Positions 1-64,000 of a stretch of DNA of 64,000 nucleotides are shown here, piece by piece. The notes beneath the pieces were generated by a model. It saw nothing but the letters and a program-made list of their open reading frames with translations, did not search any database and was not told the origin of the DNA. Within the stretch, counting starts at the first letter, position 1; each line of letters starts with the position of its first letter. The stretch comes from Mycobacterium sp. BK086 (GTDB lineage: Bacteria > Actinomycetota > Actinomycetes > Mycobacteriales > Mycobacteriaceae): positions 186,001 to 250,000 of the forward strand of contig SNWL01000007.1 in NCBI GenBank assembly GCA_004362315.1. Direction: 5' to 3'. Both the position numbers and the translations under genes were made by a program.

Positions 1-309
1 CGGCTATTGGTCATCGACGCGAAATATCCCCGCCCGCGCACGCAGATACCGATCGACTGCGGCGACGGTTTTCCGCGGTACTTCCTCGATATGGGCTGGG
101 AGGACGCGATGATCGCTGTTGAGTACGACGGCGCGCATCATCGCAGCGATCCAGAGCAGGCCCGCCACGACATCGTTCGGCACGAAGTGTTGGCCGAACT
201 GGGCTGGATCGTGATCCGCGTGGTCGCCGGCATGCACCGAACCGAGATCCTGCGACGACTCGACCGCGCATGGTCATCGAGTGTGCGTACAGAGCGAAGA
301 ATCGCGTGA
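1..309 (+). CDS. DUF559 / endonuclease-like domain protein, C-terminal fragment
   Basis: The frame is open from the window edge to a TGA at 307-309, so only the last ~102 residues are seen and the true start lies upstream. The visible part has the DUF559 fold signature: a stretch that ends in FLDMGWED, then VEYDGAHHR, then an arginine/histidine-rich helix and ELGWIVIRVVAGMHR. DUF559 belongs to the PD-(D/E)XK/Vsr-like nuclease superfamily; the acidic residues and the E-Y-D-G pattern fit that fold. Such proteins are common single genes in mycobacteria, and their biological role is not established. No partner gene is visible in the window. Confidence 0.7.
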   Translation, partial: RLLVIDAKYPRPRTQIPIDCGDGFPRYFLDMGWEDAMIAVEYDGAHHRSDPEQARHDIVRHEVLAELGWIVIRVVAGMHRTEILRRLDRAWSSSVRTERRIA

Positions 310-342
310 TTCACGGATCTGCACGCACACTCGATGCGGAAG

Positions 343-1560
343 CTACGAGAGCCGCTCGACCACCATCGCCATGCCCTGGCCGCCGCCGACGCACATCGTC
401 TCGATGCCGAACGTCTTGTCGTGGGTCTGCAGGTTGTTCAACAGCGTGGCCGTGATCCGCGCGCCCGTCATGCCGAACGGGTGCCCCAGCGCGATCGCGC
501 CGCCGGAGACATTGAGCTTGTCCTCGTCCATGCCCAGCGCCCGCGCAGAGCCGAGCACCTGGACCGCGAACGCCTCGTTGATCTCGTACAGGTCGATGTC
601 GGAAATCGACATCTTCGCCTGCGCCAGCGCCTTCTTGACGGCCTCGATCGGGCCCAAGCCCATGATCTCCGGCGACAGCCCGGACACCCCGGTCGACACG
701 ATGCGGGCCAGTGGGGTCAGCCCCAGTTCCTTGGCCTTGGTGTCGGACATGATCACGACGGCGGCGGCGCCGTCGTTCAGCGGGCAGGCATTGCCGGCCG
801 TGATTGTGCCGTTGGGCCGGAACACCGGCTTGAGCTGGCTGATCTTCTCGTAGGTGGTCCCGGCGCGCGGGCCGTCGTCGGTGCTGACGACGGTGCCGTC
901 CGGCAGCGTGACGGGCGTGATCTCCCGCGCGAAGAAGCCGCTGTTGATCGCTTCCTCGGCACGGTTCTGCGACCGCACACCCCAGTGGTCCTGATCCTCG
1001 CGGCTGATGCCGGTGTGCAGCGCCACGTTCTCGGCGGTCTGGCCCATCGCGATGTAGACGTCCGGGATCAGGCCGTCTTCGCGCGGGTCGTGCCACTCCT
1101 CGGCACCGGCGGACGCCGCCGTCGACCGCTCCTGCGCCTCGCCGAACAGCGAGTTCTTGGTGTCCGGCCAGCCGTCGGCACTGCCCTTGCCGAACTGCGA
1201 GACGGTCTCGACCCCGGCGGAGATGAATGCATGGCCTTCGCCCGCCTTGATCGCGTGGAAGGCCATCCGAGTGCTCTGCAGCGACGAGGAGCAGTAGCGG
1301 TTCACCGTGGTGCCCGGCATGAAGTCGTAGCCCAGTTCGACGGCGACGACACGGCCGATGTTGAAGCCGGACTCACCGCCGGGCTGGCCGCAACCCATGA
1401 TCAGGTCGTCGATCTCGCGGGGATCCAGCGCGGGCACCTTGTCCAGGGCGGCGCGCACCATCTGCGCGGCCAGATCGTCGGGGCGGATGCTGACCAGCGA
1501 CCCCTTCTGCGCGCGCCCGATCGGCGAGCGGGCAGTGGAAACAATGACGGCTTCGGGCAT
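343..1560 (-). CDS. fadA3: Acetyl-CoA acetyltransferase / 3-ketoacyl-CoA thiolase, FadA3-like
   Basis: A thiolase of 405 residues that would cleave 3-ketoacyl-CoA with CoA, or condense two acyl-CoAs, in fatty-acid beta-oxidation. The catalytic set is complete: nucleophilic Cys90 in NRYCSSS, His360 in ALGHPFG and Cys390 in MCVGGGQG. The frame stays open further upstream, but the ATG at 1560 gives the standard thiolase N-terminus (MPEAVIVSTARSPIG) and has a GAGGAG ribosome-binding site about 9 nt before it. Length and position next to the Rv1075c and lipU homologues match M. tuberculosis fadA3 (Rv1074c, 405 aa). Substrate chain length cannot be read from the sequence. Confidence 0.93.
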   Translation of the reverse strand: MPEAVIVSTARSPIGRAQKGSLVSIRPDDLAAQMVRAALDKVPALDPREIDDLIMGCGQPGGESGFNIGRVVAVELGYDFMPGTTVNRYCSSSLQSTRMAFHAIKAGEGHAFISAGVETVSQFGKGSADGWPDTKNSLFGEAQERSTAASAGAEEWHDPREDGLIPDVYIAMGQTAENVALHTGISREDQDHWGVRSQNRAEEAINSGFFAREITPVTLPDGTVVSTDDGPRAGTTYEKISQLKPVFRPNGTITAGNACPLNDGAAAVVIMSDTKAKELGLTPLARIVSTGVSGLSPEIMGLGPIEAVKKALAQAKMSISDIDLYEINEAFAVQVLGSARALGMDEDKLNVSGGAIALGHPFGMTGARITATLLNNLQTHDKTFGIETMCVGGGQGMAMVVERLS

Positions 1561-1616
1561 GAGACAGGCTCCTCGTGAGGTATGCAGCTTGGGGTGCAGC
1601 GAGACTGCACACGAAC

Positions 1617-2582
1617 CTAGCTCGCGGTCACCACGATCGGTGCGGGGACCCCGGTGGTCCTCCTGCGGAGCAGCCGCATCAGCGGTCCGAGCCGGTCGGT
1701 CAGTGCCCGGACTTCCGCGCGGGTGGCCCACGGCAGATCGGGAACGGTCGCCCCGGTCCACTCGCCGAGGGCGTGGCACAAGGCGGGCAGCAGCTGGTTG
1801 GCGGCCAGCGCGTATCCGGCCGCCGACGGGTGATAGCGGTCTTCGGAGAACATCAGCTCGGGCGCCTGCAGGAAGTTCGGTGCGAGCAGGTCGGCCAGCG
1901 GCACCGGGACGCCACCGGCGGCGCGCACCGCGTTCGCCTGCGCGCGCGCCAGCCGCAGCCCGCGCGAGCGGGCGGTCAACCGCAGCGGCTGCGGGATGTC
2001 TTTGATGACACCGAAATCGGGGCACGTCCCGACGACGACGACCGCGCCCGAAGAGCGCAGGCGCTGTACGGCCGCGCCGAGCCGACGCGCCGACGCGGCC
2101 AGCCCGTTGAGGGCGGTGATGTCGTTGGCGCCGATCATGATCACTGCCGCGTCGGGCGGCGGGCCCGCCACGAACATGGCATCGACCTGGCCGGACAGGC
2201 CCTTCGACGTGGCCCCCACGATTGCCTTGGTGGACAACCGGATCAGCTTGCCGGACTCCTCGGCAACCCCCCGGGCGATCAACACCCCGGGCACCTCGTC
2301 GGCGGTGCGACAGCCGTAGCCGGTGGCCGTCGAGTCGCCGAACACCATCAGATGAAGGTCGTACGGCACACCGCGTTCCCAGCGGCGGACCGGCCCGCCG
2401 CCGGGGGCGTAGACGCCGTCGGCGCGCGGCGGCACGTCCCAGGACTTGGGGATGACATTGCGCACTTGATCCGCCTGGCCGCTGAGCAAACTGCGCGCAC
2501 CGAGCACAGCGGTGCCGGTCGATGCCAGAACTCCCGCTGCTGCCAACGCCGCTGTCGACTTTCGCGGAGCGCGTATGCCCAC
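1617..2582 (-). CDS. Secreted or anchored SGNH/GDSL-type hydrolase (Rv1075c homologue)
   Basis: A protein of 321 residues with a short basic N-terminus and a hydrophobic segment (residues ~10-30) that could be a signal peptide or anchor. The SGNH hydrolase blocks are in order: block I FGDSTATGYG with Ser84, block III IGANDI, and block V EDRYHPS with Asp248 and His251. The family cleaves ester bonds in lipids or acetylated carbohydrates; the substrate is not evident. It starts at a GTG with a TAAACT hexamer 6 nt upstream, which suggests a leaderless transcript. It runs the same way as the thiolase gene, 56 bp away, and corresponds to Rv1075c. Confidence 0.88.
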   Translation of the reverse strand: MGIRAPRKSTAALAAAGVLASTGTAVLGARSLLSGQADQVRNVIPKSWDVPPRADGVYAPGGGPVRRWERGVPYDLHLMVFGDSTATGYGCRTADEVPGVLIARGVAEESGKLIRLSTKAIVGATSKGLSGQVDAMFVAGPPPDAAVIMIGANDITALNGLAASARRLGAAVQRLRSSGAVVVVGTCPDFGVIKDIPQPLRLTARSRGLRLARAQANAVRAAGGVPVPLADLLAPNFLQAPELMFSEDRYHPSAAGYALAANQLLPALCHALGEWTGATVPDLPWATRAEVRALTDRLGPLMRLLRRRTTGVPAPIVVTAS

Positions 2583-2588
2583 GGGACC

Positions 2589-2594
2589 AGTTTA
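2589..2594 (-). promoter_or_regulatory. Candidate -10 element (TAAACT) of the SGNH hydrolase gene
   Basis: Read on the minus strand, TAAACT fits the mycobacterial TANNNT -10 pattern and lies 6 nt before the GTG start at 2582. That spacing is typical of leaderless transcripts. Confidence 0.5.
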
Positions 2595-2772
2595 GGTGCT
2601 GCTCGGGCGTGAATCGGGTCGCGACGGTGGCCCCGCGATTACGGAGAGGTATCAGATCCGGTAAGAAATCAGATCGTTAGTTGTTGTAGGTAATACGCGT
2701 GGCAAGCTAAGTCACCGGGCTTCGCTCGACCGCCCGGGACACGTATCTACATTGGCGTAGGGAGTGTTGACG

Positions 2773-3807
2773 ATGACCGCACCCAGCAAGGTCCGGGCCT
2801 CGGCCCCGCATCGCGCAAGTCCGCGGCGTTACCCGGTAAGTGACGGCGCCCCGGTCGAAGTCGTCGAGAGCGGCCCCAGTGTTGCCGCGAGGCTCGTATC
2901 GATCGGCACCCGCGTCACCATGTGGCCCACGTTGGCCGTCCTCAGTCACGTCCCGCATTGGCCATGGCCCTTCGGCTTGGTCGACTTCGTCGCCCGCGCG
3001 CTGCTGCCCACCCCGGGTACGGTCCGCGCCACGGTCGGGCTGCCGAACGCGTCGGCACAGCTGGTCCGCGCACCCGGCGTGCTGCCCGCGGACGGGCATC
3101 GCCGCGTCGTGCTCTACATGCACGGTGGCGCATTCCTGACCTGTGGCGTGAACTCGCACAGCCGGATCTCGGTCGCGCTGTCGAAGTTCGCCGACTCGCC
3201 GGTGCTGGTCGTCGATTACCGGCTGATCCCCAAGCACTCCATCGGCAATGCCGTCGACGACTGCTTCGACGCCTACCAGTGGCTGCGGATGCGCGGCTAC
3301 GAGCCCGATCAGATCGTGCTGGCCGGCGACTCCGCCGGCGGCTATCTGGCGCTCACACTGGCGCAGCGGCTGCAGGCGCTCGGTGAAGAGCCCGCGGCGC
3401 TGGTGGCCATCTCGCCGCTGCTGCAGCTCGACCAGGAGCAGAAGCTCACCCACCCGAACAGCCACACCGATGCGATGTTCCCGCCCAAGGCTTTCGACGC
3501 GTTGGTCGCGTTGGTCGCGCGGGCGGCCGCGAAGAACATCGTCGACGGTGAACCCGAGGGCGTCTACGAACCGCTCGACCACATCGAACCGGGACTTCCG
3601 CGCACGCTGATCCATGTGTCGGGGTCGGAGGTCTTGCTGCACGACGCACGGCTGGCCGCGCGGCGGCTCGCCGCCTCCGGTGTGCCCACCGAAGTGCGGG
3701 TGTGGCCGGGCCAGATCCACGACTTCCAGCTCGCGGCGCCGCTGATCCCGGAAGCCAAGCGCTCACTGCGCCAGATCGGCGAGTACATCCGCGAAGCGAC
3801 CGGCTAA
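2773..3807 (+). CDS. lipU: Alpha/beta hydrolase (hormone-sensitive lipase family), LipU-like
   Basis: An esterase/lipase of 344 residues. The hormone-sensitive-lipase oxyanion motif HGG is at 117-119, the nucleophile Ser187 is in GDSAGG and the catalytic His316 is in QIHDFQ. The ATG at 2773 is preferred to the GTG at 2764 because GGGAG lies ~8 nt upstream of it. Family members hydrolyse short- to medium-chain esters. The gene sits between the Rv1075c and cbs homologues exactly as lipU (Rv1076) does. The 190-bp space upstream carries an 8-bp direct repeat (ATCAGATC at 2651 and 2668) and presumably both divergent promoters. The natural substrate is unknown. Confidence 0.9.
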   Translation: MTAPSKVRASAPHRASPRRYPVSDGAPVEVVESGPSVAARLVSIGTRVTMWPTLAVLSHVPHWPWPFGLVDFVARALLPTPGTVRATVGLPNASAQLVRAPGVLPADGHRRVVLYMHGGAFLTCGVNSHSRISVALSKFADSPVLVVDYRLIPKHSIGNAVDDCFDAYQWLRMRGYEPDQIVLAGDSAGGYLALTLAQRLQALGEEPAALVAISPLLQLDQEQKLTHPNSHTDAMFPPKAFDALVALVARAAAKNIVDGEPEGVYEPLDHIEPGLPRTLIHVSGSEVLLHDARLAARRLAASGVPTEVRVWPGQIHDFQLAAPLIPEAKRSLRQIGEYIREATG

Positions 3808-3840
3808 CCGGTTCGGCGCTCGGCCTGACACGATGTAGGC

Positions 3841-5235
3841 ATGCGAATCGCGGCGCACATCAGCGAGCTGATCGGCAACACCCCACTGGTCCAACTGAAC
3901 TCCGTCGTTCCGGAGGGCTCGGGGTTGGTCGCCGCAAAGATCGAGTACGTCAGTCCCGGCGGTAGTGCCAAGGACCGGATCGCCGCCAAGATGATCGACG
4001 CCGCCGAGGCCAGCGGCGAGCTCAAGCCGGGGGGCACGATCGTCGAACCCACGTCCGGCAACACCGGGGTCGGGCTGGCTCTGGTCGCGCAGCGCCGCGG
4101 TTACAAGTGCATCTTTGTGTGCCCCGACAAGGTCAGCGAAGACAAGCAGAACGTATTGCGCGCCTACGGCGCCGAGGTGGTCGTCTGCCCGACGGCAGTG
4201 GCACCGGACCATCCGGACAGCTACTACAGCGTCTCCAACCGATTGGTCACCGAGATCGACGGTGCCTGGAAGCCCGACCAGTACTCCAACCCGAATGGGC
4301 CGGCCAGCCACTACGAGACGACCGGTCCGGAGATCTGGGCCGACACCGACGGCAAGGTCACCCACTTCGTCGCAGGCGTCGGCACCGGCGGCACGATCAC
4401 CGGCGCCGGGCGGTACCTCAAAGAGGTGTCCGGCGGCACGGTGAAGGTGATCGGCGCCGACCCGGAGGGCTCGGTGTACTCCGGCGGCACCGGTCGGCCC
4501 TACCTGGTCGAGGGTGTCGGCGAGGACTTCTGGCCGGCCGCCTACGACCCGTCGGTACCCGACGAGATCATCGCGGTCTCCGACGCCGATTCCTTCGACA
4601 TGACCCGGCGCCTGGCCCGCGAAGAGGCCTTGTTGGTCGGCGGTTCGTGCGGGATGGCGGTGGTCGCCGCGCTCAAGGTGGCACAGGAGGCGGGTCCGGA
4701 TTCGCTGGTCGTGGTCCTGCTGCCCGACGGTGGGCGCGGCTATCTGTCCAAGATCTTCAACGACGGGTGGATGTCGTCGTACGGGTTCCTGCGCTCCCGC
4801 CTGGACGGCTCGGTCGTCGAGCCGACTGTCGGCGACGTGCTGCGCGGCAAGTCCGGCGCGCTGCCCGACCTGGTCCACACCCATCCACAGGAGACCGTGC
4901 GCGACGCCATCGGCATCCTCCGCGAGTACGGCGTCTCCCAGATGCCCGTCGTCGGTGCCGAACCCCCGGTCATGGCCGGTGAAGTGGCAGGCAGCGTGTC
5001 CGAGCGCGAGTTGCTGTCGGCGGTGTTCGAGGGTCGGGCCAAGCTCGCCGACGCGGTGTCGCTCCACATGGGCAAGCCGCTGCCGCTGATCGGCTCGGGG
5101 GAGCTGGTCAGTTCGGCCGCCAAATCGCTGCGGGAGTGGGATGCGCTCATGGTCGTCGAGGACGGCAAGCCCGTCGGCGTCATCACCCGCCACGATCTGC
5201 TCGGCTTCCTCTCCGACGGGGCGCGCCGGCGCTAA
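3841..5235 (+). CDS. cbs: Cystathionine beta-synthase
   Basis: This PLP enzyme condenses serine (or O-acetylserine) with homocysteine to cystathionine in the reverse transsulfuration route. It has 464 residues, the same as M. tuberculosis Cbs (Rv1077). The N-terminal fold-II PLP domain has the Schiff-base Lys44 in GSAKDRIA, the SGNTG loop and a glycine-rich phosphate-binding loop (GVGTGGTITG). Two regulatory CBS repeats occupy about residues 335-455. Unlike the animal enzyme there is no N-terminal haem domain. The metB gene 2 kb downstream supplies the neighbouring transsulfuration step. No S-adenosylmethionine riboswitch was seen upstream. Confidence 0.95.
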   Translation: MRIAAHISELIGNTPLVQLNSVVPEGSGLVAAKIEYVSPGGSAKDRIAAKMIDAAEASGELKPGGTIVEPTSGNTGVGLALVAQRRGYKCIFVCPDKVSEDKQNVLRAYGAEVVVCPTAVAPDHPDSYYSVSNRLVTEIDGAWKPDQYSNPNGPASHYETTGPEIWADTDGKVTHFVAGVGTGGTITGAGRYLKEVSGGTVKVIGADPEGSVYSGGTGRPYLVEGVGEDFWPAAYDPSVPDEIIAVSDADSFDMTRRLAREEALLVGGSCGMAVVAALKVAQEAGPDSLVVVLLPDGGRGYLSKIFNDGWMSSYGFLRSRLDGSVVEPTVGDVLRGKSGALPDLVHTHPQETVRDAIGILREYGVSQMPVVGAEPPVMAGEVAGSVSERELLSAVFEGRAKLADAVSLHMGKPLPLIGSGELVSSAAKSLREWDALMVVEDGKPVGVITRHDLLGFLSDGARRR

Positions 5236-5383
5236 TATTGTTGCTTGTGCAAATATTCATCCGACGTTGACGCCGGATATGTCGGCTAGATGAAGATTCC
5301 GCTTTAACGCGATGCGCAGGCACTTCTCAGGTACATTTATGCCGCTTCACCCCAGGTGATCACTCGGATGTGGAAGGCGTGCC

Positions 5384-6082
5384 ATGACTGAACAACCGCC
5401 GGGCCCCCCGCCGGGGAACTACCCCCCGCCGCCTCCGCCGTCCGGAGGTTTTCCGCCGCCCGGTGGCGGCTACACCCCGCCGCCCCCGCCCGGAAGCTAC
5501 CCGCCGCCGCCTCCGCCGCAGGGTGGCTATGCGCCGCCGCCTCCCGGCGCCGGCTACGCCGCACCGCCCCCCGGTCAGCCGGTCCCGCAGTTGCCGCAGA
5601 GCGCGTACACGCCGTGGTTCACCCGCGTCGTCGCGTGGATCATCGACTACATCCCGGTGTTCATCATCGCCGGGATCGGCGCCGGCGTACTGGCCGCCAC
5701 CCAGGAGACGGCGTGCGTGACCGATTCCTCCGAATACAACCTCGGTGAGTTCTGCGCGACGGGCGCCTCCACGACCGGCCAGACAGCGCTGGCCCTCTCG
5801 ATCGTGCTGGCCTACGCCTTCGTGATCTGGAACCTGGGATACCGCCAGGGTAAGACGGGTTCCAGCATCGGCAAGTCGATCATGAAGTTCAAGGTGGTCA
5901 GCGAAAAGACCGGGCAGCCAATCGGTTTCTGGCTGTCGATTGTGCGTGAGGTGCTCTACAACGTCGCCGCCTACCTGTGCTTCGGCATCGTCTGGCTCGT
6001 CGCCGTCTTGTTCCCGCTGTGGGATTCCAAGCGGCAGTCGCTGGCCGACAAGATCTTGTCGACCGTCTGCCTTCCCGTTTAA
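5384..6082 (+). CDS. pra: Proline-rich RDD-family membrane protein (Pra, Rv1078-like), copy 1
   Basis: A protein of 232 residues. Residues 1-70 are almost entirely proline, glycine and tyrosine in PPPPG/GGY-type repeats and are probably disordered. The rest is an RDD domain with three hydrophobic segments: one near residue 80-105, one near 130-155 and a C-terminal one ending LFPLWDSKRQSLADK. The RDD motif is at the start of the first segment (TRVVAWIIDY). M. tuberculosis Pra is the T-cell antigen 36 kDa proline-rich protein; its function is not known. Two further paralogues follow directly. A GGAAGG lies ~8 nt before the ATG. Confidence 0.88.
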   Translation: MTEQPPGPPPGNYPPPPPPSGGFPPPGGGYTPPPPPGSYPPPPPPQGGYAPPPPGAGYAAPPPGQPVPQLPQSAYTPWFTRVVAWIIDYIPVFIIAGIGAGVLAATQETACVTDSSEYNLGEFCATGASTTGQTALALSIVLAYAFVIWNLGYRQGKTGSSIGKSIMKFKVVSEKTGQPIGFWLSIVREVLYNVAAYLCFGIVWLVAVLFPLWDSKRQSLADKILSTVCLPV

Positions 6083-6095
6083 GACAAGGACATCG

Positions 6096-6668
6096 ATGAC
6101 GCAACCGCCCCCGCCCGGTAACTACCCGCCCCCGGGCAACTATCCGCCGCCCCCGCCCGGCAATTACCCACCGCCGGTACCCGGCGCGGCGGTGCTGCCC
6201 AAGGAGGCCTACACCCCGTGGATCAAGCGGGTCGGGGCCTGGATCATCGACGGGCTGATCCCCGGCATCCTGGTCGGTATCGGCGAAATCGTGGCGTTCG
6301 CGACCGGTGAGAACAACTGCATTTCGAACACAGAGGACAACAACTACGGGGTCTCCTGCACGTCGCAGCCGTCGGCTCTCGGGATGATCGTGCTGTTCGC
6401 CTTCATCGCCGCCGCCGCGGTGTTCGCGTTCTGGAACCTATACCGCCAGGGCAAGACCGGGTCGACCATCGGCAAGTCGGTGCTGAAGTTCAAGGTCATC
6501 AGCGAAAAGACCGGTCAGCCCATCGGATTCGTCATGTCGATCGTGCGCCAGATCTGCCACTTCGTCGACGGCATCATCTGCTACATCGGCTACCTGTTCC
6601 CGCTGTGGGACGCCAAGCGGCAGACGATCGCCGACAAGATCGTGTCGACGGTCTGCGTGCCGCTGTAG
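6096..6668 (+). CDS. Proline-rich RDD-family membrane protein, copy 2
   Basis: A protein of 190 residues starting MTQPPPPGNYPPP. The frame is open further upstream, but the ATG at 6096 matches the start of the third copy and lies 13 bp after the stop of the first. The proline-rich head is shorter (~30 residues). The RDD body keeps three hydrophobic segments and the shared stretches YRQGKTGS, IGKSVLKFKVISEKTGQPIG and YLFPLWDAKRQTIADKI. Tandem placement, common polarity and tight spacing suggest one transcript with copies 1 and 3. Function unknown. Confidence 0.85.
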   Translation: MTQPPPPGNYPPPGNYPPPPPGNYPPPVPGAAVLPKEAYTPWIKRVGAWIIDGLIPGILVGIGEIVAFATGENNCISNTEDNNYGVSCTSQPSALGMIVLFAFIAAAAVFAFWNLYRQGKTGSTIGKSVLKFKVISEKTGQPIGFVMSIVRQICHFVDGIICYIGYLFPLWDAKRQTIADKIVSTVCVPL

Positions 6669-6678
6669 CCGGGTCTCG

Positions 6679-7269
6679 ATGACGCAGCCACCGCCGGGCG
6701 GATATCCGCCGCCCGGCGAGTACCCGCCACCTCCGCCGGGCTATTACCCGCCGCCGCAGGGTTACTACTCGTACCCGCCCCCGAATGTGGTCGGTGTCCT
6801 GCCCACGGAGGCCTACACCCCGTGGATCAGCCGGGTCGGCGCCTCGCTCATCGACGCGATACCGATCTTCGTGCTCTACGGCATCGGCATGGTCATGTTC
6901 TTCGCCACCGGTGAGCAGCGGTGCATCTCGTCGGGCAGCTACGACTACACCTCGAAGTGCACGTCGGAGCCGTCGGGCGTCGGGGTCATCGTGTTCTTGC
7001 TGTGCGTGCTCGGCATGGTGGCGTTCGGGCTCTGGAACCTGTACCGGCAGGGCAAGACCGGATCCAGCATCGGGAAGTCGGTGCTGAAGTTCAAGGTGAT
7101 CAGCGAGAAGACCGGTCAGCCCATCGGATTCGGCATGTCGTTCGTCCGCCAGCTCGCTCATTATGTCGACTCGCTCGTCTGCTACATCGGGTATCTCTTC
7201 CCGCTGTGGGATGCCAAGCGGCAGACGCTCGCCGATAAAATCATGTCGACTATCTGCGTGCCGCTCTGA
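6679..7269 (+). CDS. Proline-rich RDD-family membrane protein, copy 3
   Basis: A protein of 196 residues with a proline/tyrosine-rich head (residues 1-38) and an RDD body. It is nearly identical in layout to copy 2, from which it is separated by 10 bp. The body keeps RVGASLIDAIP, YRQGKTGSSIGKSVLKFKV and LFPLWDAKRQTLADKI. A pair of cysteines in the loop between the first two hydrophobic segments is present in all three copies and could form a disulfide outside the membrane; that is inference. M. tuberculosis, as recalled, has a single pra at this place. Confidence 0.85.
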   Translation: MTQPPPGGYPPPGEYPPPPPGYYPPPQGYYSYPPPNVVGVLPTEAYTPWISRVGASLIDAIPIFVLYGIGMVMFFATGEQRCISSGSYDYTSKCTSEPSGVGVIVFLLCVLGMVAFGLWNLYRQGKTGSSIGKSVLKFKVISEKTGQPIGFGMSFVRQLAHYVDSLVCYIGYLFPLWDAKRQTLADKIMSTICVPL

Positions 7270-7282
7270 CCGTCTGAGCCGA

Positions 7283-7288
7283 TAGGCT
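7283..7288 (+). promoter_or_regulatory. Candidate -10 element (TAGGCT) of metB
   Basis: TAGGCT lies 7 nt before the metB ATG at 7296, and no ribosome-binding site lies between. This fits a leaderless mycobacterial promoter. Confidence 0.5.
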
Positions 7289-7295
7289 CGAACCG

Positions 7296-8468
7296 ATGAG
7301 TGAGCAACGCAGTGCCGCCGACCGGCACCGGGCACAAGGGTTCGCGACCAGGGCCATCCACGCTGGATACCGGCCTGACCCGGCGACCGGGGCCGTCAAT
7401 GCCCCGATCTATGCGAGCAGCACGTTCGCCCAGGATGGCGTGGGCGGACTGCGGGGCGGGTTCGAATACGCCCGCACCGGAAATCCGACGCGGGCCGCGC
7501 TGGAGGCGGTACTGGCCGCGGTCGAGGACGGCACGTTCGGGCGCGCGTTCAGCTCCGGCATGGCCGCCACCGACTGCGCACTGCGCGCCGTTTTGCGCCC
7601 CGGTGATCATGTCGTCATCCCCGACGACGCCTACGGCGGCACATTCCGGCTCATCGACAAGGTGTTCACCCAGTGGGGAGTGCGGCACACCCCTGTCGCC
7701 CTGTCCGACCTCGACGCGGTGCGTGCGGCGATCACCGCCGACACCAAGCTGATCTGGGTGGAGACGCCAACCAACCCGCTGCTGTCGATCGCCGACATCA
7801 CCGGGATCGCCGAGGTCGCCGCCGTCGGAGGCCAGAAGGTGTTGGTGGACAACACATTTGCCTCCCCGGCACTGCAGCAGCCGCTGAACCTGGGCGCCGA
7901 CATCGTGCTGCACTCGACGACCAAGTACGTCGGCGGCCACTCCGATGTCGTTGGCGGTGCGTTGGTGACCAATGACGAGGAACTCGACACCAAGTTCGCC
8001 TTCCTGCAGAACGGTGCCGGTGCGGTGCCCGGTCCGTTCGACGCCTACCTGACGATGCGCGGTCTGAAGACTCTGGAGCTGCGCATGCAGCGGCACAGCT
8101 CCAATGCCGCCAAGGTCGCCGAGTTGCTCGTCGAGCACGCCGCGGTGAGCCACGTGCTCTATCCCGGCCTGCCCAGCCATCCCGGCCACGAGGTCGCCGC
8201 CCGTCAGATGAGCGGATTCGGTGGCATGGTGTCGGTGCGGATGCGCGGTGGCGCGGATGCGGCACGCCGGTTGTGTTCGCGCACAGAGGTTTTCATTCTC
8301 GCCGAATCGCTGGGCGGGGTGGAGTCGCTGATCGAACATCCCGGCGCGATGACGCACGCGTCGACCGCGGGCTCGCAGCTCGAGGTGCCTGACGACCTCG
8401 TCCGTCTGTCGGTGGGTATCGAGGACCCCGCGGACCTGCTTGGCGACCTGGAGCAGGCCCTAAACTAG
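7296..8468 (+). CDS. metB: Cystathionine gamma-synthase
   Basis: A PLP enzyme of 390 residues (MetB of M. tuberculosis, Rv1079, is 388). It makes cystathionine from an activated homoserine ester and cysteine, or runs the gamma-lyase direction. The Cys/Met-metabolism PLP family signature is present: the internal-aldimine lysine in HSTTKYVGGHSD, the FEYARTGNPTR phosphate-contacting stretch and the SLGGVESL motif near the C-terminus. The ATG at 7296 has no ribosome-binding site but has a -10-like hexamer at leaderless distance. The 3' end overlaps the convergent GPP34 gene by 9 bp. Synthase and lyase activities cannot be separated from sequence alone. Confidence 0.93.
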   Translation: MSEQRSAADRHRAQGFATRAIHAGYRPDPATGAVNAPIYASSTFAQDGVGGLRGGFEYARTGNPTRAALEAVLAAVEDGTFGRAFSSGMAATDCALRAVLRPGDHVVIPDDAYGGTFRLIDKVFTQWGVRHTPVALSDLDAVRAAITADTKLIWVETPTNPLLSIADITGIAEVAAVGGQKVLVDNTFASPALQQPLNLGADIVLHSTTKYVGGHSDVVGGALVTNDEELDTKFAFLQNGAGAVPGPFDAYLTMRGLKTLELRMQRHSSNAAKVAELLVEHAAVSHVLYPGLPSHPGHEVAARQMSGFGGMVSVRMRGGADAARRLCSRTEVFILAESLGGVESLIEHPGAMTHASTAGSQLEVPDDLVRLSVGIEDPADLLGDLEQALN

Positions 8469-9119
8469 CGCGGCGCGCACTGCCGCGGTCGTCACCGCGA
8501 GGTTGACGTCGGCCATCTTGTTGTCGTCGACCCATGTGCCACTCGCGATTTCGCTGGCACGGTCGCTGACCCACTGCCAACCGCGGTCATTGAGGCTCAG
8601 CACCGCGCCGAGTCCGTGCACCGCATGCAGCAGCGAGACGATGCCCGCCGTCACCGGATCTGGACGGTGCCCGTCGAACAATGCCGCCAGCAGCGCCGAG
8701 CGGGCCGCATCCACCCGCGCCCGGCTAGCCAGCGGCCATGCGTAGGAATTGCGGCGAAAACGATTCTGCGACAACGCAATCTGATGGATCTGCCCGGTTC
8801 GCAACAGCTGATCGAGCACCTGATCCTCAGTGTGCTTGCGCAGCTTGCCGATCGCGACGCTTGCGGTGATCGGTGCCTCGTGCAGAAGTGCCAGCGCGGG
8901 ACGCACGACGGGATCCAGCGGGGGCGGTCCCGTCAACACGACCAAGTAGTCGCCAGGTACCGGCTCCCCGGGCAGTGCTGGTCGAACGCGGCAGTCGTAG
9001 GCGAGGTCCAGCAGCACCGCGCCCGCCAACAGCCGTTGCCGAAGCGCCGGCTCCAAGCCTGGCTGGGCTGCGGCGTTGTCGAGCAGCAGAAGGAGAAGGT
9101 CTTCGGCGATGCGCGCCAA
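8460..9119 (-). CDS. GPP34 (GOLPH3-like) phosphoprotein domain protein
   Basis: A protein of 219 residues that matches the GPP34 family. It has the helical leucine-rich start ARIAEDLLLLLLD, the LAGAVLLDLAY segment and the HxxxGxG-like region near residue 165. Eukaryotic GOLPH3/Vps74 binds phosphatidylinositol-4-phosphate; the bacterial (mainly actinobacterial) members have no settled function. The start is a weak call: a TTG at 9119 without a clear ribosome-binding site, 10 bp after the greA stop, so translation may depend on greA. In M. tuberculosis, as recalled, no such gene separates metB and greA. Confidence 0.82.
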   Translation of the reverse strand: MARIAEDLLLLLLDNAAAQPGLEPALRQRLLAGAVLLDLAYDCRVRPALPGEPVPGDYLVVLTGPPPLDPVVRPALALLHEAPITASVAIGKLRKHTEDQVLDQLLRTGQIHQIALSQNRFRRNSYAWPLASRARVDAARSALLAALFDGHRPDPVTAGIVSLLHAVHGLGAVLSLNDRGWQWVSDRASEIASGTWVDDNKMADVNLAVTTAAVRAALV

Positions 9120-9129
9120 GGGCCGGGAG

Positions 9130-9624
9130 CTACGAGTGGTAGGGCTCGGCGCTGACCAGCGTGACCTTCACGGTCTTGCCGCTGGGCACGTTGTATTCGC
9201 GGGTGTCGCCGACCTTGGCGTCCAGCAGGGCGCCGCCCAGCGGGGACTTCGGCGAGTAGACCTCGAGCTTGTCGTGGTCGATGCCCTCCTGGCGGGTGGC
9301 GATCAGGAAGGTCTCGGTGTCGGACTCGTCGCCGTCGTAGTAGACCTTGACCACCGAACCGGGCAGCGCGACACCGGACTGCTTGGGCGCCTCGCCCACC
9401 TTGGCGGTGTTCAGCAACTCCTGCAACTGGCGGATCCGGGCTTCCTGCTGGCCCTGCTCCTCACGGGCCGCGTGGTAGCCGCCGTTCTCGCGCAGGTCGC
9501 CCTCTTCGCGACGGTCGTTGATCTCGGCGGCGATGACCGGACGGTTGGCGATCAACTGATCCAGTTCGACCTTGAGCCGGTCATACGACTCCTGGGTAAG
9601 CCAGGTCACCTGGGTGTCGGTCAT
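9130..9624 (-). CDS. greA: Transcription elongation factor GreA
   Basis: A protein of 164 residues, the same length as M. tuberculosis GreA (Rv1080c). It rescues backtracked RNA polymerase by stimulating transcript cleavage through the secondary channel. The N-terminal coiled coil (about residues 10-80) has the acidic tip in the DLRENG region, and the C-terminal FKBP-like domain carries the SPLGGALLD motif. The frame is open upstream, but the ATG at 9624 gives the known N-terminus and has GAGGAG 7 nt before it. The 229-bp leader upstream (9625-9853) contains competing inverted repeats, listed separately. Confidence 0.95.
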
Positions 9625-9704
9625 CGTCGCGCTCCTCATTCGTTGGTTCCGCGATGTTCGCGTTGCAGTCTGTCGTCGCTGCCGGGAACATGCGGATGAC
9701 TCCG

Positions 9705-9779
9705 CGTGTATTGCCATCGAAGAGCTGCGAGCAAACGCGCTAATGAAGCAATACACGGCTCCCAGCAGGAACCGTGTAT
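9705..9779 (-). promoter_or_regulatory. greA leader with mutually exclusive inverted repeats
   Basis: GCAATACACG at 9748-9757 is the exact reverse complement of CGTGTATTGC at 9705-9714 (10 bp, 33-nt loop). The same central element, as ATACACGG at 9751-9758, is also the exact reverse complement of CCGTGTAT at 9772-9779 (8 bp, 13-nt loop). In the greA transcript the middle strand can therefore pair with either side but not both. A TAGACT -10 candidate at 9786-9791 (minus strand) would start transcription just before the first strand. Confidence 0.55.
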
Positions 9780-9785
9780 CGAAGT

Positions 9786-9791
9786 AGTCTA
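9786..9791 (-). promoter_or_regulatory. Candidate -10 element (TAGACT) of greA
   Basis: On the minus strand TAGACT lies ~162 nt upstream of the greA start. A transcript starting 6-8 nt later would begin at the first strand of the leader hairpins. Confidence 0.4.
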
Positions 9792-9853
9792 CCACCGCGA
9801 CGACGGTCGGTTTTCATACATTCGCAGTTCGCTGTTCGTTTTCCCGACGCCGG

Positions 9854-10288
9854 TCAGGCCGCCACCAGGTAGCCGGGGACGTCGGTCCCGCAGCCGTAGA
9901 TATCGCCGACAAACGGCCGTTTGTACGATTTCACCAACGTCGTGACCTGCACCGTTGCCGCGTCGGACGGCGGAACCAGAATTTCTCGGCGGCCCGTCTC
10001 GTCGCCGTCGTGGCTGCGCACCCGCACGATGCAGTGCACCGGCTGCGACGGGTCCTTTCGGGTCACGCTGATCGTCACCGAGACGGTCTGGTCATCCACC
10101 ACCTGATAGGAGGCGATCGTGCCCTCGACGTCGTTGCCCTCGAAGCGCTGATAGGCGACCAGCGCGAGCACCACGCCGGCGGCCAGAACCAGCACACCCA
10201 GCGCGAACGCCACCCGGCGCCGGGTGGCCGCGGGCAGGCCCTGGCGCCCGTATCGCGACGCCGGGGGCTGCGGGGGACTGTCGGTCAT
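9854..10288 (-). CDS. DUF4307 membrane protein (Rv1081c homologue)
   Basis: A protein of 144 residues, the length recalled for Rv1081c. A proline/arginine-rich cytoplasmic start (residues 1-27) is followed by one transmembrane helix (about 28-48, AFALGVLVLAAGVVLALVAY) and an extracytoplasmic domain with a VSITVTRKDPSQPVHCIVRVR strand pattern and two cysteines. It lies upstream of greA on the same strand, and divergent from mca with 142 bp between the two starts. DUF4307 is actinobacterial and its role is unknown. Confidence 0.85.
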   Translation of the reverse strand: MTDSPPQPPASRYGRQGLPAATRRRVAFALGVLVLAAGVVLALVAYQRFEGNDVEGTIASYQVVDDQTVSVTISVTRKDPSQPVHCIVRVRSHDGDETGRREILVPPSDAATVQVTTLVKSYKRPFVGDIYGCGTDVPGYLVAA

Positions 10289-10430
10289 CGGTATGCAGTG
10301 CGTCTCTCGTCAGCAGGCTTCGATTACGGGTATCCACGCCCCGGATGGAACTATTGGACTATAGGGCGTGCTGAAACTGTTGCATCAGCACGTAAGCAAT
10401 GACCAGCGCATGAACAGGTACAGGGGAGAC

Positions 10431-11303
10431 GTGACCGAACTGCGGTTGATGGCCGTTCACGCCCATCCGGACGACGAGTCCAGCAAGGGCGCGGCGACGG
10501 CCGCGCGCTATGCCGCCGAAGGTCACCGGGTCCAGGTGGTGACGCTGACCGGCGGCGAGCGGGGCGACATCCTGAACCCGGCGATGGACCTGGCGGAAGT
10601 GCGTGACCGGATCGCCGATGTCCGCCGTGACGAGATGGCCAGAGCGGCCGAGATCCTGGGTGTCGAACACCGGTGGCTGGGGTTCGTCGACTCCGGGCTG
10701 CCCGAGGGCGACCCGCTGCCGCCGCTGCCTGACGGCTGCTTCGCGGTGGTGCCGCTGGAAGAGCCGGTGGAAGCGTTGGTGAAGCTGATCCGGGAATTCC
10801 GTCCGCACGTCATGACGACCTACGACGAGAACGGCGGCTACCCGCACCCGGATCACATTCGCTGCCACCAGGTTTCGGTGGCCGCCTACGAGGCTGCCGC
10901 CGACTACCGGCTGTATCCCGACGCCGGTGAACCGTGGACGGTCAGCAAGCTGTACTACAACCACGGCTTCCTGCGTGCCCGGCTGCAGCTGCTGCAGGAC
11001 GAGTTCGCCAAGCACGGCCAGGAGGGTCCGTTCGCGGACTGGTTGAAGAAGTGGGATCCCGAGATCGACATCTTCGCCGGGCGGGTGACCACCCGGGTGC
11101 TGTGCTCGGAGTACTTCAACCAGCGCGACGAGGCGCTGAAAGCGCACGCCACCCAGATCGACCCCGACGGATTCTTCTTCGCGACGCCCATAGAGTGGCA
11201 GCAGCGGTTGTGGCCCACCGAGGAGTTCGAGCTGGCTCGTTCACGGGTCCCCGCCAAACTGCCCGAAGACGATCTGTTCGCCGGAATCGAGATCTTTGAG
11301 TGA
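10431..11303 (+). CDS. mca: Mycothiol S-conjugate amidase
   Basis: A zinc amidase of 290 residues that splits mycothiol S-conjugates into a mercapturic acid and GlcN-inositol, a detoxification step. It has the LmbE/PIG-L fold. The N-terminal zinc motif AHPDD is at residues 10-14 of [12 protein letters not shown], and the second zinc ligand is in GGYPHPDH. The GTG at 10431 is chosen because it gives the known Mca N-terminus ([14 protein letters not shown]) and has AGGGGAG 4-5 nt before it; an in-frame GTG at 10368 would add 21 unlikely residues. Length and order match Rv1082. Its stop overlaps the next start by 4 bp (GTGA). Confidence 0.94.
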
Positions 11304-11545
11304 GAGACCTGTTGACCGCGACGGTCGTGTCGGTGCTGGCGGAGCCGCCGAAGAACACCGGCCCGGACTTCGGCAAGGCCAGCCCGCTGGGCCTGTTGAT
11401 CGTCGTGATCCTGCTGATCTGCGTGTTCGCCCTGGTGTGGTCGATGAACCGGCATCTCAAGAAGCTGCCGAAGAGTTTCGACGAGGAGTCCGTCGAGACG
11501 GCCGAGCCCGATCTCACGAAGCCCCCGCATGAGCCCGGCGGTTAA
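11300..11545 (+). CDS. Small single-pass membrane protein (Rv1083 homologue)
   Basis: A protein of 81 residues with one hydrophobic helix (about residues 29-47, [19 protein letters not shown]) and an acidic, proline-rich cytoplasmic tail. The GTG start overlaps the mca stop (GTGA), so it is translationally coupled to mca, and its end overlaps the following gene by 17 bp. The conserved trio mca/Rv1083/Rv1084 suggests a role beside mycothiol chemistry, but no function is known. A charged cluster [10 protein letters not shown] follows the helix and predicts an N-out orientation. Confidence 0.85.
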
Positions 11546-13529
11546 CGCGCTCGCCAGCGCCACCAGCCCCTACCTGCGTCAGCACGCTGACAATCCCGTC
11601 CACTGGCAGCAGTGGACCCCCGAGGCGCTCGCCGAGGCCGTCGCCCGCGACGTGCCGATCCTGCTGTCGGTCGGTTATGCCGCCTGCCATTGGTGCCACG
11701 TGATGGCCCACGAGTCCTTCGAGTCCGAGGACGTCGCCGCGGTGGCCAACGCCAATTTCGTGTGCATCAAGGTCGACCGCGAGGAGCGCCCCGACCTCGA
11801 CGCGGTGTACATGAACGCGACGGTGGCGATGACCGGGCAGGGCGGCTGGCCGATGACGTGCTTCCTGACCCCCGACGGCCGGCCGTTCTTCTGTGGCACC
11901 TACTACCCGAAGCCGCAATTTCTGCAGCTGATGGACGCGGTCGCCGAGACGTGGACGACCCGCCGGGACGAGGTCGAGGAGGCCTCCGATCAAGTGGCCG
12001 GGGAGCTGCGGAAGATGGCGGCCGGCCTGCCCGACGGCGGTCCGGAGATCGACGCCGCGCTGTGCGACCACGCCGCCTCGGCGATCCTGCGCGACGAGGA
12101 CCTCGAGCGCGGCGGCTTCGGCCGGGCGCCGAAGTTCCCGCCGTCGGCACTGCTGGAGGCGCTGTTGCGCACGTTCGAGCGCACCGGCTCGCCGCTGTCG
12201 CTGGGTTCGGTGATCCGCACAGGGACGGCGATGGCCCGCGGCGGTATCTACGACCAGCTGGCCGGTGGCTTCGCGCGTTACAGCGTCGACGCCGACTGGG
12301 TGGTGCCACATTTCGAGAAGATGTTGTACGACAACGCCTTACTGCTGCGGGCCTACGCGCACTGGGCCCGGCGAACGGGTGATCCACTGGCACGGCGGAT
12401 CGCCGCCCAGACCGCGGGATTCCTGCTCGACGACCTCGCCGAGGGTGACATGTTCACCTCTGCGCTCGATGCCGACGCCGCCGGTGTCGAGGGCTCGACG
12501 TACGTGTGGACGCCCGAGCAGCTGCGCGAAGTACTCGGCGATGACGACGGACATTGGGCGGCAACCCTTTTCGATGTCACTGACGACGGGACCTTCGAAC
12601 ACGGGACGTCGGTGCTGCAGCTGCTGGCCGATCCCGACGACGCCGCACGCTTCGAGCGGGTGCGGACGACCTTGTTGGCCTCGAGGCTGACCCGGGCGCA
12701 GCCCGCGCGCGACGACAAGATCGTCACCGCCTGGAACGGGCTTGCCATCACCGCGCTGGCCGAAGCCAGTGTGGCCCTTGATGTTCCGCCGTTACTGACC
12801 GCGGCGCTGCGCTGTGCGTCGGCCCTGCTCGATCTGCACATCGTCGATGGCAGGCTGCGGCGGGCCAGTCTGGGCGGTGCCGTCGGCGACAGTGCGGCGA
12901 TTCTCGAGGACCACGCCACGCTGGCCACCGGACTGTTGACGCTCTATCAGCTGACCGGTGACGAGGCGTGGCTGCGTAGCGCGACCGATCTGATCGACGT
13001 GGCGCTGGCGCACTTCGCAGACCCCGAACGTCCGGGCCGCTGGTTCGACACCGCCGACGATGCCGAGCAGTTGATGGTCCGGCCCGCCGACCCGCTGGAC
13101 GGGGCCACGCCGTCGGGGGCGTCGTCGATCGCCGAGGCGCTGCTGACCGCCGCCCATCTGGTCGACGCCGACCGCGCGATTCGCTACGGGCAGGCCGCCG
13201 AGGACACCCTGGCGGCGCACTCACCGCTGCTGGCCCGCGCGCCGCGGTCGTCGGGGCACTGGTTGGCGGTCGCCGAGGCTGCCGTCCGCGGCCCGCTGCA
13301 GGTGGCTGTGGCCACTGACGGTCCGGATTCTGAATTGCTCGCTGCCGCACGGCAGTTGGCGCCCGGCGGCACCATCGTTGTGGGCGGCCGCGTCGACTCG
13401 TCGCCGCTGCTGGAAGGTCGCGACCAGGTCAACGGAAGCGACGCCGCCTACGTCTGCCGGGGCCGAACCTGCGACCTGCCGGTCACCGGGGCCGGGGAAC
13501 TCGCCGACGCACTCGGCGTGCCCGTGTAG
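11529..13529 (+). CDS. Thioredoxin-domain / DUF255 protein (Rv1084, YyaL family)
   Basis: A protein of 666 residues. The N-terminal DUF255 thioredoxin-like domain (about 1-165) carries the family motif SVGYAACHWCHVM with a CxxC pair, then FVCIKVDREERPDLD. The remainder is an (alpha/alpha)6-barrel-type region related to N-acylglucosamine 2-epimerases, with PHFEKMLYDNALLL and DDKIVTAWNGL as recognisable stretches. The family (bacterial YyaL, mammalian SPATA20) has no established reaction. It is translated from an ATG inside the 3' end of the preceding small membrane gene, so the two are probably coupled. Confidence 0.88.
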   Translation: MSPAVNALASATSPYLRQHADNPVHWQQWTPEALAEAVARDVPILLSVGYAACHWCHVMAHESFESEDVAAVANANFVCIKVDREERPDLDAVYMNATVAMTGQGGWPMTCFLTPDGRPFFCGTYYPKPQFLQLMDAVAETWTTRRDEVEEASDQVAGELRKMAAGLPDGGPEIDAALCDHAASAILRDEDLERGGFGRAPKFPPSALLEALLRTFERTGSPLSLGSVIRTGTAMARGGIYDQLAGGFARYSVDADWVVPHFEKMLYDNALLLRAYAHWARRTGDPLARRIAAQTAGFLLDDLAEGDMFTSALDADAAGVEGSTYVWTPEQLREVLGDDDGHWAATLFDVTDDGTFEHGTSVLQLLADPDDAARFERVRTTLLASRLTRAQPARDDKIVTAWNGLAITALAEASVALDVPPLLTAALRCASALLDLHIVDGRLRRASLGGAVGDSAAILEDHATLATGLLTLYQLTGDEAWLRSATDLIDVALAHFADPERPGRWFDTADDAEQLMVRPADPLDGATPSGASSIAEALLTAAHLVDADRAIRYGQAAEDTLAAHSPLLARAPRSSGHWLAVAEAAVRGPLQVAVATDGPDSELLAAARQLAPGGTIVVGGRVDSSPLLEGRDQVNGSDAAYVCRGRTCDLPVTGAGELADALGVPV

Positions 13530-13532
13530 CGT
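13527..13532 (+). promoter_or_regulatory. Candidate -10 element (TAGCGT) of the KSI-like gene
   Basis: TAGCGT lies 7 nt before the ATG at 13540. Its TAG is also the stop codon of the preceding gene. This fits a leaderless promoter embedded in a gene junction. Confidence 0.45.
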
Positions 13533-13539
13533 TCCGGCC

Positions 13540-13908
13540 ATGAGCGATGCCCTCGATCTCAAAGCCCTGGTCAACCGCTACCTCGACACGGTCGGCGCGG
13601 GCAATGCGGCCAACGTCGCCGCGCTGTACGCCGACGACGCCACGCTGGAAGACCCGGTGGGTGGCGGCGACGTCCACATCGGCCGGCAGGCGATCGAGGG
13701 CTTCTACAAAGCCGTCGAAGGCGCCGAGTGCAAGGCCGAACTCCTGGAGTTCCGCTCCGGTGGCAACGAGGCGGCATTCCTGTTTGCGTTGACGGTCGCA
13801 GGCGCCATGCGGATCGAGGTCATCGAGGTGATGACGTTCAACGGCGACGGTCAGGTCACGTCGATGAAGGCCTATTGGGGCCCCGAGAACGTCAAGCAGC
13901 TGGGCTAG
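13540..13908 (+). CDS. Ketosteroid-isomerase-like (SnoaL/NTF2 fold) protein
   Basis: A protein of 122 residues that resembles delta5-3-ketosteroid isomerase, which moves the steroid double bond from C5 to C4. Tyr14 (in VNRYLDTV) and Asp38 (in LEDPVGG) fall at exactly the numbering of the oxyanion-hole tyrosine and the catalytic base of the classic enzyme. The position of the second oxyanion-hole acid (Asp99) is held by Glu96 in IEVIEVMTFNGDG. The fold is shared with many unrelated isomerases and hydrolases, so activity is inferred. A -10-like hexamer at leaderless distance suggests its own promoter. The convergent haemolysin III gene ends 4 bp after it. Confidence 0.75.
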   Translation: MSDALDLKALVNRYLDTVGAGNAANVAALYADDATLEDPVGGGDVHIGRQAIEGFYKAVEGAECKAELLEFRSGGNEAAFLFALTVAGAMRIEVIEVMTFNGDGQVTSMKAYWGPENVKQLG

Positions 13909-13912
13909 TTCG

Positions 13913-14653
13913 TCAGAACACCGCGAACCACATCGCGATGTAGTGGCAGATCGCCGCTACCGCGGTGCAGGCGTGGAAGAACTCGTGGTGGCCGAACGTC
14001 GTCGGCCACGGGTTCGGCCACTTCAGCGCGTAGAGCACGCCGCCGATGCTGTACAGCGCGCCGCCAACGATGAGTAGCACCATGGCCGCGATGCCGGCGC
14101 CGTTCATGATCGGGACGATGAACCACACCGCCACCCAGCCCAGGAGCAGATAGAGCGGAACACCCACCCAGCGTGGTGCCGACGGCCAGAAACACTTCAA
14201 GAGCACGCCGGCCAACGCACCGCTCCAGACGATGGTCAGCAAGATGGCGCCGCTTCTCTCGGGCAGCGCCAACATCGCGAACGGCGTGTAGCTGCCGGCG
14301 ATGAAGATGAAGATCATCGAGTGGTCGAGCCGCTTCATCCACTTGCGCGCGGCCGCGGACTTCCAGTTCACCCGGTGATAGGTGCCGCTGACGGTGAACA
14401 TCGCGACGATCGTGATCGTGTAGACGAACGTCGAGAGCCCCGCGCGCAGGCCTTCCATCGACCAGGACACCGAGATGAGCGCCGCGCCGGCGATGAAGGC
14501 GACAACGGCGGCGTAGACGTGAATCCAGCCTCGCAGCCGTGGCTTCCCGAAGAACTCGACCGCGGCGTCGACGACGGCTTCGGGGAAGTCTTCGGCGTAC
14601 GCGCGGGGCGACGGCTGTTGCGCTTCGTCGGCGAACTCGACTCCCGCAGTCAT
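13913..14653 (-). CDS. Haemolysin III / PAQR-type seven-helix membrane protein (Rv1085c)
   Basis: A protein of 246 residues with about seven transmembrane helices. It has the CREST/PAQR hydrolase-like metal motifs: [27 protein letters not shown] and [18 protein letters not shown]. Family members include Bacillus haemolysin III and the eukaryotic adiponectin/progestin receptors; bacterial function is not settled. The ATG at 14653 is preferred because GGAGGTG lies directly upstream, although the frame is open for 27 more codons. Synteny with Rv1085c supports the call. It is divergent from the prenyl synthase gene, whose start is 55 bp away. Confidence 0.88.
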
Positions 14654-14694
14654 GTCACCTCCAATTCGCGCCCGAGGGCACCCGCTCGTCACAG

Positions 14695-14700
14695 TAGTCT
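14695..14700 (+). promoter_or_regulatory. Candidate -10 element (TAGTCT) of the Z-prenyl synthase gene
   Basis: TAGTCT lies 8 nt before the GTG at 14709, and no ribosome-binding site lies between. This fits a leaderless start. Confidence 0.5.
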
Positions 14701-14708
14701 GGTTTGTC

Positions 14709-15506
14709 GTGGAGATCATTCCGCCTCGGCTCAAAGATCCGGCCTACCGGCTCTACGAGATGCGGCTGCGCCAGGAGCTGGCGCGCTCCAAGTCCCAGCT
14801 ACCCCGGCATATCGCCGTCCTGTGCGACGGCAACCGCCGCTGGGCTCGTGACGCTGGTCACGACGACGTCGCCTACGGCTACCGGATGGGCGCGGCCAAG
14901 ATCGCCGAAATGCTGCGCTGGTGTGCCGAATCCGGCATCGAGATGGCCACGGTCTACCTGCTGTCCACCGAGAATCTGCAGCGCGACCCGGACGAACTGT
15001 CCGAGCTCATCGGCATCATCACCGACGTCGTCGAACAGATCTGCGCACCCGCCAACCGCTGGAGTGTGCGGACCGTCGGCGACCTGGAACTGCTCGGTGA
15101 GGAACCGGCACGCAGGCTGCGCGACGCCGTCGACAGCACTGCGTCGGTGGCCCCTACGGCGTCCTTCCACGTCAACGTCGCTGTCGGTTACGGCGGGCGT
15201 CAGGAGATCGTCGACGCCGTGCGGGCACTGCTGAGCAAGCAGCTGGCCAACGGCGCCAGCGCCGAGCAGCTGATCGAGGCCGTCACGATCGACGGCATCT
15301 CGGAGAACCTGTACACCTCAGGTCAGCCCGATCCCGATCTGGTGATCCGGACCTCGGGGGAGCAGCGGCTGTCCGGATTTCTGTTGTGGCAGAGCGCATA
15401 TTCGGAGATGTGGTTCACCGAGGCGCACTGGCCGGCATTCCGCCGGGTCGACTTCCTGCGGGCGCTGCGCGCCTACAGCCGGCGCCATCGTCGATTCGGC
15501 ATGTAA
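14709..15506 (+). CDS. uppS: Z-isoprenyl diphosphate synthase (Rv1086, short-chain type)
   Basis: A cis-prenyltransferase of 265 residues. The M. tuberculosis homologue Rv1086 (262 aa) adds one isopentenyl unit to geranyl diphosphate to give omega-E,Z-farnesyl diphosphate, the precursor used for decaprenyl phosphate in cell-wall assembly. The catalytic Asp is in [10 protein letters not shown] and the substrate-binding signature is [20 protein letters not shown]. The GTG at 14709 gives the known N-terminus ([10 protein letters not shown]); an upstream in-frame ATG at 14652 would add 19 residues and lacks a binding site. Chain length of the product is inferred from synteny, not from the sequence. 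Confidence 0.9.
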
Positions 15507-16874
15507 ATGGCTGCGCTGTCGGCGGTGGTCTTCACGCTGAGCTGGTGGCTGGGCTTGTATCTGCTGGCGCGCGACCCGCGTAAACCGGTGCTGGCGCTGG
15601 CCTCGATCGGCTTGTGCGGGTTCGCCGCCGTGGTCGCGCTGGACGCGGTGCGGCTGGTGAGTGTGGCGCACGCCGAGCTGCTCGGCCAGATCGAGATCTA
15701 TCTGGTCGCGGTGCCGGGGGTGGCATGGTTCGCCGTCGTCCTCGAGCTGGCCCGCCCGATCGACACCTGGCGCAGCCGAGCCACCGAGTGGGCGCTGATC
15801 GGTGCCGTCGCCGCGGTCACGGTGGTGGGCGCGGTGATGGCAGGCAGCGTTGAGGGCCCGCTGCGGCTCGGTCACTGGGTGATGTTCGCGGCGATCTCGG
15901 TGTCGACGCTGGGCGCGATGGTGGCCGCGGTGCGACGACGGCAGCCGGGCCGGGTGACCGGCGTGGTGATCATCGCGACGCTGTTCTTCGCGCTGGGCAA
16001 CGCGATCCTGGTGATCCCGCTCGGCTTGGTCCCGAGCTGGCTGGCGTTGGCGTCGACGTGCTTCGACGTGCTGTTGCTGGGTGTCGCGGTCGCGCTGTGG
16101 GATTCGTTCGACGAGGGTCAGGCGTTGCGCGCCGACATGCTGCGATCGTTCGCGGGAAGCATGGTGGTGGCGGTGCTGTTCGGCGGGCAGGCGCTGATCG
16201 GGATGGCGGTCACCGGCGCCGACGGGCCGGGGCGCACTGCGCTGACGGTGCTGTTGTTCACCAGCCTCGCCGTCGCGGTCGCGATCAATGTGCTGGCCGA
16301 CCCGCTGGCCGGAGTGCTGGACCGGCTGGCCTTCTCCCGCTCTCCGGCGTTGCGCGCCGAACGGGCCGCGCTGCGCGGCGCCGAGGCCGCCCTGCCCTTG
16401 GTCGCGGCCAACCCACTGGATGCGCTGGACGACGACGCCTTCGCCCGGCTGACCCGCCGCGCGCTGGGCCACTACGGCGATCTGTCCAAGCTCGTCGCCA
16501 GCCCGCTGACCCAGCTGCCCGTCATCGACGAACGGCTGGCAGCCCGCGGCGCGGCCGATCAGCCGGTGGAACGCGCCAACGAGCTCAAGGCGCTGCTGGC
16601 CGACCACATCGCCCGGCTCAAGCCCCGCGACGGCGGCGAGTTCGGCACCACCGAGCAGTGGCGCTTCTACAACTCGCTGTACTTCCCGTACGTCGTCGGA
16701 GTGCGGGCCTATGCGCAGAACGCCACAGCCGCCGGACTGGATCCGGTGGCCCGGCAGGCGTGGCAATGGTTGGTCACCGAGGTGCCACAGCGCTCGCTGC
16801 ACAACTGGCAGAACGCCGCGGCCCGGCTGATCGCGACGGATCTGCGCTCCCGAACGGCGGTCGCACAGCCCTGA
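15507..16874 (+). CDS. Seven-helix membrane protein with a conserved soluble C-terminus, unknown function
   Basis: A protein of 455 residues whose ATG follows the prenyl synthase stop without a single base between. The first ~265 residues hold about seven transmembrane helices in the style of histidine-kinase 7TM sensor modules, but no kinase domain follows. The soluble C-terminus (about 275-455) has conserved-looking stretches RRALGHYGDLSKL, EQWRFYNSLYFPYVVG and VPQRSLHNWQNAAARLIA. I recall the W-R-F-Y-N / N-W-Q-N-A-A-R pattern from uncharacterised bacterial regulators but cannot name the domain. The direct abutment suggests co-expression with prenyl diphosphate synthesis. Confidence 0.75.
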   Translation: MAALSAVVFTLSWWLGLYLLARDPRKPVLALASIGLCGFAAVVALDAVRLVSVAHAELLGQIEIYLVAVPGVAWFAVVLELARPIDTWRSRATEWALIGAVAAVTVVGAVMAGSVEGPLRLGHWVMFAAISVSTLGAMVAAVRRRQPGRVTGVVIIATLFFALGNAILVIPLGLVPSWLALASTCFDVLLLGVAVALWDSFDEGQALRADMLRSFAGSMVVAVLFGGQALIGMAVTGADGPGRTALTVLLFTSLAVAVAINVLADPLAGVLDRLAFSRSPALRAERAALRGAEAALPLVAANPLDALDDDAFARLTRRALGHYGDLSKLVASPLTQLPVIDERLAARGAADQPVERANELKALLADHIARLKPRDGGEFGTTEQWRFYNSLYFPYVVGVRAYAQNATAAGLDPVARQAWQWLVTEVPQRSLHNWQNAAARLIATDLRSRTAVAQP

Positions 16875-16880
16875 GCTGGG

Positions 16881-16920
16881 GTTGGCAGTAGTTGGCAGCG
16901 CCAGGCGTCGATCTGGCAGT
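16881..16920 (+). repeat. TGGCAG direct repeats upstream of the small membrane gene pair
   Basis: GTTGGCAG occurs at 16881 and again at 16891, one helical turn apart, and CTGGCAG follows at 16913. The cluster lies 25-65 bp before the start at 16944 and could be a regulator-binding site. Confidence 0.3.
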
Positions 16921-16943
16921 GCTCCCTGAGCAGCCTCAATGGC

Positions 16944-17357
16944 ATGACCGCAATGATCACCAGAGGCCAACCGTTCTCTGATTCCACCGACTCACTACTG
17001 CGCTTCGCGATGCGCGTCGACGCCACCCTCACGGGCGTGCTCGGTTTGGGCATCGCGGCCATGGCCGACCCGCTGGGCCGGCTCACCGGCCTGACCGCGG
17101 CTCAGGGCTACATCGCCGGAGCGGCCTTCGTGCTCTGCGGCCTCGTCGTCTACGCGCTGGCCGCCACTCCCGACCTCCGTCGGGTCGGCACCGGGATGGC
17201 GGTGTTCAACGGCGCAGGCACGGTCGGATTTCTGGCCGTCGCCGAGTCCGGGGTGCTGCCGCTGACCACATTCGGGGTGATCTCCGCGCTGGCCGCCGGC
17301 CTCTACACCGCGACGTTCGCTGTCCTGCAGTACCTCGGAGTGCGCCGTCTGGCGTGA
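16944..17357 (+). CDS. Small four-helix integral membrane protein, paralogue 1
   Basis: A protein of 137 residues with four predicted transmembrane helices and short loops. It begins with a conserved DSLLRFAMRVDATLTG and ends LQYLGVRRLA. The next gene encodes a close relative with the same start and end motifs, so the two arose by tandem duplication. No catalytic motif is visible and the family is not recognised. The start is an ATG with a weak upstream context; three TGGCAG repeats precede it. Confidence 0.75.
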   Translation: MTAMITRGQPFSDSTDSLLRFAMRVDATLTGVLGLGIAAMADPLGRLTGLTAAQGYIAGAAFVLCGLVVYALAATPDLRRVGTGMAVFNGAGTVGFLAVAESGVLPLTTFGVISALAAGLYTATFAVLQYLGVRRLA

Positions 17358-17400
17358 CTCCCCAAACAACCTGAGCGCACAACCCCTGAAAGGAACCAAC

Positions 17401-17796
17401 ATGACCACCACCCTGACCACAACCACGTCCTCCGACTCGCTGCTGCGACTGGCCATGCGGGCCGATGCCGTGCTGTCCGGTCTGGCCGGTATCGCGCTGA
17501 TGGCGGCCGCGGGTCCGCTGTCGGGATTCACCGGCATTCCCACGGCCGCCGAATATGCCGTCGGCGCCGGCTTCGTCGTCTACGGGATCGTGGTGTTCCT
17601 GGCGGCCGGGCGTGCCCGAGTGCGCACCGCGGGCGTCGCCACCGTGATCGCCAACCTGGTCTTCACCGTCTTGGCGGTGTTGGTCGTGCTGGCCGTTGAT
17701 CTCACCACCGCAGGGGTGGTCGTGACGCTGGCCGGCGGCGTGTACACGCTGGTGTTCGCCGACCTGCAGTACCTCGGGGTACGCCGCATCAAATAG
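17401..17796 (+). CDS. Small four-helix integral membrane protein, paralogue 2
   Basis: A protein of 131 residues that shares DSLLRLAMRADA near the N-terminus and ADLQYLGVRRIK at the C-terminus with its upstream neighbour, with four predicted helices between. GAAAGGAA lies ~7 nt before the ATG. The 43-bp gap to the first paralogue and the shared strand suggest an operon. No function can be assigned; the two could form an antiparallel or heteromeric pair, which is inference. Confidence 0.78.
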   Translation: MTTTLTTTTSSDSLLRLAMRADAVLSGLAGIALMAAAGPLSGFTGIPTAAEYAVGAGFVVYGIVVFLAAGRARVRTAGVATVIANLVFTVLAVLVVLAVDLTTAGVVVTLAGGVYTLVFADLQYLGVRRIK

Positions 17797-17799
17797 TGT
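17794..17799 (+). promoter_or_regulatory. Candidate -10 element (TAGTGT) of the 139-aa protein gene
   Basis: TAGTGT lies 7 nt before the ATG at 17807, and its TAG is the stop codon of the preceding gene. The arrangement repeats the one at 13527. Confidence 0.45.
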
Positions 17800-17806
17800 T
17801 GCGGCC

Positions 17807-18226
17807 ATGCATGTCCTAGCGTTTGCCGCCGCACGCAAGGCGGTACTGGAAGAGGCCGGTGGGGTTACCGCAGAAGGCTTTCCGATGACGAGTTGCTATG
17901 TCGAAAGCCTGCCCGCGCAGATCACCCTGCCGCTGGTGGTGTCGTTGTACACCGGCGGCGGCAGCGACTACGAGCCGCGCCGCTTCATCGTCGCGAAGTC
18001 ACCGGAGGGGGAGCGGGTCGGCCTGTTGGAGTTCGCCTGGCAGTGGCCCGACAACCCCGGAGTGCCGGTGAAGTTCCGGGTGTTCGCCCACCACCTGCCG
18101 ATGACGGTGTACACCGCAGGTGTCCACACGATCGGCCTCTACGAGCATCCCGACAGTGACGAACCGGAGTTCTCGTTCCCGATGCCGGTGCTGCGGCTCA
18201 ACCCGCTCACCGGCGTGCCGAACTAG
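17807..18226 (+). CDS. Conserved hypothetical protein, 139 aa
   Basis: A soluble protein of 139 residues without signal peptide or helices. It looks like a small all-beta domain: LPLVVSLYTGGGSDYEPRRFIV, then KFRVFAHHLPMTVYTAGVHTIGLYE, then FSFPMPVLRLNP. The alternating strands end in a conserved-looking LRLNP. I do not recognise the family with confidence. It ends 1 bp before the convergent coaA gene and probably has its own leaderless promoter. Nothing in the neighbourhood indicates its job. Confidence 0.7.
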   Translation: MHVLAFAAARKAVLEEAGGVTAEGFPMTSCYVESLPAQITLPLVVSLYTGGGSDYEPRRFIVAKSPEGERVGLLEFAWQWPDNPGVPVKFRVFAHHLPMTVYTAGVHTIGLYEHPDSDEPEFSFPMPVLRLNPLTGVPN

Positions 18227-18227
18227 A

Positions 18228-19166
18228 TCAAAGCTTCCGCAGCCGCAGCCGATTGATCGCGTGGTCGGCGTCCTTGCGCAGCACCAGCGTCGCGCGCGGG
18301 CGGGTCGGCAGGATGTTCTCGATCAGGTTGGGCCGGTTGATGGACCGCCAGATGTCGCGGGCGGCCGCGACGGCCTGGCTGTCGGTCAAGCCTGCGTAGT
18401 GGTGGAAGTGCGAGGCCGGGTTGGCGAACGCGCCGGCCCGCATCGCCAGGAATCGGTCCACGTACCACTTCTCGATGTCCTCGATGCGCGCGTCGACGTA
18501 CACCGAGAAGTCGAAGAGGTCCGACACCATCAGGGTCGGACCGGTCTGCAGGACGTTGAGGCCCTCGAGGATGAGGATGTCCGGGTGGGTGACGACGTGT
18601 TTCTCGCCGGGGACGATATCGTAGATCAGGTGTGAGTACACCGGCGCACACACCTGATCGGCGCCGGACTTCACCGTCGTCACGAAGCGCATCAGGGCGC
18701 GGCGGTTATAGCTCTCTGGAAAACCCTTGCGGTGCATGAGGTTTCGGCGCGTCAGCTCGGCGTTGGGGTAGAGGAAGCCGTCGGTGGTGACCAGGTCGAC
18801 GCGGGGGTGGTGCTCCCAGCGGGCCAGCAGCGCCTGCAGCACACGCGCGGTGGTGGACTTCCCGACGGCCACGCTTCCTGCGACGCCGATGATGAACGGC
18901 ACCGGCCGGTCCGGACTCTGTTGCGGCTCGCCGAGGAATTCCGACGTGGCGGCGAACAGTCGCTGGCGCGCTGCCACCTGAAGATGGATCAACCGGGCCA
19001 GCGGCAGATAGACCTCTTCGACCTCGAGCAGGTCGACCTGTTCGCCAAGACCACGCAGCCCAACCAGCTCGTCCTCCGTCAACTTCAACGGGGTCGACAT
19101 GCGCAGTGAACGCCATTGACTCCGGTCGAACTCGACGTAAGGGCTGGGTTCACTCAGCCGCGCCAT
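18228..19166 (-). CDS. coaA: Pantothenate kinase (type I, CoaA)
   Basis: This enzyme phosphorylates pantothenate to 4'-phosphopantothenate, the first and usually regulated step of CoA synthesis. It has 312 residues, the same as M. tuberculosis CoaA (Rv1092c). The P-loop is [14 protein letters not shown] at about residues 95-108, and the DGFLYPN and RRGFPESY-like segments are typical of type I PanK. The frame is open far upstream, but the ATG at 19166 gives the known N-terminus ([14 protein letters not shown]). It is divergent from the DUF885 gene, with only 30 bp between the two starts, so their promoters must interleave. Confidence 0.95.
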
Positions 19167-19183
19167 CGTGCCAGTCTTGCAGT

Positions 19184-19189
19184 TAGCTT
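19184..19189 (+). promoter_or_regulatory. Candidate -10 element (TAGCTT) of the DUF885 gene
   Basis: TAGCTT lies 7 nt before the ATG at 19197, at leaderless distance. Confidence 0.45.
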
Positions 19190-19196
19190 GGTTCAC

Positions 19197-20414
19197 ATGC
19201 AGCCCGGCACCCTCATCCGCGACTACCTGACCCTCGGTTTGCGCTTCGACCGCATCGAGGAGGGCTATGTCGACTCCTTCACCGGCGACCCCGAACTGCG
19301 CCGCGCGGTGGCCGACGAACCCGCCCCCGAGCCGACCGAACTGGCCCGCGATGCCGACCGGCTGCTGGCCGAGCTGCCGCAGGTTCCCCGCGAAGGCGGG
19401 TTCACCGACCAGCGTGCCGACTTCATCGGCGCACACCTGCGTGCGCTGGGGTTCTCGGCGCGCAAGTTCGCCGGTGAGCAGGTCGGTTTCGTCGACGAGG
19501 TGCGCCACTACTTCGACGTCGACATCAGCCGCGGCGACCCCGAGCGCTACCGCGCCGCGCACACCCGCATCGACGAGGTGCTTGGCGGCGGTGGCTCGCT
19601 GGTCGAGCGGATGGAGGCCCACCGCCGCTCTGACGAGATCCCGCCCGAGCGCCTCGAGGAATGCATGCACGCGTTCTCCAGCGCGCTGCGGGACACCGTC
19701 CGGGCGACCTATCCGCTGCCCGACAGCGAGACCATCGTCTACGAAGTGGTCACCGACAAGCCGTGGTCGGGCTTCAACTACTACGAGGGCAACTACCGCT
19801 CGACGGTGGCGGTGAACGCCGACCTCAAGCAGCAGATGGCCAATCTGCCGCGGCTGGTGGCCCACGAGTCCTATCCCGGCCACCACACCGAGCACTGCCG
19901 CAAGGAGGCCGGGCTGGTGGCCGGCCAGGACCAGCAGGAGCAGACGATCTTCCTGGTGAACACCCCGCAGTGCCTGATGGCCGAGGGGCTGGCCGATCTC
20001 GCGTTGCACGCCGCGGTCGGGCCGGGCTGGGGCCGCTGGGCATCGGAGATCTACGCCGATCTGGGGCTGCGCTTCGACGGTGAACGCGCCGAAGCGTTGT
20101 CGGAGGCGACGGCGGCACTGGCCGATGTGCGCCAGGATGCGGCGCTGATGCTGCACGACGAACACCGCGACGTCGACGACGTCGTCGCCTTCCTGCAGCG
20201 CTGGCTGCTGGTCGACGACACCCGGGCCCGGCAGATGCTGCGGTTTCTGTCGTCGCCGCTGTGGCGGGCGTACACGAGCACCTACGTCGAGGGGTACCGG
20301 CTGTTGCGGACGTGGCTCGACGAGCGGCCCGCGGGCGTGAGCCTCACCGACCGGTTCGGGCGGCTGCTCGACGAGCCGCTCATCCCGTCGGCGCTGCGGG
20401 TGGACGCGGCCTGA
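19197..20414 (+). CDS. DUF885 family protein, probable zinc-peptidase fold
   Basis: A protein of 405 residues. The DUF885 hallmark [11 protein letters not shown] near residue 220 resembles an HExxH zinc site, and [11 protein letters not shown] ~35 residues later could supply the third ligand. DUF885 proteins are related to gluzincin-type metallopeptidases, but few have been tested, so peptidase activity is inferred. The ATG at 19197 is chosen because a -10-like hexamer sits 7 nt upstream; an upstream in-frame start would extend into coaA. The N-terminal part is helical and lacks a signal peptide, so it should be cytoplasmic. Confidence 0.8.
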
Positions 20415-20425
20415 ACAGCGGCGGA

Positions 20426-20431
20426 TAGGCT
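20426..20431 (+). promoter_or_regulatory. Candidate -10 element (TAGGCT) of glyA
   Basis: TAGGCT lies 6 nt before the glyA ATG at 20438, at leaderless distance. It is the same hexamer as at metB. Confidence 0.5.
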
Positions 20432-20437
20432 GGGCGC

Positions 20438-21904
20438 ATGACCGCAGACTCCACGATTTCGACTTCTGCCGCCGCCCCGGGCGCCGACTACGCCGCCACC
20501 GCCAGCGAGGCCTACCGCGCGGCCCTCGAGGTCATCGAGTCGGTCGAACCGAGAATCGCCGCGGCGACCCGCAAAGAGCTTGCCGACCAACGGGATTCGC
20601 TCAAACTGATCGCCAGCGAGAACTACGCCTCGCCTGCGGTGCTGCTGACCATGGGCACCTGGTTCTCCGACAAGTACGCCGAGGGCACCGTCGGGCACCG
20701 CTTCTACGCGGCCTGCCAGAACGTCGACACCGTCGAGGCGCTGGCCGCCGAGCACGCGCGCGAGCTGTTCGGCGCCCCCTACGCCTACGCCCAGCCGCAC
20801 TCCGGCATCGACGCAAACCTGGTCGCGTTCTGGTCGATCCTGGCCACCCGCATCGAGGCGCCGGCGCTGAGCGAGCTCGGCGTCAAGAACGTCAACGATC
20901 TTTCCGAGGCGGAGTGGGAGCGGCTGCGCGCCCGCCTGGGCAGCCAGCGTCTGCTGGGCATGTCGCTGGACACCGGCGGTCACCTCACGCACGGCTTCCG
21001 GCCGAACATCTCGGGCAAGATGTTCCACCAGCGCAGCTATGGCACGCATCCCGAGACCGGGCTGATCGACTATGACGCCGTCCGTTCGGCCGCCCGCGAG
21101 TTCAAGCCGCTGATCCTGGTCGCCGGCTATTCGGCGTACCCGCGGCGGGTCAACTTCGCCACCATGCGCGAGATCGCCGACGAGGTCGGCGCCACCCTGA
21201 TGGTCGACATGGCGCACTTCGCCGGACTTGTGGCGGGCAAGGTCTTCACCGGCGACGAGGATCCGGTGCCGCACGCGCACGTCACCACGACCACCACCCA
21301 CAAGTCGCTGCGCGGTCCGCGTGGTGGCCTGGTGCTGGCCACCGAGGAGTACGCGCCCGCCGTCGACAAGGGCTGCCCGATGGTTCTCGGCGGCCCGCTG
21401 TCCCACGTCATGGCCGCCAAGGCCGTCGCGCTGGCCGAGGCTCGCCAGCCGGCGTTCCAGGCCTACGCGCAGCGGATCGCCGACAACGCCAAGGCTTTCG
21501 CCGAAGGCCTGCTCAAGCGCGGGGCCCGGCTGGTCACCGGCGGCACCGACAACCACCTGGTGCTGCTCGACGTCCAGAGCTTCGGGGTGACCGGCCGTCA
21601 GGCGGAGTCCGCGCTGCTCGACGCCGGCGTCGTCACCAACCGCAACTCCATCCCGAACGACCCCAACGGGGCCTGGTACTCCAGCGGTATCCGGTTCGGC
21701 ACCCCGGCGCTGACCACCCGCGGGTTCGGTCCCGCCGAGTTCGACCGGGTGGCCGAGCTGGTGGTCGACGTGCTGTCGAACACCGAGCCCGAGGGGACCT
21801 CCAAGGCCAAGTACAAGCTGGCCGACGGCGTCGCCGACCGTGTGCACGCCGCCTCCGCCGAGCTGCTGGCGGCCAACCCGCTGTACCCGGGGCTGACGCT
21901 CTAG
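20438..21904 (+). CDS. glyA: Serine hydroxymethyltransferase, long divergent form
   Basis: This PLP enzyme interconverts serine and glycine and charges tetrahydrofolate with a one-carbon unit. At 488 residues it is clearly longer than M. tuberculosis GlyA1 (Rv1093, 426 aa). The internal-aldimine Lys289 lies in [14 protein letters not shown], and the [22 protein letters not shown] and VDMAHFAGL motifs are present. Extra length comes from an N-terminal extension (~45 residues) and an insertion around residues 136-172, just before [13 protein letters not shown]. Position between the DUF885 gene and desA2 is that of glyA1. A terminator-like hairpin follows the stop. Confidence 0.92.
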
Positions 21905-21905
21905 G

Positions 21906-21928
21906 CCCGACTCGCCGTCGGGAATTTT
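21906..21928 (+). terminator. Intrinsic terminator candidate after glyA
   Basis: CCCGAC (21906-21911) and GTCGGG (21917-21922) form a 6-bp stem with a 5-nt loop, followed by AATTTT. It begins one base after the glyA stop codon. Confidence 0.5.
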
Positions 21929-21946
21929 ACGATTCCCACAGAATTG

Positions 21947-21959
21947 GGTTACTGTAACC
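21947..21959 (+). promoter_or_regulatory. Palindromic operator candidate over the desA2 -10 region
   Basis: GGTTACTGTAACC is a perfect palindrome around one central base and ends 2 nt before the desA2 ATG at 21962. It contains TACTGT (21950-21955), a -10-like hexamer 6 nt before the start. A bound repressor would cover the promoter. MadR, a TetR-family repressor, is known to control desA1/desA2 in mycobacteria; that this is its site is inference. Confidence 0.55.
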
Positions 21960-21961
21960 GC

Positions 21962-22789
21962 ATGGCACAGAAACCTGTCGCGGATGCGCTGACCCTGGAG
22001 CTTGAGCCCGTTGTCGCCGACAACCTGACTCGCTTCCTGGAAACCGCCGACGAGTGGTACGGCCACGACTACGTGCCGTTCGACCAGGGCGAGAACTTCG
22101 CGTTCCTGGGCGGCACGGACTGGGACCCCTCCCAGGTGACGCTGCCCTCGGACGTCGTCGACGCGTGCGAGATCCTGCTGATCACCAAGGACAACCTCGC
22201 CGGGTATCACCGTGAGGTGGTCGAGCACTTCATCCTGGAAGACAAGTGGGGCCGCTGGATCGGCCGCTGGACCGCCGAGGAGAACCTGCACGCCATCGCG
22301 CTGCGCAACTACCTCGTCGTCACCCGCAATTTCGACCCGACGGCCAATGAGGACGTCCGCGTTGCCCACGTCATGCGCGGCTACCGGGCCGACCAGTTCA
22401 CCCAGATCGAGACGCTGGTGTTCATGGCGTTCTACGAGCGGGCGCATGCGGTGTTCACCCGCAACCTCGAAGCCAAGGTCGACGAGCCGGCTCTGAAGGG
22501 TCTGGTCGGCCGGATCGCGAGCGACGAGGAACGGCACGAAGAGTTCTTTGCCAACCTCGTCGCGCATTGCCTGCAAACTCATCGCGACTCGACGATCAAC
22601 TCGATCGCGCGTCGCGCGGTGGGCTTCGGCCTTGTCGGCGGCGACATTTTCGAGTACCAGGACAAGCTGCAGAACGTCGCGAAGGCCGGCATTTTCGACA
22701 TCGACGCCTCGCGGCAGGTCGTCTCGGATCGCATCGAGGCGTGGGGCCTCGGGGACGAGTCGGTCCTCAAGAAATTCGTTCGCTCATAA
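21962..22789 (+). CDS. desA2: Acyl-ACP desaturase DesA2
   Basis: A protein of 275 residues, equal to M. tuberculosis DesA2 (Rv1094). It belongs to the soluble di-iron acyl-ACP desaturase family, proposed to introduce double bonds into mycolic-acid precursors. The di-iron ligand motifs are visible as EENLH (about residue 103-107) and DEERHEE (about residue 188-194). The N-terminus MAQKPVADALTLELEPVV is the one known from Rv1094, which fixes the start at 21962 despite an open frame upstream. No ribosome-binding site is present; a leaderless promoter inside a palindrome precedes it. Confidence 0.94.
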   Translation: MAQKPVADALTLELEPVVADNLTRFLETADEWYGHDYVPFDQGENFAFLGGTDWDPSQVTLPSDVVDACEILLITKDNLAGYHREVVEHFILEDKWGRWIGRWTAEENLHAIALRNYLVVTRNFDPTANEDVRVAHVMRGYRADQFTQIETLVFMAFYERAHAVFTRNLEAKVDEPALKGLVGRIASDEERHEEFFANLVAHCLQTHRDSTINSIARRAVGFGLVGGDIFEYQDKLQNVAKAGIFDIDASRQVVSDRIEAWGLGDESVLKKFVRS

Positions 22790-22843
22790 CGTGGCGGCGC
22801 GCCGATCGGCGCGCGGGCGCAGACCGGAGTAGCGTCGCTTCCG

Positions 22844-22957
22844 ATGGCTAGCGACATGCTCTGCTGTCCGGGCGGTACAAGTCGTTTCGACTACGACAGG
22901 ACCGGTCCCGGTCCTGGTGCCGCAGTGTCCGCCGAGGGGTTCGCGGGGACCGCGTGA
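22844..22957 (+). CDS. Small ORF upstream of phoH2, candidate PhoAT antitoxin
   Basis: A reading frame of 37 codons (ATG 22844, TGA 22957) fills the gap between desA2 and phoH2. Its product begins [11 protein letters not shown], is rich in glycine and alanine and ends 16 bp before the phoH2 start. A GGAG lies 14 nt before the ATG. In M. smegmatis and M. tuberculosis phoH2 is reported to be co-transcribed with a short upstream antitoxin gene, phoAT. I cannot recall the PhoAT sequence, so this is a positional candidate only. A second in-frame ATG at 22856 is possible. Confidence 0.35.
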
Positions 22958-22973
22958 ACCTGAGGAGCGCCCA

Positions 22974-24293
22974 GTGACCGATTCGCAGTCGCCCATTCGG
23001 ACGTATGTGCTCGACACCTCAGTTCTGTTGTCCGACCCGTGGGCGTGCACCCGGTTCGCCGAACACGAAGTGGTGGTACCGCTCGTGGTCATCAGTGAAC
23101 TGGAAGCCAAACGCCACCATCACGAGTTGGGTTGGTTCGCCCGACAGGCGCTGCGGTTGTTCGACGATCTTCGTCTCGAACACGGTCGGTTGGATCAACC
23201 GATTCCTATTGGGACACAGGGCGGCACGCTGAATGTCGAGCTCAATCACAGCGACCCGATGGTGCTGCCGTCGGGGTTCCGCACCGAGAGCAACGACACC
23301 AGGATCCTGACGGTCGCGGCCAACCTGGCGGCCGAGGGCAAGCGAGTCACGTTGGTCAGCAAGGACATTCCGCTGCGGGTGAAGGCCGGCGCGGTGGGTC
23401 TGCTGGCCGACGAATACCACGCTCAGGACGTCATCACCTCCGGCTGGACGGGCATGACCGAGCTCGATGTCGCGGGCGAGGATGTCGACGCGATCTTCGC
23501 AGACGGGGAGATCGACCTCGAAGAGGCGCGTAATCTGCCGTGCCACACCGGTGTTCGGCTGCTTGGCGCCAACTCGAGTGCGCTGGGCCGGGTGAACGCG
23601 GACAAGAAGGTCCAGCTGGTGCGCGGTGACCGCGAAGTGTTCGGCCTCCGGGGAAGGTCGGCCGAACAACGCGTGGCGCTGGATCTGCTGCTCGACGAGT
23701 CGGTGGGCATCGTGTCGCTGGGCGGCAAGGCGGGCACCGGTAAGTCGGCGCTGGCGCTGTGCGCGGGCCTGGAGGCGGTGCTCGAGCGGCGCACCCAGCG
23801 CAAGGTCGTGGTGTTCCGGCCGCTGTACGCGGTCGGCGGGCAGGATCTCGGCTACCTGCCGGGCAGCGAGAGCGACAAGATGGGCCCCTGGGCACAGGCG
23901 GTCTTCGACACTCTCGAGGGCTTGGCTTCGCCGGCCGTGCTGGAAGAGGTGCTCTCCCGCGGGATGCTCGAGGTGCTGCCGCTGACGCACATCCGCGGTC
24001 GTTCGCTGCACGACTCGTTCGTGATCGTCGACGAGGCGCAGTCGCTGGAGCGCAACGTGCTGCTGACCGTGCTCTCCCGGCTGGGCAGCGGGTCGCGGGT
24101 GGTGCTGACCCACGACGTCGCGCAGCGCGACAATCTCCGGGTCGGCCGCCACGACGGTGTGGCGGCAGTGATCGAGAAGCTCAAGGGTCACCCGCTGTTC
24201 GCGCACATCACCCTGATGCGTAGCGAACGTTCACCGATCGCCGCACTGGTCACCGAGATGCTCGAGGAGATCAGCCCGAACGCCCTGCCATGA
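22974..24293 (+). CDS. phoH2: PhoH2: PIN-domain RNase fused to PhoH ATPase/helicase
   Basis: A protein of 439 residues. The N-terminal PIN nuclease domain (about 8-145) shows acidic metal ligands at Asp14 (VLDTS), Glu42 (ISELE) and further downstream (SND). The C-terminal PhoH ATPase (about 220-430) has Walker [10 protein letters not shown] at 250-258 and Walker B VIVDEAQS. Mycobacterial PhoH2 is a sequence-specific RNA helicase and RNase that acts as the toxin of a toxin-antitoxin pair. The GTG at 22974 is chosen for its GAGGAG 7 nt upstream and its match to Rv1095; a GTG at 22917 is an alternative. A strong inverted repeat follows the stop. Confidence 0.93.
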
Positions 24294-24297
24294 GTGG

Positions 24298-24342
24298 TTT
24301 CGGCGCGGTAATCGTCGCTCAGCGGCGCTTGCCGCGCCGAAA
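24298..24342 (+). terminator. Long inverted repeat after phoH2
   Basis: TTTCGGCGCGG (24298-24308) and CCGCGCCGAAA (24332-24342) are exact reverse complements (11 bp, 23-nt loop). A second pair, CTCAGCG/CGCTGAG, overlaps it. There is no T-tract, so it could be a transcript-stabilising stem, an L-shaped mycobacterial terminator or a dispersed intergenic repeat. Confidence 0.45.
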
Positions 24343-24373
24343 TCGCTGAGAAGGCCTCCCAGGGTCGGGCCGG

Positions 24374-24379
24374 TAAACT
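24374..24379 (+). promoter_or_regulatory. Candidate -10 element (TAAACT) of the NodB deacetylase gene
   Basis: TAAACT lies 7 nt before the GTG at 24387, at leaderless distance. Confidence 0.5.
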
Positions 24380-24386
24380 CAGCCGA

Positions 24387-25268
24387 GTGCGCCGCCCTCC
24401 CGACAGTCTGTCCTGGTCCTATCTGCGGACAGTGATCGGTGTCTGCGCGGGTGTGGCGGTCGTCGTGATCGGCGGTTTCACCGGCCATGTCAAGGTGGCC
24501 AAAGCTGACGCTGTCGACTGCTCGGTGGTCAAGTGTGTGGCGCTGACCTTTGACGACGGGCCATCGCCGTACACCGACCGACTGCTGGGCATCCTCAACG
24601 ACAACGACGCCAAGGCCACGTTCTTCGAGATCGGCAACAAGGTCGCGGCCAACCCGGCCGGCGCCAAACGGGTCGTCGACGCGGGCATGGAGCTGGGCAG
24701 TCACACCTGGGAACACCCGAACATGACGGCGATCCCGCCCGAGGACGTGCCTGCCCAATTCAGCAAGGCCAACGACGCGATCAAGGCCGCCACCGGCCAG
24801 ACCCCGGTGCTGTGGCGGCCGGCGGGCGGGTTGACCAACGACGCGGTCAACAAGGTGGCCGCGCAGTACGGGCTGGCCGCCATCCTGTGGGACGTGATCC
24901 CGTTCGACTGGATGAACGACTCGAATACCGCGGCCACCCGCTACATGCTGATGACCCAGATCAAGCCCGGCTCGGTGGTGCTCTTCCACGACACCTATTC
25001 CTCCACCGTCGATCTGGTCGAGCAGTTCATCCCGGTGCTCAAGGCCAACGGCTACCACCTGGTGACCGTGAGCCAGCTGCTCGGCCCGCGCGCGCCGGGC
25101 AGCGTGTACGGCTCGCGGGACAACGGTCCGCCCGCCAACATGTTGCAGGACATCCCGGCCGCCGATATCCCGACGCTGCCCGCGACCCCGTCGCCCAAGC
25201 CGATGCCGAACATTCCGATCACCGACATCCCCGGGGCCAATTCCGGCGGGTCCAATAACGGCGCTTAG
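24387..25268 (+). CDS. Exported polysaccharide deacetylase, NodB domain (Rv1096 homologue)
   Basis: A protein of 293 residues with an N-terminal membrane segment (about 12-32) that acts as signal peptide or anchor, then a NodB carbohydrate esterase 4 domain. Motif 1 is TFDDGPSP with the metal and base aspartates, motif 2 is SHTWEHPN with the two zinc histidines, and motif 3 is RPAGG. The last ~50 residues are proline-rich and probably wall-exposed. The M. tuberculosis homologue Rv1096 has been described as a peptidoglycan deacetylase. Its stop shares one base with the start of the antiporter gene, so the two are coupled. Confidence 0.9.
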   Translation: MRRPPDSLSWSYLRTVIGVCAGVAVVVIGGFTGHVKVAKADAVDCSVVKCVALTFDDGPSPYTDRLLGILNDNDAKATFFEIGNKVAANPAGAKRVVDAGMELGSHTWEHPNMTAIPPEDVPAQFSKANDAIKAATGQTPVLWRPAGGLTNDAVNKVAAQYGLAAILWDVIPFDWMNDSNTAATRYMLMTQIKPGSVVLFHDTYSSTVDLVEQFIPVLKANGYHLVTVSQLLGPRAPGSVYGSRDNGPPANMLQDIPAADIPTLPATPSPKPMPNIPITDIPGANSGGSNNGA

Positions 25269-26473
25269 TGCATACCGCCACCTCGTTCGTCCTGACCCTG
25301 CTGGTCCTGGGCTATGCCGTGGTGTCCGGCCTGGTCAATCGCTGGTACGTCGCGCCCGCGCTGATCTTCGTCGGGCTCGGAATGTTGTTCGGGCCCTTCG
25401 GTTTCAACCTGCTGGCTGCCGGTCCGGGTGCTGACGGCTACACGGTACTGGCGCAGCTGGCGCTGACGGTGATCCTGTTCAACCAGGCCGCCAAATTGGA
25501 TCCGGCCAAGGTGTTTCGGCGCGGGCACGTGACGTTCCGGCTCCTGGTGATCGGGATACCGCTGACGATCGTCCTCGCGACGCTGACGGCGGCGGTGCTG
25601 TTGCCCGTGTTGCCGTGGTGGGAGGCGGTGTGCCTGGCCGCGATCGTGGCACCCACCGAGGTCGCACTGATCGATGCGCTGTTGGAGGACAAGCGGATTC
25701 CCGATCGGGTGCGTAACGCGCTGTCGGTGGAGAGCGGTTTCTACGACGGCTTCGCGCTGGCGGTCCTGCTGGCCGCGCTGGCGTTGGCGTCGGCGCGCGC
25801 CGACCAGCATCCGCGCGATTGGACGTGGTTCGTCGTGCGCACCGAGGTGGTCTCACTGGTCATCGGCGCGGTGATCGGGTTGCTCGGCGCAGTGCTGATC
25901 GCGTGGTCGCGACGGCGGAGCTGGATGAGCGACACCTGGGCACAGCTGGCCACCTTGGCCGTCGCGTTGATCTGCTTCGAGTTCGGTGAGCGCGTGCACG
26001 CCAGCGGGTTCGTCGCCGCGTTCACCGGCGGTCTGGCGTTCGCGGTGGTGGCGCGGCGCAGCAATACCCAAGTCTCGAGCCAGGTTTCGGACGCCACCGG
26101 GCAACTGCTGGAGCTGTTGGTGTTCGCCATGTTCGGCGCGTTCGCGGTGATCGACGCCTGGCAGCACACCAGCTGGCGGGTGGTGCTGTTCTGTGTCGTG
26201 GCCCCGTTCGGAGTGCGGATGGTCGCGGTGCTGGTGGCGCTGATCCGCACCGACTTGCCCGGTTACAGCCGGGTTTTCATCGGCTGGTTCGGGCCGCGGG
26301 GGATCGGCACCGTGGTGCTCGGCCTACTGGTGATCGAGCGCGGCGACATCGAGCACGCCGACCTGCTGACGCAGGCCGGCGTGATCGCGGTGACCATGAG
26401 CCTTGTGCTGCACAGTATTACGGCACCGCTGGGGATTCGCCGCTACGGCGCAAAGGCCGACCTGTCCGACTAA
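25268..26473 (+). CDS. Cation:proton antiporter (CPA1, Na+/H+ exchanger type)
   Basis: A protein of 401 residues with about 11-12 transmembrane helices. The exchanger core is visible as APTEVALIDALLED and ESGFYDGFALAV, where the family usually has ES-x-x-NDG; the ion-binding aspartate is kept but the preceding Asn is Tyr. It ends without a cytoplasmic regulatory tail. It probably exchanges Na+ or K+ for H+ across the inner membrane. The GTG start shares a base with the deacetylase stop. Its 3' end overlaps the convergent PGRS gene by 4 bp. Ion preference cannot be read. Confidence 0.85.
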   Translation: MHTATSFVLTLLVLGYAVVSGLVNRWYVAPALIFVGLGMLFGPFGFNLLAAGPGADGYTVLAQLALTVILFNQAAKLDPAKVFRRGHVTFRLLVIGIPLTIVLATLTAAVLLPVLPWWEAVCLAAIVAPTEVALIDALLEDKRIPDRVRNALSVESGFYDGFALAVLLAALALASARADQHPRDWTWFVVRTEVVSLVIGAVIGLLGAVLIAWSRRRSWMSDTWAQLATLAVALICFEFGERVHASGFVAAFTGGLAFAVVARRSNTQVSSQVSDATGQLLELLVFAMFGAFAVIDAWQHTSWRVVLFCVVAPFGVRMVAVLVALIRTDLPGYSRVFIGWFGPRGIGTVVLGLLVIERGDIEHADLLTQAGVIAVTMSLVLHSITAPLGIRRYGAKADLSD

Positions 26474-27822
26474 GCCGGGCCGGCGCCGTCGCCGCCACTG
26501 CCGCCGGCGCCACCGGTTCCGCCGTTGGCGCCATTGTGGTTGTTGCCCGGGTTCGTTCCGTTGCCGCCGTTGCCGGGCGTCGCGCCGCTGCTGCCGGCAC
26601 CGCCTCCGCCACCGGCGCCACCGGTTCCGCCGTTGGCGCCGGTCCCGCCTGCGCCGGTCGAGCCGCCGGTACCGCCGGTGCCACCCTTGCCGCCCTTACC
26701 GCCTGCGCCGGTCGAGCTCGTCCCGCCCTGACCGCCCTGACCGGCGGTGCCGGCGGTGCCTCCGGCAGCGCCCGCACCCGTACCGCCCTGACCGCCGGTT
26801 CCGCCTTGACCGCCTTGGCCACCCGTGCCGCCGGTCGTGCTGCCGGTTCCGCCCTTACCGCCCTTGCCACCAGCGCCGCCGGTTCCTCCCACACCGTTCG
26901 TGCCGAGGTTCGGAGCGCCGGTTCCGCCTTGACCGCCTTGGCCGCCCGTGCCGCCGACCACGCCTGCGCCGCCATTGCCGCCGTCGGCACCGTTGCCGCC
27001 GGGCACCGCGGGATCGTTGCTTGCGACGCCGTCTCCGCCGACGCCACCGCCGCCGCCGTTCCCGTTCGCCCCGTTGCCGCCGAAGAATCCGCCGCCCGTG
27101 CCGCCGGCACCCGCGTCGCCGCCGTCACCGCCGACACCGGGTGGGACGACTCCCGACGGATTGCTGTAGCCGCCACCGCCCAGACCGCCGGTGCCGCCGG
27201 CCCCGCCGGCTCCGAAGAAGAATCCGCCGCGTCCGCCGTTGCCGCCGGCTCCGCCCTTGCCACCGGTGACCGACGAGATGATGCCCGTGGTGCCGGCGCC
27301 GCCCTGGCCGCCTTGGCCGCCGGTGCCGAAGAAGAGTCCGCCGTCGCCGCCGTTGCCGCCGGCTTGGCCGGCAGCACCCTGGCCGCCGTCGCCGCCCGCG
27401 CCGAAGAACAGCCCGCCGTTGCCGCCGTTTCCTCCGTTGAGGCCGTCCCCGCCGCGGCCGAACAGAATGCCGGCGTTGCCACCATTGCAAGCGGTTCCCG
27501 TGCAGCCGATTTGGGCGTTGACTCCGTCGCCGATCAACCAGCCACCCGTGCCGAAGGGCCGGAAGAGGTCGAAACCGTTGACGTTGACGGCGGCCGCGAG
27601 AGCGGTGGGCGTGAAGGAGGTGCCGATCAATGAGCTGTTGGTGTTGTCCAGGAACCACAGGTCCGTCGAGGGTGCCAGCGGCACGTCGAAGGACGCCAAC
27701 TGCACCTCGGGGGAGGCCGTTGGTGGAGTCGCCATGCCCGGAGACAACGCAAGCGCGACGCCGATACTCACCATCGCGGTTCCGCCGAGCCCGGCGGTGA
27801 TGATCTTGCGGTGTGTGGACAT
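26470..27822 (-). CDS. Secreted PGRS-repeat (glycine-rich) protein lacking a PE domain
   Basis: A protein of 450 residues. Residues 1-31 look like a cleavable signal peptide (basic MSTHRK, hydrophobic core, GMATPPTA). Residues ~32-110 form a unique head (SFDVPLAPSTDLWFLDNTNS and GWLIGDGVNAQIGCTG with two cysteines). From ~115 to the end the chain is Gly-Gly-X/Gly-Asn repeats of PGRS type, including GGxGGLFFG units, predicted to form a polyglycine-II-like sail or sandwich. No PE domain (Pro-Glu helical hairpin) is present, unlike PE_PGRS21/22 in this part of M. tuberculosis. AAAGGGGGG precedes the ATG. Role unknown; surface exposure is inferred. Confidence 0.85.
   Translation of the reverse strand: MSTHRKIITAGLGGTAMVSIGVALALSPGMATPPTASPEVQLASFDVPLAPSTDLWFLDNTNSSLIGTSFTPTALAAAVNVNGFDLFRPFGTGGWLIGDGVNAQIGCTGTACNGGNAGILFGRGGDGLNGGNGGNGGLFFGAGGDGGQGAAGQAGGNGGDGGLFFGTGGQGGQGGAGTTGIISSVTGGKGGAGGNGGRGGFFFGAGGAGGTGGLGGGGYSNPSGVVPPGVGGDGGDAGAGGTGGGFFGGNGANGNGGGGGVGGDGVASNDPAVPGGNGADGGNGGAGVVGGTGGQGGQGGTGAPNLGTNGVGGTGGAGGKGGKGGTGSTTGGTGGQGGQGGTGGQGGTGAGAAGGTAGTAGQGGQGGTSSTGAGGKGGKGGTGGTGGSTGAGGTGANGGTGGAGGGGGAGSSGATPGNGGNGTNPGNNHNGANGGTGGAGGSGGDGAGPA
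26480..27420. repeat. PGRS coding repeat (GGC/GCC-rich triplet-periodic tract)
   Basis: Imperfect tandem triplets of the Gly-Gly-X type fill this stretch of the PGRS gene. Blocks encoding GGNGG and GTGGQGGQGG recur many times. The tract is prone to slippage, so repeat number may vary between strains and in assemblies. Confidence 0.8.
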
Positions 27823-27862
27823 GTGAACCCCCCTTTGGCGAAGCCGCCGCGCAATGCCGAGT

Positions 27863-27903
27863 GTTTGCTGACAGCAGATGGCTCAATGTAGGCGTTTGCT
27901 GAC
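27863..27903 (-). promoter_or_regulatory. PGRS gene promoter flanked by direct repeats
   Basis: GTTTGCTGAC occurs at 27863-27872 and exactly again at 27894-27903, 31 bp apart (three helical turns). Between them the minus strand carries TACATT (27885-27890), a -10-like hexamer. The arrangement looks like two binding sites for one regulator around the promoter. The rest of 27838-28081 is comparatively AT-rich and holds no gene; a weak hairpin (GGACAG/CTGTCC, 27989-28010) is the only other feature seen. Confidence 0.4.
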
Positions 27904-28081
27904 GAGGTGGTCAAGGCTTTTCAGTAACATTGGTTATGGGACGTTTGCGATCGAAATCTGTCGAGATCAAACCATCAAATTGACGCGCGGACAGGAAATT
28001 TCGTCTGTCCTCATTGAATCGTGCGGCTCATTCGCAATTGCGAGACAGGTTTGCCAGATATGGGAATGGTGCTTCAGGGTG

Positions 28082-29332
28082 TTAGCTGGCGCGGGAGGGC
28101 AACAGCACCGCAGCCAGCACCGAGATAACCGAAACGCCGATCAGGTACGCGGCGATCGAGTCGCTGGTTCCGGTGGCCTTGTAGAGCGCCACCGCGATGG
28201 TCGGGGCGAATGCCGAACCCACCACCTGGGACAGCGTGTAGCCGACCGACACCGCGCTGTAGCGGACGTCGGCGTCGAACACCAGGCTGAACAGTGAGCC
28301 CGTCACGCCGGCGGCCGGTGCCATCGCCAGCCCGAAGATGAGCACGAGCGCGACCATGAACAGTCCGGCTTTGCCGGTGTTGATCAGGGCGAAGATCGGC
28401 AGCACCGCCAGGCCCATGGCCACCACACCGCCGACGAACACCGGCTTGCGACCCACCCGGTCCGACAGCGCACCGAAGAGGGGATAGGCCACGACGGCGA
28501 CCACCGCGGCGACGAAAACCCCGAACAGGGCATCGGTTCGGGGAATCTTGGCGACGGTCGTGCCGTACGAGACCAGGTAGGCCACGCAGATGTAGGCGAA
28601 CACGCCCTGGGACAGGTAGGCGCCGGCGACGAGCAGGATCTGGCGCCAGTGCCTGCGGAACGCCTCCACGACCGGGAGTCGCTGCACCGCCGAACGCTGT
28701 TGTACCGCAGCGAAATCCGGGCTCTCGGTCAGTGACAGCCGGATCGCCAGCCCGATTGCGATCAGGATCGCGCTGGCCAGGAACGGAATTCGCCAACCCC
28801 AGGCCAGGAACTGCGCGTCCGGCAGGCGGGAGACGGCATAGAACGCGAGGGTGGCGATCGCGGTGCCGGCAGGCGCGCCCATCTGTGGAAAGGCGCCGTA
28901 GAACCCCTTGCGCTCCGGTGGCGCGTGCTCGACGGCCATCAGCGTGGCCCCGCCCCACTCGCCGCCGACGGCGAAGCCTTGCAGCAGGCGCAGCAGGGTC
29001 AACAGGATCGGGGCCGCGACTCCGAGCTGTGCGTAGGTCGGCAGCAGGCCCATCGCGACGGTCGAAACACCCATCAGCAGAAGCGAATACACGAGCATCC
29101 GCTTGCGGCCGACGCGATCGCCGAAGTGGCCGAACACGACACCACCCAGGGGCCGGGCGATGAACCCGACCCCGAAGGTGGCGAACGAGAGCAGGACGCC
29201 GGTCGCCGGAGACGCGCTGGGGAAGAACAGCTTCGGAAACACCAGTGCAGCAGCGGTGCCGTAGATCAGAAAGTCGTAGAACTCGACTGTCGTACCGACG
29301 AAGCTGGCCAGCGCGGCCCGGCGCGGCGTCAT
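28082..29332 (-). CDS. MFS transporter, metabolite:H+ symporter (MHS) type
   Basis: A protein of 416 residues with 12 predicted helices. The MFS loop motif appears twice, as GHFGDRVGRKRM after helix 2 and GALSDRVGRKPV after helix 8. The start ALASFVGTTVEFYDFLIYGTAAAL is typical of MHS-family symporters (ProP, ShiA, KgtP relatives) that take up carboxylates, betaines or similar solutes with protons. It begins 6 bp after the fumarase stop, without a clear ribosome-binding site, so it is likely co-transcribed with glpX and fum. A dicarboxylate substrate would fit the context but is inference. Confidence 0.87.
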   Translation of the reverse strand: MTPRRAALASFVGTTVEFYDFLIYGTAAALVFPKLFFPSASPATGVLLSFATFGVGFIARPLGGVVFGHFGDRVGRKRMLVYSLLLMGVSTVAMGLLPTYAQLGVAAPILLTLLRLLQGFAVGGEWGGATLMAVEHAPPERKGFYGAFPQMGAPAGTAIATLAFYAVSRLPDAQFLAWGWRIPFLASAILIAIGLAIRLSLTESPDFAAVQQRSAVQRLPVVEAFRRHWRQILLVAGAYLSQGVFAYICVAYLVSYGTTVAKIPRTDALFGVFVAAVVAVVAYPLFGALSDRVGRKPVFVGGVVAMGLAVLPIFALINTGKAGLFMVALVLIFGLAMAPAAGVTGSLFSLVFDADVRYSAVSVGYTLSQVVGSAFAPTIAVALYKATGTSDSIAAYLIGVSVISVLAAVLLPSRAS

Positions 29333-29338
29333 CGGCGG

Positions 29339-30751
29339 TTAGTCGCCGTCTTTGACTTTCGCCATGGCGAGCACGTCGAGGCGCTTGTCGAGCTCCTCTT
29401 CGGAGAGCTTGTCGCCGATCAGGCCGCGGTCGATGACCGTCTGCCGGATCGTCTTCTTCTCCTTGAGGGCCTGCTTGGCGACCTTGGCGGCCTCCTCGTA
29501 GCCGATCGCCGAGTTCAGCGGCGTCACGATCGAGGGGGAGGACTCGGCCAGCTCGCGCAGGTGCTCCTCGTTGGCGATCAGGCCGTCGATGCACTTGGCG
29601 GCGAACAACTTCGACACGTTGGCCAGCAGCGTGAACGACTCGAGCAGGTTGCGCGCCATCATCGGGATGTACACGTTCAGCTCGAACGCGCCCGACAGCC
29701 CGCCGACGGTGATGGCGGCGTCGTTGCCGATGACCTGAGCGGCCACCTGGGTGACGGCTTCAGGCAGCACGGGGTTGACCTTGCCCGGCATGATCGAGCT
29801 ACCCGGCTGCAGGTCGGGCAGCTGAATCTCGCCCAAGCCGGTCAGCGGACCAGAGCCCATCCACCGGACGTCGTTGGCGATCTTGGTGAGCGAGGCGGCA
29901 ATCGTCTTCAGTGCGCCGGACGCCTCGACCAGCCCATCGCGGGCGGCCTGAGCTTCGAAAGAATCTTTGGCCGTGCTCAATTCGGCCAAGCCGGTCTCCG
30001 ACACGAGCACCTCGACCACCTTGGCGCCGAAACCGTCGGGGGCATTCAGTCCGGTGCCGACGGCGGTGCCGCCGATCGCCAGCTCGCCCAGTCGGGGCAG
30101 GGTGGCCTTCACCCGCTCGATGCCGGCTTCGACCTGGCGGGCGTAGCCGCCGAACTCCTGGCCCAGGGTCACCGGGACGGCGTCCATCAGGTGGGTACGG
30201 CCGGACTTGACGACCGTGCGCCACTGGCGGGCCTTGTTGGTCAGCGACTCGTGGAGCACCTCGAGCGACGGAATCAGTTGGCGCACAGCCGCTTCCGTCG
30301 CCGCGATGTGGGTGGAGGTGGGGAAGGTGTCGTTGGAGCTCTGCGACATGTTCACGTCGTCGTTGGGGTGCACCGTCACACCGTTGCGCTCGCAGATCGA
30401 GGCGATCACCTCGTTGGCGTTCATGTTGGAACTGGTGCCCGAGCCGGTCTGGAACACGTCGATCGGGAAGTGCTCGTCGTGCAGCCCGTCGGCGATCTCA
30501 CCGGCTGCGGCGATGATCGCGTCGGCCTTCTCCGCCGAGAGCTTGCCCAGATCCTTGTTCACCTGCGCACAGGCGCCCTTCAGCAGCGCCATCGCGCGAA
30601 TCTGGTTGCGGTCCAGCCCGCGGAACGAGATCGGGAAGTTCTCGACGGCCCGCTGAGTCTGGGCTCGCCACAGGGCTTTTGCCGGAACCCGGACCTCGCC
30701 CATGGTGTCGTGCTCGATGCGGTATTCGCCCTCGACAGCACTGTCGGTCAT
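29339..30751 (-). CDS. fum: Fumarate hydratase, class II
   Basis: A protein of 470 residues from the ATG at 30751 (a TTG one codon upstream is possible). It hydrates fumarate to malate in the citric acid cycle, and class II enzymes need no iron-sulfur cluster. The superfamily signature [11 protein letters not shown] is present, with [13 protein letters not shown] and the [11 protein letters not shown] region that carries the catalytic residues. Identity to M. tuberculosis Fum (Rv1098c) is evident along the chain. AAGAAAGG precedes the ATG. It lies 12 bp downstream of glpX on the same strand. Confidence 0.95.
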
Positions 30752-30763
30752 CAAACGCCTTTC

Positions 30764-31795
30764 TTAGGGGAGTGGATATGCAGCGGTCTTGTCCCCGGTG
30801 AAATCCACCGCGGAGTATTCGTTGAGCTTCGAAAGCCGGTGGTACGCCTCGATCATCCGGACGGTGCCGGACTTGGATCGCATGACGATCGACTGGGTGG
30901 TGGCCCCGCCGCCGGAGTACTGGACGCCCTTGAGGAGGTCGCCGTCGGTGACGCCGGTCGCGGAGAAGAAGACGTTCTCACCGGAGACAAGGTCCTCGGT
31001 GAACAGCACTCGGTCGAGGTCGTAACCCCGGTCGATCGCCTTCTGCTTCTCATCGTCGTCGGTGGGGGCGAGCTTGGCCTGGATGGCGCCGCCCATGCAG
31101 CGGATGGCGGCGGCGGCGATGATGCCCTCCGGGGTGCCACCGATACCGGCGAGCAGGTCGGTGCCCGAGTTCGGTCGGCAGGCCGAGATGGCGCCGGCGA
31201 CGTCGCCGTCGGAGATCAGCCGGATCCGGGCACCCGCGTCGCGCACGTCGGCGATCAGCTGGGCGTGCCGCGGGCGATCCAGGATGCAGACCGTGAGGTC
31301 GGCGACGCTGGAGTTCTTCACCTTGGCGACGCGCTTGATGTTCTCGGCGATCGGCGCGGTGATGTCGATGACGTCGGCGGCGTCCGGTCCGACGGCGATC
31401 TTGTGCATGTAGAACACCGCAGACGGGTCGAACATGGCGCCGCGCTCGGCGACCGCGAGCACCGAGATGGCGTTGGGCATGCCCTTGCTCATCAGGGTGG
31501 TGCCGTCCACCGGGTCGACGGCGAAGTCGCAGTCCGGCCCGTCGCCGTTGCCCACCTCTTCGCCGTTGTAGAGCATCGGGGCGTTGTCCTTCTCGCCCTC
31601 GCCGATGACCACGACGCCGCGCATCGAGACCGAGTTGACCAGCTCACGCATGGCGTCGACGGCCGCGCCGTCGCCGCCCTCCTTGTCACCCCGGCCCACC
31701 CAGCGGCCGGCGGCCATAGCGCCTGCTTCGGTGACCCGAACCAGTTCGAGGGCGAGGTTGCGATCGGGAGCTTCACGGCGACGGGCGTCTGGCAT
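30764..31795 (-). CDS. glpX: Fructose-1,6-bisphosphatase class II
   Basis: A protein of 343 residues. It removes the 1-phosphate from fructose 1,6-bisphosphate, the committed step of gluconeogenesis; GlpX is the main FBPase in mycobacteria (Rv1099c). The metal-binding motif [12 protein letters not shown] and the preceding [15 protein letters not shown] are class II signatures, as is [18 protein letters not shown]. The frame is open far upstream, but the ATG at 31795 gives the best N-terminus and does not run into the divergent gene. It leads the glpX-fum-MFS unit and is divergent from the DUF4245 gene. Confidence 0.94.
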
Positions 31796-31837
31796 GGCTG
31801 AGATTGTCCCAGAAGCCGGCCGGCAGTCCAGACCTGG

Positions 31838-31843
31838 GATACT
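31838..31843 (+). promoter_or_regulatory. Candidate -10 element (GATACT) of the DUF4245 gene
   Basis: GATACT lies 7 nt before the GTG at 31851. The first base departs from TANNNT, so support is modest. Confidence 0.35.
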
Positions 31844-31850
31844 GGCTGGC

Positions 31851-32492
31851 GTGAGCACCCCGTCAGAGGCAGGCGTCCCGCCCAAGGAGGCCAAGCCACG
31901 GCTGCTCCAGGACGGTCGCGACATGTTCTGGTCCTTGGCCCCGCTGATCCTGGCGTGCATCGTGCTCGCGGGCCTGGTGGGGATGTGTTCGGTGCGGCCC
32001 AGCAGCCCCAAGGACGGGGCGCCGCCGCCGTATGACGCGACTGCCGCGTTGAATGCGGACGCCGAGGCGCTGGAGATTCCGATCCGGCTGCCGCAGCTTC
32101 CCACCGGGTGGGTGGCCAATTCCGGCAAGCGCGGCGGCATCGAGGCCGGGCGCACCGACGGCAAGGGCCAGCGTCAACGGGCCGTGTTCTCGACCATCGG
32201 CTATTTGGCCGCGTCCAAGATGTACGTGAGCCTCACTCAGAGCAATGCCGACGAGCAGGCGCTGGTCGGCTCGATCCACTCGTCGATGTATCCGACGGGT
32301 GCGCAGGACGTGGACGGCGTGAAGTGGATCGTCTACGAGGGCGGCGAGGGCACCGAGCCGGTGTGGACCACCCGGCTGGACAGCTCGGCCGGGCCCGCTC
32401 AGGTGGCCATCACGGGAGCGGGCAGCACCTCGGACTTCCGTACGCTTGCCGTTGGCACGCAGACGCAGAAACCCCTGCCGCCTGGCCGATAG
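31851..32492 (+). CDS. DUF4245 membrane-anchored protein (Rv1100 homologue)
   Basis: A protein of 213 residues with one transmembrane helix (about 27-47, [20 protein letters not shown]) and an extracytoplasmic domain that fits DUF4245 ([11 protein letters not shown], then [17 protein letters not shown]). The GTG at 31851 is preferred because a -10-like element sits at leaderless distance; an in-frame ATG at 31794 overlaps the glpX start. The family is confined to actinobacteria and has no known role. The dienelactone hydrolase gene starts 9 bp after it. Confidence 0.85.
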
Positions 32493-32501
32493 GAGACGTC
32501 A

Positions 32502-33299
32502 ATGCCCGGACCCGAAGCCGACCTCACCGGATGGGTCGCGGCGCCGTTCAGCGCGGCCGGCTTCACCCATGACGTCTATCGCAAGGGCTCGGGACCCGGT
32601 GTCGTACTGATCCCGGAGATCCCCGGCATCCATCCGGGTGGTCTGGCGTTGGGAAATTATCTGGTGGACAACGGTTTCACTGTCGCGATGCCGTCGCTGT
32701 TCGGAACCCCCGGGGCGCCGGCGCGCGGTCCGATGATGGTGCCGACGTTGGCGCGCGCGTGTGTGACGAAGGAATTCGCGGCGTTCGCGACCAACAAGAA
32801 CCGGCCGGTGACCAACTATCTGCGGGCATTGGCTCGAGACCTGAAGGAGAAGGCCGGCGGCAAGGGTGTGGGGGTGATCGGGCAGTGCTTCACCGGCGGG
32901 TTCGCGCTGGCCGCCGCCGTCGACGACAGTGTGCTGGCCTCGGTGCTCAGCCAGCCGTCGGTGCCGATCGGATTGACCCTGAAGGCCAAGCGTGACCCGG
33001 GGATGTCCGAGGGGGAGTTGCAGGTGATCGAGAAGCGGGCCGCCGAGGAGGGCCTGTGCGCGATGGGCCTGCGATTCAGTGAGGATCCGATGTCACCGCC
33101 CGAGCGGTTCAAGACGCTCAAGGACCGACTCGGGGACGCGTTCGAGGTCATCGAACTGGACTCGTCGAAGGGCAACAAGGACGGCTTCGGCCGGATCGCG
33201 CATTCGGTGCTCGCTCTCGAAGTGCGCGAACAAGAGGGGCATCCGGCGTTCGAGGCGCGCAAGCGGGTCGTGCAGTTCCTGAAGGAACAGCTGACGTAG
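32502..33299 (+). CDS. Dienelactone hydrolase family protein
   Basis: An alpha/beta hydrolase of 265 residues that uses a cysteine nucleophile, seen in GVIGQCFTGGFALAAA (about residue 126-141), as dienelactone hydrolases do. The oxyanion-side motif PEIPGIHPG (about 35-43) replaces the usual HEIFG-type segment. Family members open lactone rings in aromatic degradation, but many mycobacterial members have no known substrate. AGGAG lies 6 nt before the ATG. The stop abuts the convergent PPOX gene without a gap. Confidence 0.85.
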   Translation: MPGPEADLTGWVAAPFSAAGFTHDVYRKGSGPGVVLIPEIPGIHPGGLALGNYLVDNGFTVAMPSLFGTPGAPARGPMMVPTLARACVTKEFAAFATNKNRPVTNYLRALARDLKEKAGGKGVGVIGQCFTGGFALAAAVDDSVLASVLSQPSVPIGLTLKAKRDPGMSEGELQVIEKRAAEEGLCAMGLRFSEDPMSPPERFKTLKDRLGDAFEVIELDSSKGNKDGFGRIAHSVLALEVREQEGHPAFEARKRVVQFLKEQLT

Positions 33300-33755
33300 T
33301 CACTCGCGTTCGATCGTTCTGAGTCCGTGGGCGGGCGTCCACCATTCGATGACCAGCAGCGTGGCTTCGGGGTTGAGGTGCGTGAGCACGACTTCGGTGA
33401 TGTCGGCGCGGAAGGCGTCGCCGTCGGGGCCGTCGACGATCGGGCCAGAATGGATTGCCCGCCCGGCGATTTTGGCCTCGCCCGGCCACTGAGCCTCTTC
33501 GCCTTCGACGGGGTCGACGGTGGCGCTGTGCAATGCGAAGCGCGGATCGCGGCGTAGGTCGGAACCCTTGCGGGCGTTGGGCATTGAGCCGAAGCTGACC
33601 TCGCCATCCTCGAACGTGGTCTCGATGCCGGAGATGCGGGGCGAGCCGTCGGCGCGCAGGGTGGCGATGGTCTTGTGCTTGTGCGCGTCGAACAGCGCCT
33701 GCACGCGTTGGGCGAATTCGGGTTCTGCGGCTTGAACATCACGCCACGTCGTCAT
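33300..33755 (-). CDS. Pyridoxamine-5'-phosphate-oxidase-like FMN/F420-binding protein
   Basis: A split-barrel flavin-binding protein of 151 residues. Typical strands are KTIATLRADGSPRISGIE, then GEVSFGSMPNARKGSDLRRDPRFALHS and ATLLVIEWWTP near the end. Mycobacterial members may bind FMN, haem or F420; which one is not clear here. The ATG at 33755 overlaps the TGA of the upstream cyclase gene by 4 bp, so the two proteins are translationally coupled and may act in one pathway. An open frame continues upstream but lies inside the cyclase gene. Confidence 0.82.
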   Translation of the reverse strand: MTTWRDVQAAEPEFAQRVQALFDAHKHKTIATLRADGSPRISGIETTFEDGEVSFGSMPNARKGSDLRRDPRFALHSATVDPVEGEEAQWPGEAKIAGRAIHSGPIVDGPDGDAFRADITEVVLTHLNPEATLLVIEWWTPAHGLRTIERE

Positions 33756-35059
33756 GATGTCACCGCCGAGAGTCGCCATTCGCCGGGAACGCCCTTGAGT
33801 TCGTGGGTCCCGCGGTCCTCGAATTCCAGACCCGATCCGATCACCAAGTCCCGCAACGTACTTGAGACCAGGACGTCGTTCGGTCCCGCCTTCGCGCTCA
33901 CGCGAGCACCGATGTGGACACCGATACCGCCGATGTCGTCGCCGCGGACTTCGCACTCGCCGGTGTGCAGGCCGGCCCGCACCTGGATACCGAGCGCGTG
34001 CACCGCGTCGCGAATTGCCATGGCGCAGCGAATCGCTCGCTGGGGACCGTCGAACATGGCCAGGAAGCTGTCGCCGGACGTGCTGACCTCGCGGCCCCGG
34101 AAGCGGGCGAGCTGTGCACGCACGACTGCATCGTGGGCGTCGAGCAGTGCACGCCAGTCCCGGTCGCCCATCTGCGCCGCGCGCCGGGTCGAATCGACGA
34201 TGTCGGTGAACAGCACGGTGGCCAGAACACGGTCGTCGGCGACGTCGGGCTGATGGCCGGTGAGGAACGTCGCGATCTCGTCGAAGGAATCGCGCCACGG
34301 TTCGACGACGTGGTAGAGGTTTCGCCCGAGCAGTTCAACGAATTTCGAGCCTTCGATGTAATCGGCGACAGCCTTGCCTCTCTCGGGCGGGATGAAGGGA
34401 TCGTTGCGGTGGTGGATCAGGAGCGTGGGGACACGGACGGCCGGAAAGATGGCGTGCGCGTTCGCCTCGGTGAGAAGCGGCAACATGACTTCCGCAGTGC
34501 GTGGGCTCGCCGCGAGGCGTTCGTGTCGTGCCCACGCGGCCCGGATTTCCTCATTCCACGGCATATCCGGATTGATCAGGTGCTCCAATTCACCGGTTCC
34601 CCACATGGCCGCGGCCGTGGCAACGATGTCCTGCATCGATTCCGTCCGGTTCAAGCCATCTGGGGTGCTTTCCGGCAAGACCAGTGCGGTCGTGCGGGAC
34701 GGATACGTCGCGGCGAACAACGCGGCAGTGTGGATCGCGCCTGCGTAGGCGACCAGTGTTGCGTCCGAGACGTCGAGGGCGTCCAGCACCGCCGTGATGC
34801 TGTCGGTCCATTGCTCCAAGGTGGGCATTGCACCCGGCTCGAGAGGATCGGACGCTCCGCTGCCCGGTTGATCGAACAAGATCAGGCGGCCCAGCGATGT
34901 CATCGCCTCCATCCAGCCCTGAACGCCGGGCAGGTCGGGAAAGACTTCGCAGTTCGTGAACCAGTTCGGGACGAACACGATGTCGCGCTCGCCCTTGGGT
35001 GATGCGCGATAGGCGACACGCAAATCTCCGTTCATCGCATAGCGCGTTTCGGAGAACAC
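33752..35059 (-). CDS. Alpha/beta-hydrolase-like domain fused to class III nucleotide cyclase
   Basis: A fusion of 435 residues with the architecture of M. tuberculosis Rv1900c. Residues ~1-265 form an alpha/beta hydrolase fold, but the nucleophile elbow at 104-108 reads A-Y-A-G-A instead of G-x-S-x-G, so the serine is Ala106. The segment usually holding the catalytic His reads GRNLYH. Residues ~275-435 are a class III cyclase: metal aspartates Asp286 (FTDIVDST) and Asp330 (TSGDSF) are present, the adenine-selecting Lys position is Ser326, and the transition-state region is VHIGARV. It starts at a GTG and overlaps the PPOX gene by 4 bp. Confidence 0.88.
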   Translation of the reverse strand: MFSETRYAMNGDLRVAYRASPKGERDIVFVPNWFTNCEVFPDLPGVQGWMEAMTSLGRLILFDQPGSGASDPLEPGAMPTLEQWTDSITAVLDALDVSDATLVAYAGAIHTAALFAATYPSRTTALVLPESTPDGLNRTESMQDIVATAAAMWGTGELEHLINPDMPWNEEIRAAWARHERLAASPRTAEVMLPLLTEANAHAIFPAVRVPTLLIHHRNDPFIPPERGKAVADYIEGSKFVELLGRNLYHVVEPWRDSFDEIATFLTGHQPDVADDRVLATVLFTDIVDSTRRAAQMGDRDWRALLDAHDAVVRAQLARFRGREVSTSGDSFLAMFDGPQRAIRCAMAIRDAVHALGIQVRAGLHTGECEVRGDDIGGIGVHIGARVSAKAGPNDVLVSSTLRDLVIGSGLEFEDRGTHELKGVPGEWRLSAVTS

Positions 35060-35084
35060 GGCGGAATTCTAGGCCGCGGGAGGC

Positions 35085-35834
35085 CTACGAGGACGGCGTT
35101 GCGATGACGGCGGTCGCGTGGTTTTCCGCGTCCACTCCGTCGGCGCCGACGACCCGCTCCAGGCGCGCGCGCAACTCGGCTTGTGTCTGCTCGTCGAGGG
35201 TGAGCACGTTCGAATGGGTGAACACCATGCGCACCCAGTCGTCGCCGGGATAGTGCCGGTGTTCGTCTACGTGGCGACGTTCGACGGCGTAGCCATGGTC
35301 CGCGAATGTTGTTGGTAGATCATCACTGTGGACGGCGTCGATTGGACGCCGCTCCGAACTACCGAGTAAACCGGTGAATGCCTTGTCCAGCTCTGCCCGG
35401 CTTGGCGCGATGGGGGTTATCCGGTTCGACAGCAGGGCGAGGTGTCCGGCGGGGGTGAGGATCGATGCGACCTTGTCCAGCGCGGAGTGCGGCTCAACCC
35501 AGTGGAATGACTGGGCGAAGACCACGAGATCGAACAGTCTGTCGCCGGGATCCCAGTCCTCGAATGTCGCCTGCTCCACTCGGATGCCGTTGGCTTCAGC
35601 AACGTGTGCCATACGAGGGTCGGGCTCGATCGCGAGAACCTCAGCTCCCGCGTCGCGCAGTTGCACCGACGCGATCCCGGTTCCCGCCCCGACGTCGAGG
35701 ACACGCATACCGTCGCGCTCGACCAGTCCGGCGATCAGGCTATGCGGGTAGCGCGGGCGGTAGCGGTGGTAACTGTCCGCGGCCACACCGAACGCGCCGG
35801 CCCGGCGGCGGTTGGTATGGGTTGGTTGATCCAT
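35085..35834 (-). CDS. Class I SAM-dependent methyltransferase
   Basis: A protein of 249 residues with the Rossmann methyltransferase motifs: motif I VLDVGAGTG (about 45-53), the acidic end of strand 2 in AIEPDPRM, and the FDLVVFAQSFHWVEP segment of the UbiE/COQ5-like (methyltransferase type 11) group. The N-terminal FGVAADSYHRYRPRYP is common in mycobacterial members of this group. The substrate cannot be inferred. It starts 25 bp upstream of the cyclase gene on the same strand and is divergent from the SOS-boxed HNH gene. Confidence 0.85.
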   Translation of the reverse strand: MDQPTHTNRRRAGAFGVAADSYHRYRPRYPHSLIAGLVERDGMRVLDVGAGTGIASVQLRDAGAEVLAIEPDPRMAHVAEANGIRVEQATFEDWDPGDRLFDLVVFAQSFHWVEPHSALDKVASILTPAGHLALLSNRITPIAPSRAELDKAFTGLLGSSERRPIDAVHSDDLPTTFADHGYAVERRHVDEHRHYPGDDWVRMVFTHSNVLTLDEQTQAELRARLERVVGADGVDAENHATAVIATPSS

Positions 35835-35884
35835 GCATCCAGGATGCGCCGATCGATTGGGAGAAAACTGTCACCCAGTCGACG

Positions 35885-35890
35885 TACTAT
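35885..35890 (+). promoter_or_regulatory. Candidate -10 element (TACTAT) of the DUF222-HNH gene
   Basis: TACTAT lies 7 nt before the ATG at 35898. It shares its last base with the SOS box, so LexA binding would block the promoter. Confidence 0.5.
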
Positions 35891-35905
35891 CGAACATATG
35901 TTCGG
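35890..35905 (+). promoter_or_regulatory. Mycobacterial SOS (LexA) box over the start of the DUF222-HNH gene
   Basis: TCGAAC-ATAT-GTTCGG matches the mycobacterial LexA consensus TCGAAC-N4-GTTCGA at 11 of 12 defined bases; only the last base differs. The box overlaps the presumed transcription start and the ATG (35898-35900). Confidence 0.75.
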
Positions 35906-37349
35906 AGGAAGTCAGTATCACGAGTACTGGGAGCCGTCCCCCACGGACGAGTCACGTGCGCTGCTGACCAGCATTTGCACTTCCGCACGAACGGAAAACC
36001 AGGGGGCGGCCCGCCGGCTCCTCTCGGTCGCCGAGTTGTTTGAGCTTCGTCGTCGCGAACGTGGCGAGCGTGAAACCTGGGCGGTGGACACCTGGGCCGC
36101 GGTGGGCGCCGAATTGGCTGCCGCGCTTCGCGTCAGCGTCGGCAAGGCCGGCGGCTTCATGACCAACGGACTGGCGATGAGGCAGCTGCCCGAAGTCGCG
36201 GCGGTGTTCCTCGCCGGCGACATCGATATGCAGATGTTCCAGACGGTCGTGTTCCGTACAGGCCTCATCACCGATGCCGCAATCTTGGCTGAGGTCGACC
36301 GCCAGCTGGCCGCCCGTGCGGCCCGGTGGCCGTCGATGACGGACGGGAAGCTGGCTTCCGAGATCGATCGCGTTGTGATCAAGCACGACCCCGATGCCGT
36401 GCGGCGCCGCCGCCAGCGGGCCAAGGATCGTGAAGTGATCGTCGGCGACGATATGGATGGCTGCACCGAAGTCATCGCGCGTGTGTTGTCCACCGACGCG
36501 CAGGCATTCGACCAACGGCTCGATGCGCTGGCGAAGACGGTCTGCGAGGCCGATCCGCGGACTCTCGCTCAGCGCCGCGCCGACGCCTATGGTGCGCTGG
36601 CTGCGCGCGCCGACCGGTTGGCCTGCCAGTGCGGTGATCCGAACTGCCCCGCGGCCGACAAGCCGGCCCCAGCGCCGGTCGTCATCCACGTCGTCGCCGA
36701 GGAAGCCACCCTGCGGGGACGCTCGGACACACCGGCATACGTATTGGGTTCCGACACATTGATTCCGGGCGAGCTGCTGATCGAGCTGGCGAAGCAGGCT
36801 CGGCTCAGCCCGCTGATCCACCCCGCCGATCTTTCGGCTGAGCCTGGGTACCGCCCGTCGCGTGGGTTGGCCGACTTCATCCGTGCCCGCGACCTCACCT
36901 GCCGCGGCCCGGGCTGCGACAAGCCCGCCACGCAGTGCGATCTGGACCATACGATCCCGCACGGTCCGACCCATGCCGGCAACGTGAAATGTCTCTGCCG
37001 CCGATGCCACATTCTGAAGACCTTCTGGGGCTGGCGTGACAAACAATTGGCGGACGGCACGGTCATCTGGACCCTGCCCGGCAACCAGACCTACGTCACC
37101 ACGCCGGGCAGTGCCCTGTTGTTCCCGAGTCTGATGGCTCCGACCCCCGCTCCCGAAGCCCGCCCGGCAACCGAAGCCGACGGCGATCGCACCGTCCGGA
37201 TGCCGCGACGCAAGACGACTCGGGCACAGAATCGGGCCAAGTACGTCGCGGCCGAGCGCAGCCGCAATCGGGAGCTGCGACGTGCCCGCCACCACGTCTT
37301 GTTGGGCTCCTCGCGGCCAGCAAACGACCACGACCCGCCGCCTTTTTAA
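35898..37349 (+). CDS. DUF222-HNH endonuclease-type protein (13E12 family), SOS-regulated
   Basis: A protein of 483 residues. The N-terminal DUF222 region (about 20-250) is helical. The C-terminal HNH motif reads CRGPGCDKPATQCDLDH, IPHGPTHAGNVKCLCRRCH, with paired cysteines for a structural zinc. This is the 13E12-repeat family, some of whose members in M. tuberculosis are LexA targets. The ATG at 35898 is chosen over further upstream codons because a -10 hexamer lies 7 nt before it; no usable ribosome-binding site exists. The tail (430-483) is very basic and may bind DNA. DNA cleavage is inferred. Confidence 0.87.
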   Translation: MFGGSQYHEYWEPSPTDESRALLTSICTSARTENQGAARRLLSVAELFELRRRERGERETWAVDTWAAVGAELAAALRVSVGKAGGFMTNGLAMRQLPEVAAVFLAGDIDMQMFQTVVFRTGLITDAAILAEVDRQLAARAARWPSMTDGKLASEIDRVVIKHDPDAVRRRRQRAKDREVIVGDDMDGCTEVIARVLSTDAQAFDQRLDALAKTVCEADPRTLAQRRADAYGALAARADRLACQCGDPNCPAADKPAPAPVVIHVVAEEATLRGRSDTPAYVLGSDTLIPGELLIELAKQARLSPLIHPADLSAEPGYRPSRGLADFIRARDLTCRGPGCDKPATQCDLDHTIPHGPTHAGNVKCLCRRCHILKTFWGWRDKQLADGTVIWTLPGNQTYVTTPGSALLFPSLMAPTPAPEARPATEADGDRTVRMPRRKTTRAQNRAKYVAAERSRNRELRRARHHVLLGSSRPANDHDPPPF

Positions 37350-37375
37350 GCGCCCTGGCAAAGGGCTGTGCTTTT
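37350..37375 (+). terminator. Intrinsic terminator candidate after the DUF222-HNH gene
   Basis: GCCCT (37352-37356) and AGGGC (37362-37366) form a 5-bp stem with a 5-nt loop, followed a few bases later by TTTT (37372-37375). It starts directly after the stop codon. Confidence 0.4.
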
Positions 37376-37388
37376 GACGGGGTCCATA

Positions 37389-37394
37389 TAGCAT
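37389..37394 (+). promoter_or_regulatory. Candidate -10 element (TAGCAT) of the DUF4436 gene
   Basis: TAGCAT lies 7 nt before the GTG at 37402. The overlapping TATAGC is an alternative. Confidence 0.4.
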
Positions 37395-37401
37395 TCCCGG
37401 C

Positions 37402-38298
37402 GTGACCACGACCCCTGTTGAGCCGGCGACCCCGGCTCCCGCCGCCAAGCGCGGTAAGACCGTCGGCATCCTCGTGGTGCTGGTGGTGGTGCTTGCCTAC
37501 ATCGTCACGTTGTTCGGCTATTGGTGGCTGTCCGGCTCAGCCAAGGAGTTAGAGGCGTCGGGCGAAGGCAATGGATCAGAGACAACAGTCCTGATCACGC
37601 TGCAGACCCTGCGCACCGTCGACTACAAGGTCGACGCGAAAGTGCTTGTCATCCCGGCGGACTCGTTGGTCGACGAGAAGCTGGATGTTCTCAAGGAAGA
37701 CATCGCGGTCCGGTTACACCCGTGGAACTCCTTGGGAGACTTGAAGTATCCGGCAGGTGCGTCACCGGCAGAGGTGAGCACGACCATCGATGTCGACGGC
37801 GATGTGAACACCTGGCCGTTCGATCGGTACCAGACCCAGGGCATCAGCGCCGACATCCTGGTCGGTGAGGGTGAGGATCGCAAGATCATCCCGGCCAAGG
37901 TCGAGATTGCCGGCGCCCTGCAGGGCTGGGATCTTTCCAGCGAGCAGGTTCCGCCCTCTCCGAACGCCAAGGGCGACGGCGACGCCACCCAGGTCACCTT
38001 CAGCCGCGCGCTCGGCCCGCTGGCGTTCGACCTCGGCATCGTTATCGTCCTGCTCACGCTGCCGACCATCGCGATCTTCACCTCGATACTGGTGATCACC
38101 AGGCGCAAGCAATTCCAGATGCCGTTCGCAACCTGGTATGCCGCAATGCTCTTCGCGATCGTGCCGCTGCGCAACATCCTGCCCGGCGCACCGCCGCCAG
38201 GCGCCTGGATCGACATGGCCCTAGTGCTGTGGGTGATCGTCGCTCTGGTCGCCGCGATGGTGATGGTCGTCATCTCCTGGTTCAAACAGGTCGACTAG
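37402..38298 (+). CDS. DUF4436 membrane protein
   Basis: A protein of 298 residues. One helix near residues 22-46 is followed by an extracytoplasmic beta-rich domain (about 55-205) and a cluster of three C-terminal helices (about 210-295) with ILVITRRKQFQMPFATWYAAMLFAIVPLRN. This layout fits DUF4436, a family frequent in mycobacteria and nocardiae with no assigned function. It has its own candidate leaderless promoter. Its end touches a short minus-strand remnant of the AI-2E gene tail, listed separately. Confidence 0.82.
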   Translation: MTTTPVEPATPAPAAKRGKTVGILVVLVVVLAYIVTLFGYWWLSGSAKELEASGEGNGSETTVLITLQTLRTVDYKVDAKVLVIPADSLVDEKLDVLKEDIAVRLHPWNSLGDLKYPAGASPAEVSTTIDVDGDVNTWPFDRYQTQGISADILVGEGEDRKIIPAKVEIAGALQGWDLSSEQVPPSPNAKGDGDATQVTFSRALGPLAFDLGIVIVLLTLPTIAIFTSILVITRRKQFQMPFATWYAAMLFAIVPLRNILPGAPPPGAWIDMALVLWVIVALVAAMVMVVISWFKQVD

Positions 38299-38339
38299 TC
38301 TTCGGCCGCGTCGCCGTCCGCAGCTGTATCGATCAGTTT
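38295..38339 (-). pseudogene. Possible remnant of the 3' end of the AI-2E family gene
   Basis: On the minus strand this stretch reads KLIDTAADGDAAED-stop, close to the real end of the AI-2E gene at 39423 (ATAAAADGEPSED-stop). The two ends share the identical 11-mer GACTAGTCTTC. The frame is not preceded by more of the gene. It may be a duplicated tail left when the aldo/keto reductase gene came to lie between the two genes, or a chance acidic sequence. Confidence 0.35.
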
Positions 38340-38401
38340 TCCTGAGCGATGTGGTGCGAGCGCGTGCAAAATCCCGTCACGACTCAGATGATCCTTGAGT
38401 T

Positions 38402-39406
38402 ATGGGCTATGTAGCTGACGCAAACCGTTACAACGTCATCGAATACGCGCGCAGCGGTAGAAGCGGTCTGATGCTGCCCCGTATCTCTCTGGGGCTGTGG
38501 AACAACTTCGGCGACGACCGACCTCTCGAGATCCAGCGCGCCATCGTGCGGCGCGCCTTCGATCTTGGCGTGATCCACTTCGACGCGGCCAATAATTACG
38601 GCCCTCCCGCCGGATCGGCGGAGAGAAATTTCGGTCGCATTCTCGAACAGGACCTCCGAGCCCACCGCGACGAGATCGTCATCTCGACGAAGGCCGGCTA
38701 CGACATGTCCGAGGGGCCTTACGGCGAGTGGGGATCGCGCAAGACGATGCTCTCCTCACTCGACCAGTCCCTGTCCCGGCTGAACGTCGACTACGTCGAT
38801 ATCTTCTATTCCCATCGGCCTGACCCCAACACACCCATCGAAGAGACCATGGGTGCCTTGGCCCACGCCGTTCGTCAGGGCAAAGCTCTCTATGTCGGAA
38901 TCTCAAACTACGATCCGGCCGAAACCCGTTCCGCTGCCAGCGCTCTGAAGGCGGAGGGTGTGCCCCTGACGATCCATCAACCGTGTTACAACATGTTCGA
39001 TCGCGCCCCAGAGCAAGGCCTGTGGGAGGCGATCACGGAGATCGGTGCCGGCAGCATCGTCTACTCCCCATTGGCCCAGGGCCTGCTGACTTCGCGCTAT
39101 CTCAACGGTGTTCCGGCCGGCTCGCGAGCCAGCGTGGGCCGCTGGATGACTGAGGCCAACATCTCCGAGGTCTATCTAGAGCGGGCCCGCGGTCTCGATG
39201 CCATAGCAAGACAACGCGGCCAATCGCTCGCGCAGCTGGCGATCGCCTGGGTGCTTCGGCAGCCGGCGGTGACCAGTGCCCTGGTCGGTGCGTCGAGCGT
39301 CGCTCAACTCGAAGACAGTCTGCAGGCATTGAACAACCTCGACATCACCGACGACGAACTGGCGCACATCGAGGCCTTCGCAGTAGACGGCACCGGTGAA
39401 CTGTGA
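38402..39406 (+). CDS. Aldo/keto reductase (YghZ-like)
   Basis: An NADPH-dependent reductase of 334 residues with a TIM-barrel fold. The catalytic tetrad can be placed: Asp and Tyr in HFDAANNYGPP (about 59-69), Lys in VISTKAGYD and His in FYSHRPDP. The GSAERNFGRIL and YNMFDR stretches are typical of the AKR14/YghZ (L-glyceraldehyde-3-phosphate reductase) group, which also contains Kv-beta-like proteins. Substrate is inferred only at the level of small aldehydes. It is flanked by two similar copies of the AI-2E gene tail, which suggests a later arrival. Confidence 0.88.
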   Translation: MGYVADANRYNVIEYARSGRSGLMLPRISLGLWNNFGDDRPLEIQRAIVRRAFDLGVIHFDAANNYGPPAGSAERNFGRILEQDLRAHRDEIVISTKAGYDMSEGPYGEWGSRKTMLSSLDQSLSRLNVDYVDIFYSHRPDPNTPIEETMGALAHAVRQGKALYVGISNYDPAETRSAASALKAEGVPLTIHQPCYNMFDRAPEQGLWEAITEIGAGSIVYSPLAQGLLTSRYLNGVPAGSRASVGRWMTEANISEVYLERARGLDAIARQRGQSLAQLAIAWVLRQPAVTSALVGASSVAQLEDSLQALNNLDITDDELAHIEAFAVDGTGEL

Positions 39407-39422
39407 GACTGCCTGGGCCTGA

Positions 39423-40592
39423 CTAGTCTTCCGAAGGCTCGCCGTCCGCGGCGGCCGCCGTCGCATCAGCTTCAGCCCGAAGGCGCCGCCGGAACATTCG
39501 GCGGCGCTTTTCTGGTGGTTCGTGCGATGTCATCTCCACGCCCTTGTACACGGCCAGGTACACCGAGATCGTCGTAACGATGATGATCATCAGCACGGGG
39601 CCCAGCACGATGCCCCAGAAGCCGAACATCGCGATACCCGAGAACACCGCCAGCAGCATCAGGGCCGGATCCAGCCGGGCCTCGCGCGGCACCAGGATCG
39701 GTCGCAGGAAGTTGTCGACGTTGGTGACGCCGATGATGTGGAACAGCACCACGAACAGACCGCCGCCGATGTTGCCGAAGAACATCATCCCGATGCCGAA
39801 CGGGATCGTGATGATGCCGCTGCCCAGCGGGATCACCGACAATGCGGTCAGGAAGATCGCGAAGATGAAGAACCCCTGGTGGAAGCCGCCGATGTAGATC
39901 GACGCCGCGCCCAGCACGCCCTGCACCAGCGCGATGATGAACTGGCCCTTGACAGTTCCCTTGACCATCGCGCCCATCTTGGCCAGATAGAGGTCGGTGA
40001 CCTCCTCGCCCAGCGGGTTGAGCCTGCGGATCAACAGGAGCAACTGCTGCTGATTGGTCAGCAGCGAGACCAGCACGTACAAGAAGATGATCGCGGAGGT
40101 GACCACGCCGATCACCCCGCCCGCGGCACCCTGCAGTGCGTGCAGCGCCCACCGGCCGAGGTTCTGGGAAACGCTGATCATCGTGTCGCGCAGCGAATCC
40201 GTCGAGACGGCGAAGTGGCCGAACGGCAGTTTGGCCAGCGCCTGGTTGACGTACTCGAGCGCGTTGTTGCCGACCGTGGACATGTCCGCGGTCTCCACCC
40301 AGTCCGCCACATGGATGACCATGTGCGAAATCTGAAGCACCGCAAGCGTTAACAACGCTCCAACGGGGATGATGACGGTCGCCAACGCGGCCAGCACCGT
40401 CAGTGTCGCCGACAGGCCGGACCCGAACCGTTGCCGGCACCGGTTGTACAGGGGAGTGAACAGATAGGCGACGATCGCCGCGATCACCACCAGGATGAAG
40501 TAGTGCCGCAGGAAGTACGCCCCCAACACCAGGGCGAGCAGCGTGATGATCGCCAGCGCGCGCTTCTGGGTCAGGGTGAATTCGGTGTTCAC
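39423..40592 (-). CDS. AI-2E family (TqsA/YdiK-type) membrane protein (Rv1101c homologue)
   Basis: A protein of 389 residues with about eight transmembrane helices: two at the N-terminus (about 13-45), one near 60-80, then a central cluster from ~150 and the conserved C-terminal block LSVIPLGSGIITIPFGIGMM, NVDNFLRPILVPREARLDP and GFWGIVLGPVLMIII. The family was named for autoinducer-2 export, but members also include Na+/H+ antiporters and others with no proven role. The C-terminal tail (from ~355) is basic, then acidic. It starts at a GTG 4 bp after the SDR gene and is the last gene of the KstR-boxed unit. Confidence 0.87.
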   Translation of the reverse strand: MNTEFTLTQKRALAIITLLALVLGAYFLRHYFILVVIAAIVAYLFTPLYNRCRQRFGSGLSATLTVLAALATVIIPVGALLTLAVLQISHMVIHVADWVETADMSTVGNNALEYVNQALAKLPFGHFAVSTDSLRDTMISVSQNLGRWALHALQGAAGGVIGVVTSAIIFLYVLVSLLTNQQQLLLLIRRLNPLGEEVTDLYLAKMGAMVKGTVKGQFIIALVQGVLGAASIYIGGFHQGFFIFAIFLTALSVIPLGSGIITIPFGIGMMFFGNIGGGLFVVLFHIIGVTNVDNFLRPILVPREARLDPALMLLAVFSGIAMFGFWGIVLGPVLMIIIVTTISVYLAVYKGVEMTSHEPPEKRRRMFRRRLRAEADATAAAADGEPSED

Positions 40593-40596
40593 CGAA

Positions 40597-41370
40597 CTAC
40601 TGATTCATCAGCCGGGTCAGGTGCTCTGCGATGTTCGGGTAGCGCTTCAAGTGCGCGCCGCCGTTGAGGTCGAGGATCTCTCCGGTCAGCCACGAGGACT
40701 GCGGCGAGCACAAGAACGCCACCGCGTCGGCGATGTCCTGCGGCGTGCCTGCCCGTCCCAGCGCGGTGTTCTCGACGTATTCGTCGACCACTCCGGGGAC
40801 CACGGCCGCGCCCTCGGTCAGTGGCGTGTGGACGAAGCCGGGTGCGACGGCGTTGACCCGAATCCCGCGCGGGCCCAACTCCAATGCCGCCACCTGTGTC
40901 AGCATCGACAGCCCGGCTTTGGCCGCACAGTAGGCACTCATCCCGATCGCCGGCTGGCGGGCGTTGAGCGACGTCAGCGACACCAACGTGCCGCCCTCGC
41001 CGAGATGACGCCCGGCGTGCTTGATCACGATGAACGCACCGTTGAGGCAGACGTCCACCACCGAGCGGAACTGCTCGACATCCAATTCGGTGATGACCCC
41101 GAACCCGCTGAACCCGGCACAGTTGACCACCACGTGCAGCCCGCCCTCGCGTGCCACCACATCGTCGAAAAGCGTTGCCACCGAGGCTTCGTCGGTGACC
41201 TCCACCGCCGCCCAGGTATGCGGTTCGCCCAGCGTCGCCCCGCGCTCCTGTGCCAGCTCGGTGTTGCGGTCGGCAATCGTCACCCGCGCACCCTGCGCCG
41301 CCAGTGTCTGTGCCGTCGCCCAGCCGATCCCGGAAGCGCCTCCGATGATGACCGCCACCCGTTCGCTCAT
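40597..41370 (-). CDS. SDR-family NAD(P)-dependent oxidoreductase
   Basis: A classical short-chain dehydrogenase of 257 residues. The cofactor motif is GGASGIG (about 9-15), followed by NCAG, the catalytic Ser in SLTSLNA, Tyr and Lys in SAYCAAKAG (Y-x-x-x-K) and the substrate-side VAPGFVHTPL. The ATG at 41370 overlaps the TGA of the upstream epimerase gene by 4 bp, so both are co-translated. A KstR-type box in front of that gene suggests a role in sterol or side-chain oxidation. The precise alcohol substrate is unknown. Confidence 0.88.
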   Translation of the reverse strand: MSERVAVIIGGASGIGWATAQTLAAQGARVTIADRNTELAQERGATLGEPHTWAAVEVTDEASVATLFDDVVAREGGLHVVVNCAGFSGFGVITELDVEQFRSVVDVCLNGAFIVIKHAGRHLGEGGTLVSLTSLNARQPAIGMSAYCAAKAGLSMLTQVAALELGPRGIRVNAVAPGFVHTPLTEGAAVVPGVVDEYVENTALGRAGTPQDIADAVAFLCSPQSSWLTGEILDLNGGAHLKRYPNIAEHLTRLMNQ

Positions 41371-42434
41371 GACACCTTCCCGTCGTTTTCCGGAGCACCC
41401 CACTTGCGCCGCACCGCCTCCCACGGATTGCCGTAACCGGGCGGTTGGCCGCGGTACGGCGACTGGCGTTTGAGGAACTCGCGGGCCACGGGCGCGATGA
41501 CCCGGAACGCGTACCGCTTCCAGCCCACCTTGTCGGCGGTCTCGGTCAGCATGTCCGGCCACGAGTAATGCTGATGCTTGAGCACGGCCTGGGCGGTCGC
41601 CGAGTCCATCCAGTCGGTGGCGAACCAGCCGCCGTCGTCGTTCGGGTCGCCCTTGCGTCCCGGCGGCAGCGCCCCGACCAGCCCCATGGCCGCAGACGTC
41701 GCCGACCCGATCTCGCCCTGCCGCAGCCGGTGGCTGTCGTCGCCCCCGATCAGCAGGGTCTGGCCCAGGACGTCGGCCGTGGTGGCCGCGGCGAACGCGA
41801 ACGCCACGTCGCGGACGTCCACGGTCTGCAGCCGTCCATCGGTGGGCAGCACGCCCTCGAAGAAGATCAGATTGGGGTCCATGCCCAGGTTGGGTTCGGT
41901 GGTCAGCACGCCGCCCAGCCGCAGGATCACCCAGTCCAGACTCGACGCCCGCACCAACGCCTCGGCCTCGACCTTGTGCTTGCCGTAGTTGTCGTACGGG
42001 TTCACCGGCGTCTCGGCGGTCAGCACATCGGTGATCGTGTAGGGGTTGCGCGGCCCGTAGACGGCGATGCTCGACGCCTGCACCAGGCGCGGCGGTTTCG
42101 CTTGTGCCTCAGCGGCTTTCACCAGGTTCGCGGTTGCGCCCACGTTTACCTTGTAGGCCAACCCTGGCTTGGCGTAACACAGCGGCGGAATCACCGCGGC
42201 CAGATGGATGACCGCGGCGGGGGACACCACCGCCAGCAGCGATTCGACCGCGGCCGGGTCGGTGAGATCGGCCCAGCGCACCTGCACTCCGGACGGCAGG
42301 TCGGCGGCGGCCTTGCGGTTCGCCTCGGTCTCGAGGTCGGTGGCCACCACACGACGGCCGGCGCTCGCCAACTGCTTGACCGTCGCGCTTCCCACCAACC
42401 CGAATGCGCCGGTTACCAGCACAGCGTCGGACAT
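41367..42434 (-). CDS. NAD-dependent epimerase/dehydratase (extended SDR)
   Basis: A protein of 355 residues. It has the extended-SDR cofactor motif GAFGLVGSA (about 8-16), the active-site Ser in ASSIAVYGPRN and YGKHK as the Y-x-x-x-K pair. The C-terminal third (HQHYSWPDMLTETADKVGWKRYAFR) is unlike sugar epimerases and closer to 3-beta-HSD-like mycobacterial proteins. AAGGGGG precedes the ATG; a TTG one codon upstream is possible. It is the first gene of a three-gene unit behind a KstR-type operator. Steroid or hydroxy-acid dehydrogenation is inferred from that. Confidence 0.85.
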   Translation of the reverse strand: MSDAVLVTGAFGLVGSATVKQLASAGRRVVATDLETEANRKAAADLPSGVQVRWADLTDPAAVESLLAVVSPAAVIHLAAVIPPLCYAKPGLAYKVNVGATANLVKAAEAQAKPPRLVQASSIAVYGPRNPYTITDVLTAETPVNPYDNYGKHKVEAEALVRASSLDWVILRLGGVLTTEPNLGMDPNLIFFEGVLPTDGRLQTVDVRDVAFAFAAATTADVLGQTLLIGGDDSHRLRQGEIGSATSAAMGLVGALPPGRKGDPNDDGGWFATDWMDSATAQAVLKHQHYSWPDMLTETADKVGWKRYAFRVIAPVAREFLKRQSPYRGQPPGYGNPWEAVRRKWGAPENDGKVS

Positions 42435-42444
42435 CAAGCCCCCT

Positions 42445-43338
42445 TCATCGCGGTTCTGGAACGCGTTCTAGTGAAGCATGGCGCCTCACGCAGCGGAAAC
42501 CTATATGGCTCATACCGGTGTCGACCATCTGTGGACGGCGTGCGGCGGGCCGGTAGCGCATGCAGTAGCTGTCCGCGCACAAGAACGAGCCACCCTTGAC
42601 GACCTTGCGCGGGACCCTGAACTGAGGCTGCGCGGGGTCGTAGCTGGCGGCCTCGGTCCCGCCATACCAGTCGGTGGTCCATTCCCAGACGTTGCCCGCC
42701 ATGTCGAACAGGCCGTAGGCGTTGGGCGGGAAGCTGCCGACATCGGCGGTCCGCCCGTAGCCGGGTTCGGGGCGCCACGGGAATTCGCCGTGCCAGTAGT
42801 TCGCCAGCCGCTCGCCGGGTCTTTCGGGTTGCTCGCCCCACGTGTAGGCGGCCTGGTCCAGGCCCCCGCGGGCCGCCGTCTCCCACTCCGCTTCGGTGGG
42901 CAAGGCCAGCCCCGCCCACGTCGCGTACGCCTGCGCGTCCTCGAAGGCGACGTGTACGACGGGATGCGCGGCCCGTTTGTCGATCGACGAGTTCGGGCCC
43001 CGCGGGTGCCGCCACGACGCGCCGGGTGTCCAGGTCCACCACTGGCTGAGGTGGCGCAGGTCGACGGGTCCGCTGGTGCGGTGGAACACCATCGAGCCGG
43101 GTTGCAGGTTCGCGGCGGGCGCGCCCGGATAGTCGGCAGGGTTCAACGGCCGCTCTGCCACGGTGAGATAGCCGGTGGCCGCGACGAATTCGGCGAAATC
43201 GGCGTTGGTGACCTGGCGAGCCTGGATCGAGAAGCCGTCGACCGTGACGGAATGCGCCGGAGCTTCTTCGGGGTAGTGCCGGTCGGACCCCAGCACGACG
43301 GTCTGGCCAGGGATCCGGATCAGCTCGGGCTCAGTCAC
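42445..43338 (-). CDS. Formylglycine-generating enzyme family protein (sulfatase maturase)
   Basis: A protein of 297 residues. It matches the FGE-sulfatase domain: VTNADFAEFVAATGY, PVVHVAFEDAQAYATWAG, LPTEAEWETAARGG, YGLFDMAGNVWEWTTDWY. Both active-site cysteines are present, Cys254 and Cys259 in GGSFLCADSYCMRYRPAARR, with the five-residue spacing of known FGEs that bind copper and oxidise a sulfatase cysteine to formylglycine. The GTG at 43338 lies 8 bp inside the end of the HAD gene. Sulfatase, HAD and FGE genes follow one another on one strand, so the neighbouring sulfatase is the obvious client. Confidence 0.9.
   Translation of the reverse strand: MTEPELIRIPGQTVVLGSDRHYPEEAPAHSVTVDGFSIQARQVTNADFAEFVAATGYLTVAERPLNPADYPGAPAANLQPGSMVFHRTSGPVDLRHLSQWWTWTPGASWRHPRGPNSSIDKRAAHPVVHVAFEDAQAYATWAGLALPTEAEWETAARGGLDQAAYTWGEQPERPGERLANYWHGEFPWRPEPGYGRTADVGSFPPNAYGLFDMAGNVWEWTTDWYGGTEAASYDPAQPQFRVPRKVVKGGSFLCADSYCMRYRPAARRPQMVDTGMSHIGFRCVRRHASLERVPEPR
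42457..42470 (-). promoter_or_regulatory. KstR-type operator in front of the epimerase-SDR unit
   Basis: TGGAACGCGTTCTA matches the KstR consensus TNNAACNNGTTNNA at every defined base, within the larger near-palindrome CTGGAACGCGTTCTAG. It ends 23 bp upstream of the epimerase ATG and lies inside the last codons of the formylglycine-generating enzyme gene. Confidence 0.7.
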
Positions 43339-44227
43339 CGAAGACGGTTCGCCAGTCGTCGCGCATACTGGCCCGGGTCCAGCCGAATTTCTCGGCATGG
43401 TCCAGAGCCTTCTCCGCGCCTGCGGTGTAGGCGAATTCGCGCTCAGCGTCGTCGTGGCAGACGAGCATCGCCAGTGACGGTCCGGCCCCCGCCACGGTGT
43501 ACTGCAGCATCTCGATATCGCCGTTCGAGTTACCCACCGCGAGGATCGGCCGCCGGCCCACCCGCCCCCAGATCCGGACCGGCTTGACCGGGCCGTCGTT
43601 GAGGAATTCGGGTTGCGCGGTGGTCAGCAGTTCGCCGTTCTGGAAGATCAATCCGACCGAACTGCCGATCACCCGCTCGGGTGGAACCCCATACATCGCT
43701 GTCGTGACCGGTCGCATGAAGTCGCGGCCCCCACCGGAGACGATGTAGTTGGTGAAGCCGAACGACTCGAGGTAGCGCAACAACTCGACCATCGGCCGGT
43801 ACCCGCATGCGGTGTACGCCCGACCCAGCGACGGGTGCTTCGCCTCGGCGAAGAATGCGCTCACCCTGGCGGCGTGCTCCTCGGTGCTGATCGTCGCGTT
43901 GGCCGAAAGTACGGCCCCGGCAAGTAGTTTGAGATCCGAGTCGTCACCGTTGTAGTGCTTGGTGACGGCGTCCCCGAACCAGTGGAGGTCGCCGGCGGCC
44001 GCCGCGGCGTACGGCTGCTTGTCGCCGAGCGCGGGGTCGGCGGCCACCTGTTCGGCAATCCGGCGCACCAGAAAGTCGAGCTGGATGTAGGCCGGCTTCT
44101 CACACCACAATGTGCCGTCGTTGTCGAACACGGCGACGCGTTCCTCGGGTGCCACCGAATCGGCTGCGCGGGCTACGAATTCAACGAGCGCCGACTTCGT
44201 GGGGCCGTCGTGCCACGAGTCCAGCAT
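43331..44227 (-). CDS. HAD-superfamily hydrolase (phosphatase-like)
   Basis: A protein of 298 residues. HAD motif I is VFDNDGTLW (nucleophile and acid aspartates, about 34-42), motif II is the serine in YIVSGGG, and motifs III/IV are in ILAVGNSNGDIEML. An alpha-helical cap lies between motifs I and II. It resembles SerB-like phosphatases that release phosphate from small molecules, but mycobacterial members beside sulfatases have not been characterised as far as I know. It starts directly after the sulfatase stop and its end overlaps the FGE start, so all three genes form one operon. Confidence 0.85.
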   Translation of the reverse strand: MLDSWHDGPTKSALVEFVARAADSVAPEERVAVFDNDGTLWCEKPAYIQLDFLVRRIAEQVAADPALGDKQPYAAAAAGDLHWFGDAVTKHYNGDDSDLKLLAGAVLSANATISTEEHAARVSAFFAEAKHPSLGRAYTACGYRPMVELLRYLESFGFTNYIVSGGGRDFMRPVTTAMYGVPPERVIGSSVGLIFQNGELLTTAQPEFLNDGPVKPVRIWGRVGRRPILAVGNSNGDIEMLQYTVAGAGPSLAMLVCHDDAEREFAYTAGAEKALDHAEKFGWTRASMRDDWRTVFGD

Positions 44228-45769
44228 CTAGTCGGCAGCCAAGAATTCGTCGAGCTTCTTGACGATCTGGTCGATGCTGAAGCTGGCCGGTGGGTGTCGC
44301 GGCGGAAACTCCTTGAACGTGTCCAGGAACGCCGCGGCCATGGCGGTCGCGTAGAAGGCGAAGAAGTCTCGCCGGAGGAACCACTCGTAGTACGTGTTCG
44401 ACGTGATGTCGGCGTACTCGAACGGGTCGGTGCGCAGGTTGAACAACTTCGGCACCCGCAGTTCGGTGAACGGCTCCGCCCAGATCTGCAGCGTGCCTTG
44501 GCATCGTTGTTCGGCGAACACGATCTTCCAGTTCTCGAATCGCATCGCAACCATCTGGGCGTCGTCGTTGAAATAGAAGAAGCCGCGGCGCGGACTGTGC
44601 TCGACCTCGCCCATCAGGTACGGCATCAGGTTGAACCCGTCGATGTGTACCTTGTACTCGATATCGCCGATCTGATAGCCCTTGCGCAGCTTGTCGCTGA
44701 CGTCGGGGTCGCCCGCGGCGGCCAGCAGCGTGGGCAGCCAGTCGTGGTGCTGGATGATGTCGTTGGAAACGCTGCCCGCCTTGATCTTTCCCGGCCAGCG
44801 GATCATCTCCGGAACCCGGTACGCGCCTTCCCAGTTGGTGTTCTTCTCGCTGCGGAAGGGTGTTGTGCCAGCGTCCGGCCACGAGTTGCGGTGCGGGCCG
44901 TTGTCGGTGGAGTAGATGACGATGGTGTCGTCGGCGATGCCGAGCTCGTCGAGCGCGTCGAGCACCGTCCCCACGTTCTTGTCGTGGTCGATCATCGCGT
45001 CGTGGTACTCGGACTGCCAGAGCCCGGCCTGCCCTCGGCTCTCGGGTTTCACATGCGTGTAGAGGTGCATGTGGGTGAAATTGCACCACACGAAGAACGG
45101 GTTGCCGGCCTCATGCTGGCGCTTGATGTACTCGACGGTGCGATCGGCGATGTCGTCGTCGATGGTTTCCATGCGCTTGGCGGTCAGCGGCCCGGTGTCC
45201 ACGATGGTCTGTTTGCCCACTGGACCGAATTTCTCGTCATCGGGTTCTGTCGACACCTCGTCGAGGGCCTTGCAGTCCATCACCCCGCGCGGCAGCGCCT
45301 TCTCGTACAGACGCGGGAACTGATCCTTGTGCGGGTAGTCGAACTGCTCAGGTTCTTCCTCGGCGTTGAGGTGGTAGAGGTTGCCGTAGAACTCGTCGAA
45401 GCCGTGCACGGTCGGCAGGTACTTGTTCAGATCGCCGAAGTGGTTCTTGCCGAACTGGCCGGTGGCGTAACCCAGCGGCTTGAGCAATTCGGCGATGGTC
45501 GGGTCTTCGGCGGCCCAGCCGATGTCGACGCCGGGGACCCCGACTTTGCTCATGCCGGTCCGGTACACACTTTGGCCGCTGATGAATGCTGCTCGTCCGG
45601 CCGTGCAGCTCTGCTCGCCGTAGGAGTCGGTGAAGCGCATGCCTTCGTTGGCGATGCGGTCGATGTTGGGCGTGCGATAGCCCATGATTCCGTCGCTGTA
45701 ACAGCTGAGGTTGGTGATCCCGATGTCGTCGCCCCAGATGACCAAGATATTGGGCTTGCCGTCAGGCAT
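44228..45769 (-). CDS. Arylsulfatase-type sulfatase with C-x-A-x-R signature
   Basis: A protein of 513 residues. The formylglycine site is Cys55 in SCTAGRAAF (C-T-A-G-R, so Ala at the usual Pro position), with Arg59. Metal ligands are in ILVIWGDDIG (Asp14, Asp15) and YSTDNGPH, and the lysine/histidine pair follows in GKNHFGDL. There is no signal peptide, so it is cytoplasmic and would act on an imported or internal sulfate ester. AGGAGG lies 7 nt before the ATG. The operon continues with HAD and FGE genes. An aryl, alkyl or steroid sulfate is possible. Confidence 0.9.
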   Translation of the reverse strand: MPDGKPNILVIWGDDIGITNLSCYSDGIMGYRTPNIDRIANEGMRFTDSYGEQSCTAGRAAFISGQSVYRTGMSKVGVPGVDIGWAAEDPTIAELLKPLGYATGQFGKNHFGDLNKYLPTVHGFDEFYGNLYHLNAEEEPEQFDYPHKDQFPRLYEKALPRGVMDCKALDEVSTEPDDEKFGPVGKQTIVDTGPLTAKRMETIDDDIADRTVEYIKRQHEAGNPFFVWCNFTHMHLYTHVKPESRGQAGLWQSEYHDAMIDHDKNVGTVLDALDELGIADDTIVIYSTDNGPHRNSWPDAGTTPFRSEKNTNWEGAYRVPEMIRWPGKIKAGSVSNDIIQHHDWLPTLLAAAGDPDVSDKLRKGYQIGDIEYKVHIDGFNLMPYLMGEVEHSPRRGFFYFNDDAQMVAMRFENWKIVFAEQRCQGTLQIWAEPFTELRVPKLFNLRTDPFEYADITSNTYYEWFLRRDFFAFYATAMAAAFLDTFKEFPPRHPPASFSIDQIVKKLDEFLAAD

Positions 45770-45863
45770 GAGGTGCCTCCTGGTTGGTCGAATCCCCGCG
45801 TGCTGCCAACGCTATTCGCATCGAAGGTCGGCTGTCACGGTTCTGCGCGTTCTCAACGCTCGC

Positions 45864-45869
45864 TACGCT
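45864..45869 (+). promoter_or_regulatory. Candidate -10 element (TACGCT) of the lipoprotein gene
   Basis: TACGCT lies 7 nt before the ATG at 45877. On the opposite strand a GTGACA/TAGCGT pair with an 18-nt spacer could serve the divergent sulfatase operon. Confidence 0.4.
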
Positions 45870-45876
45870 CGGAACC

Positions 45877-46296
45877 ATGGTGAGGCGACGTGGCCTGGTG
45901 GTGCTCGTGCTTGGCGTGGCGTTGGCGGGCTGCGGTGCTCACGGCGCGCACGCACCCGTCACAACCGCAGCCGGCGGCGCGGTCATCCTCAACGATGTCT
46001 CTGTCAATACCGTGCTGGACGCGATCGCGAAAGCGAACTTGCCTGCGGTGAATGCCCACGACGTGACGTCGACGACGTGTCCGGAGGCGGGCTGCGTGCA
46101 GGCGACCGACACCGACACCCTGTCGATCCTGAAGTTCCCCAGCACCGGACGCGCAGAGCTCTACGCCGCTGCGGTTCCTGAGATGTTGCAGGTCGAAGAC
46201 ATCGTCGTGGTCTTCGCCCCGACGCTCACCGGCGAGCAGAAGGCCGCGTACGGGCAGGTGGTCAAAGACGTGATGTTGACACCTGCCCACCCATAG
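45877..46296 (+). CDS. Putative lipoprotein, 139 aa
   Basis: A protein of 139 residues. The signal peptide (MVRRRGLVVLVLGVALAGC) ends in a lipobox LAGC, so the cysteine at about 19 would be lipid-modified and the protein anchored outside the membrane. The mature part is small, with two further cysteines (TTCPEAGC) that may pair. The domain is not recognised. It is divergent from the sulfatase operon and lies 16 bp upstream of the DUF1214 gene, so it may head that operon. The ATG is chosen for a -10 hexamer at leaderless distance; a GTG follows it. Confidence 0.78.
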   Translation: MVRRRGLVVLVLGVALAGCGAHGAHAPVTTAAGGAVILNDVSVNTVLDAIAKANLPAVNAHDVTSTTCPEAGCVQATDTDTLSILKFPSTGRAELYAAAVPEMLQVEDIVVVFAPTLTGEQKAAYGQVVKDVMLTPAHP

Positions 46297-46312
46297 ATAA
46301 CACTCGTTTCCG

Positions 46313-47341
46313 ATGGATGCGGCAGACGGCTGGACACGCCTGATCGACGGCCTTCGTGATGCCGGGAAGAAGCTCGACGAGCTCACCGCCGGCCTCGACC
46401 CTCGGGAACGTGAAGACGGGTTCCGAGCTCTGTTCCGCGCCTTGAACAACCTGACCGGTCGGTTCGAAAGTGATTCCGACACACCGGAGTTGATGCCGTT
46501 CAACGGCTGGCGTGAGAAGTTCTTCATGGACAACCCCGACTATCGGTATTGGATCACCGACATCCGGGATGACCGCGCCTACCGCATCACCGGCAACGTC
46601 GGCGACTCCCGGTACCAGTCGATCACGGTCTACTCCGGCACCCTGGCCACGGCCGCCGCGGTGGCCCGCGTCGACACCGACGGCCTGGTGATCGACGCCG
46701 ATGGCACCTTCGAGTTGGCGCTGGACGTACCCGCGGGTGCGACGTCGGTGTGGGTGCGCTACATCCACGACGTCGTCGACCCGCAGCGCCCAGGATGGTG
46801 CCGGATCGACACGGTGAATCCACCCGTCTCGGCCCCGCAGCCCGATCCCGCGGACCTCAAGCGCCGACTCTCGCAGCTCGGCGCGTTCATGGCGCAGATC
46901 CCGACCGTGTATCAGTTCTCGGTTGTCGAGGACGTCGCTGCGCCGAACGCCGTGCGGCACTGGTCGGCAATGACGGGCGGTGCGGCCTTCACCGAACCCG
47001 GTATCGAATACGTGCGCGGGGCGTGGAACCTCGACGAGGGGGAGGCGCTCGCCATTGAAGGCGCCGTGCCAGAGTGCCGGCACTGGAACATCGTGCTCTA
47101 CAGCCGATTTCTGAACTCTCTCGACTACCGGCATCGGGTCGTGTGCCGCACCGGAGCGACCAGCACGGTGTCGGACGGGCGCTTTCGCTTCGCACTCGCC
47201 GAGCACGATCCCGGCATCGACGGCTACGACTGGCTCGACACCGAGGGTCGGACGTTCGGCCTGTTCGTCATGCGGTTCCTGCAACCGCCGGGGGATCCAG
47301 AGCTGCCGACGGTTCGGCGGGTCAGGGTGGCCGAGCTATGA
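46313..47341 (+). CDS. DUF1214 domain protein
   Basis: A soluble protein of 342 residues. The C-terminal half carries DUF1214 features: the YEYVRGAWNL-like IEYVRGAWNLDEGEALAIEG, then CRHWNIVLYSRFLNSLDYRH and the final FGLFVMRFLQPP. The N-terminal half has NPDYRYWITDIRDDRAYRITGNVGD. No catalytic residue is known for the family; actinobacterial members often sit beside sulfotransferase-like genes. Its TGA overlaps the ATG of the sulfotransferase gene (ATGA), which couples their translation and suggests they act on the same compound. Confidence 0.83.
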   Translation: MDAADGWTRLIDGLRDAGKKLDELTAGLDPREREDGFRALFRALNNLTGRFESDSDTPELMPFNGWREKFFMDNPDYRYWITDIRDDRAYRITGNVGDSRYQSITVYSGTLATAAAVARVDTDGLVIDADGTFELALDVPAGATSVWVRYIHDVVDPQRPGWCRIDTVNPPVSAPQPDPADLKRRLSQLGAFMAQIPTVYQFSVVEDVAAPNAVRHWSAMTGGAAFTEPGIEYVRGAWNLDEGEALAIEGAVPECRHWNIVLYSRFLNSLDYRHRVVCRTGATSTVSDGRFRFALAEHDPGIDGYDWLDTEGRTFGLFVMRFLQPPGDPELPTVRRVRVAEL

Positions 47342-48507
47342 CGTGGACTCCTCCTGCCCGCACTCCCGTGGCGCTGCAGGTGTACGCGGCAGCGGAGAAG
47401 GATCGGTCCGAGCGGCCCGAGCAGTACCGGTTCGACGCCGAGGCGGTGATCAGGCGCGCCACCAAACACGGTGCCAGCGTTGATGATTTCGCTGACGGCT
47501 GGCGCGAGGGGCTCGACGTGTTCCTCGGCTCAGCCGAGCAGGATGCGAGGCTCAACGCCGTCGGCATCCGGATGGCACTGCAAGCCGCAGCCGGCCGGCT
47601 GACGGCCGGCGCCCAGATCGCCCAGTGCTTCCGGGACAATCCCGGCCTGCGGGAGACCCCACTCGCACCCCCGATCGTCATCGTCGGCGGCTGGCGCACC
47701 GGCACGACCTTCCTGTTCCGTCTCCTGGGTCGCGATCCACGGCTGCACGCCCCGCTGCCGGTCGAACTCGTGGCGCCCTGGTTGCCGCCGGACTCGGAGA
47801 TCACCTCTACCGCAAGCCAATTGCTGCACACCCTGAACCCGGATATGGCGTTCGTGCATCCGTCGGGACCGAATCTGCCCGAAGAGTGTGTGCTCGCGCT
47901 GGGCACCGATCTGCGGAACTGGGGCTTCACGTCGATGATGCGGCTGCCGTCCTATGCCGCCTGGCTTGCGGCTCAGGATTTCGCCGGATCCTACGCGCGG
48001 TATCGAGAGATACTGCAGCTCATTGGTTCTCGTGATGAGCGGCGGTTCGTCCTCAAGGCGCCTGCTCATACCGCGGAGCTGGATCACCTGGTCGAGGCGT
48101 TCCCCGGTGCGATCGTGGTGCAGATCCACCGCGACATCGTCGACACGTTGACCTCCGGTGCGACATTGTTCGGCGTGTACCGGGCGACCTACAGTGACGA
48201 TGTCGACGCAGAGGACGTCGGCCGTCAGCAGGTGGATCAGAGCGAGCTGTGGTTCCGCCGGGCCGCCGCCTTCCGGGCTTCCGCCACGAATACCTTTGTC
48301 GACCTGGACTATTCGATGCTGGTGAACGACACCGCCGCCTGTCTGGAGATGATCTACGCCGCGGCCGGTATGGAGCCGGTCGAGCGACCGGGCGAGTTCG
48401 TCGAGGCCTATCACGCCGCGCACCCGCGGGAGGCGCATGGCTATCAGCGCTGCACGCCAGAAGATTTCGGGCTTGATCCAGGTGAGCTGCGTGAGCGCTT
48501 CTCCTGA
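47338..48507 (+). CDS. Sulfotransferase-family protein
   Basis: A protein of 389 residues. The PAPS 5'-phosphosulfate loop is recognisable as VIVGGWRTGTTFLFRLL (about 113-129) and the 3'-phosphate region as VQIHRDIVDTLTSGATLF. FVLKAPAHTAELDHL corresponds to the core strand with the helix that follows. It would move sulfate from PAPS to a hydroxyl; the acceptor is unknown. It is coupled to the DUF1214 gene by a 4-bp overlap and its 3' end overlaps the TetR gene. A sulfatase operon lies 1.6 kb away on the opposite strand. Confidence 0.85.
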   Translation: MTWTPPARTPVALQVYAAAEKDRSERPEQYRFDAEAVIRRATKHGASVDDFADGWREGLDVFLGSAEQDARLNAVGIRMALQAAAGRLTAGAQIAQCFRDNPGLRETPLAPPIVIVGGWRTGTTFLFRLLGRDPRLHAPLPVELVAPWLPPDSEITSTASQLLHTLNPDMAFVHPSGPNLPEECVLALGTDLRNWGFTSMMRLPSYAAWLAAQDFAGSYARYREILQLIGSRDERRFVLKAPAHTAELDHLVEAFPGAIVVQIHRDIVDTLTSGATLFGVYRATYSDDVDAEDVGRQQVDQSELWFRRAAAFRASATNTFVDLDYSMLVNDTAACLEMIYAAAGMEPVERPGEFVEAYHAAHPREAHGYQRCTPEDFGLDPGELRERFS

Positions 48508-49084
48508 GGACCGGTGGCGGGGGACATCGTCTGACGAACGCGCCGGCGAGCGGCGGGAGCGCCTGATCGCTGCCTGCCACGAGATCGTCGGCACTGAGGG
48601 TGCTTCCGCGCTGGCGGTGCGGGCGGTGTGTCGCGCGGCAAACGTCAGCCCGCGGCACTTCTACGAGAGCTTCGACGACGCCGACGCATTGCTGCTGGCG
48701 ACGTACGAACGGGCCGTGCAGCAGCTTCGGGACGCGATCGGTGCCGCGGTGGCCGACTCAGGTGCGGCCGAGTTCGAGGATCGCTTGCGCACGGCGTTCG
48801 AAACGGCCGCCAATCATCTTGAGGCGCACCCGGAGTCCGGTCGAATCATCTTCCGGGAGGCGCTGACCAACGACGTCTTGCGCGCCCGCGGGGTGGTCGC
48901 GTTGCCCGCGTTTGTGGGAGGAATGCGGCCCCGCCGGCATCTGGACGCCACCCTGCTGTCCGGCGGGCTGGCTGCGGCTTTCATCGAATGGCTGTCCGGT
49001 ACCGGCAAGTTCACCCGCGACGAGCTGGTGACCTACTGCACGAAAGCGACTTTGACCCTGCTGTCGATGGAGCTACCAGAGTAA
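48491..49084 (+). CDS. TetR-family transcriptional regulator
   Basis: A protein of 197 residues. The N-terminal TetR HTH is at about 18-65: RRERLIAACHEIVGTEG, then ALAVRAVCRAANVSPRHFYESFDDADALL. The C-terminal half is the ligand-binding helical domain. The GTG at 48491 is chosen because AGGTGA lies 5 nt upstream; a GTG at 48482 is possible. The gene overlaps the end of the sulfotransferase gene by 17 bp and would be co-expressed with it, so it probably regulates this operon. No obvious operator palindrome was found upstream of 45877 or 46313. Confidence 0.87.
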   Translation: MSASPEDRWRGTSSDERAGERRERLIAACHEIVGTEGASALAVRAVCRAANVSPRHFYESFDDADALLLATYERAVQQLRDAIGAAVADSGAAEFEDRLRTAFETAANHLEAHPESGRIIFREALTNDVLRARGVVALPAFVGGMRPRRHLDATLLSGGLAAAFIEWLSGTGKFTRDELVTYCTKATLTLLSMELPE

Positions 49085-49094
49085 GGGGATTTCA

Positions 49095-49847
49095 ATGTTC
49101 GACGAAGAGATGTTCCAGCAGGCATTGGACCGCCCACGGCTGCAAGGGCATGTGCCCACGTACCTGGATTCCAATCGCGCCGAACCGATTCGGGTCTACC
49201 AGGAGCCCGAACTGCAGGCGATGACCAAACAATGGTTCGTGGATTTCGACCGCAAGCTCGAGCACTACAGCACGCAGTTCGGCACCGACCTGTCCTGGGT
49301 GATGACCTGGGCCAAGAAATACTGGTGGAGCTTCCTGGTCCGCGACATGGACCTCAACCACGAGCTGTACGCACCCGACATCCGCTACACCGACGTCACC
49401 ACCTTCGGCAGGACGATCGTGGGCATCGACGACTTCGTCACGTACAACTTCGCGTTCTTCGAGGCGATACCGGACTGGCGCTACGACCCGCTACCCGACC
49501 AGGTGTACCTCGACGTCACCCCGGAAGGCACTGTGCGAACAGTGATCCGCTACATCGGCAGTGGCCATTGGACCGGACCGCTGCGGCTCTATCCCTACGA
49601 CGATTCGGCGCCGTGCATCTATGGCAACGGCCGGTTCATCCAGGCCCCGGCCGTCGACCGCTACCACTTCAACGCCGACGGCTTGATGGAGGAGGGGGAG
49701 ACCCTCTACGACATCCTCGACGGACTGCAGCGCGGGGGAGTGCTCCCCAAGGACGACAGCTTGCTGTTCCACGGCATGTTCGCCGCGTCCCGCATACCCG
49801 TTGTGGCGCAGGCGGCGTGGCGGCGGCTGCGGGCGATGGCGTCCTAG
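49095..49847 (+). CDS. NTF2-like (SnoaL-type) protein
   Basis: A protein of 250 residues with an NTF2-like fold. A helical lead-in (about 35-75) precedes VRDMDLNHELYAPDIRYTDVTTFGRTIVG, FVTYNFAFFEAIPDWRYDPL and TVIRYIGSGHWTGPLRLY, a cone-shaped beta-sheet pattern. The family includes steroid isomerases, dehydratases and cyclases; no catalytic set is clear. AAGGGGAT lies 6 nt before the ATG. It is the last gene of the DUF1214-sulfotransferase-TetR run. Its stop overlaps the convergent 3-beta-HSD gene by 4 bp. Confidence 0.8.
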   Translation: MFDEEMFQQALDRPRLQGHVPTYLDSNRAEPIRVYQEPELQAMTKQWFVDFDRKLEHYSTQFGTDLSWVMTWAKKYWWSFLVRDMDLNHELYAPDIRYTDVTTFGRTIVGIDDFVTYNFAFFEAIPDWRYDPLPDQVYLDVTPEGTVRTVIRYIGSGHWTGPLRLYPYDDSAPCIYGNGRFIQAPAVDRYHFNADGLMEEGETLYDILDGLQRGGVLPKDDSLLFHGMFAASRIPVVAQAAWRRLRAMAS

Positions 49848-50908
49848 CTCTTCTTCATCTCGGCGAAGAGGTCGGTGTAGTACGGCAGGCACTCTTTGAG
49901 CGCTTGCTCGGTGGTGAACAGCGGCTGGTACCCGAGGTCGCGGCGAGCCTTGTCGATGGAGAAGTAGTTGTCGATCGAGACCCGTTCCACCGCAAGAGGT
50001 TCCAGCGGCGGCTGGGGCAGACCGAACTTGAAGTGCAGCCACTGCCAGCCGCTCAGCAGCGCATGGACCACCCCGCCGGGAACCCAGACGGTCGGCCACT
50101 TTTCGCCGCAGGCCTCGACGACCGGCCGGGAGAAGTCGAACATGTTGATCGGTTCGCCGTCGTTGATGAAGTAGGCCTGGCCGGGTGCTGAGCCGCCGTC
50201 GACCAAATGCTCTGCGGCCAGGATGAATCCGTGCACCAGGTTGTGTACGTAGGAGTTGTCGAGCTTGGCGTCTTTGTTGCCCACCAGGACCTTGACGCGG
50301 CCGGCCTGCACGTTCTCGAACAGCTTGCGGAACATGGTCTGATCGCCGCGGCCCCAGATGCCGCTCGGCCGGATCGAGCAGGCGAGCATGCCGTCCACGC
50401 CGTTCTGGCTGAGCACGAACTTCTCGGCGACCACCTTGGTCTCGGTGTAGAGGTCGTTGAATCGCGCCGTGTACGGCAGGGTCTCGTCCCCGCCGTTGAT
50501 GCGCTGGCCGCCCATGACCACGCTGTTGGACGCGGTGTAGACGAAGCGTTTGACGCCGGCCGCCTGCCCGGCCTGAACCAGGTTCTTGGTGCCGCCGACG
50601 TTGACGTCGAAGCTGCGCTTGCGGTACTCGTCGGTGACCGATGCCCCGCCCATCAGATCGATGATCGCGGCGGTGTGGAAGATCGTGTCGATCCCGTCGA
50701 CCGCCGCCGCGACGGTGGCGGTGTCGCAGATATCGCCCTGGAGCACCTCGAGGCGCTCGTGAGGTGGCAGCGCGGAGGCGGCCCGGTCGAAGGCGCGCAC
50801 GAAGTGTCCGCGCTCGAGCAGTTCGGTCACCAGATTGCCGCCGACGAAGCCGGCGCCGCCGGTCACCAGGACGCGGCCGAGTTCAGTCGTCAGCGTTGAG
50901 TCACCCAT
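49844..50908 (-). CDS. 3-beta-hydroxysteroid dehydrogenase (Rv1106c homologue)
   Basis: A protein of 354 residues. It would oxidise the 3-beta-hydroxyl of cholesterol and isomerise the product to cholest-4-en-3-one, the first ring step of sterol catabolism; Rv1106c has this activity. The extended-SDR cofactor motif GGAGFVGGNLV is at about 18-28, TASNSVVMGG holds the serine and YTETK the Tyr/Lys pair. The ATG at 50908 is chosen because TATCCT lies 7 nt upstream at leaderless distance; the open frame beyond would run through the operator. A KstR-type box overlaps its promoter. Confidence 0.91.
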   Translation of the reverse strand: MGDSTLTTELGRVLVTGGAGFVGGNLVTELLERGHFVRAFDRAASALPPHERLEVLQGDICDTATVAAAVDGIDTIFHTAAIIDLMGGASVTDEYRKRSFDVNVGGTKNLVQAGQAAGVKRFVYTASNSVVMGGQRINGGDETLPYTARFNDLYTETKVVAEKFVLSQNGVDGMLACSIRPSGIWGRGDQTMFRKLFENVQAGRVKVLVGNKDAKLDNSYVHNLVHGFILAAEHLVDGGSAPGQAYFINDGEPINMFDFSRPVVEACGEKWPTVWVPGGVVHALLSGWQWLHFKFGLPQPPLEPLAVERVSIDNYFSIDKARRDLGYQPLFTTEQALKECLPYYTDLFAEMKKS

Positions 50909-50915
50909 GGCGGCG

Positions 50916-50921
50916 AGGATA
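50916..50921 (-). promoter_or_regulatory. Candidate -10 element (TATCCT) of the 3-beta-HSD gene
   Basis: On the minus strand TATCCT lies 7 nt before the ATG at 50908. The KstR-type box begins 2 bp further upstream. Confidence 0.55.
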
Positions 50922-50923
50922 AC

Positions 50924-50937
50924 TGAAACACGTTCCA
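50924..50937 (-). promoter_or_regulatory. KstR-type operator of the 3-beta-HSD gene
   Basis: TGAAACACGTTCCA (plus strand) matches TNNAACNNGTTNNA at all defined bases. It lies between the -10 element and the -35 position, where a TetR-type repressor would block polymerase. KstR is the known repressor of mycobacterial cholesterol-catabolism genes. Confidence 0.7.
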
Positions 50938-50972
50938 GTTTTCCAATACCGCAGGTAATGGACCCGGGCCGC

Positions 50973-51203
50973 TCAGTCCTCGTCGTCGTCGCGTGCGCCC
51001 AGCGCATCCTCGATGCGTTTGCGGGCTCCGGCTAAGTGCTGTTCGCAGCGTCGTGCCAGTTCCTCGCCTCGTTCCCACAGTTTCAGCGACGAATCAAGAT
51101 CGAGCCCGCCTTGCTCGAGCACCCGGACGACGTCGATCAACTCGTCGCGGCACTCTTCATAGCCAAGCTCACTAATGGGCTTCATATCGTCAGACGTACT
51201 CAT
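50973..51203 (-). CDS. xseB: Exodeoxyribonuclease VII small subunit
   Basis: A protein of 76 residues. XseB chains bind the extended arm of XseA in the nuclease that degrades single-stranded DNA. The conserved [46 protein letters not shown] is typical and forms two helices. The ATG at 51203 overlaps the xseA TGA by 4 bp (ATGA), so subunit ratio is set by translational coupling. The tail ends in an acidic DDDED. It corresponds to Rv1107c. Confidence 0.93.
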
Positions 51204-52426
51204 GCGGCTCCATCCGTCGGGCCCGTACTGGTGGCGCCGATCGCGCCGTCGCCGACCCGGATGCGCAGCCGGGTCCCGGCGGGCGCATCGGCGCTGGTGC
51301 GAAGAATCTCGCCGTCGGCCGTCTGAACCACGGCGTAGCCACGGGCCAACGTCGCCGCGGGGCCCAGGGTGGCCAGCCGGGCGGCAAGGTGGCCGATCCG
51401 GTCGGATTCGGCCACCACCAGCCGCTTCACATCGCGGCGCACCGCCGCGCGGGCCCGCTCGATCTCCTCGCCGCGCTGCGTCAGTCCGCGCAGGGGATCG
51501 GCCAGCACCGGCCTGCTGCGCAGATTCGTCAGCGTGCGTTGTTCGCGGCCGACCCAATTGCGCAGCGCCTGGGCGCTGCGCTGCCGCAGCTCGGTGACCA
51601 GGGCGCCTTCGGCGACGGCGTCGGGGACGACCTTCTTGGCGGCATCGGTGGGCGTGGCCGCGCGCAGGTCGGCGACCAGGTCGCACAGCGGGTTGTCGGG
51701 CTCGTGGCCGACCGCGCTGACCACCGGGGTGGTGCAGGCGGCGATCGCGCGGCACAGCGTCTCGTCGGAGAACGGCAGCAGGTCTTCCACGCTGCCGCCG
51801 CCGCGGGCGATCACGATGACGTCGACCTCGGGATCGGCGTCCAGCTCGGCCAGCGCCTCGACGATCTGTGCGACGGCGTTGACGCCCTGTACCGCGGTAT
51901 TGCGGATCGCGAAGCGCACCGCCGGCCAGCGGGCGGCGGCCACCGTCGTCACATCGTGCTCGGCCGCGCTGGCCCGTCCGGTGATCAGCCCGACGGTCGA
52001 CGGCAGGAACGGAAGCCGGCGTTTGAGGCGCGGGTCGAACAAGCCCTCGGCCTCCAGCAGCTTGCGCAGCCGCTCGATGCGGGCCAGCAGCTCGCCGACG
52101 CCGACCGCGCGAATATCGCTGACGCGCAACGAGAATGAGCCCCGGACGGTGTAGAAGGTGGGCTTGCCGCACACCACGACCTGGGTGCCCTCGGTGAGCT
52201 TCACCGGGGCCGCGAGCACCAGATCACGCGGGCAGCTGATGTCGAGTGACATGTTGGCCGCCGGATCGCGCAGCACCATGAAGGCCGTCGAACTGCGCAC
52301 GTTGATCTGGGTCAGCTGACCCTCGACCCACACGGTGCCGAGCTTCTCGATCCAGCCGGCGACGCGGATGGCGACCGCACGGACCGGATACGGGTTCTCC
52401 GCAGAGTTGCCCTGGGCGGTGGTCAC
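51200..52426 (-). CDS. xseA: Exodeoxyribonuclease VII large subunit
   Basis: The catalytic subunit, 408 residues, homologous to Rv1108c. The N-terminal OB-fold (about 10-110) has [23 protein letters not shown], and the central nuclease domain carries the family motif [21 protein letters not shown] and [22 protein letters not shown]. The C-terminal part is a long coiled coil that binds XseB, ending in a small domain. The start is a GTG that overlaps the stop of the upstream lipid-droplet-protein gene (GTGA). All three minus-strand genes therefore form one operon. Confidence 0.94.
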
Positions 52427-52977
52427 TTGGCGGACGCGCGGGTGATCCTGTTGGCCAGCAGAGTCTGGAACGGTGCGCGGGCCTTGGAGGACTCCTCATA
52501 GGCCAGCAGCGCCTCGAGATCGGCGACGCTCAGCGACTGCAGGCGGGCACGCAGCTGGGCCAGCGTCAGCGACTCGTAGTCGAGTTCCTCGACGATCTCC
52601 GGCGCGGTCGCGGTGGCCGTCGCCGTGGTGGTGGCCTGGGACTTGGTCTCGACCCCGTCGGTGACGGTGTAGAGCGCGAAACGGCCCTCGGTCAGGCGTT
52701 CACCGTCGAGCACGGGTCCGTCGTCGTCGGCTTCGTCCTCGTCGAAGGTCGCCCACTCGGGCTGTTCGTCCTTCGGCGGGAAGATGTTCTCCAGCGCGGA
52801 GTCGCCCTTGATGACCAGGTCAGCGAGGTCTTGCTGCACCTTCATTACGATGTGCGCGATATTGCTGGCCACCGTCATCGGGTACATCAGGATGGTCTGG
52901 GGCAGCTTCCGGGTTTCCTCGACGGCGGTCACAGCAGCGCCGACCAGCAGACGAACCCCATACGGTGCAGTTGCCAT
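52423..52977 (-). CDS. Lipid-droplet-associated protein homologue (Rv1109c)
   Basis: A protein of 184 residues. The first ~65 residues form an amphipathic/hydrophobic region ([51 protein letters not shown]), then an acidic linker (EDEADDDGP), a Thr/Ala-rich stretch and a C-terminal helical hairpin [26 protein letters not shown]. Related actinobacterial proteins coat triacylglycerol droplets. The operon with xseAB is a conserved feature and does not itself explain the function. It is divergent from ispH, with 53 bp between the starts. Confidence 0.82.
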
Positions 52978-53018
52978 GGGCCCCAGCCTACGGCTGGCCC
53001 GGTCAGGTTGCGGGAACG

Positions 53019-53024
53019 TACCCT
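53019..53024 (+). promoter_or_regulatory. Candidate -10 element (TACCCT) of ispH
   Basis: TACCCT lies 6 nt before the ATG at 53031, and no ribosome-binding site is present. This fits a leaderless start. Confidence 0.5.
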
Positions 53025-53030
53025 GAAACC

Positions 53031-54032
53031 ATGCCGCCTACCGTCAACATGGGGATTCCCGGCGCCGCCAGCACGGCAGCCGAGCCTGTCACCGGCAAGC
53101 GGGTGCTTCTGGCCGAGCCGCGGGGCTACTGCGCGGGCGTGGACCGCGCCGTCGAGACCGTCGAGCGCGCGCTGGAGAAGCACGGGGCGCCGGTCTATGT
53201 GCGCCACGAGATCGTGCACAACCGCTACGTGGTGGAGACGCTGGCCAAGGCCGGCGCGGTGTTCGTCGAGCAGACCGATGAGGTGCCCGAGGGTGCCATC
53301 GTGGTGTTCTCCGCCCACGGTGTCGCGCCGACGGTCCACGAGGAAGCCGCGGCGCGCAATCTCAAGACCATCGACGCCACCTGCCCGCTGGTCACCAAGG
53401 TGCACAACGAGGCCAAGCGGTTCGCCCGTGACGACTACGACATCCTGCTCGTCGGCCATGAGGGCCACGAAGAGGTCGTCGGCACCGCCGGTGAAGCGCC
53501 CGACCATGTTCAGGTCGTCGACAACCCCGACGCCGTCGACAAGGTCACCGTGCGCGACCCCAACAAGGTCATCTGGCTGTCCCAGACGACGCTGAGCGTC
53601 GACGAGACCATGGAGACGGTGCGCCGGCTGCGCGAGAAGTTCCCGACGTTGCAGGACCCGCCCAGCGACGACATCTGCTACGCCACCCAGAACCGCCAGG
53701 GCGCGGTCAAGGCGATGGCGCCCGAATGCGACCTGGTGATCGTGGTCGGCTCGCGGAATTCGTCGAACTCGGTGCGCCTGGTCGAGGTCGCGCTGAATGC
53801 CGGCTCGAATGCGGCCAGGCTGGTCGACTACGCCGAGGACATCGACTCGGCGTGGCTGTCCGGGGTCACCACCGTCGGGGTGACGTCAGGTGCGTCCGTT
53901 CCCGAGATCCTGGTGAAGGGTGTGCTGGACCGGCTGGCCGAATACGGTTACGGCACTGTGCAATCGGTGACGACGGCCAACGAGACGTTGGTGTTCGCAC
54001 TGCCGCGAGAGATTCGTCCCGCCCGGGCCTAG
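53031..54032 (+). CDS. ispH: 4-hydroxy-3-methylbut-2-enyl diphosphate reductase
   Basis: An iron-sulfur enzyme of 333 residues that makes IPP and DMAPP in the last step of the MEP pathway; M. tuberculosis LytB2 (Rv1110) is 335 aa. The three cluster cysteines are Cys34 ([10 protein letters not shown]), Cys118 (DATCPLVTK) and Cys216 ([10 protein letters not shown]). The active-site Glu and His stretches and the SSNS motif that binds diphosphate are also present. The ATG at 53031 lies at leaderless distance from a -10 hexamer. Together with the Z-prenyl synthase gene at 14.7 kb it feeds isoprenoid synthesis. Confidence 0.95.
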
Positions 54033-54036
54033 ACCG

Positions 54037-55128
54037 TCAGCGGTCGGAACGCCAGGACTCGGCGTCCCATTCACTCGAGCGTCGCGGCCTGCGCGGCGAG
54101 CTCTGAGCGTCGTCTTCACCTTCGCCGCGATAGCGCACCCGCGACACCGGGTGATGGGTTCCGCTGTCGCCGTTGGTCCGGGGCGGACGCTGCCGGGGCG
54201 GCGGCTCGTAGGACGGATACGGCTCGTAGGGCGGGTACGGCCGGGCAGCGCCGTAGGGGTCGCGGCGTTCGCGAGGTACACGCGGTTCCCGAGGCTCACG
54301 CGGTTCGCGGGGCTCACGCCGGGACGACGGCGGTACGCGGTTCGGGTCGCGCGGCTGGCGGCGGCGCCGCGGGGGATCGCTGTAGTCGGGATCGGCGTCG
54401 GGTCGGCGTCGCGTCGACGAGCGACGGGGACGCTCGGGCGCCTCGGTGATGTCGTCCAGCGGGGGACGGGCGTGCCGTGAGCGGGTCGGCGCGGGCCGCT
54501 TGCCGGATCGGCTCGAGCTCGAGCGCCGCTTCGCGGTGGCGGGGCGCTCGATGCCGTGCCGCGGTGCTTCCTCCTCGTCCTCGTCGGCGTCGTCGCGCCG
54601 GACGGCCGAGGTGAGCTTGGCCACCAGCCCGGCGAACATCCCGGGGGTCGCCTCGGCATCAGGGTCGGCAGGGTCGGCGGCCACCGTCGACTTGCCCGAC
54701 ATCGCGAAGTACCAGCGCACCAAACCGATGAGCAGCACGCCCGCCGACGTGAAGAGCATCAGCGGGAAGCGCTCGATCAGTGGATAGCCGAAGTTGATCA
54801 GGGTGTCCTTGATGCCGGTGAACTCCGCACCGTGGAACAGGAAGTAGGCACTGGGCACGGCGACGAACAGGATCAGCGGCGGCTGGATCACGGCGGTGAA
54901 GATGCTGGACTGGCGGACCGCCAGCACGGCGGCCACACAGCCGACGGCGTACATGACGGAGAAGACGGTGCCGAGATCCTTATTGCTCGAGCCGGCATCG
55001 AAGGCGAATCCAATTGTGGTGGCGATCACAGCAATCAGAACGGCACCCCACCAGGGCACGCCGGGGAGATTCGGATGCGCCGAGCGATTCGCGGCCGCCA
55101 CCGACGACCTGGCTCGCTGTGCTGACAC
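54037..55128 (-). CDS. Membrane protein with DUF6542-like domain and Arg/Pro-rich tail (Rv1111c)
   Basis: A protein of 363 residues. Four transmembrane helices fill about residues 24-145 (WWGAVLIAVIATTIGFAF, then two central helices and LMLFTSAGVLLIGLVRWYFAM). The remaining ~215 residues are a low-complexity cytoplasmic tail rich in Arg, Pro, Asp and Ser, with REP repeats (REPREPREPRVPRE). The tail may bind nucleic acid or acidic partners, which is inference. The GTG start has TACGGT 6 nt upstream (55135-55140, minus). Position between ispH and ychF matches Rv1111c. Function unknown. Confidence 0.82.
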   Translation of the reverse strand: MSAQRARSSVAAANRSAHPNLPGVPWWGAVLIAVIATTIGFAFDAGSSNKDLGTVFSVMYAVGCVAAVLAVRQSSIFTAVIQPPLILFVAVPSAYFLFHGAEFTGIKDTLINFGYPLIERFPLMLFTSAGVLLIGLVRWYFAMSGKSTVAADPADPDAEATPGMFAGLVAKLTSAVRRDDADEDEEEAPRHGIERPATAKRRSSSSRSGKRPAPTRSRHARPPLDDITEAPERPRRSSTRRRPDADPDYSDPPRRRRQPRDPNRVPPSSRREPREPREPREPRVPRERRDPYGAARPYPPYEPYPSYEPPPRQRPPRTNGDSGTHHPVSRVRYRGEGEDDAQSSPRRPRRSSEWDAESWRSDR

Positions 55129-55134
55129 ACGTAG

Positions 55135-55140
55135 ACCGTA
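55135..55140 (-). promoter_or_regulatory. Candidate -10 element (TACGGT) of the Rv1111c-like gene
   Basis: On the minus strand TACGGT lies 6 nt before the GTG start at 55128, at leaderless distance. Confidence 0.4.
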
Positions 55141-55206
55141 CCGGTTCTGGCTGAATGTGGACCGGCGGCGGGGCCGTGGGCGTGGGGGTCTGGAGGACCT
55201 TTCTCC

Positions 55207-55212
55207 TAGACT
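55207..55212 (+). promoter_or_regulatory. Candidate -10 element (TAGACT) of ychF
   Basis: TAGACT lies 9 nt before the GTG at 55222. A second in-frame GTG at 55213 directly abuts the hexamer and is less likely to be used. Confidence 0.45.
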
Positions 55213-55221
55213 GTGTTCCCT

Positions 55222-56301
55222 GTGAGCCTGAGCCTGGGAATCGTCGGTCTGCCCAACGTGGGAAAATCGACTCTGTTCAACGCGCTGACCCGCAATAACG
55301 TGCTGGCAGCCAACTATCCGTTCGCCACCATCGAGCCCAATGAGGGCGTGGTTCCGTTGCCGGACCCGCGGCTGGCAAAACTTGCTGAGATCTTCGGCTC
55401 AGAGCGGATCCTGCCCGCGCCGGTCACGTTCGTCGACATCGCCGGAATCGTGAAGGGCGCGTCCGAGGGCGCGGGCCTGGGCAACAAGTTCCTGGCGAAC
55501 ATTCGTGAGTGCGACGCGATCTGTCAGGTCGTCCGGGTGTTCGCTGACGACGACGTGGTCCACGTCGACGGCAAGGTGGACCCAAAGTCCGACATCGAGG
55601 TCATCGACACCGAGCTGATCCTGGCCGACCTGCAGACGCTGGAGAAGGCGATACCCCGGCTGGAGAAGGAAGCCCGCAACAACAAGGAGCGCAAGCCGGT
55701 CCACGAGGCGGCGGTCGCGGCCCAGCAGGTGCTGAATGACGGCACGACGCTGTTCGCCGCGGGTAAGAAGGTCGACTCTGATCTGTTGCGCGAGCTGAAC
55801 CTGTTGACCACCAAGCCGTTTCTCTACGTGTTCAACTGCGACGAGTCGGTGCTCACCGACCCCGAGCGGGTTGCCTCGCTGCGGGAGATGGTCGCACCGG
55901 CCGATGCGGTGTTCCTGGACGCCAAGATCGAGGAGGAGCTCCAAGAGCTCGACGACGAGTCGGCCGCCGAGCTGTTGGAGTCGATCGGGCAGACCGAGCG
56001 CGGGCTGGATGCGTTGGCGCGGGCCGGTTTCCACACGCTGAAGCTGCAGACCTACCTGACGGCGGGGCCAAAAGAGGCCCGCGCGTGGGTGATTCACCAG
56101 GGTGATACCGCTCCCAAGGCGGCCGGTGTCATTCACACCGACTTCGAGAAGGGCTTCATCAAGGCCGAAGTCGTGTCGTACGACGACCTGGTGGCGGCCG
56201 GCAACATGGCGGCGGCCAAGTCCGCGGGCAAGGTGCGGATGGAAGGCAAGGACTACGTGATGGTCGACGGCGACGTGGTGGAATTCCGGTTCAACGTGTA
56301 G
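55222..56301 (+). CDS. ychF: Redox-responsive ATPase YchF (Obg family)
   Basis: A P-loop protein of 359 residues (Rv1112). G1 is [12 protein letters not shown], the switch regions are [12 protein letters not shown] and [20 protein letters not shown], and the G4 position reads FNCDE rather than NKxD, which explains the ATP preference of YchF. A coiled-coil insertion lies at about 130-175 and a C-terminal TGS domain from ~270 ([30 protein letters not shown]). YchF associates with ribosomes and modulates stress responses. The GTG at 55222 gives the conserved [10 protein letters not shown] start. Confidence 0.95.
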
Positions 56302-56386
56302 TCGACATGTCCGAAGTGCGACGCACATCCGTGCTCGTTCGTACTCTGGAACCCTGGTTCATCGTCGACCGTTTCCAGGAGGTGCA

Positions 56387-56734
56387 ATGACGCCCGAGGA
56401 AGTAGTTCGCGCCGAATTGAATGCATGGCACGGGCTCGATGTCGATGAGATCGTCAGCCATTTCCATCTCGATGGCATCTGGGACAACGTGGCGCTGGGC
56501 GTCCACCGAGGACGCGACGAAATTCGCCAGGCTGTCGAAGGCTACGTTCGGCGCACCGACTCCTTCGACGCGGAGATCCTGAACGTCGCGGTCAACGGCG
56601 ACACGGTGCTGATAGAGCGCGTCGACCACATGGTCTACGACGGCAACAAGATTGCGGCCCGCTGTATGGGAGCCTTCGACGTGGTCGACGACAAGATCGT
56701 CGCTTGGCGCGATTACTTCAATGTGCCTCGCTAA
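56387..56734 (+). CDS. SnoaL/limonene-epoxide-hydrolase-like protein
   Basis: A protein of 115 residues with the small NTF2-like fold. The pattern fits the limonene-1,2-epoxide hydrolase group: an aromatic-Asn pair in DGIWDNVALG, then Arg and Asp in LIERVDHMVY and Asp in AWRDYFNV, corresponding to the Asp-Arg-Asp active site. Opening of an epoxide by water would be the expected reaction, but the family also contains non-enzymes. AGGAGGTG lies 3 nt before the ATG and is the strongest ribosome-binding site in this region. The stop overlaps the convergent VOC gene by 4 bp. Confidence 0.8.
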   Translation: MTPEEVVRAELNAWHGLDVDEIVSHFHLDGIWDNVALGVHRGRDEIRQAVEGYVRRTDSFDAEILNVAVNGDTVLIERVDHMVYDGNKIAARCMGAFDVVDDKIVAWRDYFNVPR

Positions 56735-57114
56735 GGCTGTGTTTCCGACGTATCGAAGTACTGCACCAGACAGAACTCATGGCCCTCGGGATCCAGCATG
56801 TTCAGAACGACGCCCTCGTCGTAATCGTGTCGCGAGCCTGAGAAGCGTCCGCCGAGGTTCTCGACCTGCTGGCGGCCGTCGTCGATATCGTCGACCTCGA
56901 GATCGAGGTGGATGCGGACCTTGTCGGCTTTCGGTTCCGGTACGCGCTGAAACGTGAGTCGGGGTAGCGGTCCCGACCGCGAACCCACGGTCGCCCAATT
57001 GGGGTCGGAGCCATGTTCGTTCGAGGCTGGAATGCCAAGCAAGGCGGCCCAGAAGGTCGACATCCGAATGGGATCGGCACAGTCGATAGTTACTCCAGCC
57101 CAGTGGTTAGCCAT
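56731..57114 (-). CDS. VOC-superfamily (glyoxalase/bleomycin-resistance fold) protein
   Basis: A protein of 127 residues with two beta-alpha-beta-beta-beta modules, seen as WAGVTIDCADPIRMSTFWAALLG and VRIHLDLEVDDIDDGRQQVENLGG, ending VLNMLDPEGHEFCLVQYF. The HxxxxEV... and ..GxEFCLV positions may provide metal ligands. Mycobacterial relatives are annotated as glyoxalase-like with no known substrate. The ATG at 57114 gives a normal VOC N-terminus; an upstream in-frame start would add a basic stretch with no homology that I recognise. Confidence 0.82.
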   Translation of the reverse strand: MANHWAGVTIDCADPIRMSTFWAALLGIPASNEHGSDPNWATVGSRSGPLPRLTFQRVPEPKADKVRIHLDLEVDDIDDGRQQVENLGGRFSGSRHDYDEGVVLNMLDPEGHEFCLVQYFDTSETQP

Positions 57115-57211
57115 CCGCCGAGTGTGCTGCCTATGTGCGGGATCGGCACGCTTTTTCTGCGTAGGGAGCACACTCGCGATGAGTTAGGCCGCGTGCGCGA
57201 GTCTGTATGGC

Positions 57212-57775
57212 ATGGGAAAACTCAGTTACGACACAACGGTATCCCTCGACGGCTACGTCAACGACGCGGACGGCGACTTCCAGTGGTCGGGCCCGGACGA
57301 TGCGGTGTTCGCCGTCCACGTCGAGCGCATGGCGGACGTGACGATCGAGGTGCTGGGGCGCAAGACGTTCGCGCTGATGCAGTACTGGGAGACCGATCCG
57401 GTCGACGAGGTCTGGGGTCCGGCTGAGCAGGAGTTCGCCAGGCGCTGGCGCAACATCGACAAGGTGGTGGTGTCGTCGACACTGACGAGTGAGATCGAGA
57501 CAGACCGAGTCCGCCTGCTGCCCGACCTGAGCCTGGACGAGCTACGCCGCATCGTCGACAGCACGGCGGGCGTCGTCGAGATCTTCGGGCCCACCACCGC
57601 GGGCCCGGCCATCCGTGCCGGCCTGGTCGACGAGTTCCAGTTCTTCGTGGTCCCCAAGGTCGTCGGCGGCGGTCTGCGCGCCCTGCCCGACGATGTGCGG
57701 CTCGACCTCAGACTCGCCGACCATCGCGTCTTCGACAACGGCACCGCCCAGCTGCGCTATGTGCGTGGTGACTGA
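57212..57775 (+). CDS. RibD C-terminal / dihydrofolate-reductase-like protein
   Basis: A protein of 187 residues. It has the fold of the RibD reductase domain: KLSYDTTVSLDGYVNDADGDFQW at the N-terminus, VLGRKTFALMQYWE with the cofactor arginine, and VEIFGPTTAGPAIRAGLVDEFQFFVVPKVVGGGLRAL toward the end, where the family normally has a GG-x2-hydrophobic pyrophosphate loop. NADPH-dependent reduction is likely; the substrate is not known, and it is not expected to be riboflavin or folate enzyme proper. The start has no good ribosome-binding site. Confidence 0.85.
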   Translation: MGKLSYDTTVSLDGYVNDADGDFQWSGPDDAVFAVHVERMADVTIEVLGRKTFALMQYWETDPVDEVWGPAEQEFARRWRNIDKVVVSSTLTSEIETDRVRLLPDLSLDELRRIVDSTAGVVEIFGPTTAGPAIRAGLVDEFQFFVVPKVVGGGLRALPDDVRLDLRLADHRVFDNGTAQLRYVRGD

Positions 57776-57837
57776 TCTGACGTTGCCATTGGTCTGCCGC
57801 TGTGACAGCTTGGTAGGCAGAGCCTGAAGATTGGCTT

Positions 57838-57879
57838 CCGGACGATGGGTGCCGTACCCGGTGTGCGACAAGACGGCCC
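57838..57879 (+). ncRNA. Guanidine-III (ykkC-III) riboswitch
   Basis: Three conserved blocks occur in the right order: CCGGACGA (57838-57845), GCCGTACCCGGT (57851-57862) and GACAAGACGGC (57867-57877). They match the guanidine-III consensus from actinobacteria that I recall. P1 pairs CCGG 57838-57841 with CCGG 57858-57861, and the pseudoknot stem pairs GCCGT 57851-57855 with ACGGC 57873-57877. The AGGAG ribosome-binding site follows directly (57880-57884), and the SugE/Gdx start codon is 13 nt after the element. Control of translation start by guanidine is the expected mechanism. Confidence 0.88.
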
Positions 57880-57891
57880 AGGAGCATCGTC

Positions 57892-58206
57892 ATGTCGTGG
57901 TTCATTCTCGTCATATCCGGTGTGCTCGAAGCGGTTTGGGCAACCGCGATGGGCAAATCCGAGGGTTTCAGCAAGCTGACGCCGAGCGTGGTCTTCTTCG
58001 TGGCACTCGCCGCCAGCATGGGTGGATTGGCCTACGCCATGCGGGATCTGCCCATCGGTACCGCCTACGCGGTGTGGGTGGGCATCGGCGCGGTGCTCAC
58101 CGTGGGCTACGCGATGGCGACCGGGGACGAGACGGCATCGGTGCTGAAATCGGTGTTCCTGGTGATGATCATCGCCGGCGTGGTGGGGCTCAAGCTCGTG
58201 CACTAA
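57892..58206 (+). CDS. sugE: SMR-family guanidinium exporter (SugE/Gdx type)
   Basis: A protein of 104 residues with four transmembrane helices. The conserved glutamate of SMR transporters is Glu13 in VISGVLEAVWATAMGKSEGFS. The Gdx-type signatures are LTPSVVFF, the GTAYAVWVGIGAV helix and the final VGLKLVH. Gdx proteins are dual-topology dimers that exchange guanidinium for protons; other SMR proteins export quaternary ammonium drugs. The guanidine-III riboswitch in its leader strongly supports the guanidinium assignment. AGGAG lies 7 nt before the ATG. Confidence 0.92.
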   Translation: MSWFILVISGVLEAVWATAMGKSEGFSKLTPSVVFFVALAASMGGLAYAMRDLPIGTAYAVWVGIGAVLTVGYAMATGDETASVLKSVFLVMIIAGVVGLKLVH

Positions 58207-59126
58207 GTGATGGACCACATTTCGAGCAGAGTCCGGATGGTCGCGACCAGCGCCAGCGGCTGATCCAGCATGGGGTGGTGGCCGGCCTCTGCGAGCTCGA
58301 CGAACGGGCCTCGCAGCTGCAGCATGCTTCGGATCCGCTCAGCCATCTCGGGTGAGACCAAACCAGCCTCGGACCGGATATAGCCGATACGGCAACGCAT
58401 TTCGGCCATCGCGCGGTCGAGCTTCTCCTCATCCGCGGGCACGCGACCCATCCGGACATGAAAGATCGCCGGATCGAACTTCCAGAACCACCCCTCTGGC
58501 GTTCGACGTATCGACTGGTCGGCGATATGACTCCAGATGTAGGGCAGCACGACGCTCTGGGCGGGAACCGGAGTGAATCGTTCGAGGATCTCGTCTTTCG
58601 ATCGGTATCCGTGCGAGTGGTGTTTGCGATCGCGCAGCCGCTCCTCCTCGGGCGCCTCGTCCCGAAGCGGTGAGTCGATGACGACGATGCTGTCGATCTG
58701 CTCGCCGTAGTGTCCGGCCGCGGCCGACGCGACGGAGCCGCCCATGCTGTGACCGACGATGGTCGGCCGACCGGATGGCCCTTCGGCCTGCGCGGCCGCC
58801 AGCACCTCGCGCGCCCAGGTGCTGGGGCGGTACTCGGGGCGAGTCCCGCTGTCGCCGTGGCCGCTCAGGTCAGGCGCGATAACGCGGTGGGTTTGGGTGA
58901 AGAACGGTGCGATGTGGTCCCACCACCCCGAGTGGGCGGCTCCGCCGTGCACGAACAACAGCGGGGGCAGATCGCGGCTTCCCCACGCACGCAGGTGTAT
59001 CCGGCAGTCATCGACGTCGATTTCGGAGTGTTCGGCCTGTTGGGCCAACGCGGTCGTGAACCACCCGGGCGGGCTTGGCGGTGGAGTGGACTGGAGCGTC
59101 GCTCTCTTCCGTCCAATGAGCGCCAC
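58203..59126 (-). CDS. Alpha/beta hydrolase
   Basis: A protein of 307 residues. The oxyanion motif is VHGGAAHSGWW, the nucleophile Ser lies in VGHSMGGSVAS, and the catalytic His is probably in ELAEAGHHPMLDQP near the end, preceded by an acid in RGPFVELAE. The family fits epoxide hydrolase/esterase-like hydrolases; the substrate is unknown. The start is uncertain: the GTG at 59126 has GGGGA ~9 nt upstream, but the frame is open for another ~300 nt. The 3' end overlaps the convergent SugE gene by 4 bp. Confidence 0.82.
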   Translation of the reverse strand: MALIGRKRATLQSTPPPSPPGWFTTALAQQAEHSEIDVDDCRIHLRAWGSRDLPPLLFVHGGAAHSGWWDHIAPFFTQTHRVIAPDLSGHGDSGTRPEYRPSTWAREVLAAAQAEGPSGRPTIVGHSMGGSVASAAAGHYGEQIDSIVVIDSPLRDEAPEEERLRDRKHHSHGYRSKDEILERFTPVPAQSVVLPYIWSHIADQSIRRTPEGWFWKFDPAIFHVRMGRVPADEEKLDRAMAEMRCRIGYIRSEAGLVSPEMAERIRSMLQLRGPFVELAEAGHHPMLDQPLALVATIRTLLEMWSIT

Positions 59127-59233
59127 CGCACCGTCCCCGTTTATGCCCGCAGTAATCCGGCCAGTTGGTGATTTTACCTGGCCGAAGATCGCTTCTTGAC
59201 GCAAGGTGATCCCTACGCCCACCTGCTTGGTGA

Positions 59234-59920
59234 TCAGGCGTAGCCGACCCACCCGCGGAAGGTGAACGCCGAGAAGAACTCGGTGACGCCGGTGAACCCC
59301 GCCTCGAGCAGGACCGCGCGATCCTGCTCCGGCGACAGCACCGGGACGTCCGTCGTAATGGCGTTGCGTGCCTTGACCACATCGTCGGGATCGATGCCTG
59401 CCGCAACGAGATTCGCGACGTGCCGCCCCATCCACAACTCCCGCTCGGCGTCATCGCTCTGCGGAAAGCTCAGGTGTGCAACGACGAATGGCGCACCGGG
59501 CACCAGTCGTTGCCGCACTTGCGCCGCGGTGTCACGCCGTTGCTCGTAGGGGAGAAAGTGCAGTGTCAGCAGACTGGTCGCAGCGGCAAACGGGCCAGGC
59601 GGCGCGTCGTCGATGTACCCATGGTGCATGCGAACCCGCGCCGCATGGGGTCCGAGGTTCTGTGCGGCGAGGTCCAACATCGCGGCAGCGGGGTCGACGG
59701 CGTCGAACGTCCACCCTGGCTGAGCTTCGGCGAACGCCTTGGTTTCCAGTCCGCCACCCGCCCCGAGCACCAGAATCCTGGCGTCTGACGGTGCACGTTC
59801 GTCGATGAGCACGGTGGCCAGGCGATGGATGTCCCGATAAGCGGGCACCATCTGAGCGGCGCGCTCCGCATACATCGCTACGTGGCCCGCGTCGTCGAAT
59901 GGATTGAGAGTCTTGGTCAC
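59234..59920 (-). CDS. Class I SAM-dependent methyltransferase
   Basis: A protein of 228 residues. Motif I is ILVLGAGGGLETKAFA, strand 2 ends in DAVDPAAAML, and FAAATSLLTLHFLPYEQR is the post-motif strand seen in methyltransferase type 12 proteins. The GTG at 59920 gives TKTLNPFDDAGHVAMYAERAAQMVPAYRD, a usual lead-in. The frame is open upstream, but that part overlaps the end of the LuxR gene. It lies 70 bp downstream of the LuxR stop on the same strand. Substrate unknown. Confidence 0.8.
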   Translation of the reverse strand: MTKTLNPFDDAGHVAMYAERAAQMVPAYRDIHRLATVLIDERAPSDARILVLGAGGGLETKAFAEAQPGWTFDAVDPAAAMLDLAAQNLGPHAARVRMHHGYIDDAPPGPFAAATSLLTLHFLPYEQRRDTAAQVRQRLVPGAPFVVAHLSFPQSDDAERELWMGRHVANLVAAGIDPDDVVKARNAITTDVPVLSPEQDRAVLLEAGFTGVTEFFSAFTFRGWVGYA

Positions 59921-59990
59921 AACGCGATGGTGCCGACGCGGAGGCACGGTCGGCAAGGAATTTTGCCGATCAGGCAAGCCGCCGGGCTGC

Positions 59991-62729
59991 CTACAGGATG
60001 TGCCTGCGGCGTGCCTCGGAAATCGAATCGCCACGCTTGCCGACGCCGAGCTTGATGTAGATGCTCTTCAGGTACCACTTCACGGTGTTGATCGTCACGC
60101 CGAGGTTGCGGGCGATCTGCTTGTTGGACAGGCCACGTTCCAGCAGTTGCAGGATGTCGACTTCCCTTGCGTTGAGCGGCTCTTCGGGCAGCGGCGACCG
60201 ATCGGCGACGCGGGCGATGACCGGGATCGCGGCGCTGCGCGCATCGGCGTGGGCGGTCGCGAGCACTCGGGACAGGTAGTTCGCAGGCACCTCGGGGAAG
60301 CCGGTGGGCTGGCGACTGGTGCGGCTGGCCTCGCGAAGCTGGGCAACCATCGTCACGATCTCCGGGCCGGCGTCGATAACCGTGCGGATCAGCCCGGCCC
60401 GAGCCGCTGTCGCAAGCGCCGGCACCAGCACACTCGACGCGGAGGCCGTATCCCCGCTCAGGTAAAGGACTTTCGCCAGTTTGATGCTGGTGGCGACCTC
60501 GCCGTACCGCCAGCCGACCGACCGGCTCTCGTCGCGCATCGCCGCGAGGATGCGGCATGCTCCCTCGAAGTCGCGATTGGCGCGCATGATTCGGGCTCGC
60601 ATCCCGCGCTGGTAATAGCGCACGGCGAAGGCGATACCGTCCTGCCCCGTGGCGACGTCACTGGAACTGCGGGCCAGCGCGTCCTTGGCGCGGGGGATGT
60701 CCCCGACGGCCAGATGCAGGCGCAGGCAATCGCTGTAGAGCGCAGCCGACAGCCTCGGCATCGAAAGATGTTGTGCGGTATAGATTCCCTCTTCGAGCAG
60801 AGCCATGGCTTCGTCGATATCGCCCCGCAGGACCTTGATGCGGGCCAGCGTGCTGTAGGTCGCGATCATGAAATCCGCGACGCCGCTCTCCGCACCGAGC
60901 TCGTGACACTCCTCCAACAGCTTTTCCGCCGCGTCGATATTGCCGTGCTCGTAGTGCACCCGGCCGAGCAGCGCACCAGCCAGTCGGGCCGCGTGGGAGT
61001 GTCGCCCGGCCATCCGCTCGGCCACCGCCCTGGCCTCGGCGTAGCGACTCTCGGCGCTGATCAGATCGAGCCGGGCGAATGCGGCCAGGCCGGCGAAACA
61101 CCGTCCGTAGACGCCGGCGAACGGTCCGGTGGCAGTCTCGTGATACGGAGTGGCCCAGCGTTGCCGGGCTTCTGCCGAGTCGTAGGCGAAATTGTGGATG
61201 TCGACGAAGGTGCTGATGTTGGCTGACACCGCGACCAGGAACGGCCGGTACCCGGAGTTCTCAACGAGATACGGCGCGACGAGGTCTGCGGCCCGGTCGA
61301 TGCGATCGCCGTAGACGTCGATGCACGCCTGCACGACATTTGCTTCGCCCAACACGCCGGCGGTGGCACTTTCGGGCGCCGAGCCCAGCGCGGCACGGGC
61401 CAGGTCGAGCGAAACCTGAGCCTGCGTGCTGCGCTGCAATAGGCAGTTGGCCCAGGCGATTCCGATGTGCAGGTTCGGCCGGTCGGCGAGTAGCGGTTTG
61501 GGCAGCTTGTTCACCAGCGCGAGCAGCGTTGCCATCCGGCTGTGTTCGACCAGCGACATGGCCTGGCCCTCAATCAGATCCACCGCCTGGGGCCCGTCAC
61601 CCGCGTTGAGTGAATGCGTGACGGCCTCGCTGTAGAGACCGTGTTCGGCGAACCAGGCTGAGGCCGTGCGGTGCAGACCGACGATCCGGTCGCCGTGATC
61701 GCGCTCCAGCCGCTGCCGGAGATATCCGGCGAACAGATGGTGGTAACGAAACCATTCGCGGTTGTCGTCGAGCGGCCGCAGGAACAGATCGCGACGTTCG
61801 AGATCCTCGAGGATGGCCTGACCGCGAGGTTCGCCGCTCACTGCGGCGGCCAGCCCGCCGCAGAGGCGTTCGCAGATCGACGTCGTCAGAAGGAAATCCA
61901 GAAGGTCGGCAGGCAACGTGTCGAGAACGTTCTCGGCCAGGTAGTCGCCGATGGAGTGGTGGCGCCCGGAGAAGTCGCGGATGAGCGCCGCCGGGTCCGC
62001 GCTGTTGCGCAGCGACAAGGTGGCCAGTTGCAATGCCGCCACCCATCCCTCGGTGCTGGACCACAACGTGTGCACGTCGTCACGATCGAGCTCGAGCGCG
62101 TTGAGTTCGAGGAGGAAGGCGGCTGATTCGTCCTGGTCGAAACGGAGCTGAGTGGCATCGATTTCGTAAACCTGCTTGCCGACCTTGAGTCGCCCGATTG
62201 CGGGTGCGCGGGTCCGGCTCGTCACGATCAGATGCAGATTGTCGGGTCCGACGTCGAGCAGGAACTCCAATATCGCTGTGGCACCTTGCCCTTCGATGAG
62301 ATGCCAGTCGTCCAGCACGATCGCCAGCGGTCGGCCGTAATCGGCGCACTGATTGACCAACTCGGCCAACACGTAGCGCTGCGCATCGTCGGACTCGGCT
62401 TCCAACAACCCACCGAGATCGGCGCCGACAGTGGGTTCCACGCGGCGAACCGCCTCCACGAGATGGCCGAGGAACGAGCCGGTGTCGTTGTCGTCGCGGC
62501 CCAGGGTGATCCACGCGACCGGCACGCCTTCGGAACTCAGCACACGCTGCCACTGTGCCGCCAGCGTCGTCTTACCGAAACCCGCTGGGCCGTGGATCAA
62601 TACCAGCCGTTTGGTGCTTCCCGCCCGCAGCAGGTCAATGAGGCGTTCACGGGTGATCAGCCCGCCACTCAAGGCCGGCGCCCGCAGCTTGGTCGACACG
62701 ACCGGAGCGGGCTGCCTCCTGGGCTGCAT
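59991..62729 (-). CDS. MalT-like LuxR-family transcriptional regulator (STAND ATPase)
   Basis: A protein of 912 residues. The N-terminal NTPase has Walker A IHGPAGFGKTT at 46-56 and Walker B AIVLDDWHLIEG; a winged-helix and arm follow, then a long TPR-like superhelix (about 350-800). The C-terminal GerE/LuxR HTH is at about 850-905 (LNAREVDILQLLERGLSNKQIARNLGVTINTVKWYLKSIY). Such regulators sense a small-molecule inducer, multimerise with ATP and activate transcription. The ATG at 62729 has AGGCTAGG ~5 nt upstream. It is divergent from the EAL gene, a likely target; the inducer is unknown. Confidence 0.9.
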   Translation of the reverse strand: MQPRRQPAPVVSTKLRAPALSGGLITRERLIDLLRAGSTKRLVLIHGPAGFGKTTLAAQWQRVLSSEGVPVAWITLGRDDNDTGSFLGHLVEAVRRVEPTVGADLGGLLEAESDDAQRYVLAELVNQCADYGRPLAIVLDDWHLIEGQGATAILEFLLDVGPDNLHLIVTSRTRAPAIGRLKVGKQVYEIDATQLRFDQDESAAFLLELNALELDRDDVHTLWSSTEGWVAALQLATLSLRNSADPAALIRDFSGRHHSIGDYLAENVLDTLPADLLDFLLTTSICERLCGGLAAAVSGEPRGQAILEDLERRDLFLRPLDDNREWFRYHHLFAGYLRQRLERDHGDRIVGLHRTASAWFAEHGLYSEAVTHSLNAGDGPQAVDLIEGQAMSLVEHSRMATLLALVNKLPKPLLADRPNLHIGIAWANCLLQRSTQAQVSLDLARAALGSAPESATAGVLGEANVVQACIDVYGDRIDRAADLVAPYLVENSGYRPFLVAVSANISTFVDIHNFAYDSAEARQRWATPYHETATGPFAGVYGRCFAGLAAFARLDLISAESRYAEARAVAERMAGRHSHAARLAGALLGRVHYEHGNIDAAEKLLEECHELGAESGVADFMIATYSTLARIKVLRGDIDEAMALLEEGIYTAQHLSMPRLSAALYSDCLRLHLAVGDIPRAKDALARSSSDVATGQDGIAFAVRYYQRGMRARIMRANRDFEGACRILAAMRDESRSVGWRYGEVATSIKLAKVLYLSGDTASASSVLVPALATAARAGLIRTVIDAGPEIVTMVAQLREASRTSRQPTGFPEVPANYLSRVLATAHADARSAAIPVIARVADRSPLPEEPLNAREVDILQLLERGLSNKQIARNLGVTINTVKWYLKSIYIKLGVGKRGDSISEARRRHIL

Positions 62730-62975
62730 CCGCCTAGCCTCCCCTTTTGGCCTCTGGATCCGGCCGCTGTTCAGCGTGCCGGTCAATTTGATGATGTCAG
62801 ATATCTTGCCCCAGCGAAGCCTCACCTAATCATTGAGGTGATTTGCTGTCCTTTGGGTAGCCGGTGCAGGCAAAACGGGTAGCGACACAGTCAAATCGCA
62901 TCCTCACAGCTAACTTGACCTCATCGGTGTCAGCCGTGCGCGCGTGATGAGGCGCCAAATCATCCCTAGGACGTC

Positions 62976-64000
62976 ATGACCGACTTCATCGACCAAGCCA
63001 TCGCGGGTAACGGCCTGGTCGCAGCGTTTCAGCAGGTCGTGGAATTGCCCAGCGAGACCATCGTCGGCTACGAAGCGCTTGCCCGCTGGCCCTCCCTGGA
63101 CAATCCGTCGCCGCTCGACATCTTCGACCGCGCCGCGAAGACGGGCAGGCTGGATCGCCTCGACGAGCTGTGTATTCGTGCCGCCACGCAGGGTGCGGTC
63201 CAGCGCAGGTTCACGCCGGGGGCGCTGTTGCTGGTCAATTGCGAACCTGCGACACCAGCCGTCGATCCGACCGTCGATGCCGATGTCATGCGCGCCGCCG
63301 GGGCGTTCCGTCTGACGTTCGAGATAACCGAGCGGGGCCTGCTCACCAACCCCCGGGCGTTGCTGCGCAAGGTTGCGGCTCTGCGGTCGCTGGGGTTCGC
63401 GATCGCGTTGGACGACATCGGCTCAGATCCCGATTCGCTGGTACTGCTCGATGTCGTCGCGCCGGACATCCTCAAGCTCGACATGGGCTTGGTTCAGCGG
63501 CAGCCGGATCGGATGCATGCCCGCACGGTCGCGGGGATCATCGCTCACCACGAGCGCACCGGCGCCGTGATCTGCGCCGAAGGCATCGAGACCGCCGACC
63601 ATCTGGAGCAGGCGCTGGCGTACGGAGCGACGCTCGGCCAGGGCAACTGGTTCGGTGCCCCCGGCGAGGTGACCAGCACGCCGAAACCCTTTGACTGGCC
63701 CGCGCGACGGACTCCCTGCCCGCCGGCCGCGCATCATTCGACGATGGACCTGGCGATTGCCGGCCTGCCCACCCGGACGGTACGCAAGCAGACATTGACC
63801 GCCCTGTCCCACCACATCGGCGGGATCGCCGCCACCGCGCAGAACGCTCCGATCGTCCTTGCCACCCTGCATCCCGACGAGCATCTGGATCTGCACACCG
63901 AACAGATGTATTCGGCCATCGCCGAAAGGTCGCCGTTGGTGGCGGTGTTCGGCCGGAACAGCTTGAGCGGATTCGGGCCGAGAGTGCGCGGAGTGACGTT
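62976..64000 (+). CDS. EAL-DICT domain protein (c-di-GMP phosphodiesterase-like), truncated by window end
   Basis: The frame runs from the ATG at 62976 past the window edge; 341 residues are visible. The EAL domain occupies about 10-240: YEALAR (33-35 is EAL), LLVNCEPAT, FEITERGLL, LDDIGSDPDSL, LKLDMGLV, CAEGIET and QGNWFGAP. Most c-di-GMP-cleaving positions are conserved, with DDIGS where active enzymes usually have DDFGTG. From ~255 a DICT sensor domain begins (AGLPTRTVRKQTLTALSHHIG, IVLATLHPDEHL). Upstream 62730-62975 holds no gene and presumably both divergent promoters. Activity is likely but not certain. Confidence 0.85.
   Translation, partial: MTDFIDQAIAGNGLVAAFQQVVELPSETIVGYEALARWPSLDNPSPLDIFDRAAKTGRLDRLDELCIRAATQGAVQRRFTPGALLLVNCEPATPAVDPTVDADVMRAAGAFRLTFEITERGLLTNPRALLRKVAALRSLGFAIALDDIGSDPDSLVLLDVVAPDILKLDMGLVQRQPDRMHARTVAGIIAHHERTGAVICAEGIETADHLEQALAYGATLGQGNWFGAPGEVTSTPKPFDWPARRTPCPPAAHHSTMDLAIAGLPTRTVRKQTLTALSHHIGGIAATAQNAPIVLATLHPDEHLDLHTEQMYSAIAERSPLVAVFGRNSLSGFGPRVRGVT

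Follow-up and report, generated by a model that had tools for sequence, protein, structure and literature searches.

A Guanidine-III (ykkC-III) riboswitch aptamer lies directly in front of a Gdx-type SMR gene in the 64,000-nt stretch of Mycobacterium sp. BK086 DNA analysed here (the window), and the adjacency of the two is conserved in related genomes. The element very probably acts as a riboswitch that controls a guanidinium exporter with an ON response, where guanidinium as the ligand and the ON direction would carry over from published work on the class. An initial annotation, made from the letters alone, had placed such a riboswitch before an exporter gene and named an Infernal covariance-model search as its check. 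This search, run over the whole window (cmscan, Rfam 15), bears the assignment out: RF01763 (Guanidine-III) matches positions 57817–57882 of the forward strand over the entire model (1–67 of 67) with 60.6 bits (E=4.7e-10), the gathering score being 36 bits. It is the single RF01763 match at E<=0.001 in the organism's own genome (6.93 Mb), where Guanidine-I gave 0 matches. The only other gathering-level Rfam match in the window is to the ASdes sRNA (22280–22346, reverse strand, 52.3 bits, cut-off 40).

Anatomy of the element and the gene behind it

The element opens with a 5' hairpin (57820–57837), in which GAGCC (57820–57824) faces GGCTT (57833–57837), followed by the pseudoknot helix (57838–57861) formed by CCGG (57838–57841) and CCGG (57858–57861) with a conserved ACGA strand between them. 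This layout is the one seen in the crystal structure, which the excerpt of PMC5696562 describes as an H-type pseudoknot with two stems in a 41-nt RNA. Mapping the Rfam structure line onto the sequence places helix P2 at 57849–57879 (57849–57855 with 57873–57879, one U-C mismatch). Both stems named initially, CCGG/CCGG and GCCGT (57851–57855)/ACGGC (57873–57877), are present, the second as part of a P2 that extends to 57849/57879. The interval first assigned to the element, 57838–57894, catches the start of the pseudoknot and misses the 5' edge, which lies about 20 nt further 5' with the hairpin; the hairpin was left out because the interval begins at the pseudoknot. The adjacent ribosome-binding site was recognised correctly: the Shine-Dalgarno sequence GGAG (57881–57884) follows the last P2 base after 1 nt and stands 7 nt 5' of the ATG (57892), itself 9 nt from the end of the RF01763 match. 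The core letters CCGGACGA, GTACCCGG and AAGACGG are kept in the window and are invariant in 47 aligned gdx leaders, so that the pseudoknot yields no covariation evidence.

The gene (57892–58206, forward strand) encodes a product of 104 residues that matches PF00893 with 74.8 bits (cut-off 23.7). Its best solved relatives, 6wk5 (78.3 bits) and 8vxu (76.5 bits), are nearly identical to each other and are listed as SMR family proteins; we take them to be Gdx-Clo and a Gdx-Clo variant, respectively. The best EmrE-type PDB chain reaches 40.8 bits. Residues 1–102 of the 104 align without gaps to 6wk5 and keep the binding-site residues E13, W16, S42, Y59 and W62, in agreement with the Gdx signatures noted from the start, although the two proteins diverge over much of their length. 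Among these residues, whose roles are taken from the available text of PMC7695847, W16 is conserved in Gdx and replaced by Gly or Ala in the Qac subtype. The original label SugE/Gdx holds in its second half: the SugE equivalog model NF008512 scores 105.9 bits against a cut-off of 126, yet it is the best of the 21 SMR models matched, and "Gdx type" is therefore the safer name. Two further PF00893 matches in the same genome lie side by side on contig 3 and score best with Qac/EmrE models, under the cut-offs of those models, which leaves the window gene as the sole Gdx-type SMR gene found in this genome. Taken together, the comparisons support the window protein as a putative Gdx-type guanidinium exporter, and this mycobacterium may, as suggested initially, meet guanidinium as a waste product or a toxin.

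Occurrence in the genus and beyond

RF01763 was found in 170 of 297 genus genomes at E<=0.001 (166 above the cut-off) in a search with stricter filters, by which some weak matches were lost. We read 91 loci, namely the window, the 30 best matches and 60 picked from the remaining listed matches. The element stands directly 5' of gdx in 51 of them, 13 of the window type with CTTCCGGACGA or a near form (group A1) and 38 with a second type of gdx leader (group A2). In 34 loci (group B) it directly precedes a ureohydrolase gene, called by a shared peptide motif. In five others (group C: L084, L089, L090, L091, L094) this motif appears 251–263 nt past the aptamer core, the gene start, judged by eye at one locus, lying roughly 120 nt after the core; no Shine-Dalgarno sequence was seen right after Guanidine-III at these five loci, and the greater distance of the gene start suggests a different read-out. 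Thus 90 of the 91 elements precede gdx or a motif-called ureohydrolase gene. The remaining one (L093) lies directly 5' of what looks by eye like a metallo-β-lactamase-fold gene, a gene type with no guanidine link known to us. Four genomes among those read (G011, G114, G180, G221) carry both exporter-type and guanidinase-like loci.

The 5' hairpin varies in its letters among these relatives while its pairing is kept, for example GAGCCT/AGGCTT, GAGCCC/GGGCTT and GAGCCTT/AAGGCTT in A1, and GTCAG/CTGAC, GTCGG/CCGAC and GTCCC/GGGAC in A2. The mean stem score over 10 unique window-type loci is 5.34, compared with 3.54 after shuffling, and the share of single shuffles that attain the group mean is 4.7% (A1), 7.4% (A2), 2.8% (B) and 28.3% (C); the last figure leaves the hairpin of group C without support. 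A tree of 125 Gdx proteins, built on only 106 columns and with many unresolved forks, separates the window-type from the other genus gdx by a single weak branch (67/37); no claim of transfer is drawn from it.

The one speB-type protein of the genus that was compared (from the B locus L009) is closest to structures listed as "agmatinase 2", 9fek (510 bits) and 7esr/7oi1 (495 bits), presumably the Nitrospira and Synechocystis guanidinases. The guanidinase GdmH was formerly annotated as agmatinase, according to the accessible part of PMC12186494. A close GdmH relative was not found in the genome of the window; the enzyme has four matches there, all at 35–38% identity. On contig 2 of this genome (G000:C2, L098:413–2457) two adjacent ureohydrolase genes encode proteins of 364 residues, ending in a His run, and of 316 residues; the best solved relatives are agmatinase 2 (9fek, 193 bits) and guanidinobutyrase (186 bits) for the former, guanidinopropionase (253 bits) and proclavaminate amidino hydrolase (247 bits) for the latter, and metformin hydrolase chains score lower. 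On contig 3 (G000:C3, L181:5822–9924) a cluster holds two DUF1989 proteins, UAAP1 (219 bits) and UAAP2 (318 bits), both over the NCBIfam cut-off, a 666-residue protein (with a chosen start) that matches positions 447–1113 of the 1201 of a urea carboxylase model at 963 bits against a cut-off of 1304, and a divergent regulator gene that by eye resembles the TetR type. Since we take DUF1989 pairs to be carboxyguanidine deiminase subunits, the cluster may serve guanidine or urea breakdown outside Guanidine-III control. DUF1989 occurs in 30 of 60 genus genomes. A weak Guanidine-II match in this cluster (L181:9334–9372, reverse strand, 22 bits, cut-off 32, E=0.69), situated 5' of a DUF1989 gene and inside the divergent regulator reading frame, is probably due to chance.

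At least 582 Gdx-encoding stretches were found in genome contigs, and 80 of these, four from mycobacteria, were examined for riboswitches in their flanks. At gathering level, 73 of the 80 carry Guanidine-III, two (L148, L163) Guanidine-II and five (L114, L134, L142, L152, L175) neither class. In some of these relatives about 330 nt separate the element from the Gdx match downstream, a distance that a preceding partner gene would fit. Similar DNA is present on seven plasmid records at 60–80% identity, in three cases (Kocuria, Nocardia, Tsukamurella) with 80% or more of the query covered.

Leader, read-out and rival readings

The space between the preceding stop codon and the gdx start (57776–57891), first described as holding little besides the element, also contains a conserved promoter-like pair at about 57783–57811, composed of a candidate −35 box TTGCCA (57783–57788) and a candidate −10 box CAGCTT (57806–57811). 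The pattern TTGCC[AG]-17 nt-nANNNT occurs within the 90 nt 5' of CCGG in 11 of the 13 window-type loci, against a mean of 0.03 in base shuffles, and a looser form in 13/13 against 0.24, figures to be read with the pattern having been fitted after viewing the same sequences and several of these leaders being closely related. A generic sigma-70 scan of 57700–57900 returned 0 promoters, which counts against the promoter reading. The spacing would put the transcript start at about 57818–57819, at the 5' hairpin of the element. In A2 a TANNNT box is present in 38/38 loci (16.2 in shuffles), mostly 26–27 nt before CCGG (28 hits); it was discarded as a general feature, being present in 2/13 A1 loci (7.2 shuffled) and 2/34 B loci (shuffled mean 15.1).

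Two analyses addressed access to the Shine-Dalgarno sequence. A covarying anti-Shine-Dalgarno strand was not found when duplexes between upstream and downstream segments of the same locus were compared with swapped ones within each group: the energies of own and swapped pairs are −10.24/−9.92 (A1), −10.14/−10.03 (A2) and −11.43/−11.52 (B), with 360, 698 and 1150 of 2000 permutations equally good, and the candidate was rejected because own segments pair no more strongly than swapped ones. Ensemble folding, which ignores pseudoknots, was run with the pseudoknot strands blocked. On average the Shine-Dalgarno sequence of the 13 window-type loci is as unpaired free (0.52) as with the pseudoknot (0.51); the value for the window itself rises from 0.77 to 0.97. 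With the pseudoknot, access increases in seven and decreases in five of the 13 A1 loci, increases and decreases in 18 each of the 38 A2 loci, and increases in five and decreases in 13 of 30 B loci. Four of the 34 B loci had been dropped since the chosen start left no Shine-Dalgarno sequence, so that some of the remaining B starts may also be wrong. No consistent change in access emerges across the A1, A2 and B loci, and with no anti-Shine-Dalgarno strand either, the ON direction and the ligand are taken from the class.

The likeliest mechanism, by analogy with the literature, is an ON switch acting through translation and/or mRNA stability. Rising guanidinium would bind the aptamer, the third strand would dock and stabilise the pseudoknot, and more exporter would be made, either as the adjacent Shine-Dalgarno sequence becomes more readily usable or as the mRNA gains protection from its folded 5' end. 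The excerpt of PMC5696562 reports docking of the third strand upon binding, which corresponds to 57842–57849 here, and an affinity of 60 micromolar for guanidinium; that of PMC12186494 reports that guanidine binding to Guanidine-III frees the Shine-Dalgarno sequence and protects the mRNA against RNase E. The Thermobifida fusca element described in the former excerpt shares with the window the CCGG/CCGG pseudoknot, P2, the core and the place before an SMR gene. It differs in that 16 nt separate the 3' end of the riboswitch from the ribosome-binding site, compared with the 1 nt after P2 here, and the leader of the window has its predicted start at the 5' hairpin. A tentative and rather doubtful extension is that the riboswitch of this lineage lacks a distinct expression platform: with the start at the 5' hairpin and the Shine-Dalgarno sequence 1–2 nt past the last helix, the folded aptamer would be the whole read-out, through the ribosome site or RNase shielding.

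The same proximity could be turned the other way. With P2 abutting the Shine-Dalgarno sequence (1–2 nt in the 13 window-type loci, set against the 16 nt of T. fusca in PMC5696562), a folded aptamer could hinder the ribosome, and an intact aptamer might here turn expression off or act as a steric block; the lack of an anti-Shine-Dalgarno strand in the swap comparison also fits. We consider this very improbable, as the available text of PMC12186494 describes the class as an ON switch and the controlled gene resembles an exporter gene, whose induction would be sensible. Moreover, P1 and P2 are apparently formed under all conditions (PMC5696562, same excerpt), so that abutment alone would give no switch. 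That the RNA has shifted to a different ligand, for instance a substituted guanidine, is a still more remote prospect: the pocket has one open side and accepts methyl-, amino- and ethylguanidine as well as agmatine, as far as the excerpt of PMC5696562 goes, but the window keeps every core letter that is invariant in the 47 gdx leaders.

Relation to published systems and significance

Location of ykkC-III before emrE and speB genes has been in print since 2010 (PMC2864571, in excerpt), and the two gene classes recovered here, the SMR exporter in the window and the ureohydrolase in relatives, are the same, with no substantial difference from that account. A 2021 paper with arr as its subject, PMC8492726, reports in the portion available ykkC-III copies near arr in actinobacteria, some adjoining SMR genes, and names Mycolicibacterium; it concerns the same class in the same group of organisms. 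A ykkC-yxkD RNA is recorded for one mycobacterial type strain in the part of PMC6582537 at hand. No experimental study of a mycobacterial Guanidine-III element was found among the matches listed for open-licence papers.

The element is a sound and ordinary example of an established riboswitch class, placed in front of the gene type that usually follows it. What is new here is a conserved promoter-like pair that would, by prediction, start the transcript at the 5' hairpin, and a Shine-Dalgarno sequence that follows P2 after 1 nt. The element points to the SMR gene of the window as a guanidinium exporter and not a general drug pump. Genomes of a single genus differ in what the sensor precedes, the exporter gene in some and a guanidinase-like gene in others, and the very compact leader of the window offers a place to ask how Guanidine-III controls expression, a modest mechanistic question.
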